DNA of 44,627 nt, taken from the NCBI GenBank assembly GCA_903951405.1, contig CAJBBV010000169.1, positions 1 to 44,627 on the forward strand, written 5' to 3'. The notes below the pieces were generated by a model. It was given only the letters and a program-made list of their open reading frames with translations, ran no database searches and was not told the origin of the DNA. Shown piece by piece: positions 1 to 44,627 of the stretch (position 1 is its first letter; each line of letters opens with the position of its first letter). A program made the translations under genes and the position numbers. The DNA is from an uncultured bacterium. Its GTDB lineage: Bacteria > Bacteroidota > Bacteroidia > Chitinophagales > Chitinophagaceae.

Positions 1-1
1 G

Positions 2-79
2 GATGTGAAAATTTATTTTGTGCAATATGAAAATCAAGCCGGTTGGCGAAATCAATCAAAGAGACATTATTTCTATTAG
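2..79 (+). CDS. 3' end of an unidentified gene (partial)
   Basis: Only the second plus-strand frame is open from the window edge. It encodes 25 residues, beginning DVKIYFVQYENQAGW, and ends at a TAG at 77-79. The other two plus frames hit stops almost at once. The short peptide is rich in aromatic and basic residues and reads like a natural C-terminus. The stop lies about 20 bp before a perfect palindromic terminator, as expected for a gene converging on the AIM24 gene. I do not recognise the family from 25 residues, so no function is given. Confidence 0.5.
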   Translation, partial: DVKIYFVQYENQAGWRNQSKRHYFY

Positions 80-99
80 ATATTTTTAGTTAATAGTTA

Positions 100-141
100 A
101 AAATCGAAAGGGCTTCCAAATTTGGAAGCCCTTTCGATTTT
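100..141. terminator. 42-bp perfect palindrome, probable bidirectional terminator
   Basis: Positions 100-120 and 121-141 are exact reverse complements with no spacer. Each arm is 21 nt, with a GC-rich core (GGGCTTCC / GGAAGCCC) and AAAATCG...CGATTTT ends, so either transcript would show a stable hairpin followed by a U-run. It lies between a plus-strand stop at 79 and the minus-strand stop at 158, the right place to terminate two convergent genes. Confidence 0.85.
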
Positions 142-157
142 ATTTTGTAGTGGGAGG

Positions 158-964
158 CTAATAGCCGTCACCATCAAGCATATTTCCAATTCCGCCAAGT
201 ATACTGCCTTCTTCTTTTCTATTAAATGTTCCGTAGGACATAATTCTGCTAGCCAACCTGCTAATAGGTAATGTTTGTAGCCAAACTTTGCCTGGTCCGC
301 GTAGTGTAGCGAAGAACAATCCTTCTCCACCGAAGATCGAGTTCTTTATTCCCCCGATAAATTGTATGTCGAAGTCTACACTACTACTGTAGGCAACAAG
401 ACAGCCTGTATCCACCTTGAGCACTTCACCAGGAGTGAGGTATCTCTCGAATACATGGCCACCAGCATGAACAAATGCCATGCCGTCGCCTTCAAGTTTT
501 TGCATAATGAATCCTTCTCCACCAAATAATCCTGTTCCTAGTTTTCGTTGAAATTCAATGCCAATACTAACCCCTTTTGCTGCACACAAAAATGAGTCTT
601 TTTGACAAATGATTCTGCCATCCAGTTGCTGAAGATCTAGTGGTATAATTTTACCTGGGTAAGGTGAGGCAAAGGAGACTCTTTTTTTGCCTTGTGCTAG
701 ATTGGTATAGGCTGTCATGAAAAGGCTCTCTCCAGTTAATAATCTTTTTCCGGCCGAGAAGAGTTTTCCCATAATACCTTGATTCTGTGTTGCTCCGTCG
801 CCAAAAATAGTTTGCATTTGGATGCCATCATCCATGAGTAGGAAGCTACCTGCTTCTGCAATGGCGGTTTCATTGGGGTCAAGTTCTATTTCTACATATT
901 GCATTTCTTCCCCAATGATTTTGTAATCGATTTCGTGATTTGCTCTGCTGCTAAATTGATCCAT
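158..964 (-). CDS. AIM24 / TIGR00266 family protein
   Basis: This 268-residue protein has the repeated beta-strand plan of the AIM24 (TIGR00266) family: an early block around residues 30-45 ([17 protein letters not shown]), glycine-rich turns such as [14 protein letters not shown] (about 149-162) and [14 protein letters not shown] (about 213-226), and a C-terminal glycine-rich tail. There is no signal peptide or membrane segment. The family forms trimeric beta-prism-like structures. The mitochondrial member is tied to membrane organisation, but the bacterial role is not established. The ATG at 964 is the first credible start. It is preceded by about 100 bp containing the terminator of the efflux operon, so the gene is probably transcribed alone. 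Confidence 0.88.
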
Positions 965-1027
965 TGTGTTTTTTTGTATCAGATGATATTTGAGTTATTC
1001 GGGTTGCATGAATATTGACTAAAAACT

Positions 1028-1063
1028 AAAAGAGCAGCGTCATACTTTTTACGCTGCTCTTTT
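1028..1063 (-). terminator. Intrinsic terminator of the RND efflux operon
   Basis: The 13-bp arms AAAAGAGCAGCGT (1028-1040) and ACGCTGCTCTTTT (1051-1063) are perfectly complementary around a 10-nt loop. On the minus strand the hairpin begins about 3 nt after the RND pump stop codon and ends in a U-run, which fits termination of the tetR-tolC-adaptor-pump operon. Confidence 0.85.
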
Positions 1064-1065
1064 GG

Positions 1066-4000
1066 TTATTTTTTTGTTTTACCATTCCAAACTGGCTTGC
1101 CTTGTATTTTTCTAAACAAGAACATTATTCCCGTTAAGATGAAAAAGAGTGGACCAAGCAAACCGAGAAGTGAAATCCATTTTCCATGGAAAAATTTTGT
1201 CATCGGTCTTTTTAATCGTTCTGCAATCAAATACATGGCAGGAACAATTAATAGTGTCATGAAAAATGCAAACATCAATCCCCATATAATAGTAAGTGAC
1301 AATGGTTTCCAGAAAACGGCATTATCTCCACCAAAGAAAATATGTGGATTTAGGTCGGTAAATAAGGTGACAAAATTAATATTGAAACCTATGGCGAGTG
1401 GAATAAGTGCTAGTATGGCGGCTAATGCTGTTAAGAGTACAGGAACAATACGTGTCTTGCCTGCTTCAATTACTGCTGCTCTAGTTTTCATTCCTCGAGC
1501 CCTTAATTCATCAGCGAATTCTATTACAAGAATACCATTTTTGACCACAATACCCGATAATCCAATTATACCAATTCCGGTTGTTACTACTGCGAATGTT
1601 GAGCGTGTAATGGCATATCCGAGTAGTACACCAATAAGACTGAAGAATATTTCTGAAAGTACAATCATTGTTCTGCTATACGAATTAAATTGTAAAATCA
1701 AAATAAGGAGGATAAGCCCTACTGCAGTGAATAACGCTGTTTGAAGAAATGAAACAGTTTCTGCCATTTGTTCACCTTCACCAGTTTGTGTTACGAATAC
1801 ATCATCTGGTTTAGCTTTAAATGCATCAATTTGTTTTTTGATTTCAGTATTTACACCAGCTGGCGTAAATCCTTTTGAAACCAATACGTTTGAGAAAATA
1901 GTTATAACTCTTTTTTGATTTTTTCTCTTAATGCTTCCATAGGTATTACTAAGGTCTACTTTAATTACAGACCCGATTGGCACTTGTTTAATTTGACCCG
2001 AAGTGAAATCGCGGTATGTGATGCGCATGTTCAGTAATTCAGAGAGCGACTTTCTTTGTAAGGCGTCATTTCTAATGATGATTTTGTATTCATCCTCGCC
2101 TATTTTCAGTTTGGAGATTTCTTTCCCAAAAAGGGCTGTTCTGATTTCCATACCTATTTGTCCGGTTGAAATACCCTGCATCAAAGCTCTTTCTCTATCT
2201 ATGCTTATTCCAATTTCTGGGTTGGAGAAATCGATGTCAATTTTTAGTTCTTCAACTCCTGGTATATTTTTATCAGCCAAGTAGTTTCTGAGGTTAATTG
2301 CCGTACTGGTAAGCGATTCAAAATCATCTCCAGAAACTTCAATATTAATAGGAGCCTGTGTGGGCGGTCCGTTGCTTTCTTGCCCTACACTTATTTCAGC
2401 AGCTGGGATACCTTGCAATACATATCTGATTGAGTCGAGGTACGGAAGAGTTGCTTTCCCATGTCTTTCTTCAAAAGGAACAAATGAAACTTGTATACGG
2501 CCTAATTCTGGTCTTGTACTTCTATCACCACTGTTTGGATCACTTGCGCCAACCGCCACATTAGCTATGACACTTTCCACCAATGGATTTTCTTTTCCAG
2601 CATCTATGCCAAGTACTTTGTTGATTCTATTTTCAAGCATGCTTGTTACAGAGTCAGTATATTTTACATCAGTTCCTGCAGGCAATTTCATGTATACATA
2701 AATTGTGTTGGGGTCGCCTGATGGGAATAGTACTACTGGTACATTTCTCATTCCAAAAAAGACGAATGAAAATATGAGTAGTATAAAGGTTCCAATTAAC
2801 ATTTTAACTGGTCTCCATCCTTGAGTTGTCCAGTGAAGTAATTTCTCATAGCTGTTCATCATAGACGGCAACAATTTGTTCTGGAAAACATTGATGGCGT
2901 CTGTGAAAACGTACTTATTTAAGATCATCAATCCTGCAAAAAATAATAGAAGGTTTCCAATGAATCTGTATGAAGCTGTATCATTTGCATACCCTGAAAA
3001 ATCGAGTAAAATACCAAGGCCAATAAATACCCACAACAATGGATTCTTGAAAATGAGTGATTTCTTTTTTACGTCTTTATGGTCATGTGTCATGAAGTCC
3101 ACTGCAAAAACGGGATTCATGATATAGGCCACGATAAGTGAAGCGGTAAGTGTGAAGATCAACATGGTGGGTAAGTAGATCATAAACTTTCCGATAATGC
3201 CTGGCCAGAATAGGAGTGGAATGAATGGCGCAAGGGTTGTTAGGGTTCCTGCTAACACCGGAACGAACACTTCTCCTGCCGCATAGCGTGCGGCTTCTGT
3301 GGAGCTTATTTTTCCATTTCCTTGAGAAAAAATTCTATGGGTATTTTCAATTACTACAATAGCATCATCCACTACGATCCCAAGTCCAAAGAGTAATGCA
3401 AACAGTACAATAAAGTTTAGTGTAACGTTCGATCCAATAATAAAGTCCGCTGAAGGCAGTAGTATGAAGGCAAGAAACATACTAAGGGGAACCGATAAGG
3501 CAACGAAGAATGAATTTGTTACCCCCATAAAAAACATCAGAATTATCATTACTAAGATGAAACCTATAACGATGGAGTTGACCAACTCATTGAATGCTGC
3601 ACCGGCTTTTATACTTAGATCGCCTGTTATTTTTATGTTGAGGTCTTTGGGGAAAACCTCTTTCTTCATCTCGTCAACAATGTTGTTGATTTTTTCTGAG
3701 GCTTTAATTAAATTCTCTCCAGTCCTCTTAATGATGCTTAGGGTTACAACATTTTTCCCATTAAGTCGTGCGTAGCTTTCTTTTTCTTTTACTGTATCAC
3801 TTATGTTGGCAAGGTCTCTGAGGTAAAAAGGCGATCCGTAAATGTTTTTTACAATAACATTTTGGAGTTCTAAAGCGGATTTGAATTGACCATTTACGCG
3901 TAGTGTTCTTCTTTGATCACCAACTTCAAGTAACCCTCCTGAAATGTCAGCGTTCTCACGTTGTATGGCTTGCTCCACATCTGTAAAGCCTACTTTAGCC

Positions 4001-4644
4001 ACTTCCATCTTATTCCGATCTACATTAATTTGGATTTCTCTTTCAGGGGCGCCAACAAGATCTATTCTGCTGATTTCGGAAAGTTCTTCAATCTTGTTTT
4101 TAAGTTGATCGGCAAATTCTCCAAGTTTCACAGCATCGTAATCACCACTTACATTAACTGCCATGATGGGCAGTTCTGATAAGCTGATCTCTTGTACTAC
4201 TGGTTCTTGTGTAAGGTCTTTTGGGAGGTCTTTTTTTGCTTTATCAACAGCATCGCGCATTTTTTGTAATGCGATATCGGTTTTAACAGCGGTGCTAAAC
4301 TCCACAATAACTGCTGAGAAATCTTGTAGTGAATTACTTGTAATTTTATTGATTTTGACTCCTGTTATTCCTTTGAGTTGTTTTTCAATAGGTCTAGTAA
4401 CAAGATTTTCTATATCCTTTGGTGAATTACCTACATATACTGTTTGCACATATATGGTCGGTAGTGCAACGTCGGGGAACTGCTCTTTAGGCAATGAAAC
4501 AAAGAGTGAAATACCCCAAAGTGAAATGATTAATGTGATGAGGTAAATAGCAGTCTTGTTTCTAATCGCCCAATCGGTTGGCCCAAATGTTTTTATATTC
4601 TTTAGCAATTCCGAGATTGGCTTATTGTTTGATGGATTTTCCAT
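1066..4644 (-). CDS. RND efflux pump inner-membrane permease (AcrB/HAE-type)
   Basis: This 1192-residue protein is the proton-driven inner-membrane transporter of a tripartite efflux system. Visible hallmarks are the first membrane helix at about 30-50, the porter domain after it (GNSPKDIENLVTRPIE, 72-87), the TM4 motif GLGIVVDDAIVVIEN with the proton-relay Asp pair at 426-427, and the matching second-half motif GIVVKNGILVIEF carrying the relay Lys. It is about 150 residues longer than typical AcrB. The surplus lies in a hydrophobic two-segment insert at about 530-580, between the N- and C-terminal halves, and in an extra hydrophobic segment near the C-terminus followed by a basic tail. It is last in the operon, 35 bp after the adaptor gene. 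The substrate cannot be read from sequence. Hydrophobic/amphiphilic-export type is more likely than a metal pump, because no methionine-rich CusA-like signature was seen. Confidence 0.95.
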   Translation of the reverse strand: MENPSNNKPISELLKNIKTFGPTDWAIRNKTAIYLITLIISLWGISLFVSLPKEQFPDVALPTIYVQTVYVGNSPKDIENLVTRPIEKQLKGITGVKINKITSNSLQDFSAVIVEFSTAVKTDIALQKMRDAVDKAKKDLPKDLTQEPVVQEISLSELPIMAVNVSGDYDAVKLGEFADQLKNKIEELSEISRIDLVGAPEREIQINVDRNKMEVAKVGFTDVEQAIQRENADISGGLLEVGDQRRTLRVNGQFKSALELQNVIVKNIYGSPFYLRDLANISDTVKEKESYARLNGKNVVTLSIIKRTGENLIKASEKINNIVDEMKKEVFPKDLNIKITGDLSIKAGAAFNELVNSIVIGFILVMIILMFFMGVTNSFFVALSVPLSMFLAFILLPSADFIIGSNVTLNFIVLFALLFGLGIVVDDAIVVIENTHRIFSQGNGKISSTEAARYAAGEVFVPVLAGTLTTLAPFIPLLFWPGIIGKFMIYLPTMLIFTLTASLIVAYIMNPVFAVDFMTHDHKDVKKKSLIFKNPLLWVFIGLGILLDFSGYANDTASYRFIGNLLLFFAGLMILNKYVFTDAINVFQNKLLPSMMNSYEKLLHWTTQGWRPVKMLIGTFILLIFSFVFFGMRNVPVVLFPSGDPNTIYVYMKLPAGTDVKYTDSVTSMLENRINKVLGIDAGKENPLVESVIANVAVGASDPNSGDRSTRPELGRIQVSFVPFEERHGKATLPYLDSIRYVLQGIPAAEISVGQESNGPPTQAPINIEVSGDDFESLTSTAINLRNYLADKNIPGVEELKIDIDFSNPEIGISIDRERALMQGISTGQIGMEIRTALFGKEISKLKIGEDEYKIIIRNDALQRKSLSELLNMRITYRDFTSGQIKQVPIGSVIKVDLSNTYGSIKRKNQKRVITIFSNVLVSKGFTPAGVNTEIKKQIDAFKAKPDDVFVTQTGEGEQMAETVSFLQTALFTAVGLILLILILQFNSYSRTMIVLSEIFFSLIGVLLGYAITRSTFAVVTTGIGIIGLSGIVVKNGILVIEFADELRARGMKTRAAVIEAGKTRIVPVLLTALAAILALIPLAIGFNINFVTLFTDLNPHIFFGGDNAVFWKPLSLTIIWGLMFAFFMTLLIVPAMYLIAERLKRPMTKFFHGKWISLLGLLGPLFFILTGIMFLFRKIQGKPVWNGKTKK

Positions 4645-4679
4645 GTTTTCTTTTTAGTCTACTTTAGTCCTGACGAAAT

Positions 4680-5828
4680 TTAATTGGTAATTGCGTTTTT
4701 GATAAGTTGTCCTTCATAAAGTCCTTGGAACCCTTTACTAACGATTTTATCGCCAGCATCAAGTCCAGATTTAACCTCTATTAATTCATCATAAAATTCA
4801 CCAATTTGAATAGATTTCTTTCTCGCTATGGTTTTGCCATTTTCTTCTGAAAGGATATATACAAATTTTCCTTTTTCATCTGTTTGTACAGTTTCAACTG
4901 GAACTACGATGGTGTTTTTTGATTCATGATCCAGTAGTTTTATAATGGCTACTTGATTTGGCTTGATGATAGCGCTACTTGGTAATTTGCTTTCAGCTAT
5001 AAAGCTTCTCGATGTTACGTTTATCGATTCGCTTATTAAACTAATTTGTGAATTAAAGGATTGATTAATGTCCGGCACGGTTACAATTACGGGCATTCCT
5101 TTACGTACTTTAGAAACATAATTTTCTGGAACATCAACCATGGCTTTCATTGATGTTGGATTAACAATGGTAATTCCTGCCATTGGAGAGCCTACAAAGG
5201 TTTCTCCAACTCGTATAGTTACATTATCTACAATTCCAGAAACCTCAGAAATCACATTGGTAGTACTTAGTTGTTCTTTTACAATACTTAGTTGCTTTTC
5301 AAGGCTTTCAACATTATTCTTTGCGGATAAGAATTGAATTTCGGTTCCAATGCCATCTTTCCAAAGATTTTCTTGCCTGCTAAAAATATTTTTGGCGAAA
5401 GAAAGCTGATTTTCAACTTGCTTGATGTTTTGTTGAACAATACCGTCTTCAAGTTTCATGAGTAATTGGCCCTTTTTTACTTTGTCGCCTAGTTTTACAA
5501 ATAGCTCTTTTACTTGTCCACCCATTCCTCTAGGCGTCACATAATATATATTTTCGGTACTGATTTTTCCTTGCAATTCTATATAATGGGAAAAGTTTTG
5601 TTTGGTTAATGTTTGAATTTCAACCAGCTTCATTTTTTCATTTGCTGCTGATGTATCATGCTTACTGATTTCGATTTCTAGGGTAGCTATTTTAGCTGAA
5701 ATCGCATCTCTTTCTTTGGTTAGTTTTTCGAGTTCAGATTTTTTAACGGATAGGTCGCCTTTTTCTTCTTTGTTCCCAGAACAAGCTGCTAGAAGGATAA
5801 TGCTGCAGAGTATTAAAAAATGTTTCAT
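4680..5828 (-). CDS. RND efflux periplasmic adaptor (membrane fusion protein), lipoprotein
   Basis: This 382-residue adaptor links the inner-membrane pump to the outer-membrane channel. It starts with a lipoprotein signal whose lipobox LAAC puts the lipidated Cys at residue 16. A charged, coiled-coil-prone stretch follows at about 25-65, before the barrel-sandwich (lipoyl) half-motif GGQVKELFVKLGDKVKKGQLL (given as the span of about 102-122). Next come an alpha-hairpin, the second lipoyl half (SGIVDNVTIRVGETF) and beta-barrel/membrane-proximal domains. The N-terminal coiled coil between lipid anchor and barrel is longer than in AcrA and may be a spacer. It lies between the channel and pump genes with short gaps. 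Confidence 0.93.
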   Translation of the reverse strand: MKHFLILCSIILLAACSGNKEEKGDLSVKKSELEKLTKERDAISAKIATLEIEISKHDTSAANEKMKLVEIQTLTKQNFSHYIELQGKISTENIYYVTPRGMGGQVKELFVKLGDKVKKGQLLMKLEDGIVQQNIKQVENQLSFAKNIFSRQENLWKDGIGTEIQFLSAKNNVESLEKQLSIVKEQLSTTNVISEVSGIVDNVTIRVGETFVGSPMAGITIVNPTSMKAMVDVPENYVSKVRKGMPVIVTVPDINQSFNSQISLISESINVTSRSFIAESKLPSSAIIKPNQVAIIKLLDHESKNTIVVPVETVQTDEKGKFVYILSEENGKTIARKKSIQIGEFYDELIEVKSGLDAGDKIVSKGFQGLYEGQLIKNAITN

Positions 5829-5849
5829 ATTGATGGTTTAAACTTTTTA

Positions 5850-7271
5850 TTATAATTTTCCGAGTGCTTTAGTATAGGATATTTTCGCGCTTACGGCATC
5901 GAATAAAGATTGAAAATAATTTGCTTCAGCAGATTCTAAATCTTGCTGTGTTTGTAATAGCTCAAAACTTGATCCAAGGCCTTGCTCATACTTTTTCTTT
6001 GTAGAATTATACACGCGTTCCGCAAGTTGAACATTTCTCTCTTGAGTATCTAGCGTAGATAACGCATTTCTAAAGCCTACGTTTGCTGCATTGAGTTGTA
6101 GATCAATAACTCGTTGAAAATTTTCAATCGTATTCATTGTTTTTTGTAGACTCAAATTTGCTTGGCGTATGCGATTTATTTTTTGTCCGCCATCAAAAAT
6201 TGGAATATTAAGGTTTAACCCCCATAGTGATGACTTGTACCATTTTTTACTAAAATCAAAAACATCGAAGTTTGATCGCAGAGCACTTTTGCTGTAACTG
6301 AAATAAGTTGAAACAGTAGGCAAATACGCTAGCTTGTATCTTTTCAAATCTAATTTTAATAAATCTTTCGAAACATTCAAGAGCTCAATTTCTTTTCTAT
6401 CCGTGTAGTTGAAATTACTCATTTCGAGCAGTCCTTTTTTTACAAGGTCCACAGATAAGGAGTCTGATAAAACAAGGGTGTCTTTTTGATTGATGGCTAG
6501 TGCATACTTAAGTGCCCCATATCCAATTTCTATTAGGTTTCCAATTTGGGTTGAGGTTGTAGTTAAGTTGTTTAATCCAACTTGTGTTTTATCTAAATCC
6601 AGGTGTTCAATAAACCCATTTTTAAATAATTTTTCTTGGTCACTTTTTAATTTTTCAAGTCTTTTAATACTTGCGTCTAGATAGTATTTTCTTTTTTCAG
6701 CTACCAAGACACTGTAGTATGACCTATACACATTGCTCTTTATAGAGTCCTCCATCACTTTGATGCTCGCTTCTGTAAGATCCACCGCTTTCTTTCTTGC
6801 TTGGATAGCTATAAATAAATCAGGTTGAAACAGAAGTTGTTGAAATTGAACTCCTGCCGAAGTCTGCCATGGTACGCCGAATTGTGCTGGAAAAAATTCT
6901 GGAGGTGCAGTAGGTCTAGTTATAGCGTTACCGCTTCCATCTTTTACGCCCTTATCTATTAGAACTTGATAGACAGATGGAGAAATAAAGTCGGGTAGTA
7001 GTGTTACGGGAATACTGAAGAAGTGTTGCATTTGAATACTGCTGCTAACTTGGGGCGTGGCTTGAGCTAAGTATTCTTTATTTTTTGCAATTTGAATCTC
7101 TCTGTCTAGCTTAAGATTTTTAATGTCAGTCACATTTTTTAATGCTAATTCAGCTGCCTGATTTGCACTAAGCTTGTACATTTCTTGTGCTTTTCCGGGC
7201 GATGCATTCAATAAAAGAAGTCCTGAAATGATGAATATCAAACGTGTCATATAGCTGTTTTTAAATTCCAT
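5850..7271 (-). CDS. TolC-family outer-membrane efflux channel
   Basis: With the ATG at 7271 the product is 473 residues. A signal peptide (LIFIISGLLLLNASPGKAQ) precedes two long alpha-helical repeats typical of the outer membrane efflux protein family. Segments such as KEYLAQATPQVSSSIQ and LQTQQDLESAEANYFQ occupy the usual periplasmic helix positions. It would form the trimeric outer-membrane duct for the adaptor and pump encoded just downstream. A TTG at 7298 is in frame but would overlap tetR by 38 nt. The ATG at 7271 overlaps the tetR stop by 11 nt, and an ATG at 7250, just before the hydrophobic core, is also possible. The overlap suggests translational coupling to tetR. Confidence 0.92.
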   Translation of the reverse strand: MEFKNSYMTRLIFIISGLLLLNASPGKAQEMYKLSANQAAELALKNVTDIKNLKLDREIQIAKNKEYLAQATPQVSSSIQMQHFFSIPVTLLPDFISPSVYQVLIDKGVKDGSGNAITRPTAPPEFFPAQFGVPWQTSAGVQFQQLLFQPDLFIAIQARKKAVDLTEASIKVMEDSIKSNVYRSYYSVLVAEKRKYYLDASIKRLEKLKSDQEKLFKNGFIEHLDLDKTQVGLNNLTTTSTQIGNLIEIGYGALKYALAINQKDTLVLSDSLSVDLVKKGLLEMSNFNYTDRKEIELLNVSKDLLKLDLKRYKLAYLPTVSTYFSYSKSALRSNFDVFDFSKKWYKSSLWGLNLNIPIFDGGQKINRIRQANLSLQKTMNTIENFQRVIDLQLNAANVGFRNALSTLDTQERNVQLAERVYNSTKKKYEQGLGSSFELLQTQQDLESAEANYFQSLFDAVSAKISYTKALGKL

Positions 7272-7881
7272 TGTTAGTTGCTTTCTTCTTATACTCAATA
7301 ATTAGTTTGTATCCCTTCTCTGTGGCAACACCATATAAGAAATGTTCTATAATTTCTAGTGTAACTTCAAGCATGTTAAAGCGATCGGCAGGGAATGTTT
7401 CATTATTAAAAGCGAGCATCATTGATTCTAATCTAAATCTTGATAGGATTTCAACTTTAATATCTGATCTGTAGAGTTCTTCTTGAACTCCCTTTACAAG
7501 ATTGTTTGTTATAATTTCTAGCAGAAAGGAATTTCTGTATCGCATGAATTTTTCAAAGGAACGATAGTGATATTTTTGAAGATCAAACAATACCATGGGG
7601 TTCATGTTTCGCAGTTGTAGTCCAATCATCTCCATGGTTCTAAAAATCTCATCGATTGCATTGGCTGATAATTGGCAACACGTAATGCAATCAGATTCAA
7701 GTTGATTTATGTCTGCATCTATGATATTGTCTACCAATTCATCTTTATCGGTGAAGAGTTGGTATATTGTTTTTTTAGACATCCCGAGGTGGCTGGCAAT
7801 ATCATCCATAGAGACTGAGCGTATGCCTAGTCGCATGAAAAGTATTTTAGCCTCTTGAATGATTCGTTCTTTGTTGTCCAT
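7261..7881 (-). CDS. TetR/AcrR-family transcriptional regulator
   Basis: This 206-residue protein has an N-terminal TetR DNA-binding domain: residues about 10-50, with the helix-turn-helix DDIASHLGMSKKTIYQLF and the typical following KDELVD helix. A variable, all-helical ligand-binding domain follows. It is the first gene of the efflux operon and overlaps the channel gene, so it is very probably the local, ligand-released repressor of the pump. Two interlocked inverted repeats and a -7 box lie directly upstream (7898-7941), which fits autoregulation. The inducer is unknown. Confidence 0.93.
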   Translation of the reverse strand: MDNKERIIQEAKILFMRLGIRSVSMDDIASHLGMSKKTIYQLFTDKDELVDNIIDADINQLESDCITCCQLSANAIDEIFRTMEMIGLQLRNMNPMVLFDLQKYHYRSFEKFMRYRNSFLLEIITNNLVKGVQEELYRSDIKVEILSRFRLESMMLAFNNETFPADRFNMLEVTLEIIEHFLYGVATEKGYKLIIEYKKKATNNGI

Positions 7882-7897
7882 GATTGATTTCGCGCCG

Positions 7898-7941
7898 CAA
7901 AACTAAGGAAACTTTCATTGGATAAAAAGTTTCCATCCAAT
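7898..7941 (-). promoter_or_regulatory. Candidate tetR/efflux promoter with operator-like inverted repeats
   Basis: Read on the minus strand, TAGTTTTG (7905 down to 7898) matches the Bacteroidota -7 consensus TAnnTTTG, about 17 nt before the tetR ATG. Just upstream, within the expected -33/-7 spacer, are two interlocked inverted repeats: GGAAAC (7907-7912) with GTTTCC (7929-7934), and ATTGGAT (7917-7923) with ATCCAAT (7935-7941). Their placement is what an autoregulatory TetR operator needs. No clear TTTG -33 box is present, only a T-run. Confidence 0.4.
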
Positions 7942-8054
7942 AAAAAAATTAGTTTTTATATAAATGGTCATTTTTTGGGATAAATCTGTCATTTTTGGAG
8001 TGATTTCTGTCTAAAAATCGCTTTTTTCCTTTTTTTCGTCGTACCTCGTTAGTG

Positions 8055-8062
8055 TATATTTG
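8055..8062 (+). promoter_or_regulatory. Candidate -7 box for the DUF502 gene
   Basis: TATATTTG matches the Bacteroidota -7 consensus TAnnTTTG and lies 15 nt before the ATG at 8078. About 20 nt upstream there is a T-run (8031-8036) rather than a clear TTTG. The implied leader is only about 10 nt. Confidence 0.35.
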
Positions 8063-8077
8063 ATGTAAATTATAACC

Positions 8078-8737
8078 ATGGGACAATTTTTCCGACCGAC
8101 TAGGATATTGAATCTGTTTTTTCAGGGGTTGATTATTTTGGCTCCAATTGTCATTACCACATGGGCTGTGATTTCTCTTTTTAAATTTATCGACGGGATA
8201 TTGCCCAATCTTTTACATGTATTATTTCCCGATTTGGTGAAGTTGGATGCATTTGGTTCTCCAGAAAAAATACCTGGTTTAGGATTTTTAGTAGTGATAT
8301 GCATAGTGCTTGTAGTAGGGTATATCTCTTCCTCCTTCATAGTGGCCAAATTGGTGGAATGGTTTGATATGATCTTAGAGCGCACACCTGGGGTTAAGAT
8401 TATTTACTCTACTGTCAAAGATCTTATGGAGGCGTTTGCAGGCAACAAACGAAAATTCAATAGAGCTGTTTTGGTCTCTATCGAAGCCTCAGATGTATGG
8501 CGAGTTGGATTTGTTACACAATCTGATGCATCTGCATTTGGGCTGACAGATTATGTTACGGTGTACTTACCCCATTCCTATGCTTTTTCGGGCATACTGT
8601 ATTTCGTTAAAAAAGATCGTGTACGCTTACTCGATGGTGTTAGTTCTGCTGATGTGATGAAATTTGCTATTTCAGGGGGTGTTGCTGATTTTGCTGAACA
8701 TACAGCAGTGGAGGGAGATTCAGGTGTTAAGGGATAA
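8078..8737 (+). CDS. DUF502 family inner-membrane protein
   Basis: This 219-residue protein has two membrane helices (about 13-36 and 67-92). Between them is a short loop, and after them a soluble domain beginning with the family signature ERTPGVKIIYSTVKDLMEAF (about 104-123). This pattern, with a conserved arginine/proline before the IY..VKDL stretch, is diagnostic of DUF502. No biochemical function is firmly assigned to bacterial members. It is transcribed divergently from tetR and overlaps the next gene by 14 nt, so the two are probably co-translated. Confidence 0.9.
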   Translation: MGQFFRPTRILNLFFQGLIILAPIVITTWAVISLFKFIDGILPNLLHVLFPDLVKLDAFGSPEKIPGLGFLVVICIVLVVGYISSSFIVAKLVEWFDMILERTPGVKIIYSTVKDLMEAFAGNKRKFNRAVLVSIEASDVWRVGFVTQSDASAFGLTDYVTVYLPHSYAFSGILYFVKKDRVRLLDGVSSADVMKFAISGGVADFAEHTAVEGDSGVKG

Positions 8738-9701
8738 AGCGGGATTGATTATTTTACTTTTCTTGGCTATCCCGCATCATGCTTTTTGTTGGGGATTTTT
8801 TGCTCACAAGCAGATAAATTACGATGCTGTTTTTTTGTTGCCACCTGCAATGATTTCTTTTTATAAACAGAATATCGATTTTTTAGCAGAGCACGCTATA
8901 GATCCAGATAAGCGCAGGTATGCCATTCCAGAAGAAGGGCCAAGACACTATATTGATATGGATCGATATGGGAGTTTTCCATTTGATAATTTACCACAAC
9001 ACTGGGGTGATGCAATCCAACACTATTCTGAGGATAGTCTTATTGCTCATGGTATAGCACCTTGGTGGATAAGTACCATGCAGGTTCGATTAAAAAAGGC
9101 ATTTGAATTAAAAAACCCAGAATCAATTCTAAAATTGTCAGCTGAAATCGGTCACTATATTGCGGACATTCATGTGCCACTGCATACTAGTAGCAACCAT
9201 AATGGACAAAAAACAGACCAAGTAGGTATTCATGGATTTTGGGAGAGCAGGTTGCCGGAATTGTTTGCACAACAACAGTATGACTTAATCAATGGCAAGG
9301 CACAATACATTGAGAATCCCATTCAGTATATATGGCAGAGGGTTTATGAAAGTGCATTAGCATCTGATAGTGTGTTGGCTTTGGAGAAAAATCTTGCTAA
9401 TTCTACTCCATCTGACCTGAGATTTGCATTTGAGAAGAGAAATGGTATGATTGTTAAGCAGTACTCCAGTACCTATGCTACATTGTACCATACGAAATTA
9501 AACGGCATGGTTGAACGGAGAATGAGGAGTTCTATATTCACGGTAGCTAGTTTTTGGTATACAGCGTGGGTTGATGCGGGACAGCCGGATTTACATCACT
9601 TGGCGAAAGTTAGTTTAAGCTCAGAGACCCTTATAGATCAAAAGTTGTTACAATCTGCTTGGTTAGGTGCTAAGATCATGGGCCGCTCTTGTTCAAATTG
9701 A
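8724..9701 (+). CDS. S1/P1-nuclease / zinc-dependent phospholipase C-fold secreted protein
   Basis: From a GTG start at 8724 the protein is 325 residues. I chose this start because GGAGGGA (8710-8716) sits 7 nt upstream, a rare clear Shine-Dalgarno in this window, and because it yields a compact signal peptide. The putative mature N-terminus is Trp23 in CWGFFAH, matching the family's zinc-ligating N-terminal Trp. The core metal motif is HYIADIHVPLHTSSNHNG, followed by GIHGFWE, the H-x3-D / H-x3-H / H-x3-E(D) pattern of the S1/P1-PLC superfamily. It is therefore likely a trinuclear-zinc phosphoesterase in the periplasm or outside. Nuclease and phospholipase activity cannot be separated by eye. 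Confidence 0.82.
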   Translation: MLRDKAGLIILLFLAIPHHAFCWGFFAHKQINYDAVFLLPPAMISFYKQNIDFLAEHAIDPDKRRYAIPEEGPRHYIDMDRYGSFPFDNLPQHWGDAIQHYSEDSLIAHGIAPWWISTMQVRLKKAFELKNPESILKLSAEIGHYIADIHVPLHTSSNHNGQKTDQVGIHGFWESRLPELFAQQQYDLINGKAQYIENPIQYIWQRVYESALASDSVLALEKNLANSTPSDLRFAFEKRNGMIVKQYSSTYATLYHTKLNGMVERRMRSSIFTVASFWYTAWVDAGQPDLHHLAKVSLSSETLIDQKLLQSAWLGAKIMGRSCSN

Positions 9702-9702
9702 G

Positions 9703-9710
9703 TATCTTTG
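9703..9710 (+). promoter_or_regulatory. Candidate -7 box for serC
   Basis: TATCTTTG is an exact TAnnTTTG match, 37 nt before the serC ATG and just after the stop of the upstream gene. No convincing -33 TTTG is found at the usual spacing, so support is limited to the -7 element. Confidence 0.35.
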
Positions 9711-9747
9711 GACCCTTAAATTGTACATTGTTTTAAGCATTACAATC

Positions 9748-10818
9748 ATGAAGCATAATTTCAATGCAGGACCAAGTATTTTACCAAAGGAAGTTTTTGA
9801 AGAAGCCAGTAGGGCAATCGTAGACTTTAATAATACCGGTCTTTCTATTCTTGAAATTGGCCACAGGACACCCCTTTTTGAGGCTGTGATGGATGAAGCT
9901 GTTTCTTTGGTTAAGGAACTCATGAAGCTTAGTCCAGATAAAGAGGTTTTGTTTCTACATGGTGGGGCATCAACACAATTCTTTCAAGTGCCCATGAATT
10001 TTTTGTCCCAAGAAAAAAAGGCCGCCTATCTTGATTGTGGCGTTTGGGGAACAAAAGCGATTAAAGAAGCAAAACTTTTTGGGCAAGTGCATGTGGTAGG
10101 TTCATCTAGTGATAAGAATTATACATATATCCCTCATGGATATGATGTGCCAAATGACGCAGCCTATTTTCATTATACTACGAACAATACTATTGAAGGA
10201 ACCCAGATGCATTCAATTCCGCAGTGTAATGTGCCATTGATTGCAGATATGAGTAGTGATATTTTAAGTAGGGATCTCGATTTTAATCAATTTGATTTTA
10301 TATACGCAGGCGCACAAAAAAACATTGGTGCTGCAGGTGTAAATTTGGTTGTAGTGGATAAGGATTTTTTGCTCAAGGCAAATCAACATCTTCCTTCAAT
10401 GATGGACTATCGTGTTCATGTGGCAAATGGCTCCATGTTAAATACACCTCCAGTATTTGCTATTTATGTTTGCCTCCTTACCTTACGTTGGCTAAAAAAA
10501 TTGGGAGGCATACCTGCAATTGAAAAGCTAAATAAGCAAAAGGCTTCACTTTTATATACTACCCTTGAAAAATCGTCACTCTTCCATTTGCCTGTTCATC
10601 AAGAAGATAGAAGTTTGATGAATGCGGTTTTTACCATGACGGATGCATCATTAGAGAAGGATTTTCTTTTACTATGTAAGCGTGAGGGGATGATTGGTAT
10701 TGAGGGCCACCGAAATGTAGGAGGATTTAGGGTATCTATGTACAATGCGATGCCAATGAGCAGTGTTGAGGCGTTGACAGAACTAATTAATGAATTTATA
10801 AATAAATATTCATCGTAA
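9748..10818 (+). CDS. serC: Phosphoserine transaminase
   Basis: This 356-residue PLP enzyme converts 3-phosphohydroxypyruvate plus glutamate to O-phosphoserine. It also serves the analogous step of pyridoxine synthesis in some bacteria. The start is set at the ATG giving MKHNFNAGPSILP, the classic SerC N-terminus; upstream in-frame codons overlap the preceding gene. Other signatures are LFLHGGASTQF (phosphate binding), FHYTTNNTIEGTQ, DMSSDILS and YAGAQKNIGAAG, with the PLP-binding Lys. Length is normal. It is followed 13 bp later by a DUF1015 gene, a common Bacteroidota pairing. The usual partner serA is not in this window. Confidence 0.96.
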   Translation: MKHNFNAGPSILPKEVFEEASRAIVDFNNTGLSILEIGHRTPLFEAVMDEAVSLVKELMKLSPDKEVLFLHGGASTQFFQVPMNFLSQEKKAAYLDCGVWGTKAIKEAKLFGQVHVVGSSSDKNYTYIPHGYDVPNDAAYFHYTTNNTIEGTQMHSIPQCNVPLIADMSSDILSRDLDFNQFDFIYAGAQKNIGAAGVNLVVVDKDFLLKANQHLPSMMDYRVHVANGSMLNTPPVFAIYVCLLTLRWLKKLGGIPAIEKLNKQKASLLYTTLEKSSLFHLPVHQEDRSLMNAVFTMTDASLEKDFLLLCKREGMIGIEGHRNVGGFRVSMYNAMPMSSVEALTELINEFINKYSS

Positions 10819-10831
10819 ATAGCTATTAATT

Positions 10832-12058
10832 ATGGCAATAGTTTATCCATTCAAAGCAGTAAGACCTAAAGTAGAATTGGCTAAAGAGGTTGCTTCTCCA
10901 CCATATGATGTTTTGTCAAGTGAAGAAGCGAGAGTTGCTGCTAATGAAAATTCCTTCTTGCATGTCACTAAATCTGAAATTGATCTTCCTGCTGATTTGA
11001 GCATGTATGACATTTCGGTTTATGAAAAAGCAAAGTCAACATTAGATTCATTTATTGAGAAGGGTATATTGTTTCAAGAAGATATGCCTTGTTTTTATAT
11101 TTATGAACTAGTGATGGAGGGAAGGAGTCAGACTGGATTGGTTTGCTGCTCTTCAATAGATGATTATGAAAACAATGTAATTAAGAAGCATGAGTATACT
11201 CGACCTGAAAAGGAGCAAGACCGAATTAATCACATTCGCATAACAGGGGCACAGACTGGAAATGTTTTTCTTGCCTATAAAAATGTATCTAATCTTGATC
11301 GTATTATAGGTGCTTGGAAAAAAGACCACAAACCCGTTTATGATTTTATTGCGGAAGATCATATCGCACATAGAGTATGGGTGATAAATGAAGCGGAAAC
11401 AGTTGCACGCATTGTGAATATATTTAAGGAGGAGGTGCCTTGTACCTACATTGCTGATGGGCATCATAGGGCTGCAAGTGCTGCAAAGGTTCGTCACGCT
11501 GCAGGTACACAATCTGAAAAGAAATCTGATGGATTTTTGACTACATTGTTTCCTTCAGATCAATTGAAAATCATGCCCTACAACAGGGTTGTAAGGGATC
11601 TTAATGATATTCAAGTTGAAGATTTCATTAGTGCGCTGCAGGATGATTTTCAAGTCTCACATGCTGATGGGGCTGTTCAGCCAGAAGCGCTCCATGAGTT
11701 TGGAATGTACTTGGACCATAAATGGTATCATTTAACGGCAATGGAGGGTACGTTTACGGACGATCCTATTGGGGTATTGGATGTTACTATTTTTTCAAAA
11801 AACATATTGGAAAAATTATTGGATATCGAAGATCAGCGTACGGATAAACGAATCGATTTTGTAGGAGGCATCAGAGGCTTGCAGGAGCTTGTTAAGCGAG
11901 TAGATAGTGGAGAGATGAAAGTGGCTTTTTCTTTTCATCCAGTTAGCATTGATCAACTTTTTGATATTTCAGATAGCGGAAATGTAATGCCTCCAAAAAG
12001 TACTTGGTTTGAGCCTAAATTAAGGGACGGACTACTTACTCATTTGATTAATAATTAA
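10832..12058 (+). CDS. DUF1015 family protein with ParB-like DGHHR motif (candidate free-serine kinase)
   Basis: This 408-residue soluble protein has the DUF1015 N-terminus (YPFKAVRPK...ASPPYDVLSSEEA), a conserved KKHEYTRPEKEQDRINH block at 118-134 and the motif IADGHHRAASA at 207-217. The DGHHR box resembles the nucleotide-binding arginine box of the ParB/sulfiredoxin superfamily, which includes the archaeal free-serine kinase SerK. Lying directly after serC, a role in serine/phosphoserine metabolism is a reasonable inference. The kinase assignment is not proven by anything visible here. It was probably transcribed with serC and possibly with the following TPR gene. Confidence 0.85.
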   Translation: MAIVYPFKAVRPKVELAKEVASPPYDVLSSEEARVAANENSFLHVTKSEIDLPADLSMYDISVYEKAKSTLDSFIEKGILFQEDMPCFYIYELVMEGRSQTGLVCCSSIDDYENNVIKKHEYTRPEKEQDRINHIRITGAQTGNVFLAYKNVSNLDRIIGAWKKDHKPVYDFIAEDHIAHRVWVINEAETVARIVNIFKEEVPCTYIADGHHRAASAAKVRHAAGTQSEKKSDGFLTTLFPSDQLKIMPYNRVVRDLNDIQVEDFISALQDDFQVSHADGAVQPEALHEFGMYLDHKWYHLTAMEGTFTDDPIGVLDVTIFSKNILEKLLDIEDQRTDKRIDFVGGIRGLQELVKRVDSGEMKVAFSFHPVSIDQLFDISDSGNVMPPKSTWFEPKLRDGLLTHLINN

Positions 12059-12072
12059 GTTAGAATAGATAC

Positions 12073-13077
12073 ATGCATAAATATTTATTGCCCATTTTGT
12101 TATTGTGTTTTTTCACCTCACCTGCTCAACAAACTGTTGAACAGTTGCGAGAGACTGCAATATCATTTCAGCGGCAAGAAGATTTTACGAATACATTTAT
12201 GGTACTTGGAAGAGCGTTAGAACTTTCACCACAAAATCTAACCATCTTAAAAGACGTCGCCTATACGTATTATTTGGCTGGTGATTTTAAGCGTGCAGAG
12301 GATAGAATAGCCCCATTGTTAGATCGAAAGGATGCTGATGTTCAAGTATTTCAAATTGCAGGTAACATACACAAGATTCTTGAACAGTGGAAGCAGGCTG
12401 AAAAAATCTATAAAAAAGGGTTGATAAAATTTCCTGCCAGTGGACCATTGTGCAGTGAGTATGGTGAAATGATGTGGAATTTATCAAGGCCTGAAGAAGC
12501 AATCAGTTTATGGGAAAGAGGCATTGTAGCTGATCCTTCTTATTCTGGAAATTATTATCATGCTGCCAAATTTTACTTTGCAGCTGCAGATAAGGCCCGA
12601 AGTATTGTGTATGGCGAAATTTTCGTGAATCTTGAAAGCTACTCGGCTAGGACATCTGAGATGAAAATATTACTGATTGAATCGTATAAGCGAGTCTTTA
12701 TAGCGAGTGATGCTAAGCAATATTTTATTAAAAAAACAACGGAGTTCGAATCACGTTTTATAGAAATTCTGATGAGACAATCGTCGCTTGCTGTTCATGG
12801 CATCACCCCAGAGACCTTGTTGGTAATTCGTTCAAGATTTTTGCTTGATTGGTTTAATATGTCCAATAATCCATTTCCTTTTGAGTTATTCTCGCACATG
12901 CAAAATTTACTTCGAGAAGGAATGTTTGAAGCATACAATGAATGGTTGTTTGGACCTTCATCAGATATTAATGCATATCAAAACTGGATAAAAACACATG
13001 AAGTTGGGTATAAGCGATTCCAAGAATATCAGCGCAATAAATTGTTTAGAATGCCTGACGGGCAGCACTATTTTTAA
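12073..13077 (+). CDS. Exported TPR-repeat protein
   Basis: This 334-residue protein has a short signal peptide (MHKYLLPILLLCFFTSPAQQ). Helical repeats at about 20-190 follow the TPR spacing, for example RALELSPQNLTILKDVAYTYYLAGDFKRAE, AEKIYKKGLIKFP and EEAISLWERGIVADPS (described piecewise). The C-terminal 140 residues are helical and unrecognised. It probably acts as a periplasmic scaffold, but no partner is evident. It starts 14 bp after the DUF1015 stop, suggesting co-transcription, and its stop overlaps the convergent acyl-CoA synthetase stop by 4 bp. Confidence 0.8.
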   Translation: MHKYLLPILLLCFFTSPAQQTVEQLRETAISFQRQEDFTNTFMVLGRALELSPQNLTILKDVAYTYYLAGDFKRAEDRIAPLLDRKDADVQVFQIAGNIHKILEQWKQAEKIYKKGLIKFPASGPLCSEYGEMMWNLSRPEEAISLWERGIVADPSYSGNYYHAAKFYFAAADKARSIVYGEIFVNLESYSARTSEMKILLIESYKRVFIASDAKQYFIKKTTEFESRFIEILMRQSSLAVHGITPETLLVIRSRFLLDWFNMSNNPFPFELFSHMQNLLREGMFEAYNEWLFGPSSDINAYQNWIKTHEVGYKRFQEYQRNKLFRMPDGQHYF

Positions 13078-14873
13078 ATATCCGTTGCATATATACGTTC
13101 AATAGCCTCGGCTTGTTTTTCCATAATCACTTTACGTTTCAACTTTAATGTTGGTGTGAGTTCTCCACCATTAATCGTCCATTCGTGATCGACAAGTTCA
13201 AATTTTTTAACCTGTTCTACCGGGTTAAAAAGTGAGTTGTATTTTTCGACAATAGATTGATATTGAGCAATAACGTTAGGATGATTGATTATTTCTAGGT
13301 TTGAATTTACGGGTATGCCATTCTCGTTGCACCAGCTTTTTAGAACGGTAAAATTTGGGACTATAACGGCAGCAGTAAATTTACGTTCTGCTCCAACGAC
13401 CATCATTTGTTCAATGAAAGGTGATTCTTTCATTTTATTTTCAATTGGTTGGGGAGCAACATATTTTCCTCCACTTGTTTTAAAAATTTCCTTTTTCCGA
13501 TCTGTTATTTTTAGAAAACGTTCTTCGAACCAAACTCCTATATCACCGGTGTGAAACCATCCTTCGCTATCTATGCATTCAGCCGTAAGGTCCGGCCTCT
13601 TGTAATAACCCATCATAACATTAGATCCTTTGCAGCATATTTCACCATCTTCAGCTAATTTGACTTCAACGTTTCTGATAACCGTGCCAACCGTTCCGAA
13701 TCTTCTATTGTGTGAATCATAATGATTTACACTTATTACTGGAGAGGTTTCTGTTAATCCATATCCTTCCATGATAACAATTTTAGCAGCAGTAAAAATT
13801 CTTAATAATCTAACTTGGCATGCCGCAGCACCCGTTACAATTGCTTTTACGTTTCCTCCTAATGCTTCTCTCCATTTGCTAAAGACTAATTTATTTGCAA
13901 TTGCTAATTGAGCAGTATACCATATACCTTGTTTTTTATCTACTTCAAATTTATTTCCAAGAGATAAAGCCCAAAAGAAGAGTGCTTTTTTAATGCCTTT
14001 CTGCTCTCTTCCTTTCATCATAATTTTCTCATATACCTTTTCTAGTAGCCTTGGAACTGTTGAGAATAATGTAGGTTTTACTTCTTTTAAATTTTCGCCA
14101 ACTGTATCAAGATTTTCTGCATAATACACAGAAACTCCATTGAACATGTATATATATGTGACTACTCGCTCAAAAATATGATTTAGTGGGAGAAAGCTTA
14201 GTGCTTTGTCTTTATAGTTGCATATTGGAACTAGAATTTCATTTACATTATTAATATTGTCTAGAATATTATGATGACTTAACATGACCCCTTTTGGGAA
14301 TCCAGTTGTGCCGGATGTATAGAGGATAGTGCATAGCTCGTTGTACTTAATGCTATCTTTTGATACTTGAAGATTGAGTTTATCTTTTTCTGTAATGGGA
14401 AGTAAGAGTTCTTTCCAATTCAGCGCATTTTCAATAGCATTAAACGTATAAACTCCCTGAACTGATGGAGTTTTTTTACGAATAGACTCTACTTTTTCAT
14501 ACAATTCTTGGTCGCTTACAAATACCATTTTTACTGATGCATCATTTAAAATAAATTCTAATTCATTGACATTAATGGTAGGGTATATGGGTGTAAGGAC
14601 CGCGCCTGTTTGCTGAACGGCCATGTCTAGAATCATCCATTCTGGCCTATTGTTGCTGAGAACAGCTATTTTGTCTCTTCCTTCGATGGACCCATCATGA
14701 TAGCCAATACCAGCGGCTAATAATCCAATACTTAGGCTGTCTATATTTTGCTTTATTTCTTGCGTACTATATTTTCTCCAAGCACCATTTTCTTTTGCAG
14801 CAAACATATCTTCTTTAGAAAATTTTTCTAGCTGCCATTCGATGCAATCAAATAATCTTGTTGGGTTCGTCAT
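13074..14873 (-). CDS. Long-chain acyl-CoA synthetase (AMP-forming)
   Basis: This 599-residue ANL-superfamily enzyme activates long-chain fatty acids with ATP and CoA for beta-oxidation or lipid remodelling. Visible motifs are the P-loop YTSGTTGFPKGVMLSH, the A5 motif GYGLTETSPV, GWFHTGDIG, the hinge DRKKEIFKTSGGKYVAP and a C-terminal TPTLKLKRKVI with the adenylation Lys. The long-chain FAA1/FadD15 type, with the second half shortened to PIENKMKESPF, fits best. The ATG at 14873 is preferred over an in-frame TTG at 14882. It is the only gene of its strand block before the M20 gene, with 170 bp between. Confidence 0.93.
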   Translation of the reverse strand: MTNPTRLFDCIEWQLEKFSKEDMFAAKENGAWRKYSTQEIKQNIDSLSIGLLAAGIGYHDGSIEGRDKIAVLSNNRPEWMILDMAVQQTGAVLTPIYPTINVNELEFILNDASVKMVFVSDQELYEKVESIRKKTPSVQGVYTFNAIENALNWKELLLPITEKDKLNLQVSKDSIKYNELCTILYTSGTTGFPKGVMLSHHNILDNINNVNEILVPICNYKDKALSFLPLNHIFERVVTYIYMFNGVSVYYAENLDTVGENLKEVKPTLFSTVPRLLEKVYEKIMMKGREQKGIKKALFFWALSLGNKFEVDKKQGIWYTAQLAIANKLVFSKWREALGGNVKAIVTGAAACQVRLLRIFTAAKIVIMEGYGLTETSPVISVNHYDSHNRRFGTVGTVIRNVEVKLAEDGEICCKGSNVMMGYYKRPDLTAECIDSEGWFHTGDIGVWFEERFLKITDRKKEIFKTSGGKYVAPQPIENKMKESPFIEQMMVVGAERKFTAAVIVPNFTVLKSWCNENGIPVNSNLEIINHPNVIAQYQSIVEKYNSLFNPVEQVKKFELVDHEWTINGGELTPTLKLKRKVIMEKQAEAIERIYATDI

Positions 14874-15043
14874 GCGATGCAATTTAAAATTGGAATATAT
14901 TTATATGGTGAGTCCACTTATGTTGAATATGGTATACCCTATGAAGTTAATATTTATTTAAGTTAAATTTGAAGATAGAAAATAGTATTCAATATTACTG
15001 TACTCGATGTTATTGTATTGAATGTCTGTGCAATACCCTCTTT

Positions 15044-16504
15044 TTAATCTCTATAATTCAACGCTGGTTTCATTGTTCCAAGAAGTGATTTGTATTGGTA
15101 TGTTCCCTTTTTTTGAAGAAACTCTGCTTTGGCATTTTCAATTAACGTTGGGAAAAGAAACAAATCGATGGCTGTAGTTACCATTGTTTTTGCTGCGACC
15201 ATCATCCCCTTTATACCGATTTCTGTTCCTCCTGCTGCTACGGCTTGCCAACTGTGTAGTGTCGTTCCAGGTATCCAAGTTGCCGCACGAAGCCCTACTG
15301 TTGGAACAGTATAGCTAACATCACCAACATCGGTTGACCCACCTCCAGCATCTATTTCTGTTCTCAAAGGTTTTATGCTATCTGATGTTTCAATGCTTGG
15401 ATGTGAGTAGTTGAATGAAGCTTGAATTTTTTTGGCGAATACCTTTTCTTCTTCGGAATAGGTTACACCACCTATCTGTTCAAGATTTTTCTGCATGACT
15501 TCACCTAATGTTTTATTTAAAAGTAAGTCATGTGTTCCTCCAATGATTTCATATTCCATCTTTGTTTCGGTGCCTAGAGCAGCTGCTCTAGCAGTATTCA
15601 CTATACGTTCAAATAGTTGTTTAACCTGGTCTTTATTGGGATGGCGAACGTAGTAATATACTTCTGCAAAATCAGGCACTACGTTAGGCGCCTTACCTCC
15701 TTGAGTAATTACATAGTGGATTCTTGTTTCTTGGGGAACATGTTCTCTCATCATATTTACCATATAATCCATTGATTCTACTGCATCAAGTGAAGATCTT
15801 CCTAGTTCCGGTGAGGCTGCAGCATGAGCTGATGTTCCGTAGAATCTAAATTTTGCCGATGAATTTGCTAAGGCACTAGTCATGGTAATTTTATTTTCTG
15901 CATCAGGGTGCCAATGTATAGCTACATCCAGATCATTGAAAAGACCAGCACGCACCATATATACTTTACCTGAGCCCCCTTCTTCTGCGGGGCATCCGAA
16001 AATCTTAATGGTTCCGTTGATTTTATGTTGCTCAATTAATTTTTTTATCGCAATTCCTGCTGCTACGGAGGCTGTTCCAAAAAGATGATGTCCGCAGCCA
16101 TGGCCTGTTGATTTGCCTTCTATCCCTTTTTTTTCTGGGATTGCTTGTTGAGCTAACCCAGGTAGGGCATCGTATTCGGCGAGTATTCCTATTACTGGCT
16201 TACCGGTTCCATAAGTAGCAACGAAGGCTGTTGGAATATCTGCAACACCTGATTCTACGGCAAAACCTTCTTTTTTGAGCTGTTCTTGAAGCAATGCAGT
16301 GCTTTTTACTTCTTTGTAGCCAAGTTCTGCATTATTCCAAATTTGCATGGCAACTCCTTTATATTGGTCATGATTGGATTCGATTTCTTGAATGGCTGCC
16401 TGTTTTATCAATTCTATCGATTTACTCGTTGTCTTTTTTTGGGCAATTAGGTTTAGCACAAAAAGGCAAGAAACAAATACTGCGATTATTTTTATTCTGA
16501 TCAT
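15044..16504 (-). CDS. Secreted M20-family amidohydrolase (AbgB-like)
   Basis: With the ATG at 16504 the product is 486 residues. A signal peptide (IKIIAVFVSCLFVLNLIAQ) shows export. The dinuclear-metal M20 residues are visible: GHGCGHHLFG, the catalytic Glu pair in CPAEEGGSGK, HWHPD and a late His in TTLHSWQ. GTSAHAAASPE marks the lid/dimerisation domain. The closest recognisable type is p-aminobenzoyl-glutamate hydrolase subunit B or related aminoacyl-hydrolases. A periplasmic location suggests salvage of acylated amino acids or peptides, but the substrate is unknown. An in-frame GTG at 16522 was rejected because it only adds six residues before the signal peptide. Confidence 0.9.
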   Translation of the reverse strand: MIRIKIIAVFVSCLFVLNLIAQKKTTSKSIELIKQAAIQEIESNHDQYKGVAMQIWNNAELGYKEVKSTALLQEQLKKEGFAVESGVADIPTAFVATYGTGKPVIGILAEYDALPGLAQQAIPEKKGIEGKSTGHGCGHHLFGTASVAAGIAIKKLIEQHKINGTIKIFGCPAEEGGSGKVYMVRAGLFNDLDVAIHWHPDAENKITMTSALANSSAKFRFYGTSAHAAASPELGRSSLDAVESMDYMVNMMREHVPQETRIHYVITQGGKAPNVVPDFAEVYYYVRHPNKDQVKQLFERIVNTARAAALGTETKMEYEIIGGTHDLLLNKTLGEVMQKNLEQIGGVTYSEEEKVFAKKIQASFNYSHPSIETSDSIKPLRTEIDAGGGSTDVGDVSYTVPTVGLRAATWIPGTTLHSWQAVAAGGTEIGIKGMMVAAKTMVTTAIDLFLFPTLIENAKAEFLQKKGTYQYKSLLGTMKPALNYRD

Positions 16505-16644
16505 ATTCGGTTGTTTGAGCACTCAATTTAACGGCTAATCCTTACATTTATACTTGCTTTTAATTTTTTTTTACTTTGATTTGGTTTAGGATATACTTAA
16601 AGCAACTTTTAAACTCTTTCGTCATGTTTCATCATCACTCAATT

Positions 16645-18987
16645 ATGAAAAAATTATTGTTTGTCGCACTTATTTTATCATGTTCTATCTCGTTTGCACA
16701 GATAAAAAATGGAGCAGGTGCTGCCCGCGTTGTAGCCTTTAAATCACAAGAATCGTTGATTGCTTCTTCTCCATATCATGATTTGACATGGCGAAATGTT
16801 GGCCCAGATTATATAAGTGGCCGGTGTACTGAAGTTCAAGGAGTTTCAGGCAATCGTAATTTAATTTTTGCTTCATTTGCTTCTGGGGGCTTTTGGAAAT
16901 CTAAGGACGCAGGAGAGCATTGGGAGTCGCTAACTGATGGGTTAGGTTCACAAGCTATTGGAAGTTTTGCACTTTCTCCATCTAATCATGATATCATTTA
17001 TATAGGTACTGGGGAGGCTAATATCTTCCGCGCATCATTTTCAGGAGTAGGCGTTTTTAAAACTGTAGATGGTGGGCAGCATTGGATTTCCCTTGGCTTA
17101 GAAAATACCGGAACCGTTTCCCGAATTATTGTTCACCCAACCAATCCTGATGTGGTGTATGTTTCTGCAGGAGGTAATGAATGGACGTATAATAAAGATA
17201 GGGGAGTGTATAAAACTGAGAATGGGGGTAAGACCTGGAGCAGAGTATTGGGCTCTGACGAAAAAATAGGGTCTATTGATATGGTAATGGATCCTGCAGA
17301 TCCAAATACATTAATTGTGTCAACATGGAATAGGATCCGCAGAAGATGGAGTGATCCTGTACCTGAAGATGGAGATTATTTATACAAGACGACAGATGGG
17401 GGAAAGAATTGGAGAAAGTTAACAGAGGGGTTACCTGAGACTAAGTTTACAGGCCGTATTGGACTTACGATTTCAAAGAGTAAGCCTAATGTTATTTATG
17501 CATACGTTGATAATCATACCCCAAAAAGAGATCCTAAGGAAGGTGAACTTGATCCTTATGGCAGACCAATTCAGGTAATTCCATTTGGCGTGCAAGTATA
17601 CAGAAGCGATGACAAAGGGGAGCATTGGAAAAAAGTCAGTACCGAGGATGAAAAACTTGAGCGTTTTGCTGGGACATATGGATGGGTATTTGGACAAATA
17701 CGGGTTGATCCAAATAATGAAAATGTAGTTTATATCATGGGTGTACCTATGGCTAAATCTATCGATGGTGGTAAGACCTTTACTATGATGAATCCATCTG
17801 ATGATAATGGTGATGAAATGCATGGTGATAATCATGCATTATGGATTGATCCTGCCAATAGTGATTATATCATCAATGGTAATGATGGAGGGGTTATATT
17901 AACATATGATGGTGGTTTAAAATGGAAAAACTTTTTTAAAAAAATTCCGACAACACAATTTTATAATATCACCTATGATATGAAAACTCCATATACCATT
18001 TTTGGTTCTGTGCAAGATGAAGGAAGTTTCATGGGGAGCATTAAAAATGAATATGGTAAAGTTGCTGATGGTATCATGCCTTGGCAAGATGCGCCAGGTG
18101 GTGAGGGTACAATTATTGCAGTGGATTCCAAAAATTCCGATATCGTCTATTCAAGTTCTTTTTATGGGAGGTTAATGCGGAGCGATCTTCGTATGCCAAG
18201 AATACCTTGGGATCAAGAGCCTAAGCCAGACTCTGTTCGTTCTAAAGAGATTTTTCCAAAGAAATCAGAAGGTGAGGAAGTACATCGTGGTGAATGGCTT
18301 GCTTACTCGTTAATTTCTCCACACGACAATAATGTGATTTATCATGGTTTTCAATATTTGTTTCAATCAAATGATAAAGGAGAGACATGGAAGAGAATTA
18401 GTGATGATTTGACTTACAACGATAAGAGTAGGATGGGTCGCACTCCATATGCAATTAATCATCAGGCAATAACAGCCATAGAAGAATCTCCCCTCAAAAA
18501 AGGGTTATTGTATGTAGGTACTGATGATGGTAGGGTATGGGTGCGTGATGGAGAGCAAGCCGCTTTTACGTTAATTATGAAAGGTATACCGCAAAATGCC
18601 CATGTATCTCGGATAGTCGCTTCTTCAAAAGAAGTAGGCCGTGTTTATTTAACATTAAGCAATAGACGTGAAGACGATAATACACCTTATGTGTTTGTCT
18701 CTGATGATAAGGGGATAACATGGACAAGCATTGCTTCTAATTTACCAGCTGCACCTGTTAACGTAATTAGAGAAGACAGTAAGTATCCAACTCATCTATA
18801 TTGCGGTACAGATATGGGCATCTATGTTAGCACAAATTCTGGAAAGCAGTGGAGCTCACTTCAGTCCAATTTACCTGCAGTTGTTTCAGTGCAAGATTTA
18901 TTTATTCATCCACGCGATCGAAATTTAGTTATAGCCACTTACGGAAGAGGGGTATATGTGCTTGATCAATTTTCACAAATAAAATGA
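16645..18987 (+). CDS. Secreted Asp-box (BNR/sortilin-like) beta-propeller protein
   Basis: From the ATG at 16645 the protein has 780 residues. It opens with a signal peptide (MKKLLFVALILSCSISFAQ) and the WRNVGPDYISGRC segment common at the start of these Bacteroidota proteins. I count ten Asp-box motifs of the S-x-D-x-G-x-x-W type, including SKDAGEHW, TVDGGQHW, TENGGKTW, TTDGGKNW, SDDKGEHW, TYDGGLKW, SNDKGETW, SDDKGITW and STNSGKQW. This indicates one ten-bladed (VPS10/sortilin-like) or two stacked propellers. No glycosidase catalytic residues or type IX secretion C-terminal domain are obvious, so binding is more likely than catalysis. An ATG at 16624 would add seven residues. Many relatives are about 1000 residues and carry an extra C-terminal domain that is absent here. 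Confidence 0.85.
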   Translation: MKKLLFVALILSCSISFAQIKNGAGAARVVAFKSQESLIASSPYHDLTWRNVGPDYISGRCTEVQGVSGNRNLIFASFASGGFWKSKDAGEHWESLTDGLGSQAIGSFALSPSNHDIIYIGTGEANIFRASFSGVGVFKTVDGGQHWISLGLENTGTVSRIIVHPTNPDVVYVSAGGNEWTYNKDRGVYKTENGGKTWSRVLGSDEKIGSIDMVMDPADPNTLIVSTWNRIRRRWSDPVPEDGDYLYKTTDGGKNWRKLTEGLPETKFTGRIGLTISKSKPNVIYAYVDNHTPKRDPKEGELDPYGRPIQVIPFGVQVYRSDDKGEHWKKVSTEDEKLERFAGTYGWVFGQIRVDPNNENVVYIMGVPMAKSIDGGKTFTMMNPSDDNGDEMHGDNHALWIDPANSDYIINGNDGGVILTYDGGLKWKNFFKKIPTTQFYNITYDMKTPYTIFGSVQDEGSFMGSIKNEYGKVADGIMPWQDAPGGEGTIIAVDSKNSDIVYSSSFYGRLMRSDLRMPRIPWDQEPKPDSVRSKEIFPKKSEGEEVHRGEWLAYSLISPHDNNVIYHGFQYLFQSNDKGETWKRISDDLTYNDKSRMGRTPYAINHQAITAIEESPLKKGLLYVGTDDGRVWVRDGEQAAFTLIMKGIPQNAHVSRIVASSKEVGRVYLTLSNRREDDNTPYVFVSDDKGITWTSIASNLPAAPVNVIREDSKYPTHLYCGTDMGIYVSTNSGKQWSSLQSNLPAVVSVQDLFIHPRDRNLVIATYGRGVYVLDQFSQIK

Positions 18988-19019
18988 TATTGAAGGTGGA
19001 TTAGATTGGCTGTTTCCTT

Positions 19020-19838
19020 TTATAGAAACAGATCTGTAAATAATTGAGCTCCTGGTACAACTGAGTATTTTGTGAGGTCTGTAATGCCCTCTGACTCTAA
19101 GACTTGCTCGTCGATAAAGCAGTTGCCTGTGCATTGTTCTGAAGGCCTATTCAGGATATAATAAACGGCGTCTGCGATTATCTGCGGAGTCCTGCTCATT
19201 TTCATAAGCATTTCTCCCCCTAATAAATTTTGCACTGCTGCAGTGGCAATAGTTGTTCTTGGCCAAAGGGCATTTGATGCAATTTTATATTGTTTTAATT
19301 CCTCAGCTAACCCTAGCGCAATCATACTCATATTATATTTGCTGAGTGTATAGGCTAAGTGGTTGCCAAGCCATTTAGGTTCCATATTAATAGGCGGTGA
19401 TAGGTTGATGATGTGTGGGTTTTTACCTCTTTTTAAATGAGGGATGCAGTGTTTAGCCATTAAGAATGTGCCTCTGACGTTGATGCTATGCATTAAGTCA
19501 AATTTTTTAGCATCAGTTTCTTCAGTGCTATTCAACGAGATTGCTGATGCATTATTGATGAGGATGTCAATGCCCCCAAAGGCCGCAACTCCTTTTTCTA
19601 TAGTTGATATAATTTGGTCTTCAAAACGTATGTCGCATTGTGCTGCAAGTGCTTTACCTCCTTTGTCTTCAATTTCTTTAGCTACAGAGAAAATTGTGCC
19701 ACCGAGTTTTGGGTTTTCCTCAATAGATTTTGCCGCGATGATTATATTAGCACCATGCTCTGCTAGCTTTAATGCGATAGCTTTTCCGATACCTCTGCTT
19801 GCTCCAGTGATTAATGCCGTTTTATGTTGGAAATTCAT
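19020..19838 (-). CDS. SDR-family oxidoreductase (HSDL2-like)
   Basis: This 272-residue classical short-chain dehydrogenase has the Rossmann motif TGASRGIGKA (near residue 10), LINNASA, a Ser in INLSPP and the catalytic YTLSK (Tyr-x3-Lys). The IIAAKSIEENPKLGGTI segment after the second strand is typical of the HSDL2/SDR13C subgroup, which prefers NADP and has been linked to fatty-acid or sterol substrates. The substrate is not readable here. It lies 109 bp downstream of lptC on the same strand and converges with the propeller gene. Confidence 0.9.
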   Translation of the reverse strand: MNFQHKTALITGASRGIGKAIALKLAEHGANIIIAAKSIEENPKLGGTIFSVAKEIEDKGGKALAAQCDIRFEDQIISTIEKGVAAFGGIDILINNASAISLNSTEETDAKKFDLMHSINVRGTFLMAKHCIPHLKRGKNPHIINLSPPINMEPKWLGNHLAYTLSKYNMSMIALGLAEELKQYKIASNALWPRTTIATAAVQNLLGGEMLMKMSRTPQIIADAVYYILNRPSEQCTGNCFIDEQVLESEGITDLTKYSVVPGAQLFTDLFL

Positions 19839-19947
19839 ACCCTACTTTTTATTGAATTTTATGAGGTTTCAAGGTATTGATTTAATAAGCCAATGAAATC
19901 ATTTACGTATAACTTGCCATAACAATTTCTGCAAAAACTGATTATAC

Positions 19948-20484
19948 TCAATTCTCAACACGGATTACACTATTTGTAACCTTATAGATTTCAAATGTTT
20001 TAAAATTTTGGGGCGCAGATAACCCTTGGCCATACATAATCATATCTGGAGTGTGGATCCTTACTGCTTTCTCTGTAAAGAATTTTTGTAAGCGTTGATC
20101 CCACCATAGTTCTTTGCAAAATAGCGTATCACCTTTTATGTTGTATACTCGAATACTATCTTGTAAAAATACTTTATTATCATTTTCGTAGTACCTCGCA
20201 AAGAGGGCATCTAATTTGCTTTCAATATGCATGATGGAATCGTAGAAATCGATATGCAACGTTTTGGGTAATTCGATTCTTGAGCTCGTATCTTGAAAGC
20301 GTAACATGATCGGAGCAGTTAGTTTTGCTTTCATTTTCCCTTTCTGACTCATGTAGCTGGTGACATTAAGGATTTTATCGACGCCTAATTTTTTTTCAAA
20401 TAGGGCATTGACTTTTTTTTCATCATTTTCACATGACATCAAATAGATGCTGCTGAGTATAATGACGAAGATTAACCTAATCAC
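19948..20484 (-). CDS. lptC: LPS export periplasmic protein LptC (lipoprotein form)
   Basis: This 178-residue protein bridges the inner-membrane LPS extractor (LptBFG) and the periplasmic LptA. It begins with a short hydrophobic signal ending LMSC, so it appears to be a lipoprotein, unlike the membrane-anchored E. coli LptC. The OstA-like beta-jellyroll region is visible as repeated strand pairs (KMKAKLTAPIML, KVFLQDSIRVYN, KFFTEKAVRIHTPDMIMYGQGL). The start must be a GTG at 20484: no ATG exists between it and the in-frame stop upstream. It is 14 bp downstream of the barrel gene. Confidence 0.85.
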   Translation of the reverse strand: MIRLIFVIILSSIYLMSCENDEKKVNALFEKKLGVDKILNVTSYMSQKGKMKAKLTAPIMLRFQDTSSRIELPKTLHIDFYDSIMHIESKLDALFARYYENDNKVFLQDSIRVYNIKGDTLFCKELWWDQRLQKFFTEKAVRIHTPDMIMYGQGLSAPQNFKTFEIYKVTNSVIRVEN

Positions 20485-20498
20485 TAGGGTGGTATATT

Positions 20499-21806
20499 TT
20501 ATTGGTATTTTGGCTTGTTAAACCATATGTCACTTAGGTTAAATCCAAGTGATAAACGGAAAATATTTTCTTTGATAGTGGATGCATTGTTGCCTCTGAA
20601 TCCGACTTCAAATGAAGTATTTATGGCTGTATATTGATTTGAATATATATTCCTTCTTACAGGAAATCCTGTCCCAAAGGATAAAGAATATACTGGAAGG
20701 GTTTTATCCAGTTGAATTGGGTCTTTTCCGAATGAGGTTCCAAGGCGGTAAGCAACTCGTTGCCAAAATTTTGGTGATTTATCATCGGGAATGAATTGTC
20801 CTCCAAATCGTGCAGTCCATGCATTGCTCATTTTGTCTGCCATCCCAAAATATCTATAAGCATTCCAGTTTGCAATATTTAACTCTGCCCCAACCATCCA
20901 ATTACCTTCTTTTTCGAACATAATTCCTACACCCCAAGCTGCTGGGTAGGTGATTTTGCCTTTCTGATTTTCTCCGAAGTATATGCTGTCGATATTTTGA
21001 AATCCAACTGATGAATTGTATTCAACGGTAGCCCTTGAAATATTACGAGTTGCATTTAGGTTGGATTGTAAATTTCCATGAGCGCCAAGGCGGATGAATG
21101 TTGATTTACTGAGTTTGATTTTGTATTGAACCCCAAGGTTCAGAAAGAGACCCCCAAAATGAGTGGTGTCAGATGAGTTTGTTGATTTATAGGCAACGGA
21201 GTCATTAATTAAGGAAAATCTTGTAGTGTATTGTTTGTTTCCAAACATATATCCCGCATTGAACCCAACACTCAATGATTTTGTACCATACGCCATGCCA
21301 GTATAGAATTGGTATGTACCACCATTGCCAAAGTAGTTGTATTCTGCACTATCGATGCCGGCTAGTCTAGTTGTTGAAGTAATATTGTACTCAACTCTTG
21401 AAATGGGGCGAAGTCCAAAATTCATTCCCCAATTTCTTTTTTTAGAGAGCGGCACTCCAATTTGAACATAAGATGGGATGAGGTTGGCTGATTTAAATTT
21501 TCTCGCAGGATTTTGCGCATTCAGGGTTCTTGACGTGTAATCTAGTCCAAAATCCAGTGTAGTGATTTTTAGGCTTGCGTATGATGCAGGATTATTGAAA
21601 TTAACTGCTTGGTAGTCAGCAAACGCACTTGATAATCCACCCATACCTCTGTTTAAGATATTTTGTGCCGGAATCAGGTCTCCCAATCCATACCTTGAGT
21701 AAGGAGAGTTTTCCTGTGCCTTAGTCTCAACGACCAACAGCAATAGCAGGGATGAAAGGGCTAAAAGTAAAAAAAATTTGTTAGTTGTTGGTCTCACTGA
21801 TCGCAT
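20499..21806 (-). CDS. Outer-membrane beta-barrel protein of unknown function
   Basis: With the ATG at 21806 the product is 435 residues and overlaps coaX by 26 nt. A signal peptide (FFLLLALSSLLLLLVVETKAQ) precedes NSPYSRYGLGDL, a recurrent start of Bacteroidota outer-membrane proteins. Alternating hydrophobic/aromatic strands then run to a C-terminus ending in NLSDIWFNKPKYQ. Composition (Gly, Asn, Tyr, Ser) and strand spacing fit a 14- to 16-stranded FadL/PorV-like barrel. Its place between coaX and lptC is common in this group and hints at envelope work, but no function is assigned. Confidence 0.8.
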   Translation of the reverse strand: MRSVRPTTNKFFLLLALSSLLLLLVVETKAQENSPYSRYGLGDLIPAQNILNRGMGGLSSAFADYQAVNFNNPASYASLKITTLDFGLDYTSRTLNAQNPARKFKSANLIPSYVQIGVPLSKKRNWGMNFGLRPISRVEYNITSTTRLAGIDSAEYNYFGNGGTYQFYTGMAYGTKSLSVGFNAGYMFGNKQYTTRFSLINDSVAYKSTNSSDTTHFGGLFLNLGVQYKIKLSKSTFIRLGAHGNLQSNLNATRNISRATVEYNSSVGFQNIDSIYFGENQKGKITYPAAWGVGIMFEKEGNWMVGAELNIANWNAYRYFGMADKMSNAWTARFGGQFIPDDKSPKFWQRVAYRLGTSFGKDPIQLDKTLPVYSLSFGTGFPVRRNIYSNQYTAINTSFEVGFRGNNASTIKENIFRLSLGFNLSDIWFNKPKYQ

Positions 21807-22503
21807 ACAATCCTTTATAAAGTAAATCGGGGTCTGCAAATATCTTATTTTTAAATAGGTGTGCAAAATAGGTGCAATCCCCTCCGGTTAAAACGACGTT
21901 AAAGTTCCTGTATTTATCTGAGTAACTATCAATTATTCCTTCTATTTCTTTTGCCATGCCTAAAATAACGCCACTTAGGATGTTTGTTCGGGTGTCATAT
22001 CCAATTAGGGGGAAATTCCAGTCCTTTTTTACTACCGGCAGTAATGCGGTGTAGTCGTGTAAGGAATTTAGGCGCATTTCCATGCCTGGTGAGATGCCTC
22101 CTCCTAAAAATTGGCTGTATTTATTGATGAAATTATAGGTGATACAACTTCCTAAGCCCACTACAAGGTTATTTTTGGATGGGAAGTTGTGAACAACAGC
22201 TGCTGCTAATGCAAGTCTATCAGCTCCCATGGTTTCTGGTTTGCCCACCGGTACAGTGAAATTTAGCTTTGTTAGGTGAGATAGTTTGTGGAAACGGGTT
22301 CTTTCTTCAAGAATACGTTCAATTTCTGGGGAGTGATGAATAACTGAAGAAAGGATCGATTTATCTGGTTTGTAGTCGTTTACTATGCTCTGAATGGTTT
22401 TTATGCCATCCCCTTCCAATAGAATGGAATCGGTAAGGATTCCATTGTCAAACAAGGCCGCCTTCATGCGTGTATTGCCAAGGTCTAGACAAACTGTTTT
22501 CAT
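21781..22503 (-). CDS. coaX: Type III pantothenate kinase
   Basis: This 240-residue enzyme catalyses the first step of CoA synthesis, pantothenate phosphorylation. Recognisable motifs of the ASKHA fold are DLGNTRMKAALF (phosphate 1, residues 6-17), GADRLALAAA (substrate/dimer region), LVVGLGSCITYNFI (phosphate 2) and GGGISPGMEMRLNSLHDYTALLP. Length is close to the usual 240-260. It is the first gene of a compact set with the barrel and lptC. Confidence 0.93.
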   Translation of the reverse strand: MKTVCLDLGNTRMKAALFDNGILTDSILLEGDGIKTIQSIVNDYKPDKSILSSVIHHSPEIERILEERTRFHKLSHLTKLNFTVPVGKPETMGADRLALAAAVVHNFPSKNNLVVGLGSCITYNFINKYSQFLGGGISPGMEMRLNSLHDYTALLPVVKKDWNFPLIGYDTRTNILSGVILGMAKEIEGIIDSYSDKYRNFNVVLTGGDCTYFAHLFKNKIFADPDLLYKGLYAISETNN

Positions 22504-22560
22504 TCAATGGATTTGTGCGAAGTTGAGGTAAAGTTGATTAATAATGAGCTTTTTTGCTGT

Positions 22561-23199
22561 TTAATTGAACCGAAAGCCCTCAATGTTTTTGAAATGTCCA
22601 TTAAGTTTAATTTTCGACTTTAATTGTTCCATCTCCTTTAAAATTGGAATGGTTTTGTGCAAGTGCCTTCGAAGAAATTCAAGCCGCTGATCCTCTCTCA
22701 TGAGTTGTATGAATTCATATTCTTGATCGACTGACATACCTAGATGGTGTGCAAAATCATAGCTTAATAATGCTCTGCCTTCTGAGTTGATTTCTTTGGT
22801 TACGTCGAGTAGCCTATGTAAGGTACTGACCTCAACGGTTAATTTTCGGATTAAGTCTTGTCTTGGGTGAGTATCATTGTCAGGGTAATGCACTATAGCC
22901 CCGCTATACAGTTTGTTTGGCAGTTCTTGAATTACCTCAAGAAGTTTAAAAATTTTGATGCCTCGTGTTTTGATATCAAGCTCTCCGTTTTCGTACCTAT
23001 TTGAGATTTCAATAATTTCTACAAGTGTGCCCAGTTCAGCTACTTTTCCATTTTGTACACACGGTATTCCAAATGGTTTTTTATGTTCAGCGCATTCTTC
23101 AATTAATTGTTTATAGCGCGGCTCGAAAATGTGAAGATTTAATTTTTCACTTGGGAATACAGTAAGTTCAAGCGGAAAGATTGGAATGAAGTTTGTCAT
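22561..23199 (-). CDS. Stand-alone LON substrate-binding (N-terminal) domain protein
   Basis: This 212-residue protein matches the PUA-like N-terminal domain of Lon: FIPIFPLELTVFPSEKLNLHIFEPRYKQLIEE, read as the conserved P-L-x4-P-x5-L-x-I-F-E-x-R-Y pattern at about 5-35. A helical tail follows. AAA+ ATPase and protease domains are absent, so it is not a protease by itself. It may bind unfolded substrates or a partner. It lies upstream of coaX by 57 bp on the same strand and is divergent from meaB. Confidence 0.87.
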   Translation of the reverse strand: MTNFIPIFPLELTVFPSEKLNLHIFEPRYKQLIEECAEHKKPFGIPCVQNGKVAELGTLVEIIEISNRYENGELDIKTRGIKIFKLLEVIQELPNKLYSGAIVHYPDNDTHPRQDLIRKLTVEVSTLHRLLDVTKEINSEGRALLSYDFAHHLGMSVDQEYEFIQLMREDQRLEFLRRHLHKTIPILKEMEQLKSKIKLNGHFKNIEGFRFN

Positions 23200-23350
23200 G
23201 CTTGGTTTAGTCTTGATTTACGCGCATCATTTTAATAAACTCGTCATGCAATATACTATAGGCTTCTGAAGTGTATTTTATTTAACCATGATAAAGCGAT
23301 AATTTTATAGAATCGTAGCATCCCAATTTTTTCTATAATTAAATCCTCCA

Positions 23351-24256
23351 ATGTTTGATGACCTAATATTTCTTGCAAAGCAGGGCGACACTAGGAGTAT
23401 TGCGCGGTGTATTTCGTTGATAGAAAACGAGGTGCCAGGGCACGAAGCGCTTGTGGCATCTTTTTCGGCTAACAATACCGTGCCTGTCATTGGTATCACC
23501 GGACCCCCTGGTGCAGGAAAAAGTACGTTAGTGGATGCATTGATTGGGGAGTATGTTTTAGCTCAAAAGAAAGTAGCTGTCGTGTGCGTAGATCCATCTT
23601 CTCCTTTTAATATGGGGGCATTGCTGGGAGATAGAATTCGAATGAGCAAGTGGTATAGTCATCCGGATGTATTTATTCGATCCTTGGCTAGCAGAGGTTC
23701 TTTGGGTGGTTTGCATCCTACTACCATAGAGATAACTGATTTATTAAGAAGCTGTAATTTTGATATTATTATAGTTGAAACTGTTGGTGTTGGGCAATCA
23801 GAGATTGAGATTGCCGGGTTGGCAGATTTAACTGTATTGGTCCTTGTACCAGAAGCAGGGGATGAAATACAATTCATGAAGGCCGGATTAATGGAGTCTG
23901 CCTCGTTATTTGTTGTGAATAAATCGGATAGGCCAGATGCTGATCGATTTGCTGCTTCCCTGAAAGCGATGCTTCATGCCTCTGGAGATAGTAGGTTTAA
24001 TCATCCTAATTTGATTATGAATACGGTAGCGACCACTGGAAAAGGAATAAGTGAATTGCGTGCTTCGATTGATTTACTTTTGCATGAAGTGGGGAATGTA
24101 GATCGTAAGGTTGCATTGCTTGCAAAGCGGGCTTATCGACTTATTGAAAAACAAAGAATGTTAGATGTTGATCAACGGATGTTAGTTAAAGACATCAAAG
24201 ATCAATTAGCCAATAAAGAGTTTAACTTATATCAATTCATTAAAAAATTTAATTAA
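23351..24256 (+). CDS. meaB: MeaB/ArgK-type G3E GTPase, methylmalonyl-CoA mutase chaperone
   Basis: This 301-residue GTPase protects and reloads adenosylcobalamin in methylmalonyl-CoA mutase. The Walker A is GPPGAGKSTLVDAL (about 56-69). Others are the switch-type VDPSSPF, GDRIRM, ETVGVGQSE (Walker B/switch II) and the guanine motif NKSD. The C-terminal dimerisation arm is present but slightly short. No mutase gene lies in the window, so the partner is presumably encoded elsewhere. A 1-bp gap to the CDGSH gene suggests co-expression. Confidence 0.92.
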   Translation: MFDDLIFLAKQGDTRSIARCISLIENEVPGHEALVASFSANNTVPVIGITGPPGAGKSTLVDALIGEYVLAQKKVAVVCVDPSSPFNMGALLGDRIRMSKWYSHPDVFIRSLASRGSLGGLHPTTIEITDLLRSCNFDIIIVETVGVGQSEIEIAGLADLTVLVLVPEAGDEIQFMKAGLMESASLFVVNKSDRPDADRFAASLKAMLHASGDSRFNHPNLIMNTVATTGKGISELRASIDLLLHEVGNVDRKVALLAKRAYRLIEKQRMLDVDQRMLVKDIKDQLANKEFNLYQFIKKFN

Positions 24257-24257
24257 G

Positions 24258-24524
24258 ATGGAAGATTTAATCCCAAATGAAGGTTTCCCAATTGTTGCAA
24301 AATCTGAGCCATGTTGTGTTAAGGTTGAGGCAGGAAAGACCTATGCATGGTGCACATGTGGCCTAAGTGAAAAGCAGCCATTTTGCGATGGTAAGCATAA
24401 GAAAATTGAAGGTAGTCCATATGCTAGTTTGAAAGTTACATTTGAAAAGGAAGAAGAAGTATGGCTTTGCCAGTGTAAGAAGTCAAAGAATCCTCCTTTC
24501 TGTGATGGAAGCCATAATGGCTAA
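24258..24524 (+). CDS. Double-CDGSH iron-sulfur protein
   Basis: This 88-residue protein consists almost wholly of two CDGSH motifs, CTCGLSEKQPFCDGKH (about residues 33-48) and CQCKKSKNPPFCDGSH (about 72-87). Each supplies the three-Cys, one-His ligand set of a redox-active [2Fe-2S] cluster. It is a mitoNEET-class (type 3, tandem) protein, likely soluble, with a redox or Fe-S transfer role that is not defined. It follows meaB by 1 bp, which implies translational coupling. Confidence 0.93.
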   Translation: MEDLIPNEGFPIVAKSEPCCVKVEAGKTYAWCTCGLSEKQPFCDGKHKKIEGSPYASLKVTFEKEEEVWLCQCKKSKNPPFCDGSHNG

Positions 24525-24584
24525 GGGATTTCTATTAGGTTTATTTTTTATGTTACTCGGTAAGTGCCTGTAAATTATGTTGCG

Positions 24585-25490
24585 ATGAAATTCCGTGATC
24601 GGTTTTTGTATACCATTTTATATGGTATTTCTTTATTGCCGCTTTGGTTCTTATATCTAATTAGCGATTTGCTAGCATTTATAGTTTTCGATATAATCGC
24701 ATATCGAAAAAATATTGTTCAATCCAACTTAAAAGTTGCGTTTCCTGAAAAGTCAAGAAAGGAGCGCAATAAAATTGCAGCTAGATTCTATCGCAATTTT
24801 ACAGATACGATGATTGAATCCATTAAGTTGATGAGTTCAGGGGAAAAACTCATCAGAAAAATGTTTACTGCGAATCTTGATGAATTGAATGCGTTGGCTG
24901 AAAAGGGTAAGAGTATTCAAATTCATGCTATGCATAATTTTAATTGGGAAATAGTAAATCAAGGTGTTTCAATGAAGTTGAAAAAGCCTTTCTTGGCTGT
25001 TTATCAACCCATCACTAATAAATTTTTTGAAGAAATTTTTGTTAAGATTCGTTCCCGATTTGGCACCAAATTAATTCCTGCCAATGATTTCAAAAATAAT
25101 TTTGTTCAATATGATCATGAACAATATATCATTGCGTTGGTGGCAGATCAAAATCCAGGGAATCCTGCTAAAGCATGGTGGTTGAATTTTTTTGGAAAGC
25201 CTGCGCCATTTGTAATGGGTCCTGAAAATGCAGCAAGGAGTCGAAATACTATTGTCGTTTTTGGTAATTTCTATAAAATAAAACGGGGTTTATATACGCT
25301 TCAGATTGAAATTGTTACGGAAGATCCTGCTTCTTTGGCAAAGGGGGATTTAACAAAAAGATATTTACAATACATACAAGATCGTATTCGTGAGCGACCA
25401 GATAATTATTTATGGTCTCATAGAAGATGGAAGCATCCCTATAAACCGGAGTATGCTTCAAATTGTCTTGAAACACTTAATCTTCCTTAG
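24585..25490 (+). CDS. LpxL/HtrB-type lipid A acyltransferase family protein
   Basis: From the ATG at 24585 the product is 301 residues. It has an N-terminal hydrophobic anchor (LYGISLLPLWFLYLISDLLA), the segment YRKNIVQSNLKVAFPEKS, and the active-site box HAMHNFNWE (H-x4-E). Downstream, ADQNPGNPAKAWWLNFFGKPAPF and the C-terminal YLWSHRRWKH (catalytic-domain tail) are typical of the family. It probably adds a secondary acyl chain to lipid A or a related lipid at the inner membrane. An in-frame GTG at 24564 was rejected as less plausible. The 3' end overlaps the convergent rhodanese gene by 14 bp. Confidence 0.9.
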   Translation: MKFRDRFLYTILYGISLLPLWFLYLISDLLAFIVFDIIAYRKNIVQSNLKVAFPEKSRKERNKIAARFYRNFTDTMIESIKLMSSGEKLIRKMFTANLDELNALAEKGKSIQIHAMHNFNWEIVNQGVSMKLKKPFLAVYQPITNKFFEEIFVKIRSRFGTKLIPANDFKNNFVQYDHEQYIIALVADQNPGNPAKAWWLNFFGKPAPFVMGPENAARSRNTIVVFGNFYKIKRGLYTLQIEIVTEDPASLAKGDLTKRYLQYIQDRIRERPDNYLWSHRRWKHPYKPEYASNCLETLNLP

Positions 25491-26130
25491 CCGGTTTATT
25501 TTTTGGCTTTAGTGTTTTGATGCCGGGCGTTTTTGAAATTTCTTCAAAGGTTGCTTGTATTTTTCTGAAATTATGGATGCCTTGTTTTTTAATTAAGCTA
25601 CCAACAAATGATATGTCGTTTGTGTTTCCGTAGAGATAAATGTTCTCATGTTCTTCAATTTCGGCAATAGTACCTACATCAGAGAACTCCTCTAGTGGAA
25701 TATTTTCAGCGTCCTCAATGTGGCTTTTCTCAAACTCGTCTTCTGTTCTGAGATCGATTATGCGTGCTTTTTCATCAAAAGGTAAGTCCATAGCAAGTTC
25801 ATCAGGTTCAATGGAGATGATTAGATCTAGTAGTCCTAATGAAGAGAGTTCATGGATATCTTCAAAAGCGTCAGCTAGTTTCACGTTTTCGTAGCCAAGT
25901 TTGTTGAACAATTCAATTAGCCTTGCATGTTCTGATGTTGCAAGGAGGATTATGTCTTGTTCTGGAGTGAGTTTGAGTAGTCGGACGTATCGTGCGATTT
26001 GATTTCCTATGTGGATTGAGCCAGTTATGAATGCCTCGTCAAATTCCTCTGGGGATCTGCAATCAAGGATAATTGCTTTTGTGTCTGCAGAAAGTTGATT
26101 GTGGAGATCTGAGAGAGAGATTTTGGTCAT
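25477..26130 (-). CDS. Tandem rhodanese-like protein lacking both catalytic cysteines
   Basis: This 217-residue cytoplasmic protein contains two rhodanese folds. The first (about 5-95) shows AIILDCRSPEEF...ITGSIHIG. The second (about 108-200) shows ARIIDLRTEDEF...HIEDAENIPL. The active-site loops, where Cys is expected after the central strand, read LLATSEHA (62-69) and LYGNTNDIS (166-174). Neither has Cys, and the only Cys (residue 24) is in the strand-loop of the CRSPEEF motif. Sulfurtransfer is therefore unlikely; a binding or regulatory role is more plausible. It starts 8 bp after the ArsR stop and is clearly operonic with it. Confidence 0.85.
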   Translation of the reverse strand: MTKISLSDLHNQLSADTKAIILDCRSPEEFDEAFITGSIHIGNQIARYVRLLKLTPEQDIILLATSEHARLIELFNKLGYENVKLADAFEDIHELSSLGLLDLIISIEPDELAMDLPFDEKARIIDLRTEDEFEKSHIEDAENIPLEEFSDVGTIAEIEEHENIYLYGNTNDISFVGSLIKKQGIHNFRKIQATFEEISKTPGIKTLKPKNKPAKED

Positions 26131-26138
26131 CGCTGAAA

Positions 26139-26504
26139 TTATTTCAGCAAATCTACAACCATCTGATTAATCATTTCAAGCCTAGCTTGATTCAATTTGT
26201 AGTACATGAATTTACCTTCTCTTTCCGTTAATAAAAGACCAGCCCGGCGAAGTATTGCAAGGTGTTGACTAGCAACTGATTGATCGAGTCTGAGCTCAAC
26301 GAATATCTCGGTTACAGATACTTTCCCTTGTTTATCAATCAAACGTATTATTTGCTGCCTTAATTTATGGTTAAGTGCACGAAAAATAAGGTTTACTTTT
26401 TTTATACTTAAAAAATCAAGGGAAGTTGTAGCGGGATCCAATAGGTTGGTTTTAGGGTGCACTTTTTCCTGAGCATCTGGAGACTCTCTTAAAAATTCTG
26501 ACAT
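26139..26504 (-). CDS. ArsR/SmtB-family winged-helix regulator without cysteine
   Basis: This 121-residue regulator has the ArsR winged helix at about 40-110. Helix-turn-helix: VTEIFVELRLDQSVASQHLAILRRAGLL. Wing: TEREGKFMYYKLN. It contains no Cys at all, so neither the ELCVCDL metal site of ArsR nor the dithiol/persulfide switch of BigR/SqrR types is possible. A His/Asp-based site, protein partner or another signal must act. It precedes the rhodanese gene by 8 bp and probably represses its own operon through a palindrome at 26534-26546. Confidence 0.9.
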   Translation of the reverse strand: MSEFLRESPDAQEKVHPKTNLLDPATTSLDFLSIKKVNLIFRALNHKLRQQIIRLIDKQGKVSVTEIFVELRLDQSVASQHLAILRRAGLLLTEREGKFMYYKLNQARLEMINQMVVDLLK

Positions 26505-26533
26505 GGTTGGTGTTTTGGTTAGGTGTTTAGCAA

Positions 26534-26546
26534 CACTAATATAGTG
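26534..26546 (-). promoter_or_regulatory. Candidate operator/promoter of the ArsR-rhodanese operon
   Basis: CACTA-ATA-TAGTG (26534-26546) is a perfect 5-bp inverted repeat about 30 bp before the arsR ATG. On the minus strand TAGTGTTG (26538 down to 26531) overlaps it and differs from the -7 consensus TAnnTTTG by one base. An operator overlapping the promoter is the usual ArsR arrangement, but the repeat is short and could be chance. Confidence 0.3.
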
Positions 26547-26626
26547 AATTAATGATTTTCAACCATTTTTTAGCCTTTTTTTGGATACCTACTAAGTGAT
26601 GCTTTACGTGAATGAACAGCGGTATC

Positions 26627-27298
26627 TTACTTTTTTTGGGTGGAGTAGAAGTCTTTCACGTAAAAGGGTTCGCTGTAGGCTAGGTCTGCAAATTCATTTC
26701 TGGTGAAATAGGTTAAAGCAAGTTTAGCCAAATGATGGGCGTTGTAGGTTGAGGGGGGGAATACAGCTCGTGGATGTTTGCACGTACTTTTCCATTTTAT
26801 AGAGCCATCTCCTACGAAAGCAACTGCATTGTTATTTAATTCCCTTTCAAAGCTATTTTCAGATAGGTTTAGTGCGGCTGGTGCTGAAATCATATTTCCT
26901 TTATGGTCAAAAATTGCAGTGAATACCTCATCTCTTCGTGCATCTATCATGGGTGCTACTAGAGTAGCTTCTTCGCCGAGATGCGCTTCTGCCATCCATG
27001 TCAATGTATTGATGCAGATCAAGGGGATATTAAGTGCATAGCAAATGCCTTTTGCAGCCGATAATCCAACCCGTAAGCCAGTATAGGAGCCGGGTCCATT
27101 GATTACAGCAATGGCAGCCAGTTTATTCAGTGGTACTCCAGCCTTAATACAAAGGGTTTGTATCGCTGGTTGAATGAAAGCGGCATGGTCATGTTGATCC
27201 GGATTGTTTGATTCAAATAATAACACGCCATTTTTAGCAATTCCTATGCTGGCTGTGCTGAACGCTGTATTAATTTGAAGTATATATATTTCTTTCAT
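26627..27298 (-). CDS. tsaB: tRNA threonylcarbamoyladenosine complex subunit TsaB
   Basis: This 223-residue protein is the TsaD partner needed for t6A37 modification of ANN-decoding tRNAs. It has the ASKHA-type N-terminus (YILQINTAFSTASIGIAKNG), H-D-H-A-A-F-I-Q-P, the conserved NGPGSYTGLRVGLSAAKG stretch (about 68-85) and MIDARRDEVF (118-127). The variable C-terminal half is normal in length. TsaB lacks the metal-binding His of TsaD, as here. It is divergent from ridA. Confidence 0.94.
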   Translation of the reverse strand: MKEIYILQINTAFSTASIGIAKNGVLLFESNNPDQHDHAAFIQPAIQTLCIKAGVPLNKLAAIAVINGPGSYTGLRVGLSAAKGICYALNIPLICINTLTWMAEAHLGEEATLVAPMIDARRDEVFTAIFDHKGNMISAPAALNLSENSFERELNNNAVAFVGDGSIKWKSTCKHPRAVFPPSTYNAHHLAKLALTYFTRNEFADLAYSEPFYVKDFYSTQKK

Positions 27299-27421
27299 TG
27301 TATTTGATCCAATACTAAATATGGGGTCTACGATAAAAGCATTGGCTTATAAATATAGATATTGCAAAAATAGGTTTAGATAAAGCAATTATCTTCGTGA
27401 GGTAACAAACAAATTTATATT

Positions 27422-27805
27422 ATGTCAAAGCAGATTGTGAATACCTCATTAGCTCCTGCCCCTATTGGGCCATATAATCAGTCCGTTAAGGCGGGAGGAT
27501 TTTTATTTATTTCAGGCCAGGTGGCTATCAATCCGTTAAGTGGTAATGTTGAAGCTACTAGCATTGAAGAGGAGACCCACCAGGTGATGAAAAACCTATC
27601 AGCCATATTAACTGAGGCGAAAATTGATTTTTCTGCAGCGGTAAAAACCACCATTTTTTTAACTGATATGTCGCTGTTTGCTCAGGTGAATGAGATCTAT
27701 GCATCGTATTTAACAGGAGATTTCCCAGCTAGGGAAACGGTTGCGGTGAAAGGCTTGCCCAAAGGGGTTAATGTAGAAATAAGCATGATTGCAGTAGCTC
27801 CATAG
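27422..27805 (+). CDS. ridA: RidA/YjgF-family enamine/imine deaminase
   Basis: This 127-residue protein matches the trimeric RidA family, which hydrolyses reactive 2-aminoacrylate and other imines from PLP enzymes. The N-terminal pocket segment is APAPIGPYNQSVKAGGFLFISGQ, read at residues 11-33. The C-terminal signature is ARETVAVKGLPKGVNVEISMIAV, with the substrate-binding Arg at about residue 101 and the Glu near the end. Length is typical. Its neighbours are unrelated housekeeping genes. Confidence 0.94.
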   Translation: MSKQIVNTSLAPAPIGPYNQSVKAGGFLFISGQVAINPLSGNVEATSIEEETHQVMKNLSAILTEAKIDFSAAVKTTIFLTDMSLFAQVNEIYASYLTGDFPARETVAVKGLPKGVNVEISMIAVAP

Positions 27806-27865
27806 GCTACAGTATTTTTCTTGCCGAATTCAACTATTTCCTTTTTTCCTATATTTGTTTTGATA

Positions 27866-28432
27866 ATGAAAAAAGGTATTGCCATTATATTATTAGGGCT
27901 TCAGTTATTTAACATGGGGGGCTATCAACTTTTATTCAAGCATTATGAAGAAAAGTCGAGTAGTCATTTCATTGAAAAGCTCGATAATCATGCATACAAT
28001 GAGACTGAATTAATTGAAATAAAAGTCCCAATTAGCCTCCCTTATCAATCAAACTGGGATAGTTACCAACGGTATGATGGTGAGGTAGTTATAAATGGAG
28101 TTCATTTTAATTATGTAAAGCGTAAATTAGTAAATGACTCTATGTCATTCCTTTGTATCCCCAATAAGGATAAAATGGAAGTTATTGATGCTGGTAATGT
28201 TTTTTATGCTCTTGTCAATGATCTTCAAGGACGTCAGGAGAAGCAAGAAGTTCCTTCGCCGCTTGCTAAGTTGTCAAAGATATTTTTTACTGAGTATCCT
28301 TCTGAACAAGATTTTCAGTCCATTCATTCCGCGTACAATTATGAAATAAATAGTTGCGAGCATCCTGCTGCATCTTTACTTCACCGTTCTGCTGAAGTTC
28401 CTGAACGCCCACCATATCTGTTATTTGCGTAA
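27866..28432 (+). CDS. Small exported or membrane-anchored protein, unknown function
   Basis: I do not recognise this 188-residue protein. From the ATG at 27866 it begins MKKGIAIILLGLQLFNMGGYQLLF, a signal peptide or anchor. A mixed charged/aromatic domain follows (SLPYQSNWDSYQRYDGEVVINGVHFNY), with LVNDLQGRQEK in the middle. The tail is poor in regular structure and carries SCEHPAASLLHR and ERPPYLLFA. Two Cys and several His in the C-terminal half could bind a metal, but there is no known motif. An upstream in-frame TTG (27821) was rejected. TATATTTG at 27850-27857 matches the -7 box but would give an almost leaderless mRNA. It precedes a barrel gene by 137 bp. Confidence 0.7.
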   Translation: MKKGIAIILLGLQLFNMGGYQLLFKHYEEKSSSHFIEKLDNHAYNETELIEIKVPISLPYQSNWDSYQRYDGEVVINGVHFNYVKRKLVNDSMSFLCIPNKDKMEVIDAGNVFYALVNDLQGRQEKQEVPSPLAKLSKIFFTEYPSEQDFQSIHSAYNYEINSCEHPAASLLHRSAEVPERPPYLLFA

Positions 28433-28569
28433 TTCATAGTATTCCCGTTTACTATTATCTAGTAATAAATTGCATTTTACTTTCCTTGAAAGTTCATGCA
28501 ACGAAGCCTGGAATATCACACTTTAGGTCAGAACTAAATTTTATTGGTAAGTATAATATTTTAAATTTC

Positions 28570-29673
28570 ATGCACATGAGAATATATATCATTGTATCTA
28601 TAATGGTTATATCTACTTTCTTTCAGTTAAATGCATCTGCTCAGGGATGTGTGGCGATTCGTGGTATTGGAGGAGTTTCATGCCTTAACCCACATGAGGC
28701 TGCAGATTCTTCATCATGGTCACTTACAGTGAACACACGATATTTTAAATCGTACAAGCATTTTGTTGGAATAGTTGAACAAAAGGAGCGTGTGGAGAAT
28801 GAAACTGAGGTAATCAATCATAATTTTAGCACTGACTTATTCTTACAAAAAAATCTAAGCAAACGGTTTTCTTTTGGTGTCAATTTGCCTATTATAAGTA
28901 ATGCTCGTTCTTCGTTGTATGAACATGGTGGAAATGCAGTAGGTTCTTCTGCAAGGCACTCTACTCATTCTTTTGGATTGGGAGATGTTAGATTAGCTAC
29001 TTATTATTGGTTGAGAGATCCGGGCAATATGCCTAGGTGGAATGCACAAGTTGGATTAGGCCTTAAGCTCCCTACAGGAGATTATCAATATCAAGATTAT
29101 TTCATAAAAAATGATACTACTAAAGTACTTGGACCGGTTGATCAGTCCATTCAATTGGGAGATGGTGGTACAGCAATTACCCTTGAGTTCAGTACATTTT
29201 ATGCATTTTCTCAGAAATTGTCAGCCTACGGAGGATTCTTTTATCTTTCTAATCCGAGGGAACAAAATGGCGTAACAACTGGAAGGGGTAGTGCGGTGAC
29301 TCCAGCTAGCATTACATATGGCAGTAATGTAATGAGTGTGCCAGATCAATACATGTATCGATTTGGGCTAAGTTATATGACAAAGCATATGAGTGCTAAT
29401 TTAGGTTTGCGTAAGGAGGGGTTACCTTCTCAAGACCTGATTGGCGGAAGCAATGGATTTAGGCGTCCTGGATATGTCCTTTCTGTAGAGCCAGGTATTA
29501 GTTTGACTCAAAAAAAGATCACTTATTTCGTAAATCTACCGGTTGCTATACAACGTAACAGAACACAAAGTGTTCCTGATAAAATAAGATCTCAAAAGAC
29601 AAATACCTACTATCGTGGGGATGCTGCATTTGCAGATTATTTGGTTAATGTTGGCGCTGTATTGAAATTCTGA
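28570..29673 (+). CDS. Outer-membrane beta-barrel protein of unknown function
   Basis: From the ATG at 28570 (or 28576) the product is about 367 residues. A signal peptide ends near LNASAQ, followed by a compact mature N-terminus GCVAIRGIGGVSC with two Cys 11 residues apart. The remainder alternates amphipathic strands (NTRYFKSYKHFVG, GVNLPIISNA, GLGLKLPTGDYQ, GGFFYLSNPREQ, LGLRKEGLPSQDL) and ends in a terminal strand with Phe (VNVGAVLKF), as in 12- to 16-stranded porin-like barrels. It resembles the generic outer-membrane transporter class, but no substrate can be assigned. A strong terminator follows, so it ends its transcription unit. Confidence 0.78.
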   Translation: MHMRIYIIVSIMVISTFFQLNASAQGCVAIRGIGGVSCLNPHEAADSSSWSLTVNTRYFKSYKHFVGIVEQKERVENETEVINHNFSTDLFLQKNLSKRFSFGVNLPIISNARSSLYEHGGNAVGSSARHSTHSFGLGDVRLATYYWLRDPGNMPRWNAQVGLGLKLPTGDYQYQDYFIKNDTTKVLGPVDQSIQLGDGGTAITLEFSTFYAFSQKLSAYGGFFYLSNPREQNGVTTGRGSAVTPASITYGSNVMSVPDQYMYRFGLSYMTKHMSANLGLRKEGLPSQDLIGGSNGFRRPGYVLSVEPGISLTQKKITYFVNLPVAIQRNRTQSVPDKIRSQKTNTYYRGDAAFADYLVNVGAVLKF

Positions 29674-29692
29674 TAGCTCAGAATATTTTTTG

Positions 29693-29732
29693 AAGAGGGG
29701 GGAGTCTGCAGCAGACTCCCCCCTCTTTTTTT
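29693..29732 (+). terminator. Strong intrinsic terminator after the barrel gene
   Basis: The arms at 29693-29709 (AAGAGGGGGGAGTCTGC) and 29711-29727 (GCAGACTCCCCCCTCTT) are fully complementary, followed by a run of T to about 29732. The hairpin begins 20 bp after the stop at 29673, separating this unit from the downstream aldehyde dehydrogenase gene. Confidence 0.93.
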
Positions 29733-29797
29733 CAGGATATAAATGAACTATCTTTCCTATATATTGTTCGTTTATTACATGACTTAAGTGAATTCAT

Positions 29798-31201
29798 ATG
29801 CAAAGCTCTTTAGGTACTCATCTCGATCTTGTTCAACTTTGCCAACATCAAAAACAGTATTTTGATGAGGGCAAAACACGATCATTGTCATTTAGGATTG
29901 GACAGTTAAAGAAATTAAGGACCATTATTCTAGCTAATGAACAAGAAATTGAAAATGCCTTATTTAATGATTTGCATAAATCTTCATTCGAGGCATTTGG
30001 TTCCGAGGTTGGGCAAGTGTTGAAGGAGATTGATTTTGCTATTTCAAAGTTAAAAAAATGGAGTGCTCCACAATCAGTTTCAACACCGCTTATGTTTTTC
30101 CCTTCCTCCAGTAAAATCTATCGAGATCCACTTGGAACTGTATTGATAATTGGGCCATGGAATTACCCATTTTTATTATTGTTTGCTCCCTTGATTAGTG
30201 CCATTGCAGGAGGGAATACTATTATTTTAAAACCATCTGAAGAGGCGTCTCATTCAGCAGCGTTGATTGAAAATATTATTTTAACCAATTTTGCTGCTAA
30301 CTATATTTCAGTTGTTCAAGGTGTTGGAGCAGAAGTTATTCCATCACTTCTTGAAGGATTTAGATTTGATCATATATTTTTTACGGGTAGCACATCCGTT
30401 GGACAAAAAATAATGGAACTGGCAGCTAAAACACTAACTCCTGTCACCCTTGAACTTGGCGGTAAAAGTCCCTGCATTATTGATGCATCTGCAAACCTTG
30501 ACTATACTGCAAAAAAAATAGCATGGAGTAAAATTATGAACGCTGGCCAAACCTGTGTCGCTCCTGATTATGTATTAGTTCATAATAGCATAAAAGATGT
30601 GTTGATTGAAAAATTGAAATTTAATTTCAAGAATATGCTAGGCAGTGACCCCTCGAAAAGTCCTGATTATGGAAGGATTATCAACACAAAACGATTCCAT
30701 AAATTGATTTCTTTTTTGAAGGAGGGCGAGATTGTTTCTGGAGGTCGACATAGTGAACAGGATTTATACATTGAGCCTACCATACTAGATCAAGTATCTA
30801 TACAAGATCATGTGATGACTGAAGAGATTTTTGGTCCAATTTTACCAATACTTACCTATGAAAATAGGGATGAAGTAGTAGGCTGGGTTGAAAAAAATCC
30901 ATTTCCATTGTCATTGTACATATACGCTGATGACAAGGAAGTATCTGATTTTTATATTTCAAGACTTCGTTTTGGAGGGTGTTGCATCAATAATGGATTA
31001 ATTCATTTGGGGAATCCTAATCTTCCTTTTGGTGGTGTTGGTCCAAGTGGAACTGGCCAGTACCATGGAAAGTATGGGTTTGAGAATTTTACTCGCCCCA
31101 AAGCTGTAATGCATTCAAAATCTTGGTTTGATGTGCCTATATGGTACGCTCCATTTGGGAATAAGGTGAAATTATTAAAAACTATCTTTAAAATTACGTG
31201 A
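29798..31201 (+). CDS. Class 3 aldehyde dehydrogenase
   Basis: This 467-residue NAD(P)-dependent enzyme oxidises aldehydes to acids. Seen are the cofactor region IGPWNYPFLL, GNTIILKPSE, FFTGSTSVG, the catalytic Glu in TLELGGKSPCIID and the catalytic Cys in NAGQTCVAPDYVL. Late motifs EEIFGPILPIL and LPFGGVGPSGTGQYHGKYGF fit the ALDH3 (fatty/aromatic aldehyde) family. The length is that of the shorter ALDH3 group. The C-terminus is hydrophobic-basic and may sit near the membrane. It is followed 1 bp later by a glutathione peroxidase gene, suggesting joint defence against lipid-derived aldehydes and peroxides. Confidence 0.93.
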   Translation: MQSSLGTHLDLVQLCQHQKQYFDEGKTRSLSFRIGQLKKLRTIILANEQEIENALFNDLHKSSFEAFGSEVGQVLKEIDFAISKLKKWSAPQSVSTPLMFFPSSSKIYRDPLGTVLIIGPWNYPFLLLFAPLISAIAGGNTIILKPSEEASHSAALIENIILTNFAANYISVVQGVGAEVIPSLLEGFRFDHIFFTGSTSVGQKIMELAAKTLTPVTLELGGKSPCIIDASANLDYTAKKIAWSKIMNAGQTCVAPDYVLVHNSIKDVLIEKLKFNFKNMLGSDPSKSPDYGRIINTKRFHKLISFLKEGEIVSGGRHSEQDLYIEPTILDQVSIQDHVMTEEIFGPILPILTYENRDEVVGWVEKNPFPLSLYIYADDKEVSDFYISRLRFGGCCINNGLIHLGNPNLPFGGVGPSGTGQYHGKYGFENFTRPKAVMHSKSWFDVPIWYAPFGNKVKLLKTIFKIT

Positions 31202-31202
31202 T

Positions 31203-31904
31203 ATGCGCAAGCGATTAAATACTATTTATATAATTGTTTTAGCCGGTTTAGTGATGATCATATATGCATGCGCATGTTCAACTTCTTCAAAAACACAAAC
31301 TAGAAATATGAGTACAAGGCAAACCATGCTCAAAGCATTTTATCCTGTATTAACTAAGGTTACTCGTTTTTTTGGAGTGAACAACCGAAAAATCATTTCA
31401 ACTACAGCAGAACAACCACATACTTCAATTTATGAAATTCCTATTGTGCTCAACAGCGGGGATACTATTACGCTTAGCCAGTGGAGGGGAAAGAAGATTT
31501 TAATAGTTAACACAGCTAGTGATTGTGGTTATACTGGACAATATGAAGAGCTCCAATCCTTGTATGATCAGCAGAAGGGGAAAATTATGATAATTGGCTT
31601 TCCTGCAAATGATTTTAAAAAGCAAGAAAAAGCAACAGATCAAGACATAGCTGCTTTTTGTAAAAAGAACTATGGTGTTTCTTTTCCAATTGCTATGAAG
31701 GCTTCTGTGATTAAAGGAAGTGATCAACATCCTCTTTATAAATGGCTTTCAACGGCCGATCAAAATGGGTGGAATACAGAGGCTCCTGCATGGAATTTTT
31801 CAAAGTATATCATTGATGAGCAAGGAAAACTTTCCAGTTATTTTGATCCAGGTGTGAGTCCAGTTGGAGACGATATTCTAAATGAGTTAACTAAATCGTT
31901 ATAA
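31203..31904 (+). CDS. Glutathione peroxidase-family thiol peroxidase, predicted lipoprotein
   Basis: This 233-residue protein has a long N-terminal region with a lipoprotein signal (IYAC, Cys23) and a spacer before the catalytic fold at about 75-233. The peroxidatic Cys108 lies in NTASDCGYT. Cys153 in AFCKKNYGVSFP sits where two-Cys (thioredoxin-dependent) family members keep the resolving Cys. Trp197-Asn198 (WNF) complete the tetrad, while the usual Gln is replaced by Asp in GFPANDF. It is not a selenoprotein, having no in-frame UGA at the active site. The anchor places it at the outer face of the inner membrane or the inner face of the outer membrane, so it likely detoxifies lipid peroxides. 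Confidence 0.88.
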   Translation: MRKRLNTIYIIVLAGLVMIIYACACSTSSKTQTRNMSTRQTMLKAFYPVLTKVTRFFGVNNRKIISTTAEQPHTSIYEIPIVLNSGDTITLSQWRGKKILIVNTASDCGYTGQYEELQSLYDQQKGKIMIIGFPANDFKKQEKATDQDIAAFCKKNYGVSFPIAMKASVIKGSDQHPLYKWLSTADQNGWNTEAPAWNFSKYIIDEQGKLSSYFDPGVSPVGDDILNELTKSL

Positions 31905-31913
31905 TAGATTGTT

Positions 31914-32465
31914 ATGAGTCAGAATCATGAGGAGCTAATTGTTCTGGTGGATGAGCACGACAATGAAGTTGGGGTGATGGAGAAGATGGAAGTGCATCGC
32001 AGGGCATTGTTACATAGAGCATTTAGTGTATTTATTTTTAATTCCCAGGGAGAGATGATGTTACAAAGAAGGGCATTGGGTAAATACCATAGTGGTGGAT
32101 TATGGACCAATACATGTTGTAGCCATCCATATTCAACTGAAACAATTATAGATGCAGCTCAGAGAAGGCTTTTTCAGGAGATGGGCTTTAAAACTGAAGT
32201 GAAACCTATTTTTCATTTTATTTATAAGGCTGCTTTGGATAATGAATTAACTGAATATGAATTTGACCATGTGCTCTTAGGTTACTATGACGGATTTGTG
32301 GAGATTAATCCATTGGAGGTAGGAGATTATTGTTTTCGAACTGTAGAGGATATAAGTAATGATTTAAAAAATCACCCCCAAAAATATACTGCTTGGTTTC
32401 ATATTGCATTTCCAATGCTCCTCGATTTTCTGGCAAAGGAAAATAGATTAAGCAATGCAGGGTAA
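31914..32465 (+). CDS. idi: Type I isopentenyl-diphosphate delta-isomerase
   Basis: This 183-residue Nudix-fold enzyme interconverts IPP and DMAPP, feeding isoprenoid synthesis. The catalytic Cys is in NTCCSHP (residue about 66). The Nudix-like helix is AAQRRLFQEMGF. Others: MMLQRRALGKYHSGGLW and YEFDHVLLGYYDG. The length is typical. It starts 9 bp after the peroxidase gene and overlaps the carotenoid desaturase by 11 bp, so it likely raises precursor supply for the carotenoid genes. Confidence 0.95.
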   Translation: MSQNHEELIVLVDEHDNEVGVMEKMEVHRRALLHRAFSVFIFNSQGEMMLQRRALGKYHSGGLWTNTCCSHPYSTETIIDAAQRRLFQEMGFKTEVKPIFHFIYKAALDNELTEYEFDHVLLGYYDGFVEINPLEVGDYCFRTVEDISNDLKNHPQKYTAWFHIAFPMLLDFLAKENRLSNAG

Positions 32466-33942
32466 AAAAGTCATCATAATTGGTGCTGGTATTGCTGGCA
32501 TTGCAACGTCAATACGATTGGCTGTGATGGGATATGATGTGGAAGTTTTTGAGAAAAATGACGTTGCAGGAGGAAAGATGTATTTAATTGAAAAAGGAGG
32601 GTTTACGTTTGATGCTGGGCCGTCACTATTTACTCAGCCAATTAATATTGAGGAACTCTTTGCTTTTGCTAACGAACCTATTGATGAATATTTCCAATAC
32701 TCAAAAGTTGACATCGCGTGTAAGTATCATTTTGAAAATGGCAAACGAATTAATGCATTTACACAGCCTGCGGATTTCGCATCTGAAATGAATGAAAAGA
32801 CTGGAGAGCCTGTTCATAATATAATTCGGTATTTAAAAAATGCAGAGCGTGTTTATGAAAAAGTAGGAAGTATTTTTTTGAATTTCTCTCTACATCGTTT
32901 TTCTACTTGGTTTCATCCTAGGGTTTTGATAGCACTGAAGACTATTAAACTCTCCTATTTATTCAATACGTTAGATAAGTTCAATCGAAAGCGGTTTGCC
33001 ACTCCTGAAGCTGTACAAATTTTCAATCGGTTTGCTACGTACAATGGGAGTAATCCATATAAGGCTCCAGGTATGTTAAGCTTAATACCACATCTAGAAC
33101 AAAACGAAGGAACATTTTATCCTATCGGAGGAATGATATCTATTCCTGATGCATTAACGAAACTTGCGCAACATAAAGGGGTGAAGTTTAATCTCGGAAA
33201 AGGGGTTGATAAAATCATACTAGAAGCGAGCTCCGTAAAAGGGGTGTTGTCGAAAGGAGAATTTAATCACGCCGACATTGTGGTAAGTAATGTTGATGCC
33301 TATTATACGTATAAAAATCTTATTGAAGATAATCGGAAAGCGAATAAAGTGTTGAGGCATGAACGAAGTAGTAGCGCATTGATTTTTTATTGGGGGATGA
33401 ATAAGACATTTCCTGACTTGCACTTGCATAATATATTTTTTAGTGAAGAGTATGGAGAAGAGTTTAAGCATCTCTTTGAGTTAAAGCGTTTTTATGTTGA
33501 CCCCACTATATACATTAACATTACTTCTAAAATGGAATCTATACATGCTCCTGAAGGAAAGGAAAATTGGTTTGTGATGGTGAATGCTCCTGCCGCTGAA
33601 GTTGATGATTGGGGAGGCCAGATTGAGCAGGTAAGGGCATCCATACTTAAAAAGTTAAATAGAATGTTAGGTGTTGAGTTGGATGGCTTAATTGAGACTG
33701 AGGAAGTGCTTACTCCCTCAGGTATCCAACTAAGAACTGATTCATTCCAGGGCTCATTGTATGGAACAAGTTCAAATTCAATTTGGTCAGCTTTTTTGAG
33801 GCATGCTAATTTTTCATCTCATATTCAAGGACTTTATTTTGCAGGTGGAAGCGTTCATCCGGGAGGAGGCATCCCACTTTGTTTAAAGGGAGCGAAAATA
33901 GTGGCAGAGTTAATCGGCAAAACAGATGTTGGTCAAGGATAA
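32455..33942 (+). CDS. crtD: Carotenoid desaturase of the phytoene-desaturase family, CrtD-like
   Basis: This 495-residue FAD enzyme has the dinucleotide motif VIIIGAGIAGIATSIRL (about 5-21), EVFEKNDVAGGKM and the FDAGPSLFTQP segment. The C-terminal FAD/substrate signature is GLYFAGGSVHPGGGIPLCLKGA. The family covers CrtI (phytoene), CrtN and CrtD (hydroxycarotenoid 3,4-desaturase). Placement directly before cruF favours CrtD, since hydration at C-1' and desaturation at C-3',4' act together in saproxanthin/myxol-type pigment pathways. CrtI cannot be excluded by sequence inspection. It overlaps idi by 11 bp. Confidence 0.8.
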   Translation: MQGKKVIIIGAGIAGIATSIRLAVMGYDVEVFEKNDVAGGKMYLIEKGGFTFDAGPSLFTQPINIEELFAFANEPIDEYFQYSKVDIACKYHFENGKRINAFTQPADFASEMNEKTGEPVHNIIRYLKNAERVYEKVGSIFLNFSLHRFSTWFHPRVLIALKTIKLSYLFNTLDKFNRKRFATPEAVQIFNRFATYNGSNPYKAPGMLSLIPHLEQNEGTFYPIGGMISIPDALTKLAQHKGVKFNLGKGVDKIILEASSVKGVLSKGEFNHADIVVSNVDAYYTYKNLIEDNRKANKVLRHERSSSALIFYWGMNKTFPDLHLHNIFFSEEYGEEFKHLFELKRFYVDPTIYINITSKMESIHAPEGKENWFVMVNAPAAEVDDWGGQIEQVRASILKKLNRMLGVELDGLIETEEVLTPSGIQLRTDSFQGSLYGTSSNSIWSAFLRHANFSSHIQGLYFAGGSVHPGGGIPLCLKGAKIVAELIGKTDVGQG

Positions 33943-33989
33943 TCAATTACCGAACTATTTTTTCATAAAATAGTTATAGATTAGTGAAA

Positions 33990-34700
33990 ATGCAACATGC
34001 CTCAAATAAGATAAGAGATAATAAAAATTCAAGAATATTTTTCTTGTCCATTTTTCTATTATTACTCATTCATGTAGCAGGGGGGATTGGTATGATATAT
34101 TTTGATACTTCTCTTTTTGCTAAGGCAACACCTATTAATTTGCTTGTGATGTTTTTCTTGATTTTATGGAATCAAGAGGATTTAAATAATCGGTTTTATC
34201 TAGCTATTTTGATAGCTTTTTTAATAGGTTTCCTTTCAGAGGTAGCAGGTGTTAATGGTGGCTTTTTATTTGGACACTACAGTTATGGAAACATATTAGG
34301 GTTTAAGTTAATGCGTGTTCCCGTTCTAATCAGTCTGAATTGGTTTGCAGTTGTTTATTCTTCTTATGTTACTGCCTCTTTAATGCTGCGATTTTTGGGA
34401 TATGATATAAGCAATTCTGCCGTTGTCAAACTGCAGTCCCTTATTGTTCAGTGTTTGCTAGCAGCGAGTATAGCTACCTTCTTCGATTGGTTGATGGAGC
34501 CTACTGCCGTTCAGCTTGGATTCTGGGCATGGGAGAATGAGATCATTCCATTGTTCAACTTTATTAGTTGGTTCGGTATTAGTTTTTTTATTTCAGTTGT
34601 ATTTGCCTGTTTTCGACTTTCAAACAGCAATCGATTTGCCCCTATTCTATTGGTGGTACAATCTATTTTTTTTCTATTTCTTCGCATCTTTTTAAAATGA
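33990..34700 (+). CDS. cruF: CruF-type carotenoid 1',2'-hydratase (DUF422 membrane protein)
   Basis: This 236-residue protein has about seven hydrophobic helices and the DUF422 signature LSEVAGVNGGFLFGHYSYGNILGFKLMRVPVLISLNWF (residues about 82-119 in pieces). Also visible is FFDWLMEPTAVQLGFWAWE, containing the conserved D-W-x-M-E-P acidic motif. The family hydrates the end of gamma-carotene or related C-40/C-50 precursors in the membrane. The GTG at 33984 is an alternative start, two residues earlier. It lies 47 bp downstream of the desaturase. Genes for phytoene synthase and cyclase are not in the window. Confidence 0.87.
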   Translation: MQHASNKIRDNKNSRIFFLSIFLLLLIHVAGGIGMIYFDTSLFAKATPINLLVMFFLILWNQEDLNNRFYLAILIAFLIGFLSEVAGVNGGFLFGHYSYGNILGFKLMRVPVLISLNWFAVVYSSYVTASLMLRFLGYDISNSAVVKLQSLIVQCLLAASIATFFDWLMEPTAVQLGFWAWENEIIPLFNFISWFGISFFISVVFACFRLSNSNRFAPILLVVQSIFFLFLRIFLK

Positions 34701-34789
34701 GCGGCATCTAAAAAATACATTCCGGCACAATTTTTCTAACTTCAAGTGTAAATGATTTTTTCTTGTGATTTTTGGGCTTATTTTAAGGC

Positions 34790-36424
34790 ATGCTTATAAC
34801 TATGACAGACAAGCAATTATATTTTCATGCATCTATGCTAAGTGCCTGGTCTGCATTCTCTGATGAGTTTATTGCTGTATGGGACGATAGCAAAGAGAAC
34901 TTATTGTATTTCAATGATGCATACGTTCATTTTTTCGGCGTTGCTCAAAAAGATGATTTTCAAAGAGAGTTCGATTTTTTGGGATACCGAAAACATGAAT
35001 TGACGTCGGATATAAAGTCTTTAGTGAAGGATACCATTCAAAAAAATGGACTCTGGAAGGAAGAGGTTTTATTTAGAAAGAAATCCGGAGAAGTCTATTT
35101 GGGAAGACTCGATATCGCGGCATTTAAATTCGAAGGGACTACCCATTACTTGCAGCGTATTATCAATATAGATAATCAGCGGTTATTTTCTGAAAATCTA
35201 TTCAAGGAGATAAAGAAATTTGAGGCGTTATTCCAATATGCCACGTTGCCAATTTTATTAGTTAATAAATTAGGTTCAATAATTCTTGCTAACACTCAAG
35301 CCTTAACATTATTTGGTTATACAGAGGCGCAAATGAGTGCATTGAAAGTAGAGGATTTGATACCGAAGGAATACCGACCAGGCCATACTAATCATCGGAG
35401 TGACTATGAAAAAAATCCTCAAACAAGACCCATGGGTCGAGGTATGGAATTGTTTGCATTAAAAAAGTCAGGTGAAAAATTTCCAGTAGAGGTTAGTTTA
35501 GGTCATTATCAAATCGAGGATGAGACTTATGTCATTTCCTTTATAATTGATATTACTAGGCGGCTTGAAATAGAAGGGGCATTGAGAAAGCAGACTGCTG
35601 AAATGGAAAATGCTAAAAAAGAAATTGAAAAGTGGAATGAGGAACTAGAAAATAAAGTAGACTTAAGAACTCAAGAGTTGACGGATACACTGACAAAGCT
35701 AGAAAAGTCAAGAGATGAGTTAACTACTGCATTGAGCAAAGAAAAAGAGCTAAGTGATCTTAAATCCCGTTTTGTTTCAATGGCATCGCATGAATTTAGA
35801 ACACCACTGAGTACAATCCTTTCCTCTGTATCACTAATTAGTAAGTATACCCAATCTGAGGATCAAGATAAGAGAGATAAACATATACAGCGAATTCATT
35901 CTGCTGTCAGCAATTTAACCGATATCTTAAATGAGTTTCTATCGCTTGGTAAGATTGAGGAGGGAAAAATCCAAGTTCATTTCAGCTCATTTAATCTAAA
36001 GGAGCAGACGCAGTTAATTGTCAATGAAATTGCTAATATTTTGAAGCCTGGTCAGCAAATTATATATGAGCATTCCGGCGAAACACAAGTTAATCTTGAT
36101 TTGTCATTACTACGAAATATCCTAATAAACCTTATTTCCAATGCCTCGAAATTTTCTCCAGAAAATTCTGTTATTGAGATAAAAAGTGTAGTTTCTGAGA
36201 AGTCAATTTCACTAACTATTAGAGATAGGGGAATAGGCATACCAGAAGAAGATCAAAAGCATTTATTTGAACGATTTTTCCGAGCCAAAAATGTAACTAA
36301 TATTCAAGGCACTGGGCTTGGCTTACATATTGTTTCACGTTATGTGGAGCTGATGAATGGAAATATTTCTGTCGAAAGTGTTTTGGAGGAAGGATCAACT
36401 ATCAAAATACAGTTTAACATATGA
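34790..36424 (+). CDS. Soluble PAS-PAS sensor histidine kinase
   Basis: This 544-residue kinase has no membrane segment, so it senses an intracellular signal. A first PAS-like domain occupies about 15-130 (YFNDAYVHFFG, FRKKSGEVYLG), and a second clear PAS domain 140-258 (FEALFQYATLPILLVNKLG, LFGYTEAQM, KKSGEKFPVEVS, IIDITRR). A coiled coil follows at 262-325. HisKA has His334 in ASHEFRTPL. The ATPase domain shows N-box NILINLISNASKF, G1 RDRGIGIPEED and G2 GTGLGLHIV. It is fused by an ATGA overlap to the receiver-CRP regulator downstream. No heme or flavin ligand is evident by eye. An ATG at 34802 is an alternative start. Confidence 0.93.
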   Translation: MLITMTDKQLYFHASMLSAWSAFSDEFIAVWDDSKENLLYFNDAYVHFFGVAQKDDFQREFDFLGYRKHELTSDIKSLVKDTIQKNGLWKEEVLFRKKSGEVYLGRLDIAAFKFEGTTHYLQRIINIDNQRLFSENLFKEIKKFEALFQYATLPILLVNKLGSIILANTQALTLFGYTEAQMSALKVEDLIPKEYRPGHTNHRSDYEKNPQTRPMGRGMELFALKKSGEKFPVEVSLGHYQIEDETYVISFIIDITRRLEIEGALRKQTAEMENAKKEIEKWNEELENKVDLRTQELTDTLTKLEKSRDELTTALSKEKELSDLKSRFVSMASHEFRTPLSTILSSVSLISKYTQSEDQDKRDKHIQRIHSAVSNLTDILNEFLSLGKIEEGKIQVHFSSFNLKEQTQLIVNEIANILKPGQQIIYEHSGETQVNLDLSLLRNILINLISNASKFSPENSVIEIKSVVSEKSISLTIRDRGIGIPEEDQKHLFERFFRAKNVTNIQGTGLGLHIVSRYVELMNGNISVESVLEEGSTIKIQFNI

Positions 36425-37476
36425 ACACCATTTTATTAATTGAAGACAATTTAGAAATTAGAGAAAATACTGCAGAAATATTGGAGTTAGCCAACTACCG
36501 TGTTATTACCGCAGAAAATGGAAAGATTGGCATTGAAAAGGCATTGGCAGAAATTCCTGATCTTATTATTTGTGATATCATGATGCCTGTTTTAGATGGA
36601 TATGGTGTGCTTCATTTGCTCAATAAAAATGAAGCCTTAAAAGATATTCCATTTATTTTTTTAACGGCAAAAACGGATCGCCAAGATTTTAGGAAAGGCA
36701 TGGAAATGGGTGCAGATGATTATATTACTAAGCCATTTACTGAGCTTGAATTACTTAATGCAATTGAGCAGAGGTTGAAGAAATTAAGTATCATTCGTAA
36801 AAAGTATGAATCAAATCAACTGGGCGTAAAAAATTTAATTGAAGATATTGGGAGACAAGATGTTCTTAAAGAGTTGTCAACTAATAGAAATGTAAATACG
36901 TATAAAAAGAAGCAAGTTGTTTATAGCGAAGGTAATCACCCGAACAGGTTGTTCTATGTTCAAAAAGGTAAGGTTAAGCTCTTTAAGTCTAATGATGATG
37001 GCAAAGATCTAACCATTGGACTTTTTGGTCAAGGAGAGTACTTCGGTTATATGCCATTACTTGATCATTCTGTATACAAAGAAACGGCTGAGGCTATGGA
37101 AGACTCTGAGATAGCAATTATACCGCGAGAGGAGTTCGATGATTTGATTAAGGAGAATCCAATAGTCATGAAAAAGTTTATTCAAATTTTGGCTGGTAAC
37201 ATTACAGAAAAAGAAAATCAGTTGCTTGGGTTGGCATATAACTCATTAAGAAAGAGGGTAGCTGATGCCTTATTGATGTTGCAAAAAAAATTCAGTGACG
37301 GAACTACTCCATTCTCAATTCATATTTCAAGGGAAGACTTGGCGAATATTGCTGGTACTGCTACGGAGTCGTTAATAAGAACACTCAGCGATTTTAAAGC
37401 GGAAAAATTGATTGATATAAAGGATGGGAATATCATTTTAACCAACGAAAAAAAGTTAGCTAACCTTTTTAATTGA
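36421..37476 (+). CDS. Receiver-CRP/FNR fusion response regulator (REC, cNMP-fold, HTH)
   Basis: This 351-residue protein joins an N-terminal receiver domain (1-120; acid pocket E8-D9, phospho-acceptor D52 in ICDIMMP, T82, K104 in YITKPF) to a cyclic-nucleotide-binding fold (about 150-265; VVYSEGNHPNRLFYVQKGKVKLF) and a CRP-type winged HTH (about 270-345; ISREDLANIAGTATESLIRTLSDF). The phosphate-binding Arg-Ala-x-Ala of true cAMP receptors is replaced by YKETAEAME, and no N-terminal Cys cluster is present. So it is neither a cAMP nor an FNR iron-sulfur sensor. Its start overlaps the kinase stop by 4 bp (ATGA), marking an obligate pair. Nearby hsp20 and cbb3 genes are candidate targets. Confidence 0.92.
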   Translation: MNTILLIEDNLEIRENTAEILELANYRVITAENGKIGIEKALAEIPDLIICDIMMPVLDGYGVLHLLNKNEALKDIPFIFLTAKTDRQDFRKGMEMGADDYITKPFTELELLNAIEQRLKKLSIIRKKYESNQLGVKNLIEDIGRQDVLKELSTNRNVNTYKKKQVVYSEGNHPNRLFYVQKGKVKLFKSNDDGKDLTIGLFGQGEYFGYMPLLDHSVYKETAEAMEDSEIAIIPREEFDDLIKENPIVMKKFIQILAGNITEKENQLLGLAYNSLRKRVADALLMLQKKFSDGTTPFSIHISREDLANIAGTATESLIRTLSDFKAEKLIDIKDGNIILTNEKKLANLFN

Positions 37477-37477
37477 T

Positions 37478-37894
37478 TTAGAATTCAGCTATCTGAAGTG
37501 AGGATAAATATGTATTATAATCGCTTTTGATGAGCATGTAATCTTTTTCTATCAAGGCTACCTGATCCTTTAAATGTTTATGGATTTTAACTAACTCAGA
37601 GAATGAGGTATCTGAGTATTTCAATTTTAGGTTTCTCCATTTTTCAGATTCTTTTTTAAGATCATAAATTACGTGATCTAATAAATCATCTTTTATGATG
37701 AATTGATTATGAAATATTTCGGCTTGTTCGAGACCCTTCTTATCTTGTATCTGACTAGTTACCTCTGATAAACGGGTTTTGAAAAAAGTATTTTCTTGTT
37801 TAATGTATTCAATGAGCCTAATGCAGGCATCATTTTCAAATAAAAACTGTTTGTATTTTCCGCTAATCATTATTGTGGTTGCTATCATAGCCAT
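37478..37894 (-). CDS. Small coiled-coil protein, unknown function
   Basis: This 138-residue product is unrecognised. Its core runs KYKQFLFENDACIRLIEYIKQENTFFKTRL, read at about 13-42. Long helices follow (GLEQAEIFHNQFIIKDDLLDHV, LKKESEKWRNLKLKY, HKHLKDQVALIEKDY), all compatible with coiled-coil bundles. There is no signal peptide. The start may be the ATG at 37894 or an internal ATG at 37870. It converges with the receiver-CRP gene 1 bp away and lies 44 bp downstream of hsp20 on the same strand, so it is probably a stress-related partner or co-transcribed gene. Function is unknown. Confidence 0.72.
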   Translation of the reverse strand: MAMIATTIMISGKYKQFLFENDACIRLIEYIKQENTFFKTRLSEVTSQIQDKKGLEQAEIFHNQFIIKDDLLDHVIYDLKKESEKWRNLKLKYSDTSFSELVKIHKHLKDQVALIEKDYMLIKSDYNTYLSSLQIAEF

Positions 37895-37900
37895 TTATTT

Positions 37901-37935
37901 AACTCCTGCCTAGTTGACTAGGCAGGAGTTTTTTG
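37901..37935 (+). terminator. Hairpin oriented as a plus-strand terminator within the hsp20 downstream region
   Basis: Arms AACTCCTGCCTAG (37901-37913) and CTAGGCAGGAGTT (37918-37930) are complementary with a TTGA loop. TTTTTT follows on the plus strand only. On the minus strand the hairpin is followed by AAATAAATGG, not a U-run. It therefore looks like the terminator of the plus-strand kinase/REC-CRP operon, lying 424 bp beyond its stop, or a minus-strand processing/attenuation hairpin between hsp20 and the downstream gene. Confidence 0.55.
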
Positions 37936-37938
37936 GGT

Positions 37939-38385
37939 TTAATGCACATTGATTTTTTGGTGAGACGTTTTTTTAGCTTCTTCTTTTTTTGGTAGAAGTA
38001 ATTTAAGTTCACCATGAACATAGGTTGCATCAATTTTTGATGAATCGATGTTCTCTGGGAGCGTAAAAGATCTTGAAAAAGATGAATAGCTATATTCTTT
38101 TCGAGTATATAGGTCATCTTTCTCTTCCTCTTTTTCTTCTTCACGTTCTGCACTAATTGTTATCAGTGTGCCATTGACATCAATTTTAAAATCCTTTTTT
38201 TCTAAGCCAGGAGCGGCCATGATAATTTCATAGTTATTACCTGTTTCCTTGATGTTTACAGCAGGGGCTTGATTTAGATAGGGCCATCTGCTGTCAACTA
38301 ATTCATTCCAGGGTTTAAAAAAATCTTCAAAAACAGATGCATTTAAAAGACTAGGCCTGAGTAGTGTTCTTCCATTTGCTGACAT
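37939..38385 (-). CDS. Hsp20/alpha-crystallin small heat-shock protein
   Basis: This 148-residue ATP-independent holdase has the alpha-crystallin domain at about 42-140. Inner strands: AVNIKETGNNYEIIMAAPGLEKKDFKIDV. Lid and ridge: LITISAEREEE, SFSRSFTLPENIDSSKIDATYVHGELKLLLPKKEEAKK, with the expected A-x-x-x-n-G-x-L motif. The N-terminal arm (RPSLLNASVFEDFF) is short. It has its own upstream region with a -7-like box. It precedes the coiled-coil gene and follows the cbb3 cluster. Confidence 0.95.
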   Translation of the reverse strand: MSANGRTLLRPSLLNASVFEDFFKPWNELVDSRWPYLNQAPAVNIKETGNNYEIIMAAPGLEKKDFKIDVNGTLITISAEREEEKEEEKDDLYTRKEYSYSSFSRSFTLPENIDSSKIDATYVHGELKLLLPKKEEAKKTSHQKINVH

Positions 38386-38424
38386 ACATTTAATTTTTTA
38401 TGTTAAGTAATTATATTTTCGAAA

Positions 38425-38432
38425 CAAATTTA
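38425..38432 (-). promoter_or_regulatory. Candidate -7 box for hsp20
   Basis: On the minus strand TAAATTTG (38432 down to 38425) matches the Bacteroidota -7 consensus TAnnTTTG, about 40 nt before the hsp20 ATG. At the expected distance upstream TTCG (38450-38447) is one base from the -33 TTTG element. No HrcA CIRCE repeat is visible. Confidence 0.38.
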
Positions 38433-38486
38433 TTTATCAATATCCTCGAATCTAGTAACTCCAATCATTAAAAAAAATGACATATA

Positions 38487-39197
38487 TCACTCGGTGGCGC
38501 AATGTATTTTTTCATTTTTCCCAACCAATAGTGAAGGACTCATAAAATTTCCCTGGTTCATGCCACGAATGATCAGTAATATGGCCATTAGGGCTATTAT
38601 TGCTGGATACCATTTTGTCAAGTATTGTCTAATTGGAAATTGTAGCTTGATCCCAATTATCATCACAGCAAGTAGCATAGGAAGGGTTCCTATGCCAAAA
38701 AAGGTCATGAATAATGCTCCGTGTATTGGATCTTGCATTGTAGTAGCTCCTGCTAAGGCCACGTAAACCAATCCACAAGGAAGCAGTCCATTTAGAACGC
38801 CACCTATCAATACTGGAGAGATATTTATTTTTTTTGCAAGAGCGTATATTTTATTTCGAATGTGTTTATAGCCAATGTATTGTTGAATTTTAGTCTCTAT
38901 GGAAGGGAACACGATTATTACAAGCATTATACTGAGTATGCCAATACCAAGGGTTAATGATATATTTTGTTGGAAGCCGAAGAATTTTATGGAAGTTCCT
39001 ATAGTGCCAAATAATGCCCCCCATAATGCATATATGAAAATTCTTCCTGAATGATAGGTCGTCCACGTTTTTAGGGGCATCCGACTTTCATTTTTTGTGA
39101 ATAAGCTTGTTAGCATCAGTGGTCCACACATGCCAGCACAATGGAAGCTTCCTGCTAACCCAATGAGAATTGCTGATATAATAAATTGTACGGACAT
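38487..39197 (-). CDS. SafE/TauE-like membrane protein of the cbb3 assembly cluster
   Basis: This 236-residue protein has about six membrane helices and the motif GLAGSFHCAGMCGPL (about residues 13-27) with a Cys-x-x-x-Cys arrangement. This group is widely linked to cbb3 gene clusters and annotated as sulfite exporter TauE/SafE; in this context it more likely assists copper or heme delivery than sulfite export. It starts 1 bp after ccoH and is the last gene of the cluster. No hairpin is seen before hsp20. Confidence 0.88.
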   Translation of the reverse strand: MSVQFIISAILIGLAGSFHCAGMCGPLMLTSLFTKNESRMPLKTWTTYHSGRIFIYALWGALFGTIGTSIKFFGFQQNISLTLGIGILSIMLVIIVFPSIETKIQQYIGYKHIRNKIYALAKKINISPVLIGGVLNGLLPCGLVYVALAGATTMQDPIHGALFMTFFGIGTLPMLLAVMIIGIKLQFPIRQYLTKWYPAIIALMAILLIIRGMNQGNFMSPSLLVGKNEKIHCATE

Positions 39198-39198
39198 C

Positions 39199-39636
39199 CT
39201 ATAGCGTCATATTTTTTTCGAAGTAGTATTTTTTCCCATCTTTAATCCATGTAAGTTGTAGTTGAAATAGCCCTTTAACTGGCACTTTATATGATATAGT
39301 TGATTTTGCACCTGCTATATCACAGTTTCCGCTCACATCTTTTGATCTATCTGACGCACAGTATAATTTCCAACTCCCTTTGTATGTTGATTCGTTGAAT
39401 TCCGAAGGGAAAGATAGTTGGATTTGGCCCTCTTTCGCCAAGGTTTTAATCACGCTTGACAGGGAGGCCGTATTAGCAGACTGATCTATAACTTCTTGGT
39501 ATTTCAGTTCTTCAGCATAGTAATTCTCAGATACTAGATCTTTTTTTTCTATTGATGATCGATATACCATGAATAGTATTCCAATAATAAAAACACTATA
39601 AATAATCACAATTGTATAACCCCAATTTATTTTCAT
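39199..39636 (-). CDS. ccoH: CcoH/FixH family cbb3 oxidase assembly protein
   Basis: This 145-residue protein has one N-terminal membrane helix (WGYTIVIIYSVFIIGILFMVY) and a periplasmic domain. The motif KDLVSENYYAEELKYQEVID (about 32-51) is the conserved FixH feature. It is needed for stable assembly of the cbb3 complex. It lies between ccoG and the SafE-like gene with 1- to 9-bp gaps. Confidence 0.88.
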   Translation of the reverse strand: MKINWGYTIVIIYSVFIIGILFMVYRSSIEKKDLVSENYYAEELKYQEVIDQSANTASLSSVIKTLAKEGQIQLSFPSEFNESTYKGSWKLYCASDRSKDVSGNCDIAGAKSTISYKVPVKGLFQLQLTWIKDGKKYYFEKNMTL

Positions 39637-39645
39637 AAACTATAA

Positions 39646-41055
39646 TTAAGAACCTACTGGTCCGATGAATGATGTTTTTTTACTTGCTATTTTTATTTTG
39701 TTGATATAGAAGTTGACTTTTATATCACTTTTTCTTTTTCTAATTAATTCTGATTTTTTCTTAATTAAAAAGGTCAGAACAGCATAACCCTCTTTGTTGA
39801 TTGTCGGCTGCTTTCCGAGTACTTCGATTGATCCTTCTTTTTCATCAATGCCTAAGGTTAGTGTAATATCCTTATGCGTTTTATTGAACATCCTTGCCGA
39901 GTACAAATTGCCAATATATCCACTGGGAAGAGTTTGGTAAATCATACCTTGTGTTCGTAAAATGGTAATATCAACATCATCTCGTGTGAGGAGCATAGAG
40001 ACTAGAGCAGAAGCAATCATGATAAGTACAACTGAATAAGCTTTAATTCTAGTAGTGAATTTTAGTTTTTGATTTTTTACAATATTGTTTTCGGACGCAA
40101 ATCGTATAAGGTTTTTGGGCAGCCCAATATTTTCCATGATTTCATTGCATGAATCAATGCAGGCGGTACAGTTTATGCATTCAAGTTGAGTTCCATTTCT
40201 GATATCGATGCCAGTGGGGCATACTCTTACGCAAGCCTTACAATCAATGCAATCACCAAGTTGATTTTCAGCTGAAGCTTTCTTTCCTCTAGGTTCACCT
40301 CGGATATAATCATATGCAACTACAATTGAATTTTTATCCAGTAAAACACCTTGTAGTCTGCCATATGGACAAACAACTATACATACTTGTTCTCTGAACC
40401 AATAGTAGACGAAAAAGAAAACAGTAGTGAATCCAATTATGGAAAAAAAAGTACTTAAGTGTGATGATATTCCTTCGTTAACATACCTAATCACTTCATC
40501 CATACTGATTAGGTAAGCCATAAAGTAATTAGCTAGGATGAACGATACGCTGTAGAAGATAAATATCTTAGTTATTCTTTTTCTGATTTTATAACCATTC
40601 CAAGGCATAGCCTTGAGCTGTTGTTGTTTGGTATAATCACCTTCAATCCAGTATTCAATTTTTCTAAAAACCATTTCCATGAAAATGGTCTGTGGACAAG
40701 CCCATCCACAAAAAACTCTACCAAATATTACTGTGAATAGAATGATGAAGACCACAAAGGTTAGCATTCCTACGGCAAAAATAAAGAAATCTTGTGGCCC
40801 AAAAATTTGTCCAAATATGATGAACTTTCTTTTTAGAATATTCATCATGATTAACGGATCACCTTCAACTTTTATCCAGGGTATAGCAAGGAATAGAATT
40901 AAGTATACTATAGAAAAGAGGCTTCTTTTGTTATATAATGTTCCTTTTGGTTTTTTAGGAAATAAATAATTGCGTTTCCCTTTCTCATCGATTGTTGCAA
41001 TTTTATTTCTAAACCCTTGGTCGATTAACTCTTCTTTCCTCGTTTCATCAATCAT
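39646..41055 (-). CDS. ccoG: CcoG/RdxA/FixG polyferredoxin-like cbb3 assembly protein
   Basis: This 469-residue protein has multiple membrane helices and FCGWACPQTIFMEMVFRKIE, with its redox-active Cys pair, near residues 120-140. Two 4Fe-4S ferredoxin-like motifs follow (CIDCKACVRVCP and CINCTACIDSCNE). The C-terminal about 110 residues form the IgD-like domain typical of the family. It takes part in copper reduction for cbb3 maturation. It follows ccoP by 2 bp. Confidence 0.95.
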   Translation of the reverse strand: MIDETRKEELIDQGFRNKIATIDEKGKRNYLFPKKPKGTLYNKRSLFSIVYLILFLAIPWIKVEGDPLIMMNILKRKFIIFGQIFGPQDFFIFAVGMLTFVVFIILFTVIFGRVFCGWACPQTIFMEMVFRKIEYWIEGDYTKQQQLKAMPWNGYKIRKRITKIFIFYSVSFILANYFMAYLISMDEVIRYVNEGISSHLSTFFSIIGFTTVFFFVYYWFREQVCIVVCPYGRLQGVLLDKNSIVVAYDYIRGEPRGKKASAENQLGDCIDCKACVRVCPTGIDIRNGTQLECINCTACIDSCNEIMENIGLPKNLIRFASENNIVKNQKLKFTTRIKAYSVVLIMIASALVSMLLTRDDVDITILRTQGMIYQTLPSGYIGNLYSARMFNKTHKDITLTLGIDEKEGSIEVLGKQPTINKEGYAVLTFLIKKKSELIRKRKSDIKVNFYINKIKIASKKTSFIGPVGS

Positions 41056-41057
41056 CT

Positions 41058-42218
41058 TTAATTGGTGGTTGTTGAAGCTTTACTAATTAGGGTATCCTGT
41101 GCAGGTGTGTTGGTTGTTAAAACTCCTTGTGGCGCTTTTGCATTTGGTGGATTAGTTCCTTTGAGTGAGGCTATAAAGCTGGCTAGATGTTTAATCTGGA
41201 TCGGGCTATACATGGATTGCCATGATTGCATTCCTTTTTCAGGGTAGCCAATTTTAATGGTATTATAAATATTATTCATCGTGCTCCCATGAATCCAATA
41301 ATTATCCGTCAAGTTTGGTCCAATAAGTCCTTCTCCTTTTGTTCCATGACAGGCTACACAGGTTTGAAGAAATATGGTTTTTCCTGCATCTATACCAGAT
41401 GCATCTGACATGCCGACGTTATTTTCATCAACGAGATTTTTAGTTTTTGCCTTATATATTTCTTCTTGTTTTTCCCCTTCAATCATTTCTGCAGCATATT
41501 CTTGTTCTGGATCTTTGCCTGTTCCACCAAAGTGGAAGTTGAATGTATAGATGATAGCCACAGCAATGGTAAAATAGAAGCCATATTTCCACCATGGAGG
41601 TAAAGGATTATCCAACTCTTTTATGCCATCATAGTCATGATCTAGTAGAATATCAGCTTCTTTTTCAATAGGAACTGCCCTTGTCATTAGATTTCTGTCA
41701 ATTCTTTTCCAGAGTGATAAGACTTTATTTGGTGTCTTAATTTTTTCAACAAGAATTTCTTCTTCACCGGCTAGATCTTTGAAAGCTCGTTTAGTCATGA
41801 AGGCTAAAAATAGGATTACTATAAATTCAAGTCCTATGACGGCTGACAGTGAATAAAAATCGAATGCATGCATTCCCCCGAAATTATTATTTTCAGATAG
41901 CCCTGTAACAATCTGACTCGTTTGTGATTTTGCAACACTTGAGAGTACAGATGTAATCATTATGAGTATTATTGTTTTGGCTAACAATCCTTCCTTTCTT
42001 TTTTTATGTATTGCCCTAGAAATGGTTAGTAAAACATGCGATAATAGCCATATGACTAGCACCATGACAATTGCAGAAATCAATAATAACGTTTCAAGCC
42101 AATTGATAGAATTCGGGCGTTCTGTAGATGTACTTTGTGCAAATAGATTTGTTGCAAAAACTATGCATAGTAAAAGAGTAACGATAGTTTTACTTACTAT
42201 ATTCTTAGACATATTCAT
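41058..42218 (-). CDS. ccoP: cbb3 oxidase subunit III, CcoP (single heme c, extended N-terminus)
   Basis: From the ATG at 42218 the product is 386 residues. The canonical CcoP part starts at HDYDGIKELDNPLPPWW (about 194-210), with the membrane helix after it. It ends in one cytochrome c domain with CVACH (287-291) and a Met ligand in KGMQSW. The first about 190 residues add a signal-like segment and two to three helices not found in the proteobacterial subunit. Only one CxxCH is present, whereas proteobacterial CcoP usually has two. A TTG at 42221 was rejected as start. It passes electrons to CcoO. Confidence 0.92.
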   Translation of the reverse strand: MNMSKNIVSKTIVTLLLCIVFATNLFAQSTSTERPNSINWLETLLLISAIVMVLVIWLLSHVLLTISRAIHKKRKEGLLAKTIILIMITSVLSSVAKSQTSQIVTGLSENNNFGGMHAFDFYSLSAVIGLEFIVILFLAFMTKRAFKDLAGEEEILVEKIKTPNKVLSLWKRIDRNLMTRAVPIEKEADILLDHDYDGIKELDNPLPPWWKYGFYFTIAVAIIYTFNFHFGGTGKDPEQEYAAEMIEGEKQEEIYKAKTKNLVDENNVGMSDASGIDAGKTIFLQTCVACHGTKGEGLIGPNLTDNYWIHGSTMNNIYNTIKIGYPEKGMQSWQSMYSPIQIKHLASFIASLKGTNPPNAKAPQGVLTTNTPAQDTLISKASTTTN

Positions 42219-42234
42219 CAATTTGAAGTTTATA

Positions 42235-42399
42235 TTAATCTAATGGAAGATTTTCTAGTTCATCAATAGTTGATTTTTTCATATTGAAAACATAGATTAA
42301 CATCAATACGAAAAAGGTCATAAAAATGAATTGGGCGATGATTGGGTATACAGAAATGCCTTCTATTTTTTCTGCATATTGTTTTATGAATTTGAACAT
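42235..42399 (-). CDS. ccoQ: CcoQ-like small subunit of the cbb3 oxidase
   Basis: A 54-residue frame (MFKFIKQYAEKIEGISVYPI at the start, LENLPLD at the end) lies between ccoNO and ccoP, with a single membrane helix (IAQFIFMTFFVLMLIYVF). Position, size and topology match CcoQ/FixQ, which stabilises the complex. It begins 10 bp after the ccoNO stop and ends 16 bp before the ccoP ATG. The first dozen residues are amphipathic, as is usual for the Bacteroidota form. Confidence 0.82.
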   Translation of the reverse strand: MFKFIKQYAEKIEGISVYPIIAQFIFMTFFVLMLIYVFNMKKSTIDELENLPLD

Positions 42400-42409
42400 T
42401 ACTTATTTT

Positions 42410-44560
42410 TTAATTTTTCTTAAATTTTTCAATGTCTGTTCCAAGTCGTTGCATATAAGCAATGACTGCAATAACCTCTTTGTTCGATGGTGTTTTAATG
42501 CCATCCAATTTCAAGTTTTCAGTTATTTCTTTTTCTTGCTTAACTAAATCTTCATTCGCCCTTTCTGCATAACCTTCTTCATAGGGTACTCCTAATGTTT
42601 GCATAGCCCTTATTTTACTTGCGGTGGTGCTGGTGTCTAAGTCATGATCTAGTAAAGAAGTGTATGGCGGCATAATAGATCCTGTTGATACTGCTTGTGG
42701 GTCATCAAAGTGATTATAGTGCCAGCTGTTTGTTTTCTTATTGTTTCCGGATCCTTCTCTAGCCAAATCTGGGCCACTTCTTTTTGAACCCCATTGGAAT
42801 GGATGATCATATACAAATTCACCTGCTTTTGAATACTCGCCGTACCTCGCTGTTTCAGATCTAAATGGTCTAATCATTTGTGAGTGACAGGTATAGCATC
42901 CTTCTCTTACATAAATGTCCCGACCTTGCAACTCTAGGGGTGTATAGGGTTTTACACTTGAGATAGTGGGTACATTAGACTTGACTAAGAAAGTTGGAAT
43001 TAACTCTATAATTCCACCTATTAAGATGACAACTAAAGTCAATACTAGGAATGGCACTGGTTTTCTTTCGATTTTTCTGTGCCAATGCTCCGATGTGTGT
43101 TTTGCATATAGGTTCTCAAGTGCAGGAGCTTCAGCATCATCATCCACTACTCCTTTTGATCTCTTAACGGTAAGTATCAAATTATACATCATTAGCAATG
43201 CGCCGATTAAATAAAGTGTTCCACCAAATGCTCGTAGTGCATAGAATGGCTTCATCTGGTTCACAGTTTCCAGAAAGGGGTATTTTAAATTTCCTGCATC
43301 CGTAAATTCTTTCCACATCAAACTTTGTTTGAACCCAGCCCAATACATCGGGACTGCATAGAAAAGAATACCAAGCGTTGCTATCCAAAAATGGGTATTG
43401 GCTAATTTTTTAGAGTATAAATCCGTTTTGTAGATTCTCGGTACAAGCCAATATAGAATACCGAATGTCAGCATCCCATTCCATCCCAATCCTCCAATAT
43501 GAACGTGTGCGATAATCCAATCTGTAAAGTGAGCTATTGCATTTACGCTTTTTAATGAAAGCATTGGGCCTTCAAAGGTTGACATGCCATAGCATGTGAT
43601 GGCCACCACCATGAATTTAAGAATAACATCTTCCCGCACCTTATCCCATGCGCCACGAAGTGTTAGTAATCCGTTGATCATCCCTCCCCAACTTGGGAAA
43701 ATTAACGTGAAACTGAAAACAACACCGAGTGATTGTGCCCAGTTTGGAAGAGCTGTATACAGTAGGTGGTGAGGTCCAGCCCATATATAGAGGAAGATTA
43801 ATGCCCAAAAGTGAATGATAGATAATCTATAGGAGAAGACAGGTCGGTTTGCCGCCTTAGGTAGGAAATAATACATCAGTCCCAAATAAGGTGTCGTCAA
43901 GAAGAATGCTACAGCATTATGTCCATACCACCATTGAACAAGCGCGTCTTGAACACCTGCGTACCAAGAGTAGCTTTTCATAAAAGATATTGGAAGTTCG
44001 ATGGAGTTTACAATGTGAAGCACGGCTATGGTAACGAAGGTTGCTATGTAAAACCAAATTGCCACATAGAGATGCCTTTCTCTTCTTTTCAGAATGGTTG
44101 CAAACATGTTGAATCCAAATACAACCCAAACGAGGGTTATGGCAATGTCTATTGGCCATTCCAATTCGGCATATTCTTTACCTGTGCTCATGCCTAGCGG
44201 AATGGATATCGCAGCAGCTACAATAATAAGTTGCCATCCCCAGAAGTGAATTTTTCCTAGGAGATCACTTGCCATTCTTGTTTTAAGTAGGCGCTGAAGT
44301 GAGTAGTAGTATCCCATGAAGATACCATTACCTACAAAGGCGAAAATAACTGCATTGGTGTGAAGGGGTCGAAGTCGACCGAACGTAAGACCGATTGTAT
44401 TTTTGTCGCCTACTGGAATTCCTCCCAGATTCATTCCTGGAAAAACCATGAGGAGCGCTACCCATACTCCGATGAGCATACCAACTATGCTCCATATTAC
44501 TGTGGCATAGGCAAAATTTCGAACGATTTTGTTATCGTAGGAGAACTTTTCAATTTGCAT
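42410..44560 (-). CDS. ccoNO: Fused cbb3-type cytochrome oxidase subunits I and II (CcoN-CcoO)
   Basis: This 716-residue fusion is the catalytic core of a high-affinity terminal oxidase. The CcoN part (1-465, about 12 helices) keeps the low-spin heme ligand His67, the CuB ligand His214 (YGHNAVAFF), the Tyr of FSYRLSIIH, CuB pair His264-His265 (GPHHLL) and heme-ligand His352/His354 (AHVHIGG). After a polar linker (about 466-500) comes the CcoO part with its own helix (501-523) and one heme c site CYTCH (555-559). Fusion makes subunits I:II strictly 1:1. It starts the ccoNO-Q-P-G-H order and suits life at low oxygen. It follows a ccoS stop by 1 bp. Confidence 0.97.
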   Translation of the reverse strand: MQIEKFSYDNKIVRNFAYATVIWSIVGMLIGVWVALLMVFPGMNLGGIPVGDKNTIGLTFGRLRPLHTNAVIFAFVGNGIFMGYYYSLQRLLKTRMASDLLGKIHFWGWQLIIVAAAISIPLGMSTGKEYAELEWPIDIAITLVWVVFGFNMFATILKRRERHLYVAIWFYIATFVTIAVLHIVNSIELPISFMKSYSWYAGVQDALVQWWYGHNAVAFFLTTPYLGLMYYFLPKAANRPVFSYRLSIIHFWALIFLYIWAGPHHLLYTALPNWAQSLGVVFSFTLIFPSWGGMINGLLTLRGAWDKVREDVILKFMVVAITCYGMSTFEGPMLSLKSVNAIAHFTDWIIAHVHIGGLGWNGMLTFGILYWLVPRIYKTDLYSKKLANTHFWIATLGILFYAVPMYWAGFKQSLMWKEFTDAGNLKYPFLETVNQMKPFYALRAFGGTLYLIGALLMMYNLILTVKRSKGVVDDDAEAPALENLYAKHTSEHWHRKIERKPVPFLVLTLVVILIGGIIELIPTFLVKSNVPTISSVKPYTPLELQGRDIYVREGCYTCHSQMIRPFRSETARYGEYSKAGEFVYDHPFQWGSKRSGPDLAREGSGNNKKTNSWHYNHFDDPQAVSTGSIMPPYTSLLDHDLDTSTTASKIRAMQTLGVPYEEGYAERANEDLVKQEKEITENLKLDGIKTPSNKEVIAVIAYMQRLGTDIEKFKKN

Positions 44561-44561
44561 G

Positions 44562-44627
44562 TTACTTGTTTTGGCTGTTAGAAGTGGATGTGTTGTCTAT
44601 ATTATCTTCGAATAATATTCTTATGGA
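44562..44627 (-). CDS. ccoS: 3' end of ccoS, cbb3 assembly protein (partial)
   Basis: Reading into the window edge on the minus strand, 21 residues precede a TAA, starting SIRILFEDNI. RILF(D/E)D is the recurrent C-terminal motif of the small membrane protein CcoS. Position just before ccoNO is where ccoS stands in many Bacteroidota clusters. The 1-bp gap suggests coupling. The rest, and presumably the copper ATPase ccoI, lies outside the window. Confidence 0.75.
   Translation of the reverse strand, partial: SIRILFEDNIDNTSTSNSQNK

Follow-up and report, generated by a model that had tools for sequence, protein, structure and literature searches.

A FixL-like kinase and a receiver-CRP/FNR fusion regulator as a predicted low-oxygen switch in an uncultured Chitinophagaceae bacterium

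The kinase, the fusion regulator and their neighbours

The window analysed here is the whole 44,627-nt contig CAJBBV010000169.1 (assembly GCA_903951405.1) of an uncultured Chitinophagaceae bacterium (Bacteroidota). Genes in all scans were the longest open reading frames (ORFs) and not annotated genes. The features of the kinase, of the receiver-CRP/FNR fusion (Rec-CRP) and of the adjoining genes are as follows.

34790..36424, + strand: soluble histidine kinase, 544 aa (ORF, Pfam, Kyte-Doolittle)
35210..35575, + strand: FixL-like PAS, residues 141-262, with a predicted haem pocket (PDB phmmer, AF2, Foldseek, VIA-align)
35384..35386, + strand: codon of PAS His199, aligned with the proximal haem ligand of FixL (ortholog alignment)
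35789..35791, + strand: codon of the predicted phospho-acceptor His334 in HisKA (Pfam, residue check)
36421..37476, + strand: Rec-CRP, a receiver-CRP/FNR fusion response regulator, 351 aa (ORF, Pfam, AF2)
36430..36768, + strand: receiver, residues 4-116, with D9, D52, T82 and K104 (Pfam Response_reg, alignment)
36898..37158, + strand: CRP-type sensor fold, residues 160-246, lacking the cAMP-contact residues and the Cys set of standalone relatives (Pfam cNMP_binding, alignment)
37252..37464, + strand: CRP/FNR-type HTH, residues 278-348, recognition helix GTATESLIR (Pfam HTH_Crp_2, compared with standalone relatives)
37939..38385, - strand: hsp20, predicted target (HMM, facing the operator)
38487..44560, - strand: cbb3 cluster with SafE-like, ccoH, ccoG, ccoP and ccoNO (ccoNO and SafE-like by HMM, the rest by eye)

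The proximity of the pair to hsp20 and cbb3 oxidase genes, on which the original prediction was built, was confirmed by the ORFs and HMM matches. The Pfam domains of the kinase were PAS_9 (154-256), HisKA and HATPase_c, in this order. The highest 19-residue Kyte-Doolittle mean was only 1.35 and the kinase therefore looks soluble. The three domains and the absence of a strongly hydrophobic stretch bear out the predicted cytoplasmic PAS kinase, and His334 was located within HisKA, as expected of the phospho-acceptor. The N-terminal region had no Pfam match and appeared PAS-like by eye; a coiled coil was also seen by eye between the FixL-like PAS and HisKA.

The kinase (34790-36424) and Rec-CRP (36421-37476) genes overlap by an ATGA stop/start, from which an obligate, strict pairing had been proposed. 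The genome scan resulted in 581 confirmed Rec-CRP stretches, the best 80 of which were kept with up to 10 kb examined on each side; nearly all of the 80 were labelled Bacteroidota. A kinase was found directly upstream of Rec-CRP in 76 of these 80 loci, and three of the four others were no more than 50 bp away from the end of their contig. With locus L065 excluded due to its interrupted kinase frame, the gap was at most 30 bp in 65 of 75 loci, 28 pairs overlapped and 19 did so by 4 bp. Thus, the pairing itself held among the best 80 of 581 loci and its strictness did not, the 4-bp overlap occurring in 19/75.

Rec-CRP was detected at E ≤ 1e-40 in 38 of 247 sampled genomes of the phylum (its own included), all within the class of the window, and in 49/60 genomes of its family. 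A ccoNO match was present in 33 of the 38. On the same stretch, cbb3 genes (ccoNO, ccoP or ccoG) were found in 34 of the best 80 of 581 loci, and in 16 of the 37 that extend 9 kb or more to each side. An hsp20 match was obtained in only 13/80, so the mapping of the neighbourhood upheld the linkage to cbb3 genes and gave a limited one to hsp20.

The PAS domain of the kinase matched 16 PDB sequences in the phmmer search, and the 14 with E < 1e-6 were all FG214, FixL or DosP, with FG214 (10JX) on top. The AF2 model of residues 137-271 had a pLDDT of 87.2 and was based on a 57-row alignment (window included, PAS score ≥ 60, two truncated rows excluded). In the Foldseek search with this model, ranks 1-22 were exclusively FixL, FG214 or DosP chains. 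In VIA-align, FixL haem domains were on top with Z up to 17.0 across 116 residues, and Z values of 14-16 were also reached by some non-FixL PAS folds. His199, in the F-alpha helix, aligned with the proximal haem ligand of FixL, which we take to be His200 in the usual numbering. This residue was His in 60 of 63 orthologous PAS domains (one Leu, two truncated), i.e. in 60 of the 61 readable ones; the count covers loci from the best 80 of 581 with a PAS score ≥ 25, and 13 of the 76 kinases beside Rec-CRP were excluded (weaker PAS, several cut by contig ends). The distal Arg of FixL is Arg220. The corresponding residue was Met in the window and variable among the relatives, so the PAS carries the ligand His of the FixL type and lacks its distal Arg. 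In the FixL/DosP cluster, haem binding is reported to depend primarily on the F-alpha His, which occurs in 60% of the cluster (PMC10468136), and the proximal haem ligand of FG214 is reported to be H156 (PMC13060918).

Among the loci extending 9 kb or more to each side (from the best 80 of 581), a FixL-like PAS with the His was present in 16/16 cco-linked and 14/21 unlinked ones (Fisher p = 0.012, ignoring the kinship of the loci). The kinase had a different or divergent sensor in 7/37, none of them cco-linked. Judged from the sequence and the model, the kinase PAS is FixL-like and predicted to bind haem.

In Rec-CRP, D9, D52 and K104 were invariant in all 80 aligned proteins (window included; best 80 of 581), and the T82 position was T in 65 and S in 15. 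The receiver residues are thus as originally predicted and comprise the acidic pocket, phospho-Asp, T/S and Lys of a response regulator, while the cNMP-type fold and the CRP HTH assign the protein to the CRP/FNR superfamily as well. The positions of the cAMP pocket were located by the alignment with T. thermophilus CAP (4ev0), the E, R and S of which presumably contact cAMP. Among the best 80 of 581, Rec-CRP had Y in 62 and H in 18 at the E position, and Y in 77 and H in 3 at the R position; the S position was variable, with K the commonest (33/80) and S in 3/80. The fold without cAMP-binding residues was therefore found as predicted, the contact E, R and S of cAMP receptor proteins being replaced across the family, and cAMP-type control of Rec-CRP is not favoured.

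The four-Cys set of the standalone relatives, sought as potential Fe-S ligands, was absent from the 81 Rec-CRP proteins inspected. Past residue 130, no Cys was found in 55 of them, one in 24, two in 1 and three in 1. An Fe-S cluster in Rec-CRP is not favoured because 55/81 had no Cys at all in this region. The AF2 model of full-length Rec-CRP had a pTM of 0.43 and, therefore, no claim is made on the domain arrangement.

Predicted operator and promoter geometry

A search for palindromes between the genes surrounding the pair gave the motif TGAY-N4-RTCA. In the best 80 of 581 loci, 237 intergenic sites were counted versus 11.55 in shuffles preserving base content only, an approximately 20-fold excess, and 37 pairs of sites were spaced exactly 22 bp. 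The -7 promoter element of Bacteroidota is TAnnTTTG. The distance from the start of this element to the site centre was 29 bp in 35 cases and 51 bp in 46 cases, compared with about 0.31 per position in shuffles of the same kind. If TAnnTTTG ends near -5, the site centres would be located near -41.5 and -63.5, respectively. For the sites at 51 bp, the slot 22 bp nearer to the promoter had at most one mismatch in the six fixed bases in 36/46 cases, and the 27 other offsets resulted in 0-3 of 46.

The genes facing the predicted sites were ccoNO (26/29), ccoI-like (16/19), hsp20 (10/11) and Usp (7/10), together with the kinase cluster (30/68) and an uncharacterised small protein (22/32), all within the best 80 of 581 loci; the gene clusters were named by Pfam for some representatives, and ccoI by eye. 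These sequence counts support the conclusion that regulators of the FNR-like kind to which Rec-CRP belongs would recognise TGAY-N4-RTCA and act from about -41.5 and, in tandem, from -63.5.

In the window, the following elements were assigned upstream of hsp20.

38478..38489, - strand: predicted operator TGATATATGTCA, distal, at about -63.5 (exact motif match)
38456..38467, - strand: degenerate second operator TGATTGGAGTTA, exactly 22 bp promoter-proximal, at about -41.5 (read from the sequence; slot statistics)
38425..38432, - strand: TAAATTTG, a TAnnTTTG match 51 bp from the distal operator centre (motif search)

The proximal operator has one mismatch among the fixed bases. The predicted promoter of the cbb3 cluster was found on contig C185 of the same genome, where a tandem operator lies between ccoI (named by eye) and ccoS (HMM). 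Because of the gene order, C185 probably abuts the right end of the window. The relaxed tandem search of the own genome gave five places and the reversed-pattern control none. One tandem lies before ccoS-ccoNO, with TAnnTTTG at 29 bp, and another where a small ORF preceding ccoI begins; the remaining three are close to a second small gene, 77 bp ahead of a BON-domain gene and, on C192, within a coding frame. Only the ccoS tandem and the hsp20 site had TAnnTTTG at a distance of 29 or 51 bp, and the other four tandems did not. No operator was found upstream of the window's own kinase gene. The proposed control of low-oxygen or redox stress is supported in part, and broadly as to function, by the cbb3 linkage and the predicted operators before hsp20 and ccoS-ccoNO; the gene linkage to hsp20 itself is confined to 13 of the best 80 of 581 loci.

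Standalone FNR-like regulators and the origin of the fusion

A site at most 700 bp upstream of ccoN was present in 30/33 regions of Rec-CRP genomes, in 16/20 regions of the same class without Rec-CRP, and in 1/20 of other classes, the last set being 20 high scorers of 119 cbb3 genomes with some short stretches. Standalone CRP/FNR genes were detected within the same 5-kb stretch in 13/33, 13/20 and 1/20 of the regions, respectively. The only other-class region with a standalone gene (L169) also has a site, but further away. Most of the standalone proteins have the recognition helix GTATES.IR, nearly identical to that of Rec-CRP, and 24/27 carry four Cys at fixed spacing, two of them as C-x2-C (counted by eye). 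The distances of 29 and 51 bp recurred in the same-class regions without Rec-CRP in 12 and 5 cases, respectively. Since sites and promoter distances recur without Rec-CRP, the operator and its geometry are common to Rec-CRP and standalone genomes. A motif specific to Rec-CRP was rejected, given the site in 16/20 such regions.

The exact tandem was distributed differently. Within the family of the window it was found in 17/21 genomes with Rec-CRP versus 2/13 without, and the reversed control gave 0/34 (Fisher p = 0.0003, ignoring kinship and genome size; the genomes were hand-picked, 21 from the 49 known positives plus 13 known negatives). The tandems of the Rec-CRP genomes amounted to 53 places, summed by hand. 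Both Rec-CRP-negative members with a tandem carried a standalone gene, which was looked for in those 2 of 13. In 4/21 family genomes with Rec-CRP, the one of the same genus included, no exact tandem was found. Outside this family the exact tandem was less frequent, occurring in 4/33 ccoN regions with Rec-CRP versus 1/20 of the same class without. The exact tandem tracks Rec-CRP within one family; outside it, the link is weak and not clear.

Besides Rec-CRP, the own genome contains the CRP-type gene L002, whose helix differs, and L008, a CRP-type fragment at a contig end in which no HTH was seen; either might read TGA half-sites. No standalone GTATES protein was found in this genome, which is 91% complete and in which L008 is cut. 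In genomes G037 and G190, the Rec-CRPs were the only proteins found with a GTATES-like helix at a cut-off of 1e-9, and the sites upstream of ccoN persist (regions L105 and L100).

A tree built from the CRP part (65 rows) put 36 Rec-CRP proteins into one group (90/91) and 15 standalone proteins into another (87/76), and gave no resolution at the fork linking both to other CRP-type rows; Rec-CRP is accordingly not claimed as a proven sister of the standalone clade. By score, the standalone proteins were the nearest non-fused relatives of Rec-CRP in the ten genomes searched. Sequence similarity suggests that the place of the probable Fe-S sensor of the nearest standalone proteins is taken in Rec-CRP by a receiver, and the simplest reading would be a single receiver gain with the loss of the probable Fe-S sensor, its direction being presumed. 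We give even chances to a wider scenario, in which a receiver would have replaced the Fe-S oxygen sensor on a single occasion in an FNR-type clade of Bacteroidia and a haem kinase of the FixL type would have been taken on, so that two proteins do the work of FixL-FixJ-FixK. The 22-bp twin operators (-41.5 and -63.5) would be occupied by side-by-side dimers in the family of the window, and cells of some lineages would also contain an Fe-S FNR that uses the operator alongside the fusion.

Proposed switch, alternative readings and known systems

We consider it likely that the pair is a two-component low-oxygen switch, a compressed circuit of the FixL-FixJ-FixK kind, with Rec-CRP acting at the predicted operators of the cbb3, hsp20, Usp and often kinase genes. 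In this mechanism, the kinase PAS would bind haem through His199, and an O2-dependent (or NO-, CO- or redox-dependent) change would alter the autophosphorylation of His334, in a direction that is itself a presumed step. The phosphate would be transferred to Asp52 of Rec-CRP and may take over the role of cAMP or of an Fe-S cluster in stabilising the active form of the CRP-type dimer. Rec-CRP would then read the TGAY-N4-RTCA sites of its own genome.

It is possible, and rather unlikely, that the PAS uses the same His for sensing free haem, redox state or another ligand, and not O2 via haem. Such sensing would agree with the lack of conservation of the distal Arg of FixL and with the properties of the best sequence match, FG214, reported as mainly bis-His and responsive to redox or imidazole (PMC13060918). 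However, the nearest folds are the O2-sensor domains of FixL, the oxidase of oxygen limitation is among the predicted targets, and the His is kept in 16/16 fully flanked cco-linked loci (from the best 80 of 581). A small-molecule ligand, a nucleotide or another, might also still bind in the CRP-type pocket of Rec-CRP, with phosphorylation as a second input only. The retained sensor fold and the Y/H conserved at two pocket positions fit such a ligand, but the cAMP-contact positions are replaced across the family and the receiver residues D9, D52 and K104 are invariant, and we regard it as improbable.

The operators may belong to the standalone FNR-like regulators, with Rec-CRP reading other sites or only modulating these, as would be consistent with the sites and the same promoter distances in the 16/20 same-class regions without Rec-CRP and with the near-identical GTATES.IR helix of standalone genes in the same stretches. 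Yet G037 and G190 retain the sites upstream of ccoN with GTATES-like helices in Rec-CRPs only (cut-off 1e-9), the exact tandem follows Rec-CRP within the family of the window, and the own genome (91% complete, L008 cut) yielded no standalone GTATES protein. Ownership by the standalone regulators is thus considered unlikely, and binding by Rec-CRP is the preferred reading.

No description of a receiver-CRP fusion in Bacteroidota was found among the open-access PMC titles and abstract openings listed, nor in the accessible parts of PMC9953108, PMC9723704 and PMC8510549. The FixL-like sensor, the predicted operator with its geometry and the FNR-like kinship of the regulator, as read from sequence, are additions to the original prediction. 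Low-oxygen sensing and cbb3 control in environmental Bacteroidota are little described in the literature searched; the present analysis puts names to the sensor and the regulator, predicts an operator and its spacing to the promoter, and gives a list of predicted targets, all of which can be tested. The pair also represents a case where a DNA-binding family may have changed its input, from a probable Fe-S cluster to phosphorylation, with the operator unchanged, and the evolution of regulatory wiring therefore becomes directly testable.

The rhizobial FixL-FixJ-FixK system is a cascade of a PAS kinase, a response regulator and a CRP/FNR activator, and the output of FixJ is a LuxR/NarL-type HTH. 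This system and hFixL-FxkR-FixK resemble the pair in the FixL-type PAS kinase, the response regulator, the CRP/FNR activator and the cbb3 target. In contrast to FixL-FixJ-FixK, the receiver and the CRP/FNR activator are here one protein in a Bacteroidota host, without the intermediate transcription of a fixK-like gene. Rec-CRP differs from FixJ by its CRP-type output, and from FixK, a separate activator transcribed under a response regulator, by the receiver in the same chain.

FNR binds a TGA-N6-TCA core at the -41.5 position. The fold, the core and the position are shared with Rec-CRP and its predicted operator, whereas Rec-CRP is without the four Cys of its standalone relatives and has an N-terminal receiver. 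In mycobacterial DosS/DosT-DosR, haem is bound in a GAF domain, the output is NarL-type, and the hypoxia set includes a small heat-shock protein and Usp. The signal path from a haem kinase to a response regulator and the small heat-shock protein and Usp targets are similar to those predicted for the pair, which in contrast has a PAS and a CRP-type output. FG214 (10JX), the top PDB match, has its ligand His at the aligned position, as does the kinase PAS, and is an HTH-PAS one-component protein (PMC13060918), unlike the kinase of the window. In Rhizobium leguminosarum, hFixL-FxkR-FixK and FnrN both feed fixNOQP (PMC7888657); as is proposed here, two kinds of oxygen sensor, a haem kinase and an FNR, converge there on the oxidase genes.

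Genes flanking the kinase and Rec-CRP

Three genes occupy the region directly upstream of the PAS histidine kinase, and matches to them were found only in the six closest loci among the best 80 of the 581 confirmed stretches.

31914-34700: idi and crtI, these two identified by eye; CruF-like carotenoid gene

Beside the receiver-CRP/FNR fusion regulator (Rec-CRP), a small uncharacterised protein is encoded, which gave no Pfam or NCBIfam match at 0.001. In the stretches around Rec-CRP, relatives of this gene were present in 20 of the same 80 loci, and 22 of the 32 genes in its cluster faced the predicted TGAY-N4-RTCA operator (intergenic sites of these loci). Two similar genes were recognised by eye in other compared loci.

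37478-37894 (-): small protein, 138 aa
L092:1072-1452 (-): similar gene
L200:361-846 (+): similar gene

Atypical Rec-CRP loci

The PAS domain was divergent or its predicted haem-ligand His was missing in the Rec-CRP kinases of L040, L064, L078, L080, L088 and others. Linkage to the cbb3 oxidase (cco) genes was detected in none of the stretches around these loci. Such kinases are possibly paralogues answering another signal. A Bacteroidota-like Rec-CRP locus (L057) was located on a MAG contig labelled Azovibrio restrictus, the bin of which is probably mislabelled or mixed.

Standalone regulators lacking the four Cys

The receiver-free CRP/FNR-type regulators upstream of ccoN in L129, L146 and L148, three genomes of one genus, shared the recognition helix of the other standalones and lacked their four Cys. 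These proteins may represent a third sensing mode.
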